DNA of 40,831 nt from a virus: IMG/VR virus record IMGVR_UViG_3300028569_000070, positions 1-40,831 of that record; one strand, given 5' to 3'. Numbering within the stretch: the stretch's first letter is position 1; every line of letters starts with the position of its first letter. Positions 1-40,831 of this stretch are shown in pieces. The position numbers were made by a program, and so were the translations under genes. The notes beneath the pieces are model-generated. The model worked only from the letters and a program-made list of their open reading frames with translations. It ran no database searches and was not told the origin of the DNA.

Positions 1-52
1 TGCATCCGATAATTCCTGATGCAATGATAATTAATAATGTTAATTGTTTCAT
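1..52 (-). CDS. Partial lipoprotein gene (5' end of a second copy)
   Basis: The first 52 bases encode, on the minus strand, the first 17 residues of a lipoprotein (MKQLTLLIIIASGIIGC), starting at ATG 52-50. They are identical to the start of the complete gene at 39766-39999. The gene is cut only by the end of the contig. It is best explained as the same gene seen in the shorter genome form, where the 109-378 gene lies directly upstream of the lipoprotein gene, not as a true second copy. Confidence 0.75.
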   Translation of the reverse strand, partial: MKQLTLLIIIASGIIGC

Positions 53-126
53 GTTAATCTATTTCATTTCCCGCACTGACAATCCGCCCAGTGCGTTGGC
101 GGTTCGGCTTATTCCTTGCCGTAGGT
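1..126. repeat. Contig-end repeat, copy of 39948-40073
   Basis: Bases 1-126 are identical to 39948-40073; the two diverge at base 127 (t) against 40074 (a). Together with the 127-bp match between 99-225 and 40705-40831, this is what a de Bruijn assembly leaves at a branch point. The repeat holds the lipoprotein 5' end, an inverted repeat (CGCACTG/CAGTGCG, 74-97) and the 3' end of the 109-378 gene. Confidence 0.9.
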
Positions 127-378
127 TTCGGCGTAGTGGCTCAATCCTGCATCATCCCCACCCTTGTCAATGTGAGTAATCCGATTAATTATTTCGTCCT
201 GACCATCATGCCATCCATGCGAATAGGCTGATATGTGTTGCTCACGTTCCTTATCCTTGCAAATCGAGTGAAGCATTGCGACCGATTCTAACAGGTCGCC
301 ATCGTGTTCGAAATGGGACTTTATCTTGTCGAAGAAAAAGTCCACTGCTGTTTGTTTAGTTGCCATTGTCTGATTCAA
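109..378 (-). CDS. Small phage protein ending in YGKE (paralogue of 40056-40286)
   Basis: An 89-residue acidic soluble protein of unknown function. It resembles small proteins common in Bacteroidetes phages and prophages (a helical N-terminus with KIKSHFEHDGDLLE, and an ETYGKE end), from memory of that family. Its last residues and the bases after the stop are shared with the gene at 40056-40286, whose end is ENTYGKE. The shared 28 bp form the direct repeat that flanks the variable cassette. The start at 378 is used; an in-frame ATG at 366 is possible. It follows the 426-647 gene in the leftward operon. Confidence 0.7.
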   Translation of the reverse strand: MNQTMATKQTAVDFFFDKIKSHFEHDGDLLESVAMLHSICKDKEREQHISAYSHGWHDGQDEIINRITHIDKGGDDAGLSHYAETYGKE

Positions 379-425
379 ATTGGTTGCCGATGATTTCGAT
401 GCCGTCCGTGCGGAAGCCTCTGAAT

Positions 426-647
426 TTAATTGTTGTCATAAAATACCTGTTTAAGTTTTTTTTCTGAAATTGTAGAACCTACATTGCTTGTAGTAATTTG
501 GTAGTCATAATGCCCCACTTGTCGCATCTTGTGCGTATCGGTTTGACCTTTATTGTACATGAACTTCATACCAGCAATTATGGGATGCCTGTAAATAGAA
601 ACGGTGTTGCCGTTTTTATCGGTGCGCTCAGATATTAACTTTGCCAT
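426..647 (-). CDS. Hypothetical protein, 73 aa
   Basis: An unrecognised small basic protein (MAKLISERTDKNGNTVSIYR...). The ATG at 647 overlaps the TGA of the upstream gene (TGATG, sharing the A), typical of translational coupling, so I prefer it over the GTG three bases upstream. There are no cysteines, membrane segment or obvious motif. It belongs to the accessory tail of the leftward early operon. Confidence 0.65.
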   Translation of the reverse strand: MAKLISERTDKNGNTVSIYRHPIIAGMKFMYNKGQTDTHKMRQVGHYDYQITTSNVGSTISEKKLKQVFYDNN

Positions 648-898
648 CACTTAATCACCTCCCTCAATTCCAGATAAGTTGATGACGACTTGTACATGGT
701 CGAATAGCCAAGCAAGTTAATCGGGTCTTGCATCGCTCGCTTCAAATCGCCAACGGTGTAAACGTTATGGTTGTGGCATCGGTTGAATGCCCTTGTCGAT
801 AATCCGAGCTCTTCGATAAGGATGGCATTTTCGCCATCTTGAAGTTCTTGCAAAGCCTGCTTGTAGCGTGCTTTGAGTAGTTGTTTTAGTTTGCTCAT
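647..898 (-). CDS. RNA polymerase alpha-CTD-like small protein
   Basis: An 83-residue protein. Residues about 26-83 follow the pattern of the RNA polymerase alpha subunit C-terminal domain: IEELGLSTRAFN, then VYTVGDLKRAM, LLGYSTMYKSSSTYLELREVI. In the bacterial domain the matching blocks are the DLELTVRSANCL helix, YIGDLV, and LGKKSLTEIKDVL. In alpha this helix-hairpin-helix fold binds UP-element DNA and activators. The N-terminus (1-25) is basic and helical. The ATG overlaps the stop of the upstream membrane protein gene (TAATG). By inference it may act on host transcription. Alternative: a generic helix-hairpin-helix DNA-binding protein. Confidence 0.65.
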   Translation of the reverse strand: MSKLKQLLKARYKQALQELQDGENAILIEELGLSTRAFNRCHNHNVYTVGDLKRAMQDPINLLGYSTMYKSSSTYLELREVIK

Positions 899-1185
899 TA
901 TTTCCCTTGTATTAATCGTCTATCCTGATACCGCTTGAACCTATCGCAGTAGTGCTTCATAATCGCTATGTTGCCATTACTCGTGTACAGGTCAATGGTC
1001 ATGTCTAAGTCGGAATTGCACTGAATTAACTGGTTCGATAGTTTCACATTCTGCGATACCATGTATTCGTATTTATCACGAAATTCAACCGTTTTAAAGT
1101 GGCTCGCTACCGATACAGCGAACATCAGAACGATGCAGAGTAGTGCAATTCGGAATCGGAAGTAGTAATAGGTCGGCTCAGTCAT
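898..1185 (-). CDS. Single-pass membrane protein with a helical soluble domain
   Basis: A 95-residue protein. Residues about 12-28 (IALLCIVLMFAVSVASH) form one hydrophobic transmembrane segment, followed by a polar, probably coiled helical region with two cysteines. The start overlaps the end of the upstream gene by 8 nt. The size and layout (short N-terminus, one membrane helix, coiled region) recall Rz-type spanin subunits. However, it lies in the early operon away from structural genes, so I leave the function open. Confidence 0.65.
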   Translation of the reverse strand: MTEPTYYYFRFRIALLCIVLMFAVSVASHFKTVEFRDKYEYMVSQNVKLSNQLIQCNSDLDMTIDLYTSNGNIAIMKHYCDRFKRYQDRRLIQGK

Positions 1186-1609
1186 TTTCGCCTCCTTTCA
1201 CTTCGGGCAACTTCGGGAGCGGTTGCCAATGGGTCTCCTTGGATGCGTTTTGTAATGACTGCCACGCAAATATTGTTTTCTTTGGAATCTTATTAGGTGT
1301 TAATAGTACTAATACATCACCACCTTCATCCCCATCCTCCTGTGTCGGCAATCTATCCGCAACCGAAATCCAGCCGTGCAGGTTGGGTTCGGGTTGGTCA
1401 AACTCGCCTAATTTAGCACGGAAATTAATCAGATTCCAATAGCTAAAACCTTGCGAAGTTTTAGCCCAAGGGAAGGTATCCAACGCCTCAACTAATGAGT
1501 TGAATTTATCATGCTTTTCTTCCCGCCTCGAATCCTCCCAGTTCTCCACTGCCTGACTTCTAATCGGTTCGGGCAGGTGCTCAAACCATTCTTTTGCTGA
1601 CTTTTTCAT
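1178..1609 (-). CDS. DUF551-like protein with a duplicated N-terminal domain
   Basis: A 143-residue protein, start chosen at ATG 1609 (MKKSAKEWFEHLPEPIR) because the upstream extension overlaps the preceding paralogue and reads like shadow sequence. The N-terminal ~70 residues are paralogous to the neighbour at 1614-1841: EWFxxLPEPIRxxAVxN, then GFSYWxxIxxRAxxGEF. The C-terminal part (WISVADRLPTQEDG ... VLVLLTP ... HWQPLPKLP) matches the DUF551 pattern seen in phage accessory proteins, beginning with WISV-xx-RLP and ending with HWxPLP. The function of DUF551 is unknown. The gap between the two paralogues is 4 nt. Confidence 0.7.
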   Translation of the reverse strand: MKKSAKEWFEHLPEPIRSQAVENWEDSRREEKHDKFNSLVEALDTFPWAKTSQGFSYWNLINFRAKLGEFDQPEPNLHGWISVADRLPTQEDGDEGGDVLVLLTPNKIPKKTIFAWQSLQNASKETHWQPLPKLPEVKGGEND

Positions 1610-1613
1610 GTTG

Positions 1614-1841
1614 TTATAATTGCTTGTTAAACTCCCCACGTTCTGCACGTTCCGATATGCTAAACCAGTACGAGAAGCCTTCGGGCACTTCCCTCCAGTA
1701 GAATGCGTACGCCAGTGCCTGCTCAATCGAATTGCACATTCCATCACCTGTGTACGGCTTGCTCCGCTTTGTATTCGTTACCGCCTTGACTCGTATCGGT
1801 TCGGGCAGTAGGTCGAACCATTCTAATACTTTCTTTTCCAT
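1614..1841 (-). CDS. Short paralogue of the LPEPIR-domain protein
   Basis: A 75-residue protein made only of the domain found at the N-terminus of the next gene (1178-1609). Shared blocks are EWFDLLPEPIRVKAV, an alanine-rich helix, and EGFSYWFSISERAERGEF. It has no DUF551 part. The tandem arrangement indicates local duplication followed by gain or loss of the C-terminal domain. Function unknown. Confidence 0.7.
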   Translation of the reverse strand: MEKKVLEWFDLLPEPIRVKAVTNTKRSKPYTGDGMCNSIEQALAYAFYWREVPEGFSYWFSISERAERGEFNKQL

Positions 1842-1842
1842 G

Positions 1843-2373
1843 TTATGATTTTACCAAAATTCCCAAATATAAACCATTGCCATCTTCGCAGGTATTCACT
1901 TCTACCATATCCCAAGCCATAGCATCAGGATTGCAATAGATGACGTGTGTGCGCTCTTCGTCGTGATGAAGCCACTTGGTTACATCCGCCATGAATAGGG
2001 TCGCTAATTGCCAATCCTGCTTCTTTAATATCCCATTCGAATGGTTCAGGATTGCTTGCATTATAGTGCCAGCATTCTTAACCGTTACGAGGTCGTAGCC
2101 AAGTTTGGGCAGGTACGGATAGTTGAGGTCGGTAGGCGTCACGAGTGGCATCGGGTCAGTCAGTTTATCGTACTGCGCAGGATTGTACCTCTGAGGAAAG
2201 CGCACGGTGTACCGCTTTCCTTCGGTTAGTTCGAGTGCCTGCTTGTACTCCTCTTGACAATCGAAGCCGAAGTACAGCATTGAAGAGCCGTACCTGAGTT
2301 GGAATACATCAGGAAACCCACCCATGCGGTGATGCTGGGTTTCGATGAATTGGTTTTGTTTGATTTTGTTCAT
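1843..2373 (-). CDS. Hypothetical protein, 176 aa
   Basis: A soluble 176-residue protein of unknown function, one base from the next gene downstream and two from the one upstream. It is rich in aromatic residues (Tyr, Trp, Phe), with a mixed alpha/beta look and no membrane segment. I recognise no domain. The in-frame start ATG at 2373 gives MNKIKQNQFIETQHHRMGG. Its spacing within the operon supports it being real; the plus-strand ORF opposite it is a shadow. Confidence 0.65.
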   Translation of the reverse strand: MNKIKQNQFIETQHHRMGGFPDVFQLRYGSSMLYFGFDCQEEYKQALELTEGKRYTVRFPQRYNPAQYDKLTDPMPLVTPTDLNYPYLPKLGYDLVTVKNAGTIMQAILNHSNGILKKQDWQLATLFMADVTKWLHHDEERTHVIYCNPDAMAWDMVEVNTCEDGNGLYLGILVKS

Positions 2374-2375
2374 GA

Positions 2376-2558
2376 TTACGATAAAAGAAGTTGGAGTAGT
2401 TTTAATTCCGCAAAGTCTGAAATTGAAGTTCTGATTTTATTGTCAATTTCAAATTGCAATTGCTTTTGTGCGTTGGTAATTACAGAAGCATCCTTTACTG
2501 AATGCCAATAATTAAATATTACAGGGCTTACATGGTGCTTAATTTTGTCTATTGTCAT
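2376..2558 (-). CDS. Hypothetical protein, 60 aa
   Basis: A small helical protein (MTIDKIKHHVSPVIFNYWHS...) with a leucine-rich end (ELKLLQLLLS). It starts four bases after the stop of the 2562-2711 gene. It is more AT-rich than the 1843-2373 gene. No recognisable domain. A plus-strand ORF covers the same bases but has no place in any operon, so I choose the minus strand. Confidence 0.5.
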   Translation of the reverse strand: MTIDKIKHHVSPVIFNYWHSVKDASVITNAQKQLQFEIDNKIRTSISDFAELKLLQLLLS

Positions 2559-2561
2559 GAT

Positions 2562-2711
2562 TTAGTTCGTTAGTTCGTTAATGCTTACTTCGATAAATTT
2601 GCTATCTACCTTAATCTTTAGTTTACCACCAAAGTTTAATGATTCCCAATTAACAAACTTTACAAGTTTGCCCTTCCAAAAAATGCGAGATTGTTGATTT
2701 AAGTGTGTCAT
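2562..2711 (-). CDS. Small protein, 49 aa, with the AATCACAGCAA leader
   Basis: A short reading frame from ATG 2711 to TAA 2562 (MTHLNQQSRIFWKGKLVKFV ... FIEVSINELTN). It is supported by its position between two operon genes. It also has a perfect copy of the leader motif TAATCACAGCAA three bases or so before the start, the same motif that precedes the starts of the 7289 and 10660 genes. The protein is basic and probably a small beta-rich domain; function unknown. Confidence 0.6.
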   Translation of the reverse strand: MTHLNQQSRIFWKGKLVKFVNWESLNFGGKLKIKVDSKFIEVSINELTN

Positions 2712-2852
2712 ATTGCTGTGATTAAAATTTATGCGTTAAGGATGCGCATCCCCCTGTGTGTGTTATTTTACTTGATTAAAAGTTATCTCATCGCCAACGG
2801 CACAGCCTGCTTCGCTTCCGCTTCGTGCGGATTTTGGTTAGGTAGGTTGGTT
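2712..2852 (-). promoter_or_regulatory. Operon gap with leader motif and 12-bp palindrome
   Basis: This 141-bp stretch interrupts the otherwise tightly packed early operon. Going leftward it has a small hairpin (TCCGC/GCGGA near 2825), an AT-rich part with TAACTTTT, a perfect 12-bp palindrome GGATGCGCATCC (2740-2751), and the leader motif (TGCTGTGATT on the plus strand, 2714-2723) abutting ATG 2711. It may hold a secondary promoter or operator, but I do not see a full consensus promoter. Confidence 0.4.
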
Positions 2853-3158
2853 TCATTTAATTACCCCCGATTCTTTGAATGCCTTAATTACTTCAATCGT
2901 CTGTTCAGGACTCATGTCTAATACCGCATCGAGCAGGATTTGAGTATTGCGTTGTTCGTCGTATAGTGCTTCTACCATGTCTTCTGGCATTCTATTTCTT
3001 ATCCGCACCATAATGGATTCAAGCGATTCCACTATTTTGCTGAATAGAATCTTGCCTAACTTCTCGTCGTTGGTATCGCCCCGTTTTATTTTGTACAATT
3101 CAGGGTGGCACAGCAATGTTGCGTGTAGGAGTTGGATTAATTGGATGGTGCGCTTCAT
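2853..3158 (-). CDS. Hypothetical helical protein, 101 aa
   Basis: Start chosen at ATG 3158, which overlaps the TGA of the upstream gene (ATGA); the longer frame to 3236 lies inside that gene. The protein (MKRTIQLIQLLHATLLCHPELY...) is mostly alpha-helical and charged, with MPEDMVEALYDEQ in the middle and a C-terminal helix MSPEQTIEVIKAF. No known domain recognised. It is the last gene before the 141-bp gap. Confidence 0.6.
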   Translation of the reverse strand: MKRTIQLIQLLHATLLCHPELYKIKRGDTNDEKLGKILFSKIVESLESIMVRIRNRMPEDMVEALYDEQRNTQILLDAVLDMSPEQTIEVIKAFKESGVIK

Positions 3159-3322
3159 GATGTTAAATAATTGTTTAATGCGTTGCAAAATAAATAGTAA
3201 GTGAAGCCTGTATAGCCTGCGACAAACAGCGACCATAAATTAGTGCTGTTGTATATCACATTCACATAGCAAGCAAATAGCATGCACGACAGAGCGAATG
3301 CAGGTAGGAGTAACTCAATCAT
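3155..3322 (-). CDS. Small two-pass membrane protein
   Basis: A 55-residue protein beginning MIELLLPAFALSCMLFACYV. It has two hydrophobic segments (about residues 3-20 and 30-48) joined by a short polar loop (NSTN), with no long soluble part. ATG 3322 overlaps the end of the upstream gene by 8 nt; an alternative ATG lies at 3340. Function unknown. Small membrane proteins in early phage operons often act on the host envelope or exclude other phages, but nothing here proves that. Confidence 0.6.
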   Translation of the reverse strand: MIELLLPAFALSCMLFACYVNVIYNSTNLWSLFVAGYTGFTYYLFCNALNNYLTS

Positions 3323-3620
3323 TCGCCACCCCCAATTCATGGCGTGCCATTTCGAGTAGAAGGGCGTTGGCTAATTCAGATGCGCCACCTGACACCCTCT
3401 TTATGTAATCACCCCAATCGTTATTAACTTTAAACTCAATAGTCCATTGGTCATTAGATGTCAATCCCCCCATTGCCGTCCGCATCAGTTGGTAGCGGAT
3501 GGTGATGCCGTCACTACTCTGAGTGCGATACATTGAGTCTAAATTGTCTTGTATCGGATGATACGGTCTGTCGCCTATCTGTTTGGCACGTTCCTGAATT
3601 TGTTGTTCTGTGTATTCCAT
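3315..3620 (-). CDS. Hypothetical protein, 101 aa
   Basis: A soluble, charged protein (MEYTEQQIQERAKQIGDRPY...). The N-terminal helix is followed by a beta-rich middle (GITIRYQLMRTAMGGL, QWTIEFKVNNDWGDY) and a C-terminal helix. No known family recognised. It is separated by 2 nt from the upstream gene and overlaps the downstream membrane protein gene by 8 nt, so the three are probably co-translated. Confidence 0.6.
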   Translation of the reverse strand: MEYTEQQIQERAKQIGDRPYHPIQDNLDSMYRTQSSDGITIRYQLMRTAMGGLTSNDQWTIEFKVNNDWGDYIKRVSGGASELANALLLEMARHELGVAND

Positions 3621-3622
3621 TT

Positions 3623-4123
3623 TTATTGTGGTCTTAAAGTTTTACTCAATTTCCAATCTAAGTCGTCGGGGAGGGTGAAGTATGAAAGAGATTCTATGTA
3701 CTTCCACCCTGAATCGGTTGTTTTTGCCCCAATCCAATAGCCTGTATTTTTTTCAAAACAATGCACATCAGCCCAATCAGGTGCGTTCGACCAATCGACT
3801 GCGTACGATGGGTTCGGTGTCTTGCGGATAGGGCGGTAGTGCTCCATATTTATATCCTTATTCGGCTCAACAACGCCCCCTAATGGACGCTGTTTATGTT
3901 CGGGCAGTAAAGGTATCATGAGAACCTTTACTACTTTCTCCGCTTCACACTCTTCGCAGAACTCGTATCCTTCGGGGAGAAGGTGGGAGTAGTTGTTCGG
4001 TAATTCCGAACTACTGCATTCTGTTTGTTCCGATGCTTCACGCATCATTACCCTGATTCTGCCCATCTCGGATTCGATTAGCGCAAGTAGGGTGTTGATT
4101 TCCTTGATTTGTTCTGTTTTCAT
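3623..4123 (-). CDS. Hypothetical protein with an N-terminal helix and CxxC pair
   Basis: Start chosen at ATG 4123 (MKTEQIKEINTLLALIESEMG); the longer frame runs over the neighbouring gene and has shadow-like composition. The 166-residue protein has an N-terminal coiled helix (1-30), then YEFCEECEAEKV, a single CxxC that could bind metal only as a dimer. A tryptophan-rich C-terminal region follows (YAVDWSNAPDWADVHCFE ... YWIGAKTTDSGWKYIE). Function unknown. Confidence 0.6.
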   Translation of the reverse strand: MKTEQIKEINTLLALIESEMGRIRVMMREASEQTECSSSELPNNYSHLLPEGYEFCEECEAEKVVKVLMIPLLPEHKQRPLGGVVEPNKDINMEHYRPIRKTPNPSYAVDWSNAPDWADVHCFEKNTGYWIGAKTTDSGWKYIESLSYFTLPDDLDWKLSKTLRPQ

Positions 4124-4136
4124 GATTCCGTTTCGT

Positions 4137-4538
4137 TTAAAGTGAACCCAACTTATCCAACTCCTCCTGCAACCGCTTCTTGCGTTCTTCAATCGTGCCT
4201 GCTGGTAGCACAAGAGTCCCAACGGTGCGAGGCTTGCGGTGAAGTAGGATGTGCGTATCGGAGTACGAATAACTCCACTCAGATAGTGGCAGTCTAATTT
4301 GGTCGGGCAACTCCTGAACAGGAAAGCCCGGCAGGTTCGGTGGGATGGCGAACCAGTGAATATAATAGGCACAATCGCTTCCACCCTGATTCATATCTTT
4401 ATTTCCTGAATGATACCTGCGAATTGAAAAAGTATTGACATTCCCAATATAATCCGCCACCACGTACCAGTTCCCCTTCACCCTATCCGATTCGGCAACG
4501 GGTGTTAATTTACTCAAGTCTAATTTAAAGTTTTCCAT
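4137..4538 (-). CDS. Hypothetical protein, 133 aa
   Basis: A soluble protein starting MENFKLDLSKLTPV, with a beta-rich tryptophan-containing core (KGNWYVVADYIGNVNTFSI, CAYYIHWFAI) and a charged C-terminal helix (TIEERKKRLQEELDKLGSL). No domain recognised. The core and the neighbour at 3623-4123 are similar in composition, but I cannot show homology by eye. Spacing: 6 nt from the upstream zinc-ribbon gene. Confidence 0.6.
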   Translation of the reverse strand: MENFKLDLSKLTPVAESDRVKGNWYVVADYIGNVNTFSIRRYHSGNKDMNQGGSDCAYYIHWFAIPPNLPGFPVQELPDQIRLPLSEWSYSYSDTHILLHRKPRTVGTLVLPAGTIEERKKRLQEELDKLGSL

Positions 4539-4544
4539 TGTTTT

Positions 4545-4769
4545 TTATCTAAATTGTTCATTCAAACTATCTCGATGATTCATCTCATCCTGACTTTCAC
4601 GATACGATATGTGTCGGCACAATTCGCATTCGCCATATTCGTCTACATCGTCCGAGGTCGGCAGGTCACAACGGGTGCAGGTCGGTTCGGCTTCGGGTGC
4701 GTTACACTCCAAGCAGATATCATCTATCTGCTTGGTAGTGTCGCATGTGGGGCATGGGTGTGTCGTCAT
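4545..4769 (-). CDS. Multi-CxxC zinc-ribbon protein
   Basis: A 74-residue protein, start at ATG 4769 just after the stop of the DUF3127 gene. It has four CxxC knuckles in a row: CPTC, CLEC, CTRC and CELC, enough for two zinc sites, followed by a charged tail. Such small zinc ribbons usually bind nucleic acid or partner proteins. Tight coupling to the SSB-like gene (the stop is one base upstream) suggests a role in DNA metabolism, by inference. Confidence 0.65.
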   Translation of the reverse strand: MTTHPCPTCDTTKQIDDICLECNAPEAEPTCTRCDLPTSDDVDEYGECELCRHISYRESQDEMNHRDSLNEQFR

Positions 4770-4770
4770 G

Positions 4771-5130
4771 TTAGAATGGTAGTGAATTATCATCATCTGC
4801 CTGTGGGTTGCGCATCGGTGCGGGTGCAGTCGGTGCTGCACTATCAATCTGCACTTTCCAAGCACGTAGGGTATTGAACACCTTAATTGTGTTCGTCTTC
4901 GGGTTTGCCCATTCACGACCAGCAAGGTTGAAGAACACCGTTACGGTATCGTTCTCTTTCGTACCGATAACAGCATCTTTTGACTTGCCCCCGAACTCGA
5001 AGGATAGGGTCTGCGGATAGTCGGTATCTTCAAGGATTGCAAGATGCAGTTCCCGCTTCGTGAAGTTTCCGTTTGCGATTTCGGGCGTTACTCGAACTAC
5101 CCGACCGCTGATTTTTGTTGAATCTGACAT
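4771..5130 (-). CDS. DUF3127 SSB-like DNA-binding protein
   Basis: A 119-residue protein matching the Bacteroidetes DUF3127 family: KISGRVVRVTPEI, GNFTKRELHLAILEDTDYPQ, SFEFGGKSKD, DTVTVFFNLAGREWANPKTN, then FNTLRAWKV. This is an OB-fold-like domain. The C-terminus is disordered (Pro/Ala) and ends in DDDNSLPF, the acidic tip ending in LPF/IPF that bacterial SSB proteins use to recruit partners. It very likely serves as the phage single-strand binding protein next to the exonuclease genes. Confidence 0.8.
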   Translation of the reverse strand: MSDSTKISGRVVRVTPEIANGNFTKRELHLAILEDTDYPQTLSFEFGGKSKDAVIGTKENDTVTVFFNLAGREWANPKTNTIKVFNTLRAWKVQIDSAAPTAPAPMRNPQADDDNSLPF

Positions 5131-5136
5131 TGTTAA

Positions 5137-5946
5137 TTATTTGGTTAAAATTAAAGGTAATTCTTCTTTTGACGAATCAAATTTTATAATTTTCAATTCG
5201 TAGCCTTGTACATAGCAATTCCATGCTTTAATTGCGTATGCCAACTTTGCAACACGAGGTAATTTTCGCAATGAGATTCTATCTGCAATGTATTTATTGC
5301 GAAGAACTCCTATTGTACTATTTTTAATAGCAATGCCTTGGCATAGTTGAATAAAAAATGAATCTGCAATATCTGGTCTTACCTTGTAAAATATTGCGTA
5401 AAGCCCACCTATAAATGAGGGAGGCAATACCTTCGAAAAATCGTCATAGAAGCCTAATGATTTTTTTGAAACGTAATCCCAAAATGCTTTGTCTGAATTA
5501 TACATTTCCAATAGCATGAAATTTGTCGGCTTTGTGCTTTCATGCTCATGATACTTATATCCCGAACTTACCTGATTGTAAAATGCAATAATAGACGGCA
5601 CTACGTTTGAGTTTTTTGCATTATCAATTGTAAACACATCTCCTGCATTTCTTGATTTCCCTGTATCAAGTACACTAAATACCGATTCATCGAGACCTGT
5701 TGCTACGTGCATTTTAATTGACATTCCAGACTTTACAATTGCAGTAAGCCTGTGCTGACCATCAAGGATATTACCTGTATTTGATATTTTAATGCACTCT
5801 GCTGTACCCTCCTTCCATCTACCGCTTAGCATATCCTTTACATACTGAACAATCTTAGGCTCTCTTATTCTTCGATTGTTTTTGTTTAAACTCAAATATT
5901 GCCTTGCAATATCTGGAGTTATAAGTTTTAATTCAAAGTTTATCAT
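5137..5946 (-). CDS. DGQHR / ParB-like protein
   Basis: A 269-residue protein with NNRRIREPKIVQYVKDML (about 23-40) and ILDGQHRLTAIVKSG (about 60-74), the hallmark of phage and plasmid DGQHR proteins with a ParB-like N-terminal fold. The rest is helical and specific to the family. DGQHR proteins include DndB, the regulator of DNA phosphorothioation, but this family is far wider and its role in phages is unknown. The gene is clearly more AT-rich than its neighbours, suggesting more recent acquisition. It sits between the SSB-like and exonuclease genes. Confidence 0.7.
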   Translation of the reverse strand: MINFELKLITPDIARQYLSLNKNNRRIREPKIVQYVKDMLSGRWKEGTAECIKISNTGNILDGQHRLTAIVKSGMSIKMHVATGLDESVFSVLDTGKSRNAGDVFTIDNAKNSNVVPSIIAFYNQVSSGYKYHEHESTKPTNFMLLEMYNSDKAFWDYVSKKSLGFYDDFSKVLPPSFIGGLYAIFYKVRPDIADSFFIQLCQGIAIKNSTIGVLRNKYIADRISLRKLPRVAKLAYAIKAWNCYVQGYELKIIKFDSSKEELPLILTK

Positions 5947-5952
5947 GTGATG

Positions 5953-6579
5953 TTAAAATGTTACTTGTTGATGATACTTTTCGAACTGCGCCCAGAACTT
6001 TACGAGCGCAGTCATTGTGTCGGCTAATTCCGTTTCGATTGCGCTCCTTTCTACCCTGTAAATGTACAACGGCTTCGGTGCGAATCTTGGGTCATAGGAA
6101 ATGAAGTCAAGCCATTGCAGTTTCTCATTTACGAGGAAGTACTGAGCAATCTGATGCTTATGCTCGTTCGGCACGCCACCCATGCGGATAGTTCTGACGT
6201 GGATCTTCGTGTTCGGGCATTTGACCTCGACCGCACCTGTGTAGTCAGGTGTCAATCCATCTGGCGACATTCCTAACCAATCGTACACGTCATGAATGCA
6301 GAACGCAACGTCGATTAACTCAGTACCCGTCTGCTCGCTGTACTTCGCTTTCGCTTCGGGTTCGTGTTCCGTACCCCACCGCATGGCTTCGGATTCGTAG
6401 TTGTTCTCAACGGCATCCCACAACGCTTCTTCCCTACATTCGCGCTCAGCGATGAGCGCATCCACTACGGGTAGATTGTCGGACTTCATGATGTCCTTGG
6501 TTCTGGACGATGTTATGCGTCCAATTCTGAGGGTGTGCCACTCGGCACTGCCTTGCTCTGTGTTGTTAATTACTATCAT
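5953..6579 (-). CDS. YqaJ-type (lambda Exo family) exonuclease
   Basis: A 208-residue protein with all the family blocks: EQGSAEWHTLRIGRITSS at the N-terminus, MRWGTEHEPEAKAKY (67-80), LGMSPDGL (catalytic Asp about 107), VEVKCPN (catalytic Glu/Lys about 118/120) and HKHQIAQYFLV. The family degrades one strand of duplex DNA from ends and works with a single-strand annealing protein in phage recombination. Its neighbours, an SSB-like protein and a conserved recombination-linked protein (6777-7289), fit. The start overlaps the upstream gene by 14 nt. Confidence 0.9.
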   Translation of the reverse strand: MIVINNTEQGSAEWHTLRIGRITSSRTKDIMKSDNLPVVDALIAERECREEALWDAVENNYESEAMRWGTEHEPEAKAKYSEQTGTELIDVAFCIHDVYDWLGMSPDGLTPDYTGAVEVKCPNTKIHVRTIRMGGVPNEHKHQIAQYFLVNEKLQWLDFISYDPRFAPKPLYIYRVERSAIETELADTMTALVKFWAQFEKYHQQVTF

Positions 6580-6793
6580 TTTCTGTTTCTATTATAATCC
6601 AATTTTTGCCGTTCAGGTGGGCGCAGTTTCTTTCTAAGCACTTTAGCTTGCAGTTGCTATCTGTAATTACAAAAAAGGCATGACCATTAACACTATTCCA
6701 GATATCCCAAAACCCTGCAACATCATAAACTTTTCCTGCCGTTAAATGCGAATGGCATCCATCAGGTGCTTGTACTTTAGTTGGCTTTTTCAT
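6566..6793 (-). CDS. Hypothetical protein, 75 aa
   Basis: A small soluble protein (MKKPTKVQAPDGCHSHLTAG) with GKVYDVAGFWD, a beta-rich middle (HAFFVITDSNCKLKCLERNC) and HLNGKNWIIIE. It has five cysteines and four histidines in 75 residues, so it may bind metal. Similar small proteins occur in phage recombination operons, but I cannot name a family. It overlaps both neighbours (17 and 14 nt), which supports co-translation. Confidence 0.6.
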   Translation of the reverse strand: MKKPTKVQAPDGCHSHLTAGKVYDVAGFWDIWNSVNGHAFFVITDSNCKLKCLERNCAHLNGKNWIIIETENDSN

Positions 6794-7289
6794 TTTCTAA
6801 TTGCTTTTTACGTGAATCCTTATGCGCCAAACACGCACCCTTAGCATCGCCATCTAAGCCATTCCAGACTGCCACCAGTGCGTTAATATCTGCGCATGAG
6901 TTAATGGCTTCGATTTGCGCTGTATAATCCTTGGGCGTGCTGTTTACTTTCTCATCCTTCACCCGTATCGCGTCGTGAACTGCGCCGAATGCCTTTACTT
7001 TCGATACGGTCAAGATAACCTGAACGCCTACCCACTTTTCGATTGCTGGCGAACCTGCCAGTTTCGCAATCGTCTTTGAGTTGGTGCGATTCAGGATTAC
7101 AGGCTTCATACCCTTCAAGTGCGCAACTAAGCAGTTGTCCTTCTTGTTGCCTTCGCCGATGACTTCCTCGACTTGTACCTTCGTGATTTCGACCGTTACT
7201 TCGGAGTACTTGCCGTCCGATATAAACAGGTCATGGCTTCCGAGATACTTCGGATTGACCATTTTCTTCCAGTGTGTTAAACTTTCCAT
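6777..7289 (-). CDS. Conserved phage protein linked to recombination
   Basis: A 170-residue protein with MKPVILNRTNSKTIAKLAG (about 60-78) and WVGVQVILTVSKVKAFGAV (about 86-104), a pattern I recall from Bacteroidetes and other phages next to YqaJ exonucleases. The beta-rich core suggests an OB-like fold that could bind DNA or assist annealing, but its activity is unknown to me. The C-terminal third is helical. It starts right after a promoter module and a perfect AATCACAGCA leader, so it is the head of a transcription unit. Confidence 0.65.
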   Translation of the reverse strand: MESLTHWKKMVNPKYLGSHDLFISDGKYSEVTVEITKVQVEEVIGEGNKKDNCLVAHLKGMKPVILNRTNSKTIAKLAGSPAIEKWVGVQVILTVSKVKAFGAVHDAIRVKDEKVNSTPKDYTAQIEAINSCADINALVAVWNGLDGDAKGACLAHKDSRKKQLENEKAN

Positions 7290-7390
7290 GTGCTGTGATT
7301 AAAATTAAATTACAAAAGCAAAGTAAATACATTTTTTCCGAACAATCAAAAAAAGATTGATTGCAATTCGTAACTATTTGAGAATGAACG
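7290..7390 (-). promoter_or_regulatory. Leftward promoter module with upstream box and sRNA-target leader
   Basis: Reading leftward: an upstream box CGTTCATTCTCAAATAGTTA (from 7390), an inverted repeat CAATC-N7-GATTG (7344-7360), a TTACTTTG box (7319-7326) resembling the TAnnTTTG element, and the leader TTTTAATCACAGCA ending one base before ATG 7289. The same order, and a 13-bp identical stretch of the upstream box, precede the rightward gene at 10660. A related box precedes 26286. Confidence 0.65.
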
Positions 7391-7403
7391 GAAAAAATTT
7401 TCA

Positions 7404-8858
7404 TTAGAACGGGGCGTTACCTTCCGAATCCTTATACGGAAGGCGTATATCGTCAGCATACTTATCGCTCGGTTTGAATACTGGCGTGCTGTTTTCGGTC
7501 ATTACCAGTGGGTCTTCAAACCTGAACTTGTCGCCTACGAAGTTCATCTCAATATCAACGCACCTGCCGTTACGGTTCTTCTCAATAAATATAAACGCCT
7601 TGCCTTCCGTACTATTTCCGTTATCATCGAATAGCACCTTGTAATACTCAGGTCTGTGAATAAACGCCACTATCGAAGCATCTTGTTCAATATCACCAGA
7701 ACCTTTCAAATCCGATAGTGTCGGGCGTTTATCACCGCCTCGGTGTTCATTGCTTCGGGATAACTGAGCAAGTGCCACAACAGGTATATTCAACTCTTTA
7801 GCAAGCGCACGAATGCCGTTGCTGACATGCGTTACACGGTCGAATATCTTCATGTTGCTATTCGCTGGTGGATTCATGAGTTGCAGGTAGTCAATGACTA
7901 TCATAGTTAATCCCTTTTCGTGCATAATCTTACGGCACTTTGTTCTCAGTTCCGATACGCCCAGCGAACTCGAATCGTCAATGTAAATCGGCAGGTTGGA
8001 TAATTCACCTGCAACCTGAATGACCCTATCGGCTTCGGCTCGTTCCATCTGCCCCTTTTCGATTCGCCAATTCTCGACGTTCGCAACGTCCGATACTATT
8101 CGAGTAAATAGTTTACCTGCGGACATCTCAAGACTGAATACAGCAATCTTCTGCTGGCAGTACTTCGCAGACTTGTACACGATATTGAGCATGAGTGCTG
8201 TCTTACCCATTCCGGGGCGTCCTGCGATAATCGTAACTTCACCCTTCGGAAATCCATTTGTAACCTTGTCGATACAGGCAAACCCAGACGGCACGCCTAT
8301 CATCTCATTCGGCTGGCTGTATGCCTTCTCGAATCGTTCGATAAATTCAGAGGCTACCGAATCGACATTCACAATATCGGTCTTGATATTCTGCTGTACG
8401 ATGCGATATACCAAGTCCTCGGTATTCTGGAGTAGCGTGAACGGGTCTTTCAATCCTTCCAAGGCTCGCTGACCTACCCACTGCGACATGACGTACAGCG
8501 AACGCAGGACGTGCTTCTCAGCGATTATGCGACAATGGTATGCCACGTTCGCACCGCTCGCCACATTCGATGTGATTTCCATCAGGTACATGGCAGGATT
8601 CTCGCCAGCAGGGAAGCCTGAATTTGGCTCTTTACCTATCTCGTTTTTGACCGAAATTAAATCAATCGGTTTGCTTCGGGCGTACAATCTCAGCACTGCC
8701 TCGTAAATAGCCTTATGACGCCCATCAAATAGCATGGGCGGTGTCAGTATATCAACTACTTCGATTAATGCGTTAGAATCAATTAAAACCGCCCCTAAAA
8801 CGGCACGTTCGGCATCCTCTGAGCGAGGAAGCGGAATTACTTGTCGGATTTCATTCAT
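7404..8858 (-). CDS. dnaB: Replicative DNA helicase, DnaB family
   Basis: A 484-residue protein of usual DnaB length. The N-terminal DnaB domain begins SEDAERAVLGAVLID (about 13-27). The RecA-type helicase domain has Walker A AGRPGMGKTA (212-221), FSLEMSAGKL (241-250), Walker B MIVIDYLQLM (319-328) and LAQLSRSNEHR with DLKGSGDIEQDAS. It unwinds DNA at the phage replication fork. It is loaded presumably by the initiator encoded just upstream (8851-9711, overlapping by 8 nt), as in lambda O/P-like systems. A 114-bp gap with a promoter separates it from the next leftward unit. Confidence 0.95.
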   Translation of the reverse strand: MNEIRQVIPLPRSEDAERAVLGAVLIDSNALIEVVDILTPPMLFDGRHKAIYEAVLRLYARSKPIDLISVKNEIGKEPNSGFPAGENPAMYLMEITSNVASGANVAYHCRIIAEKHVLRSLYVMSQWVGQRALEGLKDPFTLLQNTEDLVYRIVQQNIKTDIVNVDSVASEFIERFEKAYSQPNEMIGVPSGFACIDKVTNGFPKGEVTIIAGRPGMGKTALMLNIVYKSAKYCQQKIAVFSLEMSAGKLFTRIVSDVANVENWRIEKGQMERAEADRVIQVAGELSNLPIYIDDSSSLGVSELRTKCRKIMHEKGLTMIVIDYLQLMNPPANSNMKIFDRVTHVSNGIRALAKELNIPVVALAQLSRSNEHRGGDKRPTLSDLKGSGDIEQDASIVAFIHRPEYYKVLFDDNGNSTEGKAFIFIEKNRNGRCVDIEMNFVGDKFRFEDPLVMTENSTPVFKPSDKYADDIRLPYKDSEGNAPF

Positions 8859-9711
8859 TTTGGAATAGTTCAGGGTTGGTTTTGCGCTTTTCGATTATTG
8901 CCTGTTCGTCGGCTAATTCTTTTGCACGCTTATAGGCTTGAATTTCTTTAAAGTGCGCTGTTTGATAGTCGATGTTATGCAGTTTGAGCATTTTAATTGT
9001 TTCATCATGTAGCCAAGGTTTGTGAAATACTGAATAATCGCATCCGTATTCATTATACCCCTTCTTTTCTTTCTGAGCGCCAAGTATAGCAATGGCGTGC
9101 CTTAAATAAACCGAACCGTACTTATTGACTAATATCCCAATGTTTTCATCGCTTATGTAAACGATTTTTGCATCACCTCTCGGCTTTCTACCTAATCCTA
9201 ATTGGTATTCGTGATACTCCTCACGATTCATTTTCTTCCAGTGCTTAGTAGGCACTTTTTTCTCCGAGGAACTTTGTTCTTTTTGGAACTTTGTTCCCCC
9301 TATACTATTACTATCTATACTTACTATACTATTATCAATAATATGTATATCTTTATCTAATATAATATTGGGGGCACTTTGTTCACCCCTAATAGGAACT
9401 TTGTTCCTCGGGGAACTTTGTTCACCCTGTACTTTGTTCCCTACTGGCAAACTGACCTGCAACCAACCTTTCTCGTTCTTAATCAGTAAATTATGTTCAA
9501 CAAGGCGGTTAATTGCCTTGTCTAAGCCTCGTTTGCTAATATTGAACTCCTTTGCTAATCGCATTTTACCTACATAGCACCATCCCGAGCCAGATTCGTC
9601 GTACTCGCTAAAGTACCGTACCCGTTCGAGTATGCCAGCCTCGAAGAATGACAGGTCGTATTCCTGCAAGACTTCAAGACTGACTGACACGAATTGTTTT
9701 TGAGGATTCAT
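8851..9711 (-). CDS. Replication initiator with winged-helix N-terminus
   Basis: A 286-residue protein. The N-terminal ~90 residues are a winged-helix domain of the phage O/RepA type: EYDLSFFEAGILERVRYF, MRLAKEFNISKRGLDKAINRLVEHNLLIKN. The middle (about 95-150) is low-complexity, encoded by the iterons and AT-rich stretch at 9268-9440. The C-terminal part (KYGSVYLRHAIAILGAQ...) is helical, the usual place for helicase recruitment. An initiator carrying the origin in its own gene and lying next to DnaB is the arrangement of lambda O. Its ATG overlaps the upstream TAA (TAATG). Confidence 0.8.
   Translation of the reverse strand: MNPQKQFVSVSLEVLQEYDLSFFEAGILERVRYFSEYDESGSGWCYVGKMRLAKEFNISKRGLDKAINRLVEHNLLIKNEKGWLQVSLPVGNKVQGEQSSPRNKVPIRGEQSAPNIILDKDIHIIDNSIVSIDSNSIGGTKFQKEQSSSEKKVPTKHWKKMNREEYHEYQLGLGRKPRGDAKIVYISDENIGILVNKYGSVYLRHAIAILGAQKEKKGYNEYGCDYSVFHKPWLHDETIKMLKLHNIDYQTAHFKEIQAYKRAKELADEQAIIEKRKTNPELFQNE
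9268..9440. other. Probable replication origin: six iterons and AT-rich region
   Basis: Six copies sharing the 9-bp core GAACAAAGT (minus strand) lie at about 9268, 9285, 9375, 9395, 9412 and 9430; most extend to GGAACAAAGTTCC, itself nearly palindromic. Steps between neighbours are 16-22 bp, except for one 88-bp gap filled by an AT-rich stretch (9301-9370, 11 G/C in 70). The copies are read in all three codon frames (giving EQS, NKV and TKF). The DNA sequence, not the peptide, is therefore conserved. This matches lambda-type origins inside the initiator gene. Confidence 0.75.
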
Positions 9712-9995
9712 TATCTAATTTCTTCCGCAAACACGTAATTACCGCCATCATCCTCTATTAACAAACCTGCGTTTATTAAATACCTTAGGCTGTGCTGGTT
9801 GTTTATTGGCTCTGCAGAAAAGATAAATGTAACCTCCCGTGCAATCTTTTGAGCGGTCAGAATCTTTATAGATTGACTGCTAAACGACCTTGCATACTGC
9901 ACAAGCGCATAGTACAACACAACGGTGAATGCGGTTGCTCCTGAGTTTGCAAATAACTCAGTTTCAATGGTGATTTTTTTTGGTACTAACAACAT
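9711..9995 (-). CDS. Small winged-helix-like protein, first gene of replication unit
   Basis: A 94-residue protein. The second half (ILTAQKIAREVTFIFS, INNQHSLRYLINAGLLIEDDGGNYVF) looks like the recognition helix and wing of a winged-helix domain; the N-terminus is hydrophobic and helical. It might assist or regulate replication initiation. It starts about 10-15 bases after the U-tract of a terminator-like hairpin (10010-10055) with no promoter between, so it depends on readthrough. Confidence 0.6.
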   Translation of the reverse strand: MLLVPKKITIETELFANSGATAFTVVLYYALVQYARSFSSQSIKILTAQKIAREVTFIFSAEPINNQHSLRYLINAGLLIEDDGGNYVFAEEIR

Positions 9996-10003
9996 AACTT
10001 ACT

Positions 10004-10117
10004 TAAATTAAAAAACCCCTAAGAAAAGCGGTGGAAGTCGCTAATCTTAAGGGTTCAGTTTCCTACAAAGGAATATCTCATATCTGCTTCCACCCAGATA
10101 GTTCAATTGGATTGAAC
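10004..10117 (-). ncRNA. Structured leader or small RNA with complementary hairpin loops
   Basis: Read leftward from about 10117, the RNA folds into four hairpins. The first is GUUCAAU/AUUGAAC with loop CCA (10101-10117). The second is a 6-bp stem (10081-10100) with loop GGUGGAAG. The third is UUCCU/AGGAA (10060-10073). The fourth is a long hairpin (10014-10055) whose apical loop is ACUUCCAC, followed by six U. The loops of the second and fourth are complementary over 7-8 bases, allowing a kissing interaction. The long stem is fully paired on the minus strand (one G-U) but has a C-A mismatch on the plus strand, so minus is the RNA strand. It could be an attenuator for the replication operon or a free small RNA. 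Confidence 0.7.
10010..10055 (-). terminator. Rho-independent terminator or attenuator before replication operon
   Basis: On the minus strand AACCCUUAAG (10055-10046) pairs with CUUAGGGGUU (10023-10014) over 10 bp. An inner AGCG/CGCU stem carries an 8-nt loop, and UUUUUU follows (10015-10010 region). It lies between the RusA gene and the 9711-9995 gene. Confidence 0.75.
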
Positions 10118-10121
10118 GATG

Positions 10122-10152
10122 CAAAGTTATAAAAAATATTTTACACTACAAA
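10122..10152 (-). promoter_or_regulatory. Consensus Bacteroidetes promoter (TTTG-N19-TAACTTTG)
   Basis: On the minus strand TTTG (10152-10149) is followed after exactly 19 nt by TAACTTTG (10129-10122), matching the Bacteroidetes -33 TTTG / -7 TAnnTTTG consensus. The predicted start, near 10115-10117, falls at the first hairpin of the RNA described above. It overlaps the 3' end of the RusA gene. Confidence 0.8.
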
Positions 10153-10514
10153 TGTTCACCCGTAAATAAAACAACCTGCCCCCGTTCGCCCCATTGCTTA
10201 CGGGCATGAATCTCGTACACGTGGCTGTCGTCCTTACCGAAACTATCCATAAAGCCCTTAACCAGATTGTCAATGTCAGGCGTTCTGCAATGGGGCTTGC
10301 CGATGTGTTCAAGTCTTTTCTTTTCGCTCCAAGATTCGAATACAGGCATGATGAAACATACCTTTACGACGCCAGTCAATTCGTACTTGTAACTCTGGCA
10401 AAGCAGGCGTATCGCTTCCTTGTATCGTTCGTAGTTCTTAGCCTTGTCCGTAAACCGCATATTTTGTGTCAATCTGGGTGCAGGGCGTGGCGTAATGTCG
10501 AGGTGTAGTATCAT
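10146..10514 (-). CDS. rusA: RusA-family Holliday junction resolvase
   Basis: A 122-residue protein. The family signature is TPDIDNLVKGFMDSF (about 79-92), with the aspartates at about 80, 82 and 90 that bind metal, followed by DDSHVYEIHARKQW. The N-terminus (LDITPRPAPRLTQN) fits the usual start of RusA. The family resolves four-way junctions during phage recombination or before packaging. It starts the leftward operon, divergent from the rightward 10660 unit with 145 bp between them. Confidence 0.9.
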   Translation of the reverse strand: MILHLDITPRPAPRLTQNMRFTDKAKNYERYKEAIRLLCQSYKYELTGVVKVCFIMPVFESWSEKKRLEHIGKPHCRTPDIDNLVKGFMDSFGKDDSHVYEIHARKQWGERGQVVLFTGEHL

Positions 10515-10557
10515 GCCGTAAAGTTAGAATACTTTTTTGATAAAAATAATTTCGTTC

Positions 10558-10656
10558 ATTCTCAACGAGTTATAGAAAAAGTACAAAAATAAATGATGCA
10601 AGGTGAATCACGTATTGGAATAAAGCCTACTTTTGCTTTACAATTTAATCACAGCA
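10558..10656 (+). promoter_or_regulatory. Rightward promoter module with upstream box and sRNA-target leader
   Basis: An upstream box ATTCTCAACGAGTTATA (10558-10574) lies exactly 102 bp before ATG 10660. A TACTTTTG box (10628-10635) lies 25 bp before it, and the leader TAATCACAGCAA (10646-10657) a few bases before it. The module at 26184-26285 repeats this with 15 of 17 box bases identical and the same 102-bp distance. No good TTTG box sits 19 nt upstream of the -7 element, so an activator probably replaces it. Confidence 0.7.
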
Positions 10657-10659
10657 ATT

Positions 10660-10980
10660 ATGAACACAATCACACCATCACCAGAATTAGTCGCTCGTTT
10701 GAAGTCAAACAGAGGCACTATCATCGCAACCTTGAACTACTGGTTTGCGGAGTACGACACTGACATTAAAACACTCATGACCGATTTCATGTTATGGGTA
10801 GCACAATGTTCTGAGCAGACTCAGAAGAAAATTGCAACTGACAAAGGCGCAAAAGAGGCAATTAAGTTTTTCTACTCCGTAACCAAGGAAAATTACGAAA
10901 CTGACTTCGGCAAACTCGACGCATCAATCGAAGCCGACAAAGCAAACAAAACAGCATTTTTCAAATCATTAGAAGCATAA
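10660..10980 (+). CDS. Hypothetical helical protein, 106 aa, first rightward gene
   Basis: Start chosen at ATG 10660 (MNTITPSPELVARLKSNRGT), immediately after the leader motif; the longer frame from 10633 overlaps the promoter. The protein is soluble and alpha-helical (FAEYDTDIKTLMTDFMLWVAQ, TKENYETDFGKLDASIEAD). No family recognised. Being first behind the divergent promoter suggests strong early expression. Confidence 0.7.
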   Translation: MNTITPSPELVARLKSNRGTIIATLNYWFAEYDTDIKTLMTDFMLWVAQCSEQTQKKIATDKGAKEAIKFFYSVTKENYETDFGKLDASIEADKANKTAFFKSLEA

Positions 10981-10988
10981 TCACAGCA
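10979..10988 (+). promoter_or_regulatory. Leader motif AATCACAGCA before 10994 gene
   Basis: A perfect copy of the repeated leader motif between two genes of the same operon, 5 bases before ATG 10994. It overlaps the stop codon of the preceding gene. No promoter-like sequence accompanies it, so here it must act at the RNA level, if it acts. Together with its T neighbour it gives 11 matches to the loop of the small RNA at 26090-26165. Confidence 0.6.
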
Positions 10989-10993
10989 CAATC

Positions 10994-11377
10994 ATGAAAA
11001 CTACCAGAACATTACAAGAAATCGCAGACCATTTCGGTTGCAAAGTTTGGAAAGATAGTCGGGTGTATCTGCCACAATTCGGTTACAAGACGAAGAAAAT
11101 GACCACCACAACATACGTCTACATCGTGGACGGTGAGATTAAGGTCAGCGTGTTCATCGAATGCGCAAGTCAGCCATACTCATGGATTAATTCGCAGAAG
11201 GACAAAGTCGTGCAATCGGTTTACACCGCAATCGAAGAAATGGAAGCAGAAGCAGAGGAGCGTGGCGGTTCAATTCGCAAATATGGCGAAGGTCACAACG
11301 AAGTAATCGTTGAGCAGAATATACCGCCAGCACTCGAAGCGGTCAAGTCAGAAGCCGATAGCGAACTCGTTAAATGA
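10994..11377 (+). CDS. Hypothetical protein, 127 aa
   Basis: A soluble protein starting MKTTRTLQEIADHFGCKVWK, which could be a short helix-turn-helix start (LQEIADHFG). A beta-rich middle follows (TTTTYVYIVDGEIKVSVFIE), then a charged helical C-terminus. No known domain. It lies 13 bp after the previous gene and overlaps the helicase gene start by 4 nt, so it may work with that helicase. Confidence 0.65.
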   Translation: MKTTRTLQEIADHFGCKVWKDSRVYLPQFGYKTKKMTTTTYVYIVDGEIKVSVFIECASQPYSWINSQKDKVVQSVYTAIEEMEAEAEERGGSIRKYGEGHNEVIVEQNIPPALEAVKSEADSELVK

Positions 11378-12561
11378 TTCTGCTGCCAGACCAGAAGTCT
11401 GCAATCGAGAAGTTACATTGTCTGAAAGTCGGGGCGTTGTTCATGCGCCCCGGCACAGGCAAGACGCTAACCGCCGTAACGCTCGTAAACAGCACCGACG
11501 TGCCAGATGTAATCTGGTTCACGCCATTCCGCACGAAAGAAAGCCTGCAAACCGAACTTGCCAAATCCTGTCTTGTCAAAAATTGCCAAGTTATCGGAAT
11601 CGAAACGCTAAGTTCATCCGATAGAGAGTATCTACGCCTATTTAACTACGTTCAGACGCACGATTGTGTCGTTGTGGTAGATGAGTCGCTAAAAATCAAA
11701 AACAACGACGCTAAGCGCACGCAACGCATTATTGAGATTGGCAAATATGCCAAGTATAAACTCGTGCTAAACGGCACGCCCATAAGTCGCAATATTCTCG
11801 ACATCTGGGCGCAGATGGAGTTCCTATCACCACTAATCCTGAAAATGGATTATGCTGAGTTCAAAAATACATTCGTGAAATGGACGAAGGTAACAAAGTG
11901 GGTGCGAGGTAAGCAAGCCAGTAAGGAAGTAATAAATGAGTTCTGCAACATCGACTACCTGTATTCCATAATCGAACCATACGTGTATGAATCTGACCTA
12001 TTCATTCAGGTCAAGAAGATATACAACGAGGTAAAGTATAAGATTACAGACGAAGAGATGAAGGAGTACCAGCACCTTAAAGAGAAGTATCTTGACAATG
12101 AGATGTTGCAATTCTTAAACAACAATATCTTCATCGAAATGACTCAGAAGATGCAACACCTGTACTGCATAAGCGAAGATAAGGTGAATAAATTAGAAAC
12201 GCTGATGCAGACCTTGGACGAATCGAAAGTGCTGATTTATTGCAAGTACATAAAGAGTCGTGAACTACTGCAATCGCTATATCCGAACGTGTCGGTTATG
12301 TCATACGGTATGCATTCGTTCGGATTAAATTTGCAAAACAAAAACATTACCATTTATTTTGACAAGACGTTCGACTACGCTCAGCGACTGCAATCAGAAC
12401 AGCGCACATATCGAACAGGTCAGACACATGACTGCTTGTATTATGACATGACATCGAACACTGGGCTTGACACGCTGGTGAACGAAAACATAAGCAAAAA
12501 GCAGGGCATGGATGAGTATTTCCGTTCAATTAATTTACAAAAAATCTATGAAACCATTTAA
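11374..12561 (+). CDS. SNF2/DEAD-like superfamily 2 helicase
   Basis: A 395-residue protein with the helicase motifs in order: motif I MRPGTGKTLTA (24-34), motif II VVVDESLKIKN (100-110, DES in place of DEAH), motif III VLNGTPISRN (131-140), and C-terminal YRTGQTHDCLYYDM (motif VI region, RTGQ as in SNF2 RxGQ). Phages commonly carry such single-chain SNF2-like ATPases in replication regions, where they are thought to remodel DNA-protein complexes. The length is near the minimal helicase core, with no accessory domain. Confidence 0.85.
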   Translation: MILLPDQKSAIEKLHCLKVGALFMRPGTGKTLTAVTLVNSTDVPDVIWFTPFRTKESLQTELAKSCLVKNCQVIGIETLSSSDREYLRLFNYVQTHDCVVVVDESLKIKNNDAKRTQRIIEIGKYAKYKLVLNGTPISRNILDIWAQMEFLSPLILKMDYAEFKNTFVKWTKVTKWVRGKQASKEVINEFCNIDYLYSIIEPYVYESDLFIQVKKIYNEVKYKITDEEMKEYQHLKEKYLDNEMLQFLNNNIFIEMTQKMQHLYCISEDKVNKLETLMQTLDESKVLIYCKYIKSRELLQSLYPNVSVMSYGMHSFGLNLQNKNITIYFDKTFDYAQRLQSEQRTYRTGQTHDCLYYDMTSNTGLDTLVNENISKKQGMDEYFRSINLQKIYETI

Positions 12562-13096
12562 AAGTCCAGTGTACAATGTCATTGCTGTGCCGATTGATAA
12601 AATCGAAGCAAATGACTACAATCCAAACCATGTTGCAAAGCGTGAAATGGAATTGCTTTACCAGTCTATCAAATGCGATGGATATACCATGCCTATTGTC
12701 TGCTTTTATGACGCAGACAGAGATAAGTATATTATCGTCGATGGATTCCACCGTTATACAATTATGGTGCGTTACAAGTCAATTTATGACAGAGAAAATG
12801 GAATGCTACCAGTGTCGGTAATTGAGAAGGATATTAATGACCGCATGGCAAGCACAATCCGACACAACCGAGCAAGAGGAAAGCACGAAGTTGAATTGCA
12901 AGCGTCACTTGTTGGCATGCTTAAAGCAGGATGGGATGAGATAAAAATAATGAAAGAGTTAGGAATGACTTTGGAGGAGGTACAGCGACTTATCGGTATC
13001 AAGGGCATAGCATCCGAAATCATGGGCGTACCATATTCGATTGAACGACAAATAATCGAAGCAGGTGAAGATAAAAAAGGAGGCGACCATGAGTAA
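12548..13096 (+). CDS. ParB-like (IbrB-type) protein
   Basis: A 182-residue protein; start at ATG 12548, overlapping the helicase gene by 14 nt. It has the ParB N-domain pattern: VIAVPIDKIEANDYNPNHV (11-29), YTMPIVCFY, YIIVDGFHRYTIM (61-73), MASTIRHNRARGKH, then a helix-turn-helix-like stretch (MKELGMTLEEVQRLIGIKGI). ParB-like proteins next to a PAPS-reductase-like protein are known as the IbrB/IbrA pair. In this window a DNA methyltransferase lies between the two. The pair's biochemical role is unresolved. Confidence 0.8.
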   Translation: MKPFKSPVYNVIAVPIDKIEANDYNPNHVAKREMELLYQSIKCDGYTMPIVCFYDADRDKYIIVDGFHRYTIMVRYKSIYDRENGMLPVSVIEKDINDRMASTIRHNRARGKHEVELQASLVGMLKAGWDEIKIMKELGMTLEEVQRLIGIKGIASEIMGVPYSIERQIIEAGEDKKGGDHE

Positions 13097-13721
13097 ATTT
13101 GAATACAAAGGATTTTACAAAAAATATGATATGTCTGAAACGATAAAAATAGGTACTGGAATCATAAAGGTTCATGACATTTTTGATGAAATTCCTGAAT
13201 TTATGTATAATGCTGATTGTTTATTTATTGACCCACCTTGTAGTGAGTCTAATCTAAAAGCATTTTACACAAAGGCTGATTTAGAAAAAAGAGACACTAT
13301 TGTAAAATTTACTAATCGTTTATTTGAATTGATTGATAAAATAAATCCAAGGCATTTATTTATAGAATCTTTCAAATCAAACTTTGACGAGATATTTAGC
13401 AAACTTAACGAGCGTTATGGAACTAATATGGTTGTTTTTAATAGTTATTACTATGGGAAAACAAATAATAAATGCTGGATATTTTATGCCTCACTGGAAG
13501 ATATAAATTTTGATATTCCGTTTATGGATGAGGAAAAAGTTATTGAGCATATTTGCAAAAATTTAGATTTTTATTGCATTGGTGATTTATGCATGGGTAA
13601 AGGGCTTTTGGGTTTTTATGCAAATAAATATAACAAAAGGTTTGTTGGCACAGAATTAAATCAAAAACGACTTGCTTGCTTGATTGAGCATATTAATCAA
13701 GGAAAAATAATAGTAAGATAG
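13089..13721 (+). CDS. Small DNA methyltransferase-like protein (DPPC motif)
   Basis: A 210-residue protein; start at ATG 13089, preceded by a strong Shine-Dalgarno AAGGAGG (13077-13083), rare in this genome. Residues CLFIDPPCSES (44-54) match the DPPY-type catalytic motif IV of amino-methyltransferases. Residues IGDLCMGKGLLGFYANKYNK (164-183) with VGTELNQKRL match the SAM-binding motif I region. Motif IV comes before motif I, as in beta-class enzymes. DPPC is unusual, and no target-recognition domain is obvious. It is much more AT-rich than its neighbours, suggesting recent gain. It probably modifies adenine or cytosine amino groups. Confidence 0.75.
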   Translation: MSKFEYKGFYKKYDMSETIKIGTGIIKVHDIFDEIPEFMYNADCLFIDPPCSESNLKAFYTKADLEKRDTIVKFTNRLFELIDKINPRHLFIESFKSNFDEIFSKLNERYGTNMVVFNSYYYGKTNNKCWIFYASLEDINFDIPFMDEEKVIEHICKNLDFYCIGDLCMGKGLLGFYANKYNKRFVGTELNQKRLACLIEHINQGKIIVR

Positions 13722-13722
13722 T

Positions 13723-14850
13723 ATGGCACGCACAGCAATAGCAGGAGTTGAGAATGTTCTAATCGCAACGCAGAAGCGTATATCGTTTTTATTCGACAAC
13801 TACGACAATGTATCGCTATCATTTAGTGGAGGTAAGGATAGTACGGTACTTTTCCATTTGCTTAATGAAGAGGCAAAAAGACGAGACCGAAAGTTTATCG
13901 TTTATTTTCAAGACCAAGAGGCAGAATATAGCGCAACAATCGAACTTGTTGAATGGGTAATGACTCAGCCAAATGTTATACCGTTATGGTATCAAGTTCC
14001 GATATTCATGACCAATGCTGCCAGTCACCAGCAGTTATTCTTATGGGCATGGGGTGAGGGCGAAAAGTGGGTAAGAGATAAGCACCCAGTGGCAATTCAT
14101 GAACTCGATGGCAAATACCCGAAGCGATTTCATAAGTTCAATTTATGGGTAGGTCAGAACCTGCGCAAATTATCAGGCACAAGCGTATCAATTATCGGTT
14201 TGCGAGCCGAGGAAAGTCCAGACAGGCGATTCGTTTTGTTTGGCGAAGACTCAGATATGTTCTGGCTTCGGAGGGTGAATGAGCCACACAAGGCATACCC
14301 GATAATTGATTGGAAGTACAAAGACATCTGGAAGTATCTGATTGAAGGAGGATATAAGTACAATCGAATTTACGACAAAATGTACATGCTCGGACACGAC
14401 ATTAGGACGATGCGTGTATCAAATCTTGTTCACGAAAAGGCGTTCCGTTGTTTGTCGGATTTGCAGGAACTCGAACCAGATACATACAACAAACTTGAAG
14501 AGCGATTGCAGGGCGTTCATACCGCTTCGATTTACGCAAAGGAGGATTTGATTTATTCGATTAAAAGTTTGCCCGATAATTTCAAAACATGGAAAGAATA
14601 CAAAGATTTTTTATTGGACAGCATCCATCCAGACCTATCAAAACTATTCAAATATCAGTGGAGCAGGTTTGGCGATACTGACGACGTCGGAGCGTGCAAA
14701 TACATGGTGAAGCGAATCCTGCTGTGCGATTGGGAAGGCAATATAACTTGGTCAAAAGATAAATTTTACTACACTAAAGGTCAAATTCTGCACAAAAATA
14801 AATTGAAGAAAGAGGATGAGATTATAAAGAAGTGGATGGCAACATTATAG
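13723..14850 (+). CDS. PAPS reductase-like ATP pyrophosphatase (IbrA / DUF3440 type)
   Basis: A 375-residue protein with the N-type ATP pyrophosphatase P-loop SFSGGKDSTVLFHLL (33-47), IIGLRAEESPDRR, IIDWKYKDIWKYL and MRVSNLVHEKAFRCLSDLQE, the block typical of IbrA/DUF3440 proteins. These activate a substrate by adenylation; the physiological substrate is unknown. It follows the methyltransferase by 1 bp and closes the ParB-methyltransferase-PAPS cassette, ending in a terminator. DndC of DNA phosphorothioation has the same fold, but the rest of that system is absent. Confidence 0.85.
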   Translation: MARTAIAGVENVLIATQKRISFLFDNYDNVSLSFSGGKDSTVLFHLLNEEAKRRDRKFIVYFQDQEAEYSATIELVEWVMTQPNVIPLWYQVPIFMTNAASHQQLFLWAWGEGEKWVRDKHPVAIHELDGKYPKRFHKFNLWVGQNLRKLSGTSVSIIGLRAEESPDRRFVLFGEDSDMFWLRRVNEPHKAYPIIDWKYKDIWKYLIEGGYKYNRIYDKMYMLGHDIRTMRVSNLVHEKAFRCLSDLQELEPDTYNKLEERLQGVHTASIYAKEDLIYSIKSLPDNFKTWKEYKDFLLDSIHPDLSKLFKYQWSRFGDTDDVGACKYMVKRILLCDWEGNITWSKDKFYYTKGQILHKNKLKKEDEIIKKWMATL

Positions 14851-14880
14851 CCTAACCCCCTTCCCGAACGAAAGCGATTA

Positions 14881-14908
14881 TCCCGATACTCCCCGTGTCG
14901 GGATTTTT
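14881..14908 (+). terminator. Rho-independent terminator
   Basis: TCCCGATAC (14881-14889) pairs with GTGTCGGGA (14895-14903) over 9 bp with one G-U, loop TCCCC, followed by TTTTT. It ends the 10660-14850 unit, directly before the terminase promoter. Confidence 0.85.
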
Positions 14909-14910
14909 CG

Positions 14911-14918
14911 TATATTTG
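14911..14918 (+). promoter_or_regulatory. Late promoter -7 box TATATTTG before terminase
   Basis: TTCGTATATTTG directly follows the terminator; TATATTTG fits TAnnTTTG. Four other structural units have the same or TAAATTTG form. There is no TTTG box 19 nt upstream, so use of a phage activator is likely. The short leader contains AATCAGCA (14922-14929), a shortened form of the leader motif. Confidence 0.7.
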
Positions 14919-14938
14919 CGGAATCAGCAATACATGAT

Positions 14939-15433
14939 ATGGCAAAGAAAGACACGCCAATACATAAGCATGCAGGGGGCAGACCTACCATTTACACAGC
15001 ACAACTTGCAGACCGAATCTGCAAGGAAATAGCGCAATCAGAAAAAGGACTGCATAGACTGCATCGTGAATTAGATTGGTTTCCAGACCCATCAACTATA
15101 ATGGATTGGCTTTCCGATAAGCCCGAGTTTTCCGCACAGTACGCACGGGCGAAGGACTTACAAGCCGATTTTATGCGAGATAGTCTGCTACCAATTGCGG
15201 ACGATACAAGCGGTGACGAACTGATTACAAAGAACGGTGTAATTGAAAATAGGGAGTTCGTGAACCGTTCTAAGATTAGAATTGAAACGAGAATGTGGAT
15301 TATGGAGCGACTTTCACCGAAGAAATACGGCAAGCAAGTCGAAGACCTTGAGGTGAAAAAATACGAACCGCCACAAATCAATGTGCATATTTCACCCGAA
15401 GCGATTGCCAAGGCGAAGGAAGCGCAGGAGTAA
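14939..15433 (+). CDS. terS: Terminase small subunit
   Basis: A 164-residue protein: basic N-terminus with HAGGRPTIYTAQLADRICKEIA, a helix-turn-helix-like region (STIMDWLSDKPEFSAQYARAKDLQADFM), and a C-terminal RIETRMWIMERLSPKKYG typical of phage small terminases. It recognises the packaging site and recruits the large subunit encoded immediately downstream (TAATG overlap). Length is usual for the family. It is the first gene behind the late promoter at 14911. Confidence 0.85.
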   Translation: MAKKDTPIHKHAGGRPTIYTAQLADRICKEIAQSEKGLHRLHRELDWFPDPSTIMDWLSDKPEFSAQYARAKDLQADFMRDSLLPIADDTSGDELITKNGVIENREFVNRSKIRIETRMWIMERLSPKKYGKQVEDLEVKKYEPPQINVHISPEAIAKAKEAQE

Positions 15434-16761
15434 TGCCCCAACTCAACATCGCCCAACAAACCGCATACTCAGCATCGCACCTACTCGATGCAGAAGAGAT
15501 ACACATGCTTACAGGTGTCGGCGTTGGCAAAACGTACTGGCTGGCAATCGACCTAATACCAGACCTTGCGATACCAAACAGCAAGCACCTAATCTGCGCA
15601 CCTACATTCGCAATGATGAAGACCGCGACGTTCAAGAAGGTGCAGGAAGCATGGGAAGAGTGGGGATTACGTGAAGGTGAAGATTACATTGTCAATAAGC
15701 GAATGTCAGGAGTCAAACCGTATAGTGGCATATCATCCGATAAGGTCATTACCTTTCGTTGGGGCAGTTACGTCGTACTTACGCATCTCGATAATTACAA
15801 CGTCGTGAACGGTTCGGAGTGGGACACGATAAGCATTGATGAAACCCGGGACGTCCGCAACTTTCAGGAAGCACTCGATAAGTGCCGAGCAAGAACGCGT
15901 GGTATCACATTTAAGAACTTAGGTCTGCGCCACCGCATCAAGACCGCAACGACGCCACCCGACAATGTGGCGTACTATCGAGAATTGCAAAAACAGGCAA
16001 GGGAGTCACAGGGGCGTATTAGGCTCATACGTGCCGAATCGTATGCGAATATACATAATTTGCGCCAAGGCTATATCGAGCAGTTAGAACGCACCTTAGA
16101 CCCGAACTCATTCAAACGTGAAGTCTTGGGAATGCTCATAACCAAACAGGAAAGTGTGTGGGCGTATTGCTTCGACCATAAAGTGCACGTAGGCGACGCA
16201 CCCGAACTTCATCACCTGCCTATCTATGTGTCAATCGACTTCAACGTGTCGCCTATGACGTGCATTTACGCTCAGCACGAACCTGCGAAGAATAAAATCC
16301 GCATAATCGGTGAAGAGCGAATAATGAACTCCGACGCCTACGAATTGGCTCAGCGTATAAAGGTGCGCTATCCAAACACGCACAGATTGATTCTAACTGG
16401 CGATAGTTCAGGAAGGAATCGTACCAGCCACCAGAAGGGATTAACGAATTGGAAGATCATTCAGGGTCAGTTAGAAGTCAGCCCTGCACAGATTCGACTC
16501 TTATCGGAAAACCCCGACAACAAGGACAGCATCGTACTGGTCAATTCGCTATTCTCGAAACATCCTGACCTGCTCATATCGGACACCTGCAAGTACCTAA
16601 TCGAAGATTGCGAAACGATGCAACGTGATGACGATGCGAAGAAGGTCGCGCCTACTCCGCTACATGGTCACTTATTCGATTGCATGATTTATTACATGTG
16701 GACTTTCCATCGTGACTTTTTGGTTAAATTCGCAAAAACTGGTAAGTTTGTGCAGGTTTAA
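15433..16761 (+). CDS. terL: Terminase large subunit
   Basis: A 442-residue packaging ATPase and nuclease. The ATPase part has Walker A LTGVGVGKTYW (26-36) and Walker B DTISIDE (131-137). The RNase H-like nuclease part has IYVSIDFNVSPMT (about 264-276), LTGDSSGR (about 321-328) and HLFDCMIYYMW near the C-terminus, giving the three expected acidic residues. It pumps DNA into the prohead through the portal (27677-29503) and cuts it. The length is normal for a compact TerL. Confidence 0.95.
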   Translation: MPQLNIAQQTAYSASHLLDAEEIHMLTGVGVGKTYWLAIDLIPDLAIPNSKHLICAPTFAMMKTATFKKVQEAWEEWGLREGEDYIVNKRMSGVKPYSGISSDKVITFRWGSYVVLTHLDNYNVVNGSEWDTISIDETRDVRNFQEALDKCRARTRGITFKNLGLRHRIKTATTPPDNVAYYRELQKQARESQGRIRLIRAESYANIHNLRQGYIEQLERTLDPNSFKREVLGMLITKQESVWAYCFDHKVHVGDAPELHHLPIYVSIDFNVSPMTCIYAQHEPAKNKIRIIGEERIMNSDAYELAQRIKVRYPNTHRLILTGDSSGRNRTSHQKGLTNWKIIQGQLEVSPAQIRLLSENPDNKDSIVLVNSLFSKHPDLLISDTCKYLIEDCETMQRDDDAKKVAPTPLHGHLFDCMIYYMWTFHRDFLVKFAKTGKFVQV

Positions 16762-16772
16762 TTCACAGCAAC

Positions 16773-17303
16773 ATGATTACAGAAAACATCTACACATCCA
16801 ACGACGGCACGCAATGGTCAATGGTAACCGACTGGATGAACATCCCTGCCGAACGTGTCATTCCTGCCGACCTTGCCGTTACGCGTGCATCTATGGGCTT
16901 GACAGCCGACCGCCTCGTGTCTGCAATGGACGAGATTCAGAAAGATTTGGAAACGGGGCAGATAGTGGAAGGCTTCAATAAATTCGCACAACTTAAAGCA
17001 AGGATTCAGGACATTCCAGACGAGTCGTTACTTCAAGATATAGCGTGCGTTTTCGCACTATTGCCAAACGAGAAACCCGATACCTACGACCCCGAACTGA
17101 ACCGAATCAAACTACAAATCTGGGCGCAGGATGAGAAGTGTCGGTTTTTTTTTATCGAAAAAGCAGTCAGGTATATTATCGACTTATCCAACATCTCCGA
17201 CGTTGCTATCCGTACGGCTATGGAGGTGCGAAATTTAATGGAGTCCAACAACCTACCCAGCCATACCTTTCCCTTAGCACTAACTGGGCTGATGAATACC
17301 TAA
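16773..17303 (+). CDS. Probable tail assembly chaperone, upstream frame (gpG-like)
   Basis: A 176-residue mostly helical protein just before the tape measure gene, the place of the tail assembly chaperone in siphoviruses. At codons 125-127 it contains three Phe codons in a run of nine T (17145-17153). A second frame opens across the same stretch. A -1 slip there would give a fusion of about 230 residues. Assignment is by position and frame layout, not sequence similarity. The leader contains AATTCACAGCAA before ATG 16773. Confidence 0.6.
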   Translation: MITENIYTSNDGTQWSMVTDWMNIPAERVIPADLAVTRASMGLTADRLVSAMDEIQKDLETGQIVEGFNKFAQLKARIQDIPDESLLQDIACVFALLPNEKPDTYDPELNRIKLQIWAQDEKCRFFFIEKAVRYIIDLSNISDVAIRTAMEVRNLMESNNLPSHTFPLALTGLMNT

Positions 17304-17464
17304 ACAGCCTGCGGAATATCAAACTACTGCACCGCTTCATCTGTAACGGCGTGCTGTCAGAAATCGACCTGTTAGAGAAGAAGCCAATCGAAGAATATGC
17401 TCAGGCGATTGATGCGTATAAATATGAATTGCACTTAAAAGAAAAGTCCGCAAAAAAATCGTAA
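17138..17464 (+). CDS. Overlapping -1 frame, probable gpGT-type extension
   Basis: An open frame overlapping the previous gene by 166 nt and extending 161 nt beyond it. Its distal part (NWADEYLNSLRNIKLLHRF ... EEYAQAIDAYKYELHLKEK) reads like genuine helical protein; the part within the overlap is less convincing. It lies in the -1 frame relative to 16773, so it is best read as the C-terminal extension made by frameshifting, as in lambda G-T. A separate start at GTG 17138 or a sequencing error in the T run are alternatives. Its stop codon lies in the next promoter. Confidence 0.55.
   Translation: MSVFFYRKSSQVYYRLIQHLRRCYPYGYGGAKFNGVQQPTQPYLSLSTNWADEYLNSLRNIKLLHRFICNGVLSEIDLLEKKPIEEYAQAIDAYKYELHLKEKSAKKS
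17145..17153 (+). other. Slippery run of nine T, candidate -1 frameshift site
   Basis: Nine T occupy exactly three zero-frame Phe codons, satisfying the X XXY YYZ rule (T TTT TTT). The following -1 frame stays open to 17464. Confidence 0.55.
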
Positions 17465-17469
17465 ATTTG
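17462..17469 (+). promoter_or_regulatory. Late promoter -7 box TAAATTTG before tape measure
   Basis: The 19 bases 17453-17471 (AAAAAATCGTAAATTTGTA) are identical to 31771-31789, where the box again overlaps the stop codon of the preceding gene (both proteins end in KKS). The box TAAATTTG fits TAnnTTTG. It gives the tape measure gene its own transcript. Confidence 0.65.
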
Positions 17470-17470
17470 T

Positions 17471-17538
17471 ACGGGTCGAACTGAAACCCGTTAGGCGTAG
17501 TGCCATATCAACTTCAAGCAATTTTAACGATATGGCAC
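17471..17538 (+). promoter_or_regulatory. Leader hairpins at the tape measure start
   Basis: ACGGGT/ACCCGT (17471-17491) forms a 6-bp hairpin around the predicted start of transcription. A perfect 9-bp inverted repeat GTGCCATAT (17500-17508) / ATATGGCAC (17530-17538) ends one base before ATG 17540, so the RNA hairpin would border and could occlude the start codon. This suggests control of tape measure translation. Confidence 0.55.
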
Positions 17539-17539
17539 G

Positions 17540-19885
17540 ATGCAGAATATAGTATTCAATCTCAAACTTAATAGCAAAGAGTTCACCACGTCCGTAAAGG
17601 GTGCAGGCGATGCATTGGACAACGCTAAAGAAAAGGTCAGGGAAGTAGGCGATGAAGCGAAGAGGGCAGGTGGTAAGATAAAGGACACTGAGAAGGATGT
17701 GCAGGGATTGGGTGCTTCGCTTGGCAAATTGGGTGCGGCAGCGGTCGCAGCATTCAGCGTCGGGGCAGTTATTCAATTCGGCAAAGAAGTGGCAAAGGCT
17801 TCCGCCGAGATGGAAGGGTTAAACATCCGTATGAAATCGCTTCATGGAGATTCAGAAGTTGCCAATCGTGCAATGGCTGGCCTTAAAGACATGGCGAATG
17901 AATACGGGTTGGAATTAAAGGGATTGACATCAAGTTACCTGCAATTCGTTTCGGCAGCCAAGGCGTCAGGTACGGAAGTTGCAAAAGCCGAGAAGATATT
18001 TAAGTCAATGTCGATTGCAATTGCTGGGTCTGGCGTAAGCAGTGAGCAGGCAGGTCGTGCGTTTACGGCACTGACTCAAATGATGAGCAAAAACCAAATC
18101 ATGGCAGAAGAATTACGAGGTCAATTGGCAGAGGCGCTTCCGCAAAGTATTGGTATAATGGCGAAATCATTAGGCGTCGGCAATCAGGAATTAGGTAAAA
18201 TGATGGAACGAGGCGAACTAATTGCATCCGATGTCTTGCCTAAATTTGCCAAGGAAATGGAAAAGGCATTAGGTCCGACTGCTCAAGAATTGGCTACGGG
18301 AATGCAAGCCGAAATTACAAGGCTTGAGAATGCATGGTTTGAATTATACGCTACGATTGGAGATAGCGTAATTGTTGAGAAAGGCGTCAAAGTAATTAGT
18401 GGTTCATTGTCTGTATTGACTGCAACCTATCGAGGGTTAGCCAAGGTTATAGCACTGACAATGGCTGCGGCAGGTGATAATTCTTTGATGTTTGAAATTA
18501 TCCAAGAGGACGTTGCCAAATCAACTGCTGAGTCGCAAAATAGAATAATGAAAAGCGCACAAGAGTCAGCAAGTGCGATTGTTGATGGTTATGAAAAACA
18601 GGGCAAGAAAAAAGAGGATATAGTTAAATTAATCAAAGCCGAAATTAGCGCAAACGAAAAACTACTTGTTACGGGTGAGAATCTAACATCGGAACAGGCT
18701 AAACACAACTTCATGCTACAAGCCAATATTGATGCGATGCGTGAGGAGTTGTCTGTTTATGAACCAAGTAATAATGCAAGAGATAAGTCGTCTAAGGAAA
18801 TTAAGAAAGAGTCAGATGCATTAAAGAAATTATCTGAGGATAGAAAAAAGGCGCAGAAGGATTTATTTGAATATCTTAATTCAGAGGAGGCAAAGAAGAA
18901 TCGACAATATACGGTACAAGAGCCTAAAGGCGTAAGGGATATTGATAAGAACAAAGCAGAGCAAGCGGCGAAGGAATTAAAGGAAATCAATGAGGCGGAA
19001 TTAACGCAATTTCAAGGCTTAATGTCCAGTCTGGACAATATGAAAGCACTTGACCAAATCAGCGAAGAAGCGTACCTGAATGAGAAATTAGCACTGCATA
19101 AAGAATACGGACAAGAAACGACTAAGGTAGACGAAGAAATATTTGCATTTAAGAAACAGCAAGTGCAGGATGAGAAAGACCTTGAAGAGCAAAAGAAGGC
19201 AATGAAAATTGACATGGCACTTCAATCATTTGAATTGCTATCTGCACTCAACGCCCGCTACTCCCAAGGTCAGACCGAACAATTAAATCAGCAGTTACAA
19301 CAGGGCATAATATCGCAACAGGCATACGACGAACAGATGCGTAAAATTAAGCGCAGACAGGCGGTAATTGATAAGGCTGGCGCGTTGTTTCAGATAGGAT
19401 TGAATACGGCGATTAACGCAACAGCAAGCACGCTAAATCCTGCTATGGTTGCATGGGTAATCGCAGCAGGCGCATTACAAGCCGCCACCGTTATCGCAGC
19501 ACCTATCCCGTACAACAAGGGGACTAAGCGTGTACCATTCGCACGTGGCGCAGTGCGTGGCAAAGATTCAGTTCATGCCATCCTGACGCCGAATGAGCGT
19601 GTCGTGCCTGAATCGGTCAATATGCAACCGGGCTACTCAGCGCTTATGGACTTGGCACAAGACCGCAAGATAAGCGATTCCGAGGCAGGCTTTATTGCCG
19701 ACCTTGCAACGTCTGGTTACAGGGCGAACAATCAGGCACAGACCGCTTCGATTGATTACGATTTGTTAGGGCGTAGTATTGCTAAGTATTTCCCGAATAC
19801 CGATGTAAAGATTGACAAGAACGGAATCGCAGTAATTTCGGAACGGCACATGAATGAACGCAGAAGATTAACCAGCAAACTATGA
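17540..19885 (+). CDS. Tail tape measure protein
   Basis: A 781-residue protein that sets tail length. The N-terminal ~300 residues match the tape measure N-domain: SFSVGAVIQFGKEVAKASAEMEG region, GLTSSYLQFVSAAKASG, QMMSKNQIMAEELRGQLAEALP, GKMMERGELIASDVLPKFA. A long charged coiled-coil middle (about 330-640) is followed by a hydrophobic stretch (NATASTLNPAMVAWVIAAGA, about 620-650) and a small C-terminal domain. At about 1.5 angstrom per residue, the family rule would predict a tail of roughly 100-120 nm. Confidence 0.9.
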   Translation: MQNIVFNLKLNSKEFTTSVKGAGDALDNAKEKVREVGDEAKRAGGKIKDTEKDVQGLGASLGKLGAAAVAAFSVGAVIQFGKEVAKASAEMEGLNIRMKSLHGDSEVANRAMAGLKDMANEYGLELKGLTSSYLQFVSAAKASGTEVAKAEKIFKSMSIAIAGSGVSSEQAGRAFTALTQMMSKNQIMAEELRGQLAEALPQSIGIMAKSLGVGNQELGKMMERGELIASDVLPKFAKEMEKALGPTAQELATGMQAEITRLENAWFELYATIGDSVIVEKGVKVISGSLSVLTATYRGLAKVIALTMAAAGDNSLMFEIIQEDVAKSTAESQNRIMKSAQESASAIVDGYEKQGKKKEDIVKLIKAEISANEKLLVTGENLTSEQAKHNFMLQANIDAMREELSVYEPSNNARDKSSKEIKKESDALKKLSEDRKKAQKDLFEYLNSEEAKKNRQYTVQEPKGVRDIDKNKAEQAAKELKEINEAELTQFQGLMSSLDNMKALDQISEEAYLNEKLALHKEYGQETTKVDEEIFAFKKQQVQDEKDLEEQKKAMKIDMALQSFELLSALNARYSQGQTEQLNQQLQQGIISQQAYDEQMRKIKRRQAVIDKAGALFQIGLNTAINATASTLNPAMVAWVIAAGALQAATVIAAPIPYNKGTKRVPFARGAVRGKDSVHAILTPNERVVPESVNMQPGYSALMDLAQDRKISDSEAGFIADLATSGYRANNQAQTASIDYDLLGRSIAKYFPNTDVKIDKNGIAVISERHMNERRRLTSKL

Positions 19886-21594
19886 GCATAGGATTACAAG
19901 TACGATTAAACGGCACGCCGATACGTGGCAGGATTGAAGGCTTAGATTCGTTCAGTGTAACCTATTCACGTAACGAAAGTACAGGTCGCACGCAGAAAGC
20001 ATTTAGTAACGAATTGACGTTTTACGACGACGGATTTAATTTAATATTTAATCAACTCGTTGCAAGCCAAACAGGATTGACCAAGTACATAAAGGTGCAA
20101 ATTTGGGATGAGTGTTGCAATGATTTTATTTATCAAGATTTAATTATCAAGGGCAGTATGGTTAAGTACTGCACAGGCGATTGCTACGTTGAATGCACGA
20201 TGATTCGGCAAGACCCTGACGAGAGGATTTATGAATGTTTCGATAGGACGCCGATAACAACCGACTTGGAGAATGCGGATGGTAGTGTAAATGGTAATCA
20301 TTGGCTGGTAAGCCCTAATAGCACTATTGTGATACCTAAGATACCGTATTGTAATGAGATGCGCCCTGCCATATTCTTTTATGTGTTTTTATCAATTTCT
20401 TTATGTATATTCTTTATCGCTGGGGCTGTTAACTGGTTAATTAGTTTAGCCTTCCCAAACAACCCAGTTAATACACTATTAACTTTTATCGGGCAAGGTG
20501 TTACAGGATGTGGCAGGCTTCACCCATCGCCATACATAAAGGATTATATCAATGAGGCTGCGATACATTGCCAGTGCAATCAAACTCAACCATTCGTATC
20601 GTCGTTTTTAGAAAATGTAAACAGCCGATATTATTCCGTTGCATTTATCAATGCACCGTTAAAAAAAGGCGTGCAAGTAAATAGCCCAACACGCTACATT
20701 GTTGAGAATAGACCACGGCATACCATTACTGAATTTCTTGATATGGTTGCCAAAGATTTCAATGCATTATGGTGGATAGAGAATGGGAGAGTTTACATGG
20801 AACGCAAAGACTTTTTCTTAGGCGCACCAGTTTTATACGACGCAATTGTAAATCAAAAGACAGGCAATATATTAAAGGGTGCGTGCTATACTTATAATGA
20901 GGGTAGGGTACATGCAGGTCAGAGAATTGAGGCGCAAAATGATATGTCAGAAAAAAGTGGCAATGAAAAAAACAAATTGTATAGTGGCTTTTTTGATTAC
21001 ATAAAAATTCATAATTCACCTGCTGGATGGGAAGCATGGGATGGCGTACTGGATAAGCAGTTAAGTTACGCTCCGATAGCATTCAGACCATACGACTCGA
21101 TAATAGACGGATTCCCACTTATAGGGCTACTGAATACAACATACCCAAACTTAGGTCAATTTCAAGGAGCATGCGTATTTCAAGATAATGAATTTGCTGT
21201 TCATAAATACTTTGAAGCAGACCCGACAAGTAATGATAATTTTAAAAAGCCTCGTGTTGCACAAATTAGTCAATTCGATACTATTAATAACGTATGGGTC
21301 ACAACTGGAAATGCGCCAAATCCAGCGTTTAATATTATAGAGCAAAACAACCTTACATTAAACACACCCAACATCTACAACGACTTTCATGCTATCGACG
21401 ACCCAATTAACAATCGTTGGCGGTTCTGGGATTACGAGATTGAAGTGAAGATGGATTGCGCAATGGTACGGCAATTAACCGTAAATAAATCAGTGCGATT
21501 GCAGACGCCATACGGCACGACCGTACAGGCTAAAATCAATACAATTGTTGCCAATTATGGCGAGCGAATAATCACTATAACAGGAGAGTTTTAA
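19882..21594 (+). CDS. Distal tail protein, 570 aa
   Basis: It directly follows the tape measure gene with a 4-nt overlap, the place of the distal tail or baseplate hub protein. The N-terminus (LQVRLNGTPIRGRIEGLDSFSVTY) is beta-rich. Two cysteine pairs (DECCND, CHCQC-like IHCQCNQ) occur. An unusual hydrophobic stretch (FFYVFLSISLCIFFIAGAVN, about 167-186) could be a membrane-interacting segment used in DNA delivery. The C-terminal domain (VNKSVRLQTPYGTTVQAKIN) is beta-rich. No named family recognised. Confidence 0.6.
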   Translation: MSIGLQVRLNGTPIRGRIEGLDSFSVTYSRNESTGRTQKAFSNELTFYDDGFNLIFNQLVASQTGLTKYIKVQIWDECCNDFIYQDLIIKGSMVKYCTGDCYVECTMIRQDPDERIYECFDRTPITTDLENADGSVNGNHWLVSPNSTIVIPKIPYCNEMRPAIFFYVFLSISLCIFFIAGAVNWLISLAFPNNPVNTLLTFIGQGVTGCGRLHPSPYIKDYINEAAIHCQCNQTQPFVSSFLENVNSRYYSVAFINAPLKKGVQVNSPTRYIVENRPRHTITEFLDMVAKDFNALWWIENGRVYMERKDFFLGAPVLYDAIVNQKTGNILKGACYTYNEGRVHAGQRIEAQNDMSEKSGNEKNKLYSGFFDYIKIHNSPAGWEAWDGVLDKQLSYAPIAFRPYDSIIDGFPLIGLLNTTYPNLGQFQGACVFQDNEFAVHKYFEADPTSNDNFKKPRVAQISQFDTINNVWVTTGNAPNPAFNIIEQNNLTLNTPNIYNDFHAIDDPINNRWRFWDYEIEVKMDCAMVRQLTVNKSVRLQTPYGTTVQAKINTIVANYGERIITITGEF

Positions 21595-21596
21595 TT

Positions 21597-24500
21597 ATGC
21601 CAATCAGACAAATAATCGACATCGGCGTTACGGGTCAAACATTCAACATCGACTTAGGTCAGTTGTGTGATGGCGAAACCGTAGACATTCAGTTCTGCAA
21701 TACGGACGGTGAGCATACGTATGACTTCAATACGTGCGCTTGCCCTGTGTTCTCAGGACTACCAGCAAGGCAATTATTCGGGGTATGCGAGTGCAACACG
21801 TACACGCTGACATTTAACGGGTCAGGTGTGCCGGGCTTCGGTGAGTGCTTAATCCTTGTAACCCGTAGCGGAGGTCATACGGTGCGTGTAAATCTTAAAT
21901 TCGAAGAGGTATATTGCGAACCTGCACTGACCGCATTTGACCTAATTGATGATGGCGGAATCGTTGAAATTGACGAAACTAATTTCAATCCGAATTGCGA
22001 CGTCTATTACGGTTCGTGCATGGGCGCACGTGAAAACCTGAGTCTTGTCTATTCCCTTACTCAGCCGATAATTGCAGGTGATGTTCTATTCCTATCGCAG
22101 TGGCTGTTTGCGCAACTATCGCAGTGGAATTATACCGACTTCCCGACAGCAGGATGGAAGTATCGTGTGTGTACGGTTGAGGAAACCGTAGATGGAACAT
22201 TTCAAATGGAATGGTACGGTGAGCAACCATCGGAGGAAAACAGCGCGGATAGTCCATACATAACGTGCATCATTGGCAGTGGCGGTACTACCGTTGAATT
22301 TCAGGTTAAATTCAACATGCCACAAGATAGTCAGATTGCACCGTCAAATATTTCACTAAATAATAACAGACAATTACTTGCCAATGCTGTATCGAACTTT
22401 CAGGAATTAAATAACGACGCTGAGAATAGCATCTATCGCAATCCGAAATACATGGCTTGGACGTGGGTAATTTATCGCAGTGTTGGCAATGTGTATCAGA
22501 AATCATTCTTCAATATCAAAGGTGAATTTCCATACTACGGTGAGAATAGCGTAATACCAACAACTGCGATGCGGTTTCAATTAAATAGCCTATCGCTTGA
22601 GCGCATCACGACACTAACCGATACCGAATACCTCAGCACAACACGAGGCACAACTATAACGGTTGATTTCGATTACACGTCAGGCAATCCGTCAGGTACG
22701 CCACCCGACAGTTTGGAATTGTATCTGATACGTACCGATACGTTCAATAACCAATTAGACTATTATCAGAACTACGAATACCAGCAAGCGAACCTGACGA
22801 CATTAACAGCAAGCACGAACATAACACCGACCGTTGCACCTGTGAACGTAACGGGTAATAACTTCACTGCTGAGTTCGATGTAACTGCACTCCATCCTGA
22901 ATTGGAAGGATTGATACAATCGGTTCGGTATCGCTTTATCTTGGTGGCACGTAGCCTAATCGACCAAGAATCGAGAAGCGAAATATCGGAAGCAATTGAA
23001 TTAATTAATTTCAATGATGAACCGATATTAATGCCAACACTCGAACTCGTATGGCGTACGGTTGAACAGGAGTATAGCCCGAATAATAGAATACTTCGTG
23101 ATTCGTGCGTAAATCTACCGATAGAGAGTGCATTAAAGTTGGATGTAGCGACGTTAAACGCACAAGTGAGTAGTAAGACTGGCGGTAAGATTACAGATGC
23201 GTCAGGGGCGTTAAAGGCGGTCAGATTGAATGTGTACGAAACGAACCCACTGACAGGTAATTTACTACTCGATACGATGTTCTTTCAACCTGAATTAAAG
23301 CGTGTTTGTGGCGGTCAATTCGAGGCAGGTGTGGATGTGGATTTCGTAGACAATACGATAGGTTCGCAGATGGAAATAGTATTCCCGTTCAATATTCCCG
23401 ACAACGTATACCGTAACATTGGCAGAGAGGGATTATTTCAGCGTGAGGCAGGTAGTTTCACACGTGTACCCGTAGTCAATGCCGATTTGGATTGCGTTAC
23501 GCAGACGCAGGCGAATATGTGTAATTTTGGTAGTGTGGCAGGGCAGATGCAAAGTTTAGCATTAAATGCAACGTATGAAGGCGTAATGCAATTTATACCA
23601 ACAACGCAGGAAATATGGGCATTGGATAACACTAATTGCGAAATTCATATTTTTGATAGCAATACATTTGCATTTGTTGTATCAGTTCCGTTGCCTGCCG
23701 TATTTCAGCCAGTTTACTCTGAATACTGCCCTGCAAATAATTGCGTGTATGTATCAAACAATATTGACCAGTTTGTTTATTGTATTTCAATTTTAACTCG
23801 TTCAGTAGTGGCTACAATTGCAATTGGTACAGCAGGTGACGCATTAGGTGGATTAAAGTACATACCTATAACTCAAGAGTTAATTGTAATAAACGGAACT
23901 GCAAATACAATTGAACGCATTAATATAAATACAAATACGGTCGTGGGTACTCCAATCACATTGGGAACAGGATTCAGTCCACAGCAGGTTGAATTTATAC
24001 CATCAATAAACGAAATATGGGTTTCATGCTCAGGGACTGCAAGTGTTGAGAGGGTTAATTATACAACATTTGCACACGCTGGTACAATTGCAGTTACAAG
24101 CGCAATTGCAATTAAATTAGTTGGAAATGAAGTTTGGGTTGGCTCTTCAAGTATAGATGTAATTGATGTAAACACACTTGCAATTGTTCAGTCAATTGCA
24201 ATTTCATATTCGTTTATCTTCTTTTCAGAATTTGGAGGTGTTGTTTATACATCGAATTTAATTGACTCTATTATTGCGTATGATAGTCAGTCATACAGCG
24301 TAGTTAGAATTGTATTCGTTGGTACAAATTCATTCCCTAATTTCATACTGCTTGCAAACGGAATACTTTACGTTGCTAATATTGGCGATGATTATATCTA
24401 CCTCTTCAACGCCGACTGCTCGCAACAACTTCCACCGTTTACGATGCGTAACCGCAACATTACAATGGATTGGGAATTGGAATTTCAGTTGTTTGATAAC

Positions 24501-24929
24501 ACCGAAATATATCACGCCTACCAACGAATTGAGCGACCAAGGTTCAGCGAAATATGGAATATTGATGCACTGCCCGGCGATACGATTGACGACATTAAAA
24601 TTGATACAATACCGATAGGCGATGCAAACCCATGCGCTACGTCAGGCGATTTAGTAATTGATGCCGATTGGGGTTCGGGTTCGGGTACATCGAACCGACA
24701 ACTCTTTGCAGTAGGCGTTGAAATCATGCCTGTACGTGGTGGACTCGTTTCTGAACAGACCGCAATACCTGCCGTTGCGAATATTATTCAGCCACTAAAC
24801 TCACCGTACATTTCAGGAGTTCAGCCACAATTCAATGCAGTTGGTAATATTCAATTCCAACTCGATTACCCTGAACTTCCAATCGGTGGCGACTATCAGA
24901 TACATTTACACTTCATAATTAGACCATAA
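21597..24929 (+). CDS. Large tail protein with inserted beta-propeller
   Basis: The largest virion protein, 1110 residues, probably a tail-tip or receptor-contact protein. The first ~640 residues are beta-rich with scattered cysteines. Residues about 650-940 hold repeated blades of the YVTN/NHL type (EIWALDNTNCEIHIFDS, NNCVYVSNNIDQFVYCI, ELIVINGTANTIERININT, EIWVSCSGTASVERVNY, GVVYTSNLIDSIIAYDS, GILYVANIGDDYIYLFN). That segment is more AT-rich than the flanks, so it is probably an acquired domain. The C-terminal ~170 residues resume the flanking style. Confidence 0.7.
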   Translation: MPIRQIIDIGVTGQTFNIDLGQLCDGETVDIQFCNTDGEHTYDFNTCACPVFSGLPARQLFGVCECNTYTLTFNGSGVPGFGECLILVTRSGGHTVRVNLKFEEVYCEPALTAFDLIDDGGIVEIDETNFNPNCDVYYGSCMGARENLSLVYSLTQPIIAGDVLFLSQWLFAQLSQWNYTDFPTAGWKYRVCTVEETVDGTFQMEWYGEQPSEENSADSPYITCIIGSGGTTVEFQVKFNMPQDSQIAPSNISLNNNRQLLANAVSNFQELNNDAENSIYRNPKYMAWTWVIYRSVGNVYQKSFFNIKGEFPYYGENSVIPTTAMRFQLNSLSLERITTLTDTEYLSTTRGTTITVDFDYTSGNPSGTPPDSLELYLIRTDTFNNQLDYYQNYEYQQANLTTLTASTNITPTVAPVNVTGNNFTAEFDVTALHPELEGLIQSVRYRFILVARSLIDQESRSEISEAIELINFNDEPILMPTLELVWRTVEQEYSPNNRILRDSCVNLPIESALKLDVATLNAQVSSKTGGKITDASGALKAVRLNVYETNPLTGNLLLDTMFFQPELKRVCGGQFEAGVDVDFVDNTIGSQMEIVFPFNIPDNVYRNIGREGLFQREAGSFTRVPVVNADLDCVTQTQANMCNFGSVAGQMQSLALNATYEGVMQFIPTTQEIWALDNTNCEIHIFDSNTFAFVVSVPLPAVFQPVYSEYCPANNCVYVSNNIDQFVYCISILTRSVVATIAIGTAGDALGGLKYIPITQELIVINGTANTIERININTNTVVGTPITLGTGFSPQQVEFIPSINEIWVSCSGTASVERVNYTTFAHAGTIAVTSAIAIKLVGNEVWVGSSSIDVIDVNTLAIVQSIAISYSFIFFSEFGGVVYTSNLIDSIIAYDSQSYSVVRIVFVGTNSFPNFILLANGILYVANIGDDYIYLFNADCSQQLPPFTMRNRNITMDWELEFQLFDNTEIYHAYQRIERPRFSEIWNIDALPGDTIDDIKIDTIPIGDANPCATSGDLVIDADWGSGSGTSNRQLFAVGVEIMPVRGGLVSEQTAIPAVANIIQPLNSPYISGVQPQFNAVGNIQFQLDYPELPIGGDYQIHLHFIIRP

Positions 24930-24931
24930 CA

Positions 24932-26074
24932 ATGGGAATAAGAATAAACCATGACGCACTACCCGTAGGCACTGGCGTCGTAACAGTAGGCACGATTGAT
25001 GTAGTCGTGCCTGTGAACGTAAACAATCCATGCGCACCTTGCGACGACATCATTCAAGCCGAGGTAGTATGTAACAAGAATGACGTATGGAATCGGAATT
25101 TATGCGGTAATGACTATTGCTATAACCACCCCGTACTTGCTGGCGATTGTTTGGACTTCCAATTCCAATTTCAGAACACAAGGCAATCACGCACTGCATG
25201 GAAGTTGTACAATTACGAGCAATTGCCCAACATTCTTTACACATGGTATCACTACTCGCTGAACCCTACTAACTGGACAATTCGTGCAAGGATATTCAAC
25301 GCATGTACTGAGCAGGAGTTTACCATACCTACCCCATCCGTTCACAACTACGCAGACGACCTTATGACAGGTGCAACGGTCATGCTCGACTTGGATAGGG
25401 ACGCTTCATCACGAACACTGCCACTACTCGCATGGTATCGCTGGGTTCAGAATATAAGGTTCTGTTTGCCTACGACACTACCTACTGGCTTTCCCGAAGA
25501 GTTTTATTTCGAGTTTACGGTACGACCATTTAGCGGTGCGAACTATACCGTTTATTCTCAGGTCTATGAGATAGCGAAATGCAGACCTACGATTCAGTTA
25601 GAGGGTGTGTATAGTTATACCGATTGCTTCGGGTATCGGTATTCAGTGCCACGTCCATTGAGGGGTAGACTTGAAGAACTGGCAGACCCGTTGAAGTTTG
25701 GTGCGCAGGTAATTGCGCAGAAAAGTATCAAGACGCCCGTTGGCTATCGCAACCTGCACAGGTTCTACGGAAACGCTGAGTACAATGACTTCTTCATCGA
25801 GAAGGATATACCCGAACGTCAGTGCTACTCAATTAAGACCAAATCATATCCGATATTCCGAGTCAGATTAGACCGCTTGCCACCATACGTAGCGGAGATT
25901 TACAACAACAACATAACGGGTAGTGTCGCACTGCTGACAGGCGCAAACACACACCCTGCTACGTTACAGGTTCAGCCACAAGGCGGTGCATCGAAATCGA
26001 ACGACGACAATAATATGTGGTACGTTGATAATAATTTAAGAGGATGCGAATGTTTGGATTATCAGCAATGTTGA
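24932..26074 (+). CDS. Cysteine-rich tail protein, 380 aa
   Basis: It follows the propeller protein by 2 bp. The N-terminus is beta-rich (VGTGVVTVGTIDVVVPVNV), followed by a cysteine-rich segment (NPCAPCDDI, EVVCN, NLCGNDYCYN, AGDCLDFQF). The three consecutive tail genes share this cysteine-rich, Asn-rich beta style. It is the last gene before the terminator at 26133-26164. The exact role is unknown; tail fibre or baseplate component is likely by position. The small-RNA promoter lies inside its 3' end. Confidence 0.6.
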   Translation: MGIRINHDALPVGTGVVTVGTIDVVVPVNVNNPCAPCDDIIQAEVVCNKNDVWNRNLCGNDYCYNHPVLAGDCLDFQFQFQNTRQSRTAWKLYNYEQLPNILYTWYHYSLNPTNWTIRARIFNACTEQEFTIPTPSVHNYADDLMTGATVMLDLDRDASSRTLPLLAWYRWVQNIRFCLPTTLPTGFPEEFYFEFTVRPFSGANYTVYSQVYEIAKCRPTIQLEGVYSYTDCFGYRYSVPRPLRGRLEELADPLKFGAQVIAQKSIKTPVGYRNLHRFYGNAEYNDFFIEKDIPERQCYSIKTKSYPIFRVRLDRLPPYVAEIYNNNITGSVALLTGANTHPATLQVQPQGGASKSNDDNNMWYVDNNLRGCECLDYQQC

Positions 26075-26083
26075 TTATCTTTG
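26053..26083 (+). promoter_or_regulatory. Consensus Bacteroidetes promoter (TTTG-N19-TATCTTTG)
   Basis: TTTG (26053-26056), exactly 19 nt, then TATCTTTG (26076-26083): a full match to the -33/-7 consensus. The predicted start is about 26090. No gene lies downstream before a terminator 75 nt away, so it drives a small RNA. The -33 box lies inside the end of the preceding tail gene. Confidence 0.8.
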
Positions 26084-26089
26084 TCGCAT

Positions 26090-26165
26090 GGTTCTTGCTG
26101 TGATTAGACTTTGAACCGTTGAATGGTTACAGATACCGCATATCGCCAGATGTGCGGTATTTTTG
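26090..26165 (+). ncRNA. Small RNA with loop antisense to the phage leader motif
   Basis: About 75 nt from the predicted start to the terminator. The 5' hairpin pairs GGUUC (26090-26094) with GAACC (26113-26117) and exposes an 18-nt loop containing UUGCUGUGAUUA (26095-26106). The reverse complement, TAATCACAGCAA, is found in full before the starts at 2711 (minus) and 10660. It is present over 11 nt before 7289 (minus) and 10994, over 9 nt before 16773, and with one G-U pair before 26286. The RNA therefore looks like a trans-acting regulator of phage translation. There is no reading frame longer than a few codons. Confidence 0.7.
26133..26164 (+). terminator. Terminator of the small RNA and upstream tail operon
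   Basis: ATACCGCATAT (26133-26143) pairs with ATGTGCGGTAT (26150-26160), 11 bp with one G-U, loop CGCCAG, followed by TTTT-G-TTT. A strong intrinsic terminator. Confidence 0.9.
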
Positions 26166-26183
26166 TTTAAAATAATTGGCTTG

Positions 26184-26285
26184 ATTATCAGCGAGTTATA
26201 AAAAAGATTGGGTTGTATGCTTTGATTATGTAAACCGAATCAAAAAAAGCGCTTTCTTTGTATTATAAATTTTAACAATCACGGC
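26184..26285 (+). promoter_or_regulatory. Promoter module of the three-gene cassette
   Basis: Upstream box ATTATCAGCGAGTTATA (26184-26200), exactly 102 bp before ATG 26286; it matches the box before 10660 at 15 of 17 bases and the same distance. TTTCTTTG (26253-26260) is the -7-like box. The leader AATCACGGC (26277-26285) runs into the ATG and pairs with the small-RNA loop with one G-U. It gives the cassette early-type expression inside the late region. Confidence 0.65.
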
Positions 26286-26504
26286 ATGACAACTCAAGAA
26301 ATCAATAAAGAAAGAAATGCGAACGGTGTGTTCTCAACAAGTAATGATGCATCTGGATGGTTTGCAATATCAAGAGACGGTATTAATATGATTACATTTT
26401 ATCAAGGTAAATTTACGTTTACATTAAAAGATGATGTAAATAAATTTTACTCTGAAAAAGGATTTGCTCAAAAAATTACTAAACTATTAAACGGAGGATT
26501 TTAA
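26286..26504 (+). CDS. Small cassette protein 1, 72 aa
   Basis: A soluble, beta-rich small protein (MTTQEINKERNANGVFSTSN; WFAISRDGINMITFYQGKFT) with a short helical end (FAQKITKLLNGGF). It is AT-rich compared with the surrounding virion genes. First of three genes between their own promoter and terminator, a moron-like arrangement. No family recognised. Confidence 0.65.
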   Translation: MTTQEINKERNANGVFSTSNDASGWFAISRDGINMITFYQGKFTFTLKDDVNKFYSEKGFAQKITKLLNGGF

Positions 26505-26505
26505 T

Positions 26506-26721
26506 ATGGAAAAGCCAATACAAATAGGAATTGATGAGTGGTGGTTTAAAGGGTGCTTTATCCAAAAGCAAATACACCCACAATTAAAGACTTACCACGT
26601 TTTTAAAGATACTGAGCAGCAAGAAACCATTGATACCTGCTTTACTTTTATAGAAGCAAAAAAGCTATGTAATCTTAATGAAGTAAAAGATTTTAAGCAA
26701 GGATATAAAGCATTTTTATAA
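26506..26721 (+). CDS. Small cassette protein 2, 71 aa
   Basis: It starts at ATG 26506, behind CGGAGG, a possible Shine-Dalgarno, 1 bp after the previous stop. Sequence IQIGIDEWWFKGCFIQKQIH and YHVFKDTEQQETIDTCFTF, with a helical C-terminus. Soluble; no domain recognised. Co-transcribed with its two neighbours. Confidence 0.65.
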   Translation: MEKPIQIGIDEWWFKGCFIQKQIHPQLKTYHVFKDTEQQETIDTCFTFIEAKKLCNLNEVKDFKQGYKAFL

Positions 26722-26924
26722 TGAAAAACCTAATTGATATTATAGACACAACCAACGAACCAAACATTTTACAAAAAATGGAATGGGGCGGAAGTCGTAA
26801 AAATGCTGGTGCTAAGCCAAGATATTCAGAACCAACTAAAGTCGTATCGTTTCGGTGCCCAATGTCAAAAGAAAGTGAACTAAAATCACTTATCAGTGCA
26901 AAGTTAGCCGAGTGGGCTATGTAA
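26721..26924 (+). CDS. Ribbon-helix-helix-like small protein
   Basis: A 67-residue protein. EWGGSRKNAGAKPRYSEPTK followed by VVSFRCPMSKESELKSLISA resembles the common phage/plasmid pattern WGG-x-R-x-GAGRP ... TxxVSFRVP-x-helix. That pattern is a basic arm followed by a ribbon-helix-helix-like DNA-binding domain. It may autoregulate the cassette. The ATG overlaps the preceding stop (TAATG). A cysteine replaces the usual valine in FRCP. Confidence 0.65.
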   Translation: MKNLIDIIDTTNEPNILQKMEWGGSRKNAGAKPRYSEPTKVVSFRCPMSKESELKSLISAKLAEWAM

Positions 26925-26973
26925 TGTAATAATTTGTTTAACTTTGCACCGTTGGTTTTACTTTTTCATGTTG

Positions 26974-27011
26974 CCCGCATCGGTTTTATAGGTTTGCCGA
27001 TGCGGGTTTTT
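26974..27011 (+). terminator. Terminator of the small-gene cassette
   Basis: CCCGCATCGG (26974-26983) pairs perfectly with CCGATGCGGG (26997-27006), 10 bp, 13-nt loop, followed by TTTTT. Confidence 0.9.
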
Positions 27012-27031
27012 ATTTATATTATTTTATTTCG

Positions 27032-27039
27032 TATATTTG
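27032..27039 (+). promoter_or_regulatory. Late promoter -7 box TATATTTG before tail tube gene
   Basis: TTCGTATATTTGT, the same form as at 14909-14918, placed 20 bp after a terminator. An 85-nt untranslated leader follows before ATG 27125; it contains AACCCAAAGGAG and a GTAGGCTCAATGCCAT stretch resembling the tape measure leader (TTAGGCGTAGTGCCAT). Confidence 0.7.
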
Positions 27040-27124
27040 TTCCCAATCCGAACCCAAAGGAGTAGGCTCAATGCCATAATGTCGGGAGTTCATTTGCAAA
27101 CTTCTAAACAAAACAATTTATATT

Positions 27125-27673
27125 ATGGCATTAACTTGCACAGGGTGTTCGGTATCAGTACCAACACTATCCGCATCTTGCGGTCAATCAACTAAGCCCG
27201 GCGGTATTGTAGCCATCGGCATCGTAGCGTGCGATTACGTATTCACTAACCCTACTGACGGTTTTGAATGGACAACCGCAATTGGTGCGAATGACGCGCG
27301 TGTAATCAAGAACTTGTTGGGCTCAATGCCTGACCCGTCAAACACGAGCAAGCGCATTGCTTCATGTTCTGCTGAGCAATTGACTGGCAAGACGTGGACA
27401 ATCAATTTACTCGACCACAACTTCATCGAAACAGGCTCACCGCTTATTTACGAAAAAGAAGCGTTCTACAACGACATCCAGAACAATCCAAGCCAGTATT
27501 ATTTGTTCTACGGTACTTGCGACGGACGTATGTACAGAGTTGATGATTTCACGCTGATGATGAATGTAAACATTCCTGACAACTCACAGGAGTTGCGCTT
27601 CATGAATGTGCAAATCAACTTCATCGGCAAGACACAAGGCACTCAGTTCGTTTTCGATTTAAGAACGGTATAA
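27125..27673 (+). CDS. Putative major tail tube protein
   Basis: A 182-residue beta-rich protein with a long leader and its own strong promoter, signs of high expression. Sequence: MALTCTGCSVSVPTLSASCG at the start, a small Cys-rich tip, then TNPTDGFEWTTAIG, YYLFYGTCDGRMYRVDDFTL and VQINFIGKTQGTQFVFDLRT. The size and beta content fit a tail tube monomer, and its place between tail and head modules agrees. No sequence motif proves it. Confidence 0.55.
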   Translation: MALTCTGCSVSVPTLSASCGQSTKPGGIVAIGIVACDYVFTNPTDGFEWTTAIGANDARVIKNLLGSMPDPSNTSKRIASCSAEQLTGKTWTINLLDHNFIETGSPLIYEKEAFYNDIQNNPSQYYLFYGTCDGRMYRVDDFTLMMNVNIPDNSQELRFMNVQINFIGKTQGTQFVFDLRTV

Positions 27674-27676
27674 TTT

Positions 27677-29503
27677 ATGCAATTCAATACAGGATTTGGC
27701 TGGGCATTCGACCCTGACGAGCGTCCTGTTTGGTGGCTACGTGCTGCCGAGCAGTATTACTCGATGATTGTTCACACGCAGGGTCATAACCCAGCCAAAC
27801 TCTTGTTTTTACAGCGCCCGAACGAAGACCCCGAAATACTGCGTTTTCGGATGCAGAACTTCGAACCGATAACGGTAGATGCGATATCGAGGGCGAAGTC
27901 TGAGATATTAGCACCAATCGGCTCAAGTCCGTTTTCGGTCGAATTAGACCCGAGCATTGAAGACTATGTAGACCTGCCCATCTTCGGTCAGACGAAGGCA
28001 TACGGCACTGGGATGGATTACTACCAGTGGTTGTTTAATGATGCTTTAAGCAGAATGTTTGACGATGCCAACGGGTACATGACATGGCTTCCGTATGGTG
28101 CTGGTTTGACTGACCCATCCATCCCGATTGATTGCCAAGCCTACCAAATCTATTCCATCACGATTGTACACCAGTCTGACGATAGGATTACATTCTTTAA
28201 GCCAGAAGATAGGCTCACACTCGACGATGGCACGATAGGTAGGGTTTACTATACTATCGACAAGACAGCGTACTACAAGCACTCTGAACGCTACCTGCCG
28301 AAGGATTACATTACGACGTTCGATACCGAATTAATCTACACGCACAACCTCGGTAAATTGCCACTCGTGCTGAACGGTGGCGTGAAGTCGTCTGCGATTG
28401 GTAGGTATGATAGTAGGACTCGCAAGGCATTGTTCGGCGAAAGCAGTTACGGTTCATGGACGCCATTCGAAGCGGGCGTAGGTGAAGTAAATTCATTCTC
28501 GCTATCTGACGTTACATTACCGCAATTCATTGACTATTACAAGTCGTACCTGTGGGGATTCGTGCCGTATGGCAACGAAGCATTAAAGACATTTGACGAT
28601 TGGAAGGCAGCACGTCTTATGACGTCGCATCCGATTCGTGTTGAGAAGCAAATGCCCTGCGTTGCTACTGGTTGCAGTGGTGGTTACGTATGGGATGCGG
28701 AGGGCGATAAGCGGAAGTGTGGCAGTTGTAATGGCACAGGTTCGGTTATGGTGCGCAGTCCGTATGGTAGTTATGTTGTTGCCGTACCAGACAGCACGAC
28801 AATGGGCAATCAGACCTTAATCGACGACCCAGTTTCGTTCGTATCGCCACCTGTTGAGGGTCTTCGTTACATGGAGGAAGCATGGCAGAGTTTGATTAAG
28901 AAAGCGGAGCAATCAGTTTATCAATTATTCAGCGATAGCGTACAATCTGGTGAAGCGAAGAAGGTAGACAGAGAGGGTAAATACGCACTCATAAAGACCA
29001 TATCCGACCACTGCTTTGAACATCTCATGTATAACCATTTGATGCTATTAACCGAGTTGCGCAATATCATCAATCCTATGCCACCGCAGATAGTGAAGCC
29101 ACAATCATTTATGATTCGTGACGAAGCGACGCTGATTGCGGAGTTAAAGCAATTGAACGAAGCCGATGCGCCTATTCAGGTAAAGATTAAAGCGCAGAAG
29201 GATTTAATTAAGCACCGATATTCAGGCTTGCCAGATGCGGATGATATGTTGGAGATAGTCGTTCTATTTGACCCACTTTATGGTCAGAAGATGGCTGATA
29301 TAATGTCGGCGTATAACATGGGTGCAGTTAGCAGTGTAGACGTACAACGTCACATGGTCGCTGACAACCTTATGATGCGCTTGGTTGAACGCAATGGCGA
29401 CAAGTGGCTAACCTTATCGGACGAACAACAACTTGCCGATATGGAAGCCGAGTTCGCAACAATTAGAATGGTATCGCCAACTGAAATAATTATACCTGAA
29501 TAA
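27677..29503 (+). CDS. Portal protein
   Basis: A 608-residue protein, assigned as portal from its length, position between packaging and head genes, and the order portal then head morphogenesis. It begins GWAFDPDERPVWWLRAAEQY, with a helical N-terminus and a large helical C-terminal part (about 400-560). An unusual feature is a DnaJ-like zinc module at about 327-355 (CxxxxCxGG ... CxxCxGxG), which may bind zinc in the clip or wing region. It probably forms the DNA gate contacted by TerL. Confidence 0.7.
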   Translation: MQFNTGFGWAFDPDERPVWWLRAAEQYYSMIVHTQGHNPAKLLFLQRPNEDPEILRFRMQNFEPITVDAISRAKSEILAPIGSSPFSVELDPSIEDYVDLPIFGQTKAYGTGMDYYQWLFNDALSRMFDDANGYMTWLPYGAGLTDPSIPIDCQAYQIYSITIVHQSDDRITFFKPEDRLTLDDGTIGRVYYTIDKTAYYKHSERYLPKDYITTFDTELIYTHNLGKLPLVLNGGVKSSAIGRYDSRTRKALFGESSYGSWTPFEAGVGEVNSFSLSDVTLPQFIDYYKSYLWGFVPYGNEALKTFDDWKAARLMTSHPIRVEKQMPCVATGCSGGYVWDAEGDKRKCGSCNGTGSVMVRSPYGSYVVAVPDSTTMGNQTLIDDPVSFVSPPVEGLRYMEEAWQSLIKKAEQSVYQLFSDSVQSGEAKKVDREGKYALIKTISDHCFEHLMYNHLMLLTELRNIINPMPPQIVKPQSFMIRDEATLIAELKQLNEADAPIQVKIKAQKDLIKHRYSGLPDADDMLEIVVLFDPLYGQKMADIMSAYNMGAVSSVDVQRHMVADNLMMRLVERNGDKWLTLSDEQQLADMEAEFATIRMVSPTEIIIPE

Positions 29504-30357
29504 TGACGCCCGAGGACAGAATAGAACAATTAATTGATGAAGTATTAATCAGCGTCGAGAACGGTGCTGACGATGCTACACGATTACTTGTATCTGACCT
29601 TACGGCATTTTTAGAAACGCTGAGTATTTCTGGCGGTGCATTCGTTATGGACGACATCGTTGCAACTCAATTATCGCAGATTAATACGGTTATTGCCAGC
29701 GCAATTAATCGAAGCACTTATCCTCGTGCAGTTGCGGAAGTCGCACGTAGTCTGGATGAAATTACGAGGCTTGCAGAAGAAGTGCTGACTAATTACAACC
29801 CGAATGTAAAGATTGATTTCGATAAGATGGGCGTGTCACAATTGCGTATCGCTCAAGTCGAAACAATTGTAAACAATATGACAGGCGATGCACTGACTGT
29901 AAATGTGCGCAATGGAATACGTCAAGGCATACAGCGCAATGTGTTTGCAGGTGCGAAGTTAACTGATACTAAAAACTTTATTCGGGAATACTTAGAAAAG
30001 CAACCTGACCAGAAGTATGCACGATTAACACGTTATGCACACACATACGCACAGGATGGAATCATGCAATATGATGGCATGATATACGACCGATTCCGTC
30101 AGGAGTTCGAAATTACGCACGTGCAATATATTGGTAGTCTGATTAAAGATTCACGTCCGCAATGCATTCGCTGGATTAATAAATACGACGGCAAGATACC
30201 GATGGCGAAATTGCAGTCTGAAATTACATGGGCTAATAATAACGGTTCAGGAATGAACCCAGCCACAACACCTGCATCGTTCTGCACCTATCGTGGTGGT
30301 TATGCTTGCAGGCATAAAGCAATACCAATCGCAATCGAAGAAGACGAAGAATTATGA
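29503..30357 (+). CDS. Head morphogenesis protein (SPP1 gp7 / Mu F-like)
   Basis: A 284-residue protein whose C-terminal part has the family layout: YAHTYAQDGIMQYDGMIYDR, then IKDSRPQCIRWINKYDGKIP and GMNPATTPASFCTYRGGYACRH, with Cys/His residues that could bind zinc as in Mu F-like proteins. These are minor head components attached to the portal, helping early capsid assembly or DNA ejection. The start overlaps the portal stop (TAATG). The N-terminal part is helical. Confidence 0.75.
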   Translation: MTPEDRIEQLIDEVLISVENGADDATRLLVSDLTAFLETLSISGGAFVMDDIVATQLSQINTVIASAINRSTYPRAVAEVARSLDEITRLAEEVLTNYNPNVKIDFDKMGVSQLRIAQVETIVNNMTGDALTVNVRNGIRQGIQRNVFAGAKLTDTKNFIREYLEKQPDQKYARLTRYAHTYAQDGIMQYDGMIYDRFRQEFEITHVQYIGSLIKDSRPQCIRWINKYDGKIPMAKLQSEITWANNNGSGMNPATTPASFCTYRGGYACRHKAIPIAIEEDEEL

Positions 30358-30426
30358 TTTGGACGACACAACCCGTATGGTTCATGCACCTACGTGAATT
30401 TACCTTTATTATCTCTTTCAATTAAA

Positions 30427-31341
30427 ATGAAAAAAACAAAAAACATTTTTTACTACCTATGGATTGCGCTATGCAGTCTATCAGGCTACATGGCAACGGC
30501 GCAAACCGATACGGTATATTTTACTTCGTCAGGTTCAACAATCTCGATGGCGTGGAAATCGAATGTCAAGACAATTACGGCGGATGCGATATTGTCCGAT
30601 ATTGGACAAGAGGGTCTGGCGTGGTACGTGTATGTAAATAGCGGAACGACCGAAGTAGGTAGGTTTCGTTATACGTCGTATGCGTTCAAGATTAATGGAG
30701 TCGCTACGAGTCGAAACATTGACAGCATACGAATTGCAATTAACAACTTGAATAGTGGCGTATTTGCTCGCCCGAAATTATTAAGGACAATTAAGGTGGT
30801 ATCAGCACTACCATCACCACTTGAACCACGAACCGATTACATTGTAGGCGATACGAACCTGATAAACATAACAGGATTGAGTGGCAACGATGCTAAATTA
30901 TGGCAGGTTGTAATTAATGGAGTTGGAACAAGTACAGCAACGGCAGACCTAAGACTACTCATGACAATTAATGGCGTTACAACAGCAGGTGCTTATACAT
31001 CGACTAATTCACAGATTACACAAGGTGCTGGTTTTAGTGTTCAAAATGTAAATAATTCATTTCTAATAGGCATTTTATCGGCAATCAATACAGGTGCGAA
31101 TGTACATTTCAGTTCAAATGTAAACATATCGCCCACCGTTGTTAGTGCAAATACTTTCCGCACCATGTCGGCAGGTGGCTCGTATGCACGTAGCGCATCC
31201 GTTTATGGTCATACTTCAAGCGGTGGTACGTTCAGAGATGCGACAACTAATATCACTTCTTTGCAAGTTACAACTGAATCACCAGCGACAACAAAATTCA
31301 AGGTCGGCACAACAATTGAACTCTTACAACTCGATAAATAA
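30427..31341 (+). CDS. Secreted-type virion or envelope protein with signal peptide
   Basis: A 304-residue protein; start at ATG 30427, giving a clear signal peptide (MKKTKNIFYYLWIALCSLSG then YMATAQ) with likely cleavage after AQ, typical of Bacteroidetes. The mature part is beta-rich and low in charge, with repeats of Thr/Ser/Asn and an end KFKVGTTIELLQLDK resembling tail-fibre-like tips. A signal peptide in a structural operon suggests export to the periplasm or surface, unless the fibre uses it otherwise. Function unknown. Confidence 0.7.
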   Translation: MKKTKNIFYYLWIALCSLSGYMATAQTDTVYFTSSGSTISMAWKSNVKTITADAILSDIGQEGLAWYVYVNSGTTEVGRFRYTSYAFKINGVATSRNIDSIRIAINNLNSGVFARPKLLRTIKVVSALPSPLEPRTDYIVGDTNLINITGLSGNDAKLWQVVINGVGTSTATADLRLLMTINGVTTAGAYTSTNSQITQGAGFSVQNVNNSFLIGILSAINTGANVHFSSNVNISPTVVSANTFRTMSAGGSYARSASVYGHTSSGGTFRDATTNITSLQVTTESPATTKFKVGTTIELLQLDK

Positions 31342-31343
31342 CT

Positions 31344-31559
31344 ATGATTCAAATCGGCTATTACTATCGCTCAGATACGCCCCAAGGCGTGCGAACGATT
31401 AAATGTATGCAGATGGATGCAGACGGCAATCCATACGGCATCTACTCGCCAAGTAACTATGCAAATAGTGGCGATAATCAGGGTATGATTATACCTGATA
31501 ATTCTACTCTTGCTACTCCTGAACAAGCACAGGCGTGGGATTTTTGGTATGAGCAATAA
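31344..31559 (+). CDS. Small hypothetical protein, 71 aa
   Basis: A soluble protein (MIQIGYYYRSDTPQGVRTIK, with YGIYSPSNYANSGDNQGMII and an aromatic end AWDFWYEQ). It is 2 bp after the signal-peptide gene and overlaps the next membrane protein gene by 11 nt. It may be a small accessory of the exported protein. No domain recognised. Confidence 0.6.
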   Translation: MIQIGYYYRSDTPQGVRTIKCMQMDADGNPYGIYSPSNYANSGDNQGMIIPDNSTLATPEQAQAWDFWYEQ

Positions 31560-31782
31560 CATCGTTAAGCCCGTGCCAAGTCCTGAATTCCACACCCCTA
31601 ATAGTTCACTCATTGAGTATGCAATGTCAATTATGTTCAGTGTCGGTTCGCTCGTCTGGGCGGACCTTACAAACACTGATGGCGTATTCTTTAAGATAGT
31701 TGTCGCACCTGCTGTGGCAGCATCAATCGGGTTTGCAGTCGCAAGATTATTGAAGCGGTTATTTCCCGATAAAAAATCGTAA
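31549..31782 (+). CDS. Small membrane protein, holin candidate
   Basis: A 77-residue protein; start at ATG 31549 (MSNNIVKPVPSPEFHTPNSS). It has two hydrophobic segments (about 23-38, SIMFSVGSLVWADL, and 46-64, FFKIVVAPAVAASIGFAVA) and a basic end RLLKRLFPDKKS. Small size, two membrane segments and a basic tail fit class II holins, but no endolysin gene adjoins it. Its stop codon lies in the promoter 31780-31787. Confidence 0.55.
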   Translation: MSNNIVKPVPSPEFHTPNSSLIEYAMSIMFSVGSLVWADLTNTDGVFFKIVVAPAVAASIGFAVARLLKRLFPDKKS

Positions 31783-31787
31783 ATTTG
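31780..31787 (+). promoter_or_regulatory. Late promoter -7 box TAAATTTG
   Basis: Part of a 19-bp stretch (31771-31789) identical to 17453-17471. It starts a unit with the second signal-peptide gene, 24 bp downstream. Confidence 0.65.
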
Positions 31788-31810
31788 TAACACATAAACA
31801 ATTCATAATT

Positions 31811-32305
31811 ATGAAACACTTACTTTCAATTCTTACCCTTGCGCTCCTGATGGCAACGTCTTCGGTTGTAGCGCAGAAAGACACACTGACCGTATTGAAG
31901 AATGTCAATACGCAAGTGGTCAGCATTAAATCGCAGAAGTCAGGTATCTTGGCATTCTCACCATTCGAATACAACGGTGCAGGTAATTGCATCGCTGTGT
32001 ACGTTGCAGGTACTATGCCTGACACGAATCGCATTGAAATTCGCAATGCTAACACAGGTACGGTTCTGCGCAGATACGCACAGGATAAATTCCACTTGCA
32101 GGTGTACGGAATCACCGCCGTTGGTGCGACTTATATCAATGCGTTTATTCAGCCTCCGAACTTGAAGCAAAACAATTATACTACTGCTCAGCGTGATTCA
32201 ATCTTTAATTGGGGTCTTGCACCAGTAGGAACGATTATCTACAACACGACAATTGATAGTCCACAAATTAGGGTTGCCAATACAATTAACTGGAGGAGAT
32301 TCTAA
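31811..32305 (+). CDS. Second secreted protein with signal peptide
   Basis: A 164-residue protein. Residues 1-22 (MKHLLSILTLALLMATSSVV then AQ) form a typical signal peptide with cleavage after AQ. The mature part is beta-rich (LTVLKNVNTQVVSIKSQKSG, IEIRNANTGTVLRRYAQD) and ends INWRRF. It has its own promoter in the structural region. It could be a periplasmic or surface protein that changes infection by other phages, or a virion decoration; unresolved. Confidence 0.7.
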   Translation: MKHLLSILTLALLMATSSVVAQKDTLTVLKNVNTQVVSIKSQKSGILAFSPFEYNGAGNCIAVYVAGTMPDTNRIEIRNANTGTVLRRYAQDKFHLQVYGITAVGATYINAFIQPPNLKQNNYTTAQRDSIFNWGLAPVGTIIYNTTIDSPQIRVANTINWRRF

Positions 32306-32307
32306 TT

Positions 32308-32586
32308 ATGTCCAGCAAATTTAAGAAAGTGGCGAAGTTCATCCTCACTTTAATCGCAGGCACAGAAGTTCGTGTCATGGAAGGGCAGATTGTCCTTCGC
32401 AATCGCAAGACTGGACGCTACATTACTATTTCTAAGCGTGCGTATGACGTCGAATGTCAATCACGTTACAACGCCTTCGCTGACTTCGATGTGATTCCTG
32501 TCAGTGCTGAGAATGCACATGACGTGGAAGGTGAGCAAGAGGTTGAAATCAAGCCGAAGCGTAAAGCCAAGGCAGAACAAGCATAG
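32308..32586 (+). CDS. Small basic/acidic protein, 92 aa
   Basis: It begins MSSKFKKVAKFILTLIAGTE, with an amphipathic helix, a basic middle (VLRNRKTGRYITISKRAYDV) and an acidic then Lys-rich tail (EGEQEVEIKPKRKAKAEQA). It lies just before the scaffold gene and may be a head assembly or decoration factor. An upstream GGAGGAG may serve as ribosome binding site. No family recognised. Confidence 0.6.
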   Translation: MSSKFKKVAKFILTLIAGTEVRVMEGQIVLRNRKTGRYITISKRAYDVECQSRYNAFADFDVIPVSAENAHDVEGEQEVEIKPKRKAKAEQA

Positions 32587-32616
32587 TATTAATTTCCACT
32601 AATCAGCAACTATAAA

Positions 32617-33435
32617 ATGGAAAAAGCACTTGAATTTATTAAAGCAATCGGAGTACCTGAGTCTGTTATCAAACAGATTCAGGGCTCGACTGCTGATACC
32701 GACATTACGGCATTACTGCCCGAAACAGAAACGCATTTCTCTAATTATTATAAAGAGAAATTAAAGGATGAAATCCACAAGGCGGGCAAAGGTGCTGCAT
32801 ACTCCGAAGCGATTACAGCGATTCGGAAAAAGGCAGGATTAACAACTCAGGAAATCGAAGGCAAGAAGTTCGAAGAGGTCGTAGAACTCATGAACGACCG
32901 TATAATCGAGAAGGCTGGCAACAAGGGCGCAGTTGAAGAACTGAACCGATTGAAGCAAGAGTTAATTGATGCGCAGAACGAGAAGAAGAAGTATGATGAC
33001 GAATTGATACCTGCGCTAAAGGCAGAGAAGGAATCAGCAATTACGGAATATAAAAAGCGTCAGGTAATTATGTCGGAAGTAAATAAGCATAAATTAGTCG
33101 GTGCGCCTAATTACATTCTGCCCGGATTCACTGCCGACCTGCTCAGCAAGTACAAGGTTGAATTTGATGCGAACGATAATCCGATAATTACGGATATGAA
33201 CGGTGCGAAAGTTTACGATGACAAGAAGAGGGAATTAACCCTAAACGAAGTCATTATAAACGAAGGCAAGGCGTCAAATATATTTGCGGTGAGCAATGCA
33301 GGCGAAGGTCAGCAACAGCAACAACAGCAACAGCAAGCCAATCCAAACGTCAAGGCTGGCAGTCAAGCAGAACAGAGAATGCAGAAGGCACAAGAGCGAA
33401 TCGCAGAACAGCGGACACTCGCAGGAATGAAGTAA
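32617..33435 (+). CDS. Capsid scaffolding protein candidate
   Basis: A 272-residue highly charged protein directly before the major capsid gene. A coiled coil spans about 85-150 (KGAVEELNRLKQELIDAQNE, KKKYDDELIPALKAEKESAI). A glutamine run (nine Q, about 232-240) is followed by a helical, capsid-contacting C-terminus (AQERIAEQRTLAGMK). The layout (helical, coiled, charged C-terminus before MCP) is that of phage scaffolding proteins. The leader contains ACTAATCAGCAA, a shortened form of the target motif. Confidence 0.75.
   Translation: MEKALEFIKAIGVPESVIKQIQGSTADTDITALLPETETHFSNYYKEKLKDEIHKAGKGAAYSEAITAIRKKAGLTTQEIEGKKFEEVVELMNDRIIEKAGNKGAVEELNRLKQELIDAQNEKKKYDDELIPALKAEKESAITEYKKRQVIMSEVNKHKLVGAPNYILPGFTADLLSKYKVEFDANDNPIITDMNGAKVYDDKKRELTLNEVIINEGKASNIFAVSNAGEGQQQQQQQQQANPNVKAGSQAEQRMQKAQERIAEQRTLAGMK
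33310..33336 (+). repeat. CAR trinucleotide run coding nine glutamines
   Basis: Nine consecutive CAG/CAA codons within the scaffold gene, a linker between the core and the C-terminal helix. Mixed codons limit slippage, but length variation between related phages is likely. Confidence 0.9.
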
Positions 33436-33460
33436 TGCATCATGTCTTCATGCTATCTAT

Positions 33461-33489
33461 AAACCGAGTCGTAATGGCTCGGTTTTTTT
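33461..33489 (+). terminator. Terminator before the major capsid gene
   Basis: AAACCGAG (33461-33468) pairs with CTCGGTTT (33478-33485), 9-nt loop, T-run 33483-33489. Confidence 0.85.
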
Positions 33490-33506
33490 ATTTCTAAAAC
33501 TATTTG

Positions 33507-33514
33507 TATATTTG
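33507..33514 (+). promoter_or_regulatory. Major capsid promoter and structured leader
   Basis: TATATTTG (33507-33514) follows the terminator. The 110-nt untranslated leader to ATG 33625 contains GTAC-N6-GTAC (near 33519-33532) and a hairpin GGCGACC/GGTCGCC (about 33541-33570), then an A-rich stretch. Long structured leaders also precede the tape measure and tail tube genes. Confidence 0.7.
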
Positions 33515-33624
33515 TGTCGTACTGCAAGGTACAATAGGTGGCGACCATCATACGCAATAGGGTCGCCCGCCCAGAAGGGAAAAAACAATAGTATTCTTGT
33601 CAAACAAACTAAAACAGACAACTC

Positions 33625-34656
33625 ATGGCTTTTACAGCGATTTGTCCTGCATTAAATGAGCAATTAGCCAACCTTGCAGGCGAGCATTTCAAACAACAAA
33701 CTCAGTCAGAATTAGGCTTCCTAAAGGGTCTGACTGACCAGTACAATAACTCAAGCGTTGAGATTACTCCGCTTAACAGACAGAACGGTCAAATCCGCAC
33801 CGTTCAAGTTATGTACCAAAAAAGAACACCAGAATCAGAAGTAACTGAAACCATTAACAATTGCGTTACTGGACCATTTAACGAGTCTGACAACTTCTCA
33901 TTTAACGTCGATGTGAATCTTGAACTCAGCCACGAGTTTGAGTACAACGAAGACAAAATCCGTGAACTATGCGAAGGCAAGAACTCATGGATTGCGAAGG
34001 ACATGATGGGCAAAATGGATGCCTTGTACCGTAAATTAAATCGTCGTTTAATTACTATCGCAACAGCGAACTTCGGTAATTATGCAACGGGTGTAAATTC
34101 AGGTACATCACCTATCGCCTTGTCTTTACTTGAACCATTCGCAGCAGGTGGTATGACAGGTGCTAACTTCCTCGGCGAATCAATCATGTTGAACGCACTA
34201 AGCGATGCACGTGTAGTAGGTAAGCCAATGGCGTTCGGCGTTGGTGATTTGCGTAATTACTCAAACATGCGTGCGATTGGCAACAACAACATGCTTGGCG
34301 TTGATTTGGCAACTGACCAAAACTTCTTCTTCCTTGCTGACCCAATGGTGGGCGACATCCTCGGTAACGTAGATGAGTTCTTAGTAATGGAAGCAGGTGC
34401 AATGCAGTTCATTCCAGTACCGCAGTACGTAGGTGAATACCAAAATATCACTGAGAGCCGTACTAAGTCTACTATCGTAGACCCAAGATTCGGTATTGAG
34501 TTTGACTTCTTCATTTACAATGTTGAAGCCTGCCCCGACCAGTGGAAAGCAAGATTGTCGCTACGTTATGCCGCACCCGTTATGTATAACGATGCGTATG
34601 CAAGTACCGATTACTTGTTCGGTGTTAATGGTCTATTCAAATTTGATGCAGCATAA
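33625..34656 (+). CDS. Major capsid protein
   Basis: A 343-residue protein following the scaffold gene behind its own promoter and long leader, as expected for the most abundant virion protein. It begins MAFTAICPALNEQLANLAGE, with AITPLNRQNGQIRT-like beta strands, a central helix (MGKMDALYRKLNRRLITIAT) and a C-terminal domain ending YRYAAPVMYNDAY-like (LSLRYAAPVMYNDAYASTDY). Size fits an HK97-fold capsid without a long N-terminal delta domain, in line with the separate scaffold. Confidence 0.85.
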   Translation: MAFTAICPALNEQLANLAGEHFKQQTQSELGFLKGLTDQYNNSSVEITPLNRQNGQIRTVQVMYQKRTPESEVTETINNCVTGPFNESDNFSFNVDVNLELSHEFEYNEDKIRELCEGKNSWIAKDMMGKMDALYRKLNRRLITIATANFGNYATGVNSGTSPIALSLLEPFAAGGMTGANFLGESIMLNALSDARVVGKPMAFGVGDLRNYSNMRAIGNNNMLGVDLATDQNFFFLADPMVGDILGNVDEFLVMEAGAMQFIPVPQYVGEYQNITESRTKSTIVDPRFGIEFDFFIYNVEACPDQWKARLSLRYAAPVMYNDAYASTDYLFGVNGLFKFDAA

Positions 34657-34662
34657 TCAGTA

Positions 34663-35109
34663 ATGATTCTGTCGTACACAAATAAAACGGTAAACGCTCG
34701 GGTGGCTCTCTGCCTCCGAGCGGTTGCTGATTTCTTCGAGTCGGAATGGGGTTATCATCTATGGATGATACCTCTACCGACCGATGAATCACAACTCAAA
34801 GCGATGGTGTCTGGTGGCGGTGCGCTGTCAAAGGTAAACGCAAGCAGAACCAAGGCAGGTCTATTTCCTGTGGGCGATAACTTCAACGTGAAATATGCCG
34901 ATAAATCATGGACAGGATTAATTGATGGCAGTGGCGTATTCTTCCGTATTTGCCATAATCAAACACTTGCACATGGTGAGTTCTGCGACGCTGAAATGAC
35001 CGAAGCGATAAGTAAAATTGTTGCTGAGCATGGCAAGAAAGCAGAAATATTAAATAATGAGCAGTATAGTATAGTCTATATCTATGAACCTACCAGCGTG
35101 CCTGAGTAA
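34663..35109 (+). CDS. Hypothetical structural-operon protein, 148 aa
   Basis: It follows the capsid gene by 6 bp. Residues RAVADFFESEWGYHLWMIPL and KAGLFPVGDNFNVKYADKSW suggest a mixed alpha/beta fold; there is one GGG loop (VSGGGALS). I cannot assign it. Position suggests a head-tail connector or decoration protein. The next gene overlaps its end by 26 nt. Confidence 0.6.
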   Translation: MILSYTNKTVNARVALCLRAVADFFESEWGYHLWMIPLPTDESQLKAMVSGGGALSKVNASRTKAGLFPVGDNFNVKYADKSWTGLIDGSGVFFRICHNQTLAHGEFCDAEMTEAISKIVAEHGKKAEILNNEQYSIVYIYEPTSVPE

Positions 35110-36082
35110 AATAATCGGAAGCCGAAAATCGGATTGGAATCTTCCAAGTGATTTCGGTTTGTACGTCGAGCAGTTGCCGGGCGTTACGCAATCGGAATTA
35201 ATGTCGATTCGCACGCCTGACTATGCCAACGATGCGGGCTTCGTTACTGATATGATTAATTTCAGCATGACGAATATCGTGCAGAATTTAAGTCAGTGGT
35301 TAATTCAGAACTTCCGACAAGGTTCAATAATTGATAGGGCGGTTGTTGGTAAAATACCGCTCGGAAAACAATTAACATACAATGCACTTGCACCCGTAAG
35401 TAGAGGTGTAAAATTACTCCGTACCAATTCCGATTTTTACGGAAAATTGGTAATCGGTAGAATTGAATTTATAGGCAATACAACAGGGTCGGTAACAATT
35501 ACCGTAACTGATAATTTAGGTCAGATACAAACCTATACAGATAATGCAGTGGCAGGTGTGCCTCTGCTATTACAAACGAACTTTCAAACACAAGGCAGTT
35601 TAGTAACCGTCTTGGTTGATAATACCGCAGTTGCAACGGCAGACCTACACGTTGCCGATTGTTGCGGATATAGTTATTCAATGTCGAATAATAAAGGCTG
35701 GCGTGTCGAAGGCTTCGATGGCGTAGGTCAATCAAAGCAGACGTATGGCTTGCGTTTCGAGTTCACATACGAATGCGACCAGACGCAGATAGCGTGTTTA
35801 TTCCGCAATTCATTTACATTCCAGCAAGCCTGCCTATATCGGTTCGGTGTAGATTATTGCGACCAGTTAGCAACAACTCCACGCAAGAATCCTGCGACGA
35901 TTCACAGAACGGCGGAAAGCATTGCAGAGATGCGGTTACGTTTCGAAACGGAAATGGAGCGCAGTCTTGAGATGATACGAATTGAAGCACAGCAAATGCT
36001 ATCCAAACCGAATACCGTATGTATCGCTTGCAACGGCACACGATACGTCGAAACATCACAACAATTTAAAGGTCATTTTTAA
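35084..36082 (+). CDS. Structural protein with C-terminal CxxC, 332 aa
   Basis: An unrecognised protein, probably virion-associated by position. A helical N-terminal third (YANDAGFVTDMINFSMTNIV) is followed by a beta-sandwich-like middle (GSVTITVTDNLGQIQTYTDN), a cysteine-rich part (DLHVADCCGYSYS) and a helical C-terminus ending KPNTVCIACNGTRYVETS, whose CxxC-x-G resembles a zinc knuckle half. The same CxxCxG style recurs in the portal and in the 36085 mini-protein. Confidence 0.6.
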   Translation: MNLPACLSKIIGSRKSDWNLPSDFGLYVEQLPGVTQSELMSIRTPDYANDAGFVTDMINFSMTNIVQNLSQWLIQNFRQGSIIDRAVVGKIPLGKQLTYNALAPVSRGVKLLRTNSDFYGKLVIGRIEFIGNTTGSVTITVTDNLGQIQTYTDNAVAGVPLLLQTNFQTQGSLVTVLVDNTAVATADLHVADCCGYSYSMSNNKGWRVEGFDGVGQSKQTYGLRFEFTYECDQTQIACLFRNSFTFQQACLYRFGVDYCDQLATTPRKNPATIHRTAESIAEMRLRFETEMERSLEMIRIEAQQMLSKPNTVCIACNGTRYVETSQQFKGHF

Positions 36083-36084
36083 TT

Positions 36085-36189
36085 ATGAAAAGTTCATGTC
36101 CATCATGCGGAGGTAATGGCAGACCAAGACCAACGCCAACAACAACACGACCAAGACCCGGCACAATTAAACTACCATGGCAAAAATAA
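36085..36189 (+). CDS. Proline-rich 34-residue protein with CxxC
   Basis: A tiny frame (MKSSCPSCGGNGRPRPTPTT ... RPGTIKLPWQK) right after the previous stop (2 bp) and overlapping the next gene by 13 nt. CPSCGGNG matches the half zinc module CxxCxGxG seen in the portal; the rest is Pro/Thr/Arg rich. Good context, but short. Confidence 0.45.
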   Translation: MKSSCPSCGGNGRPRPTPTTTRPRPGTIKLPWQK

Positions 36190-36428
36190 AACCATCATCA
36201 GCGAAGGGCAAGAAGTGGTCAGTCGAAGTCGGTGGCAAGACATACCATGCAGGCGATGATAATGCCAAGGTAAGCCCCGGAACGGAACGAGGCGATGCGT
36301 ACTGCGCACGCTCAGCCAAGATTAAGGGTAGTGGTGTTCCGAACCGATTAGCACGGCAGATGTGGGGCTGTGTGGGTGCGAAAAGTATAGCAAGTAAAGC
36401 AAAGAAAATAGGAGGTACATTCAAATGA
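36177..36428 (+). CDS. Small basic phage protein, 83 aa
   Basis: Lys/Gly-rich protein (MAKIKPSSAKGKKWSVEVGG, KTYHAGDDNAKVSPGTERGD) with YCARSAKIKGSG and a basic end. I recall similar small proteins in structural operons of Bacteroidetes phages, with no known function. The two Cys residues could form a disulfide or metal site. GGAGGT near its end may be the ribosome binding site of the next gene. Confidence 0.65.
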   Translation: MAKIKPSSAKGKKWSVEVGGKTYHAGDDNAKVSPGTERGDAYCARSAKIKGSGVPNRLARQMWGCVGAKSIASKAKKIGGTFK

Positions 36429-36718
36429 TAAAGACAGACATTAATATTGGCTCGAATAAGTTTGGGCTTGAAGGATTTACAGGCGTTACCCCGAAGTGGG
36501 CAGCCATAGCAAGTAACTACTTGATATTTGTTACGATTGCCACGTATGGCGTAACATTGTTTGTCAATGATTGGTCATGGCTTATCCCTGAGCAAAAGCA
36601 GGAGTTAATTAATATGGTCATTGAATCCACTGGAAAAACAATGGTTTCACTTGCTGGTATATTAAGGTTGTTTGGCGTAAATAATAGTAAAATTAGCGAT
36701 GCCACTAAAGAAGGGTAA
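36425..36718 (+). CDS. Small membrane protein, holin candidate
   Basis: A 97-residue protein. A soluble N-terminus (about 1-22) precedes a transmembrane segment (about 26-46, AAIASNYLIFVTIATYGVTL), then a short loop, a helical stretch, and a second hydrophobic or amphipathic helix (KTMVSLAGILRLFGV). Next to a DUF5675 gene and other lysis-region candidates, it could be a holin. GGAGGT precedes its start, and its end overlaps the next small gene by 20 nt. Confidence 0.6.
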   Translation: MIKTDINIGSNKFGLEGFTGVTPKWAAIASNYLIFVTIATYGVTLFVNDWSWLIPEQKQELINMVIESTGKTMVSLAGILRLFGVNNSKISDATKEG

Positions 36719-36851
36719 ATCGAACAAGGTTGTATCTTCCAACATTCGTACCGAAATGAATTATGGAAAACCGCATAAGCAAGCCGTTGCAATCGCTCTA
36801 TCGAAGGCTGGGCGAAATAAAAATAAAGGCACAAGTAAAAGCCGTAAATAA
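36699..36851 (+). CDS. Small basic protein of the KQAVAIALSKAG type, 50 aa
   Basis: ATG 36699 to TAA 36849-36851 encodes MPLKKGKSNKVVSSNIRTEM ... GKPHKQAVAIALSKAGRNKN. This pattern (MPLKKG, SNI, GKPxKQAVAIAL) is a recurrent small phage protein, from memory of phage genomes; function unknown. It is strongly basic and probably nucleic-acid binding. It overlaps the previous gene by 20 nt and lies 4 bp before the next. Confidence 0.7.
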   Translation: MPLKKGKSNKVVSSNIRTEMNYGKPHKQAVAIALSKAGRNKNKGTSKSRK

Positions 36852-36855
36852 TCGA

Positions 36856-37278
36856 ATGGAACTTAAATTAATTCGTGACATATTTCTGCCTACAAGAACG
36901 CTTGGTGTGCTTACTATTGATGGCAAGCAGGAATGCTTCATCTGTGAAGATGCGATACGTGACAGCAAGATAAAGGGCATCACTGCAATTCCAGAAGGTA
37001 GGTACGAAATTGTAATTACGATGAGTCCAAGATTCAAGCGTGAATTGCCGTTACTACTCAACGTGCCTAATTTCGAAGGTGTGAGAATCCATGCAGGCAA
37101 TACCGAAGCCGATACGGAGGGTTGTTTACTGCCCGGCAAGACTCGCAACGCTTCGGGTGTGTTCAGTTCCGTTGTGGCGACGAATAATTTAATACTGAAA
37201 ATTAGAACGGCATTGCAGGCAGGTAAGAAGGTATTTATTACAATCGAAAATGCCAGACCTGACCCCAGAACAACTTAA
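36856..37278 (+). CDS. DUF5675 family protein, possible lysis enzyme
   Basis: A 140-residue protein; start chosen at ATG 36856 because upstream bases code the previous gene. Blocks LTIDGKQECFICEDAIRDSK, IPEGRYEIVITMSPRFK, VRIHAGNTEADTEGCLLPG and NLILKIRTALQAGKKVFITIE match DUF5675. The His...Cys arrangement (HAGN ... GCLLPG) recalls the catalytic loop of L,D-transpeptidases. Its role in phages is not established. With no other peptidoglycan enzyme in the genome, it is a candidate endolysin. Confidence 0.75.
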   Translation: MELKLIRDIFLPTRTLGVLTIDGKQECFICEDAIRDSKIKGITAIPEGRYEIVITMSPRFKRELPLLLNVPNFEGVRIHAGNTEADTEGCLLPGKTRNASGVFSSVVATNNLILKIRTALQAGKKVFITIENARPDPRTT

Positions 37279-37831
37279 ACAAGCACTTCGTAGCGCAGTC
37301 GCTGAGGTCGAAGCGAACATGGGTAATATCCTGTTCAATGCTGCGAACGTCGGTGCTGCGCAGATGCAGTTCAGGGTGTTTAATAAGGGTATCACAACGG
37401 GTGGTACTAACATGAAGTACAAGTCTGCACCGTATAAGCGATTGCGTACAGATGCAGGCTTGCAGACGAACCATAAAGACTTGATGTTTACAGGCAATTT
37501 ATTTAATTCGCTTACGATATTAAGCAAGTCAAACGAGGAGGTAAGTTACGGGTTCAATAATGCCGAAATGGCAACGATTCGCACCTATCAGGAGACGTCA
37601 GACAAGCAGGTAAACGAACCGATATTTGACCTGAACGAGAAGGAAGAAATGGCGATGTATAAAGCCATTGGTAAGGGATTAGGCGATTTAATAATTAAGA
37701 CGATTGTAAACTTTCCGAATAAGCCTGCGAAGGTAGAACCGAAAGCAGTAACTAAGCGTGCGCCGAAGAAAGCGGTCAAGAAAAAACCAGTTAAAAGAAA
37801 AAAGAAAAACGTAACTAAGAAACGCAAATGA
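37250..37831 (+). CDS. Tail completion-like protein with histone-like tail
   Basis: A 193-residue protein. The N-terminal ~160 residues (TPEQLKQALRSAVAEVEANM ... LMFTGNLFNSLTILSKSNEE ... EMAMYKAIGKGLGDLIIKTI) resemble phage virion morphogenesis / head-tail connection proteins of the gp10 type, by position and layout. The last ~35 residues are Lys/Arg/Ala/Pro rich (VTKRAPKKAVKKKPVKRKKK), like histone H1 tails. The start overlaps the previous gene by 29 nt. Confidence 0.6.
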   Translation: MPDLTPEQLKQALRSAVAEVEANMGNILFNAANVGAAQMQFRVFNKGITTGGTNMKYKSAPYKRLRTDAGLQTNHKDLMFTGNLFNSLTILSKSNEEVSYGFNNAEMATIRTYQETSDKQVNEPIFDLNEKEEMAMYKAIGKGLGDLIIKTIVNFPNKPAKVEPKAVTKRAPKKAVKKKPVKRKKKNVTKKRK

Positions 37832-38382
37832 CATCAGAACTTACACACATCATCACGACACTACGCACTCAAATCGAACAGCGCAATGTCGTATGTCCTA
37901 TCGGTTACGATTCCGTATTTCGTGACCCCGAAACTGACCAGATATATTTCCGCAGGTTCAATACCTCGCAGGAATTGGAGCGATTCGGAATGGACGATAG
38001 AATGGGTAATTTCTTCTACCTGAGATTCTCAGAAGTTGAGCAGTCGGAACTATCCGCAACGAATAAATTATCATCATGTCAAGAGCGAATACTGCAAACA
38101 ATTACAATGCGTGCCGTATTCGTGTATCAGGCTTCGGATATATTCGAGGTAGGCGATTATCTGCTGAACGTCATGCTCGGTACTGACATTGATAATTTCC
38201 GCAATATATCGAACGTAAAAATCGACCCGACACAAATCAAATACGATTATTTCAACTGGGATGGGGATGACACAGGTGGAATAATAAGAACCTACCTGCC
38301 ACATCACCAATCCACTGCAATTGATATTTCCGTTATCTTTGCAAGAGAATATGACGAATGTCGTAATCCTCCAAATATTTAA
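37828..38382 (+). CDS. Head-tail or tail terminator-like protein, 184 aa
   Basis: It follows the tail completion-like gene with a 4-nt overlap (ATGA), where siphoviruses place the tail terminator. Alpha/beta protein: an N-terminal helix (LTHIITTLRTQIEQRNVV), FYLRFSEVEQSELSA, ITMRAVFVYQASDIFEV, and beta strands at the end. No family recognised; assigned by position only. Confidence 0.5.
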   Translation: MTSELTHIITTLRTQIEQRNVVCPIGYDSVFRDPETDQIYFRRFNTSQELERFGMDDRMGNFFYLRFSEVEQSELSATNKLSSCQERILQTITMRAVFVYQASDIFEVGDYLLNVMLGTDIDNFRNISNVKIDPTQIKYDYFNWDGDDTGGIIRTYLPHHQSTAIDISVIFAREYDECRNPPNI

Positions 38383-38386
38383 ACAC

Positions 38387-38692
38387 ATGGATACTTTCAG
38401 CACACGTAACTTAGGCAATTACCCGTCCAATACGGCATCAATTCCTATTAATGGCATGACGTTCCCAACTTCGGGAAATTATACCGTACAGGCTCTCGTA
38501 GACGGCAAGATTCGCAACGCAACACTCGCAGGCACATCAGGCAATGCGGTACTGTTTGCGAACGCCTACCCAAGCGATGCAACCGTACTGGTTCGGATTA
38601 AATTACCGACAGCAAATCAGACCGACAACAACTCGTATCTGAACGACCCCGCAGGTCATATCTGGTTTCAATTCACAAACGTACCTGTATGA
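38387..38692 (+). CDS. Small beta-rich structural protein, 101 aa
   Basis: Start chosen at ATG 38387 (MDTFSTRNLGNYPSNTASIP); the longer frame overlaps the preceding gene. Low-charge, Asn/Thr/Gly-rich and probably all-beta, with YTVQALVDGKIRNATLAGTS. Likely a virion decoration or tail component, by location and composition. Confidence 0.6.
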   Translation: MDTFSTRNLGNYPSNTASIPINGMTFPTSGNYTVQALVDGKIRNATLAGTSGNAVLFANAYPSDATVLVRIKLPTANQTDNNSYLNDPAGHIWFQFTNVPV

Positions 38693-39048
38693 TAGTAGAA
38701 GCACTCGCATTGCTCGCATTCGTGTCGTTCACGTCTGCTGGCTGGACGTACATGATTGAATATCTTATAACGCCCGGGCAGATATTCGGGCGTTACGGCA
38801 CATGGGTTCACCAGATGGCGGGCAATTTACCCGTTACAGGCGAAGGCGAATATAAGAATGGTGATAAAGCCTATTTACATCATCGCTGGTGGGCTAATCC
38901 AATCGGTGCGTGTATGAACTGCACCAACGTGTGGGTGACGTTGATATGGGGCTGTTTATGCCTGTTATGGTTCGGCGAGTCATTGTGGTATATCTTGGCG
39001 GTTCTGCCAATATCGCACTGGTTGTTGCGTAAGATTATGATAGGATAA
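38689..39048 (+). CDS. Membrane protein of DUF1360 type, last rightward gene
   Basis: A 119-residue membrane protein. Hydrophobic segments at about 3-25 and 80-115 flank a polar centre. The CMNCTNVWVTLIWGCL block (about 75-90) resembles DUF1360 membrane proteins, which carry a C-x2-C-x2-W signature. The start overlaps the preceding stop (ATGA). Position at the end of the structural unit would suit a lysis or superinfection role, without proof. Confidence 0.6.
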   Translation: MIVEALALLAFVSFTSAGWTYMIEYLITPGQIFGRYGTWVHQMAGNLPVTGEGEYKNGDKAYLHHRWWANPIGACMNCTNVWVTLIWGCLCLLWFGESLWYILAVLPISHWLLRKIMIG

Positions 39049-39075
39049 AAAAAGCCGAGTCCTGATACTCGGCTT
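39047..39075 (-). terminator. Terminator of the leftward operon
   Basis: GCCGAGT (39054-39060) pairs with ACTCGGC (39067-39073), extended by AA/TT, loop CCTGAT. On the minus strand it is followed by seven T. It therefore ends the leftward early operon, which wraps across the contig join; on the plus strand the hairpin could also slow the converging late transcript. The stretch 39076-39159 shows no gene. Confidence 0.85.
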
Positions 39076-39159
39076 CCACAAACTCTCTCGAATAGCATAC
39101 GCCTGTTCGGGATGCGTAAAGGTACGGAAAGTTTGGAATGGGTTGCGTACATTGTTTTG

Positions 39160-39468
39160 TTAGCGGTCAGTTTTTGACAGCATCCATTCTACTAAGTTAT
39201 TTCCCTTTTGAGTTAATATGTAACCACTTGAATGATTGCCAACATCAACACTATCTATAAGCCCTTTCATTATTAATTGATTGGTAGATTTTGAATTTAT
39301 GGTTGTTAAATCATCGCCTTTGTAAAGCAATACAGAACCCATCCTATCCGAGCAAGTGGTTTCATAATCATTATACAATTTGACTAAAATTTCTTTTTGT
39401 CTTTTCGTTAATAAAACCGAACCGCTAACATCGGTTTGGCAAAATGGGGGCTTTTGTACTTCTATCAT
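39160..39468 (-). CDS. Putative winged-helix protein, 102 aa
   Basis: Last gene of the leftward operon. LLTKRQKEILVKLYNDYETT and LIMKGLIDSVDVGNHSSGYI with LTQKGNNLVEW form the helix-helix-wing pattern of small winged-helix DNA-binding or phage regulatory proteins. More AT-rich than the structural genes. Target unknown. Confidence 0.6.
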   Translation of the reverse strand: MIEVQKPPFCQTDVSGSVLLTKRQKEILVKLYNDYETTCSDRMGSVLLYKGDDLTTINSKSTNQLIMKGLIDSVDVGNHSSGYILTQKGNNLVEWMLSKTDR

Positions 39469-39555
39469 CTTTTATCTGTTATTGAACATTAGTAATTCTA
39501 ATCAGCTTTTGTGGGTTAAATTCCCCCACTTCGCCAAGCCGAGAACCGTTATCTG

Positions 39556-39762
39556 CTATACCTTAACAATGACATCCCTAACATACTTCCCACAAGACGG
39601 GCAGTGATTAACCCTATACCTGTTGGAATCGGAATGACCCAAGATATACGGCATGCACTTGCTTCCGTCATCGAGCCTCATCCAGCCTATTTGCATTCGT
39701 TCCAATACGCCACAGCAAATAACAGGCTCTGCATTCATTGCTTTATAATCTCTTTCGTCCAT
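39556..39762 (-). CDS. Small zinc-ribbon-like protein, 68 aa
   Basis: MDERDYKAMNAEPVICCGVL followed by a beta-rich middle and VNHCPSCGKYVRDV. CC near residues 16-17 and CPSCG near 54-58 could form one zinc site. An 87-nt gap (39469-39555) follows; it has a short hairpin-like GGG/CCC stretch (GTGGG ... CCCCCAC) and no gene. The gene lies 3 bp after the lipoprotein stop. Confidence 0.6.
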   Translation of the reverse strand: MDERDYKAMNAEPVICCGVLERMQIGWMRLDDGSKCMPYILGHSDSNRYRVNHCPSCGKYVRDVIVKV

Positions 39763-39765
39763 ATC

Positions 39766-39999
39766 TCAATAACAATAGGTTGTTGTTGTGGATTTCATCC
39801 CATTAGAACTGCTTCGCTTCGTCTTGCCATTAACAGCACGAAGATTCGCTCCGCACTCTTCATGGATGAAGGTATAAGGCGGTACAGACATATTGCTTCC
39901 TGTGACCGTTACGGTGGTAGTGGATTTGCAAGTTGCACACTTGTTTTTGCATCCGATAATTCCTGATGCAATGATAATTAATAATGTTAATTGTTTCAT
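39766..39999 (-). CDS. Small lipoprotein
   Basis: A 77-residue protein: signal peptide MKQLTLLIIIASGIIGC with a lipobox IIGC (Cys 17), then KNKCATCKSTTTVTVTGS and more Thr/Ser and Cys. The Cys would be lipidated and anchored in the envelope. Phage lipoproteins often block adsorption or injection of related phages, which is a reasonable but untested role. Its 5' end lies in the contig-end repeat. Confidence 0.75.
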   Translation of the reverse strand: MKQLTLLIIIASGIIGCKNKCATCKSTTTVTVTGSNMSVPPYTFIHEECGANLRAVNGKTKRSSSNGMKSTTTTYCY

Positions 40000-40073
40000 G
40001 TTAATCTATTTCATTTCCCGCACTGACAATCCGCCCAGTGCGTTGGCGGTTCGGCTTATTCCTTGCCGTAGGT
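39948..40073. repeat. Internal copy of the contig start
   Basis: Identical to 1-126. Bases 40046-40073 of it also recur at 40705-40732, giving a 28-bp direct repeat that flanks 659 bp holding two genes. Confidence 0.9.
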
Positions 40074-40286
40074 ATTCTCGTAGTATTCCTGTGCCATGTC
40101 CTCATAGAAGTGCCTATCTAACGGCTCAAGCATACTATCTTGCCATGCTGAAAGCCAAGCATCTTTTATTTGCTTTTCTTCCATTTTTTTAGCTAACTCC
40201 TTTATCTCGTCAATATTTAATCCGATTCCTGACGACACCCCTGCTATATTAATATTTAGCAGAAGCCAATCTATTGCTGTTTTCAT
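40056..40286 (-). CDS. Variable-cassette protein A, paralogue of 109-378
   Basis: A 76-residue protein (MKTAIDWLLLNINIAGVSSG ... EYYENTYGKE). It belongs to the common phage family starting MKTAxxWLxxQ and ending YYxxTYG, as recalled from Bacteroidetes phages. The end and the bases past the stop are the 28-bp direct repeat shared with the 109-378 gene. Missing from the shorter genome form. AT-rich. It overlaps cassette gene B by 4 nt. Confidence 0.7.
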   Translation of the reverse strand: MKTAIDWLLLNINIAGVSSGIGLNIDEIKELAKKMEEKQIKDAWLSAWQDSMLEPLDRHFYEDMAQEYYENTYGKE

Positions 40287-40528
40287 AATTTGTCAATTTC
40301 TTGTTTTACTTCATCAAAATAACCAATAGAACTTGTGTTTGCTATGTGGTCAATTTTACCAATCTTAAATTTTACTTCAAGCATCGGATTGTTTTTTGTT
40401 ATTTCATCTACGCATCTTTTAGCACACTCTTTTGCAAATTGCTTATCACAATTAATTGTAGGGTGTGCAATGCTTTCAAATAACGCCACTAAATAAGCGG
40501 CTTTCTGTTTTGGTGTTTGATTTTTCAT
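40283..40528 (-). CDS. Variable-cassette protein B, 81 aa
   Basis: A soluble helical protein (MKNQTPKQKAAYLVALFESI; QFAKECAKRCVDEITKNNPM), with CVDEI and KAAYLVxxF blocks common to small Bacteroidetes phage proteins paired with cassette A type genes. Overlaps A by 4 nt. It is preceded by its own palindromic regulatory region, so the cassette may be transcribed separately. Absent from the shorter genome form. Confidence 0.65.
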   Translation of the reverse strand: MKNQTPKQKAAYLVALFESIAHPTINCDKQFAKECAKRCVDEITKNNPMLEVKFKIGKIDHIANTSSIGYFDEVKQEIDKL

Positions 40529-40544
40529 TTTTATCTGTTTTTAA

Positions 40545-40592
40545 AGTTGTCAAATTTGACTACTTTAATTATGGCGAAATCGCCACAATTAA
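40545..40592 (-). promoter_or_regulatory. Operator-like palindrome and hairpin before cassette B
   Basis: AAAGT-TGTCAAATTTGACT-ACTTT (40545-40568) is a 24-bp palindrome with one unmatched pair, centred on GTCAAATTTGAC. Next to it AATTATGGCGA/TCGCCACAATT (40569-40592) is an 11-bp inverted repeat with a 2-bp centre. Both lie upstream of ATG 40528 in a very AT-rich stretch (40529-40680) that holds no gene. Confidence 0.5.
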
Positions 40593-40704
40593 AAAAGTCT
40601 ATTTTTTTTGCCATAGCTTTTATTTTTTATTTTTTCTGTTTTGTTTTTAAATTAACTTTTGTGCTAAAAATCCCGACCGAACGCAGAGCACTCTGCCGTC
40701 ATTA

Positions 40705-40831
40705 GCGGTTCGGCTTATTCCTTGCCGTAGGTTTCGGCGTAGTGGCTCAATCCTGCATCATCCCCACCCTTGTCAATGTGAGTAATCCGATTAATTATTT
40801 CGTCCTGACCATCATGCCATCCATGCGAATA
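40705..40831. repeat. Terminal overlap closing the circle
   Basis: 127 bp identical to 99-225; the sequence therefore continues at base 226. It contains the 3' part of the 109-378 gene again. Upstream, GCAGA-GCAC-TCTGC (about 40684-40697) forms a small hairpin next to the 28-bp repeat. Confidence 0.9.

Follow-up and report, generated by a model that had tools for sequence, protein, structure and literature searches.

Translation of a phage mRNA can be blocked at initiation by a small antisense RNA from the phage itself, as described for sar of P22 and c4 of P1 and P7 in a 2025 review; the c4 RNA binds its target around the ribosome binding site, probably through its loops (PMC12197685). VpdS of the Vibrio phage VP882 and PreS of lambda are likewise trans-acting phage RNAs, of 50-90 nt, and both work with Hfq, the former on phage and host mRNAs and the latter on host dnaN. 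The phage sRNAs in the passages of that review considered here target one mRNA, a few mRNAs or the host, and no RNA among them corresponds to a leader motif that recurs in operons of the phage itself (PMC12197685). For phages of Bacteroidota, nothing relevant on sRNAs was found in the open-licence literature, where absence is not proof. To our knowledge, gene regulation in these phages has been little studied. The locus considered here lies in a 40.8 kb IMG/VR virus record, analysed over its whole length (40,831 nucleotides, hereafter the window), from a phage of Bacteroidota-type bacteria with genes for terminase subunits, a tape measure protein, a DnaB-like helicase and a RecE/YqaJ-like exonuclease. 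Judging from its sequence, this locus is predicted to encode an RNA that probably pairs with early-gene messages and shuts them off late in infection.

The small RNA unit and the leader motif

Downstream of the stop codon of a tail ORF, a box of the TANNTTTG type is followed by about 75 gene-free nucleotides and a strong 14-bp terminator. The RNA element UUGCUGUGAUUA of this unit is complementary to a motif, TTTAATCACAGCA, that lies 1-5 nt 5' of the ATG in five genes. The features, in window coordinates, are as follows.

24932..26074, plus strand: tail-region ORF of 380 aa, directly 5' of the small RNA in every relative carrying the unit
26053..26056, plus strand: TTTG, -33-like, within the last codons of the tail ORF and separated by 19 nt from TATCTTTG
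26076..26083, plus strand: -7 promoter box TATCTTTG, of the Bacteroidota type TANNTTTG, outside the tail ORF and kept in relatives
26090..26166, plus strand: predicted small RNA of ~75 nt, its putative transcription start placed from the -7 box
26095..26108, plus strand: antisense element UUGCUGUGAUUAGA, within the 5' hairpin (loop region)
26131..26162, plus strand: intrinsic terminator with a 14-bp fold, common to the small RNA and the tail operon
2714..2726, minus strand: leader motif TTTAATCACAGCA before ATG 2711 of a 49-aa ORF
7291..7303, minus strand: leader motif of ATG 7289, the start of the operon that includes the YqaJ/RecE-like exonuclease
10644..10656, plus strand: leader motif before ATG 10660 of a 106-aa ORF
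10976..10988, plus strand: leader motif CATAATCACAGCA before ATG 10994, overlapping the stop codon of the preceding ORF, with no promoter box near
16758..16770, plus strand: leader motif TTAATTCACAGCA, a 9-base match, in front of ATG 16773 and partly shared with the stop codon of the large terminase gene
26270..26282, plus strand: relatives'-type motif TTTTAACAATCAC before ATG 26286

The original prediction was confirmed as a whole and its coordinates were correct (TTTG at 26053-26056, 19 nt, TATCTTTG at 26076-26083 and TTGCTGTGATTA at 26095-26106). It had claimed a full promoter, of which the -7 box stood, being conserved in relatives as TATCTTTG, TAACTTTG or TATATTTG together with the terminator. 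The TTTG, however, coincides with conserved C-terminal codons of the tail ORF (LRGC[DE]CLDYQQC*) and is not independent evidence of a promoter, because conserved coding sequence explains it. The terminator hairpin was also found, folding over 14 bp (26131-26162) rather than the 11 bp proposed. The small RNA folded better than shuffled sequences (z = -4.05), and UUGCUGUGAUUA falls in the 5' hairpin, within its loop region and partly inside a weak internal stem. No Rfam family reached the gathering score for this RNA, the best sub-threshold hit being Trp_leader (E = 0.19). A short hydrophobic peptide or small protein gene across the unit was considered and rejected, as its reading frame is not kept in relatives: the window frame ATGTTGATTATC..CTGTGA is interrupted by TAA in G005 (ATGTTAATGTAA) and in L016, L026 and L028 (GTGTTAAAATAA).

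Exact copies of TAATCACAGCA were present in four of the leaders for which a match had been reported (2711 and 7289 on the minus strand, 10660 and 10994 on the plus strand) and, together with the antisense copy in the RNA, gave 5 copies in the window vs 0.03 expected. The 9-base match at 16773 was recovered as described, and the leader of 26286, TTTTAACAATCACGGC, is of the relatives' type and matches the window RNA only with the G-U pair that had been noted. The supposed shortened forms AATCAGCA before 14939 and 32617 did not hold, with 7 copies in the window vs 2.5 expected and 5 of the 7 not before a gene start. Directly after the small RNA, the stretch 26286-26924 holds three small A+T-rich ORFs without a match in relatives, the first with a leader of the type of the group 1 relatives below (TTTTAACAATCACGGC-ATG), as if imported from such a phage.

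For a genome-wide scan, a 45-nt window was moved along both strands, and the leaders antisense to it were counted at each position. Both at k = 10 and at k = 11, the RNA locus came first among the 12,999 windows, with 4 leaders (best elsewhere 3 and 2, respectively); at 9 bases, A+T-rich windows equalled or beat it. The 8-mers most enriched in leaders, found without using the RNA, were TCACAGCA, AATCACAG, ATCACAGC and TAATCACA, and the motifs enriched in this independent manner are those complementary to the RNA. Exact complementary runs discriminated where whole-leader duplex energies (31-nt leaders against the whole RNA) failed, the latter being swamped by G+C-rich windows.

Loop and leader among relatives

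Relatives were sought in IMG/VR with the tail ORF, terminase, helicase and head genes, which gave three sets, and the unit was found to stay in place in them. In group 1 (L006-L010, L038-L041 and L050-L055; records G001, G002 and G004-G008), the unit, where covered, consists of the -7 box, GGTTACTTTTTTTCGTGATTGTTTAAAAGGTT (variant in G008) and a G+C-rich terminator. The early-gene leaders of this group carry TTTAAACAATCAC or close variants, mostly 3-5 nt from the ATG and sometimes in tandem (G005 22539 and 22554), and TTTAAACAATCAC is exactly complementary to GTGATTGTTTAAA of the group 1 RNA. The loop/leader pairs are UUGCUGUGAUUAGA with TTTAATCACAGCAA in the window and GUGAUUGUUUAAA with TTTAAACAATCAC in group 1; the core AAUCAC/GUGAUU is common to both, and the flanks differ on both RNA and leader. 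Beside the core, leader positions -1, -2 and -3 are U, U and U in the window, paired with A, G and A, and C, A and A in group 1, paired with G, U and U. Since the flanking bases differ on the RNA side and on the leader side, both have changed with the pairing kept. The change is seen in orthologues, the head gene of the exonuclease operon reading TTTTAATCACAGCAC-ATG in the window vs CTTTAAACAATCATAATC-ATG in G005, which has RNA and leaders on a single contig. For G004 and G001, RNA and leaders are assigned to one phage because the contig ends overlap over 185 bp with 98.9% identity and G006 connects the two contigs at 95-99%. Between G005 and L010, identity is 100% over nt 1-36 of the RNA and 74% over the DNA of the adjacent tail gene. 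The complementarity to mRNAs encoded elsewhere is supported by this coupled change, and the original proposal of a trans-acting RNA pairing with the leaders of early and accessory genes passed the covariation check that had been suggested along with it. Only two loop types stand behind the coupled change, which therefore represents few independent events, and the window type has a single known genome. Two group 1 sites were weak, matching only 7 and 9 bases (G005 24221 and 15037, respectively), and half of the group 1 antisense element is predicted to be paired within the RNA's own hairpin.

Two further observations concern group 1. A second GTGATTGTTTGG lies within the last codons of its tail gene, at 57 nt 5' of the GTGATTGTTTAA of the RNA (L010 11130-11165; G005 near 5056-5068). 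At 12512-14850 of the window, a ParB-like and a PAPS-reductase/DUF3440 gene, a pair which we take to be IbrB/IbrA-like, are ~90% identical to group 1, compared with ~60% for the structural genes.

The window and group 1 RNAs were each found to fit the leaders of their own phages. The longest Watson-Crick helix formed by the five window leaders was 9-12 with the window RNA vs 5-7 with the group 1 RNA, and that of most group 1 leaders was 9-13 with their own RNA vs 5-7 with the window RNA. As these leaders had been preselected by motif, unbiased run counts give a sounder comparison. With the fitting RNA, runs of at least 9 were found in 5 leaders of the window (0.40 expected), 5 of G005 (0.70), 7 of G001 (0.75) and 3 of G002 (0.20); when the RNAs of the window and of group 1 were exchanged, the counts were 3 in the window (0.85 expected) and 0 in G005, G001 and G002. 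Duplex energies for the five window leaders were -18 to -20 kcal/mol with their own RNA vs -7 to -14 kcal/mol with that of group 1.

Other relatives carry the unit with no such partner. Group 2 (L016, L017, L023, L024, L026, L028 and L035; records G009 and G011) and G003 have a TANNTTTG-to-terminator unit at the equivalent place, the first 30 nt being 94-100% identical among group 2 members. Neither a complementary motif nor an antisense excess was found when the RNAs of G009, G011 and G003 were compared with their own leaders. The promoter-to-terminator units at G009 15227 (minus strand) and G003 33117 have unrelated loops, and either specify an RNA with targets elsewhere or are vestigial; for group 2 and G003, the pairing with leaders may have been acquired later or lost, if the RNA has no other targets. 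In G008 (L009 3469-3640), the tail gene and the small RNA are set apart by an additional terminator hairpin and by a relocated TATATCTTTG box; this record carries a third loop type, CTGTGATTGGAAAAATTG, for which a matching leader would read CCAATCACAG. A third coupled pair could not be established, the early region with the leaders of G008 not being found among the relatives. G007, from the same sample, is 94.6% identical to G001, and G008 is 83.7% identical to G004; the two may therefore be different phages. In a search for window-type relatives, a scan for TTTAATCACAGCA-N0-3-ATG gave 92 matches with no close relative among the loci listed, and the two-copy loci inspected had their copies mostly within coding sequence. 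No relative of the tail ORF was found in annotated phages by DNA or protein, and none was found in bacterial genomes.

It could be argued that the terminator region is complementary by accident to a leader motif with another role, since the match was chosen by eye in the first reading and two further relative groups have the unit without a leader match. Such a coincidence is most improbable, given that the RNA locus is the top window across the phage genome and that the syntenic unit of group 1 is again an exact complement, with a different motif.

Proposed mode and direction of action

We consider it likely that a late-made trans-acting RNA of ~75 nt masks the start sites of early operons, with transcription, pairing in the cell, repression and timing all predicted from sequence comparison. 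Late transcription would yield this RNA by starting at its -7 box, by running on through the tail operon, so that the RNA is the 3' end of that mRNA, or in both ways; the G008 terminator, which separates the tail gene from the -7 box of the RNA, was counted in favour of this explanation. The 5' element would then pair over 9-14 bases with the leader motif ending 1-5 nt before the ATG, mostly at the heads of early operons such as the exonuclease operon and the helicase/ParB/PAPS-reductase operon. The helix, spanning about -4 to -17 and in some relatives the AUG too, would block ribosome entry, so that early operons would be shut off while late genes run.

The motif might instead be a DNA operator, to which a phage regulator of transcription binds close to early promoters; the copy behind the tail gene would be a further such site, in opposite orientation, controlling the promoter at that place. 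Several motifs do lie just 3' of a -7 box, as does the copy in the small-RNA unit, and operators drifting along with their regulator would also explain the coupled change. The gap between motif and ATG, however, was 1-5 nt in nearly all near-exact sites of the window and relatives, whereas the distance to the -7 box ranged from 7 to 25 nt, or no box was found, so that no fixed place relative to promoters emerged. Several sites either share bases with an upstream stop codon or come shortly after one; those at 10976, 16758 and G005 24205 are of the overlapping kind. RNA pairing is therefore favoured over an operator by the fixed distance to the ATG, the variable distance to the promoter and the sites inside operons. 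The near-exact leader copies also share one orientation, opposite to that of the unit copy, and the unit is closed by a terminator, with 36 conserved nucleotides that extend beyond the motif; on these grounds an operator is unlikely.

The same RNA-RNA pairing could also activate or stabilise its targets, through protection of 5' ends or recruitment of ribosomes in a host without Shine-Dalgarno pairing. In several cases the motif is at the 5' end of a short leader, and Bacteroidia ribosomes do not recognise Shine-Dalgarno sequences (PMC9976891). Activation nevertheless appears quite improbable: the leaders, mostly unpaired on their own (mean 0.54-0.85 unpaired), leave little to open, and the start region would be covered by the pairing, which at G004 18599 includes the AUG (15 pairs with wobble). 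Masking of start sites is more likely than their opening, because the predicted helix would occupy positions of about -17 to -4 in leaders that are for the most part unstructured. In Flavobacterium johnsoniae, initiation is lowered by structure near the start codon (PMC6847099).

Comparison with known systems

The masking RNA proposed here may, as a tentative and rather doubtful extension, serve a phage-wide early/late translation switch, in which one RNA and a repeated leader 'address' differ between related phages and each RNA reads only its own early mRNAs. The two would form an orthogonal code in hosts of a phylum that lacks Shine-Dalgarno pairing, and might also discriminate against co-infecting relatives. 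Apart from this extension, a single RNA fitting a leader motif that is repeated in several operons, with RNA and leaders changing jointly between related phages, would be a multi-operon post-transcriptional phage switch, and would offer a simple orthogonal leader/RNA pair for hosts not using Shine-Dalgarno pairing. Bacterial sRNAs derived from 3' UTRs are located after a stop codon and share the terminator of their operon. The window RNA resembles them in both respects, but differs in having its own -7 box and in that a terminator splits off the upstream gene in G008. In comparison with VpdS and PreS, it is predicted to act on early genes of the phage itself, and it has no known chaperone. Whereas sar and c4 act on ant mRNA (PMC12197685), the window RNA matches a repeated leader motif of several genes on both strands.
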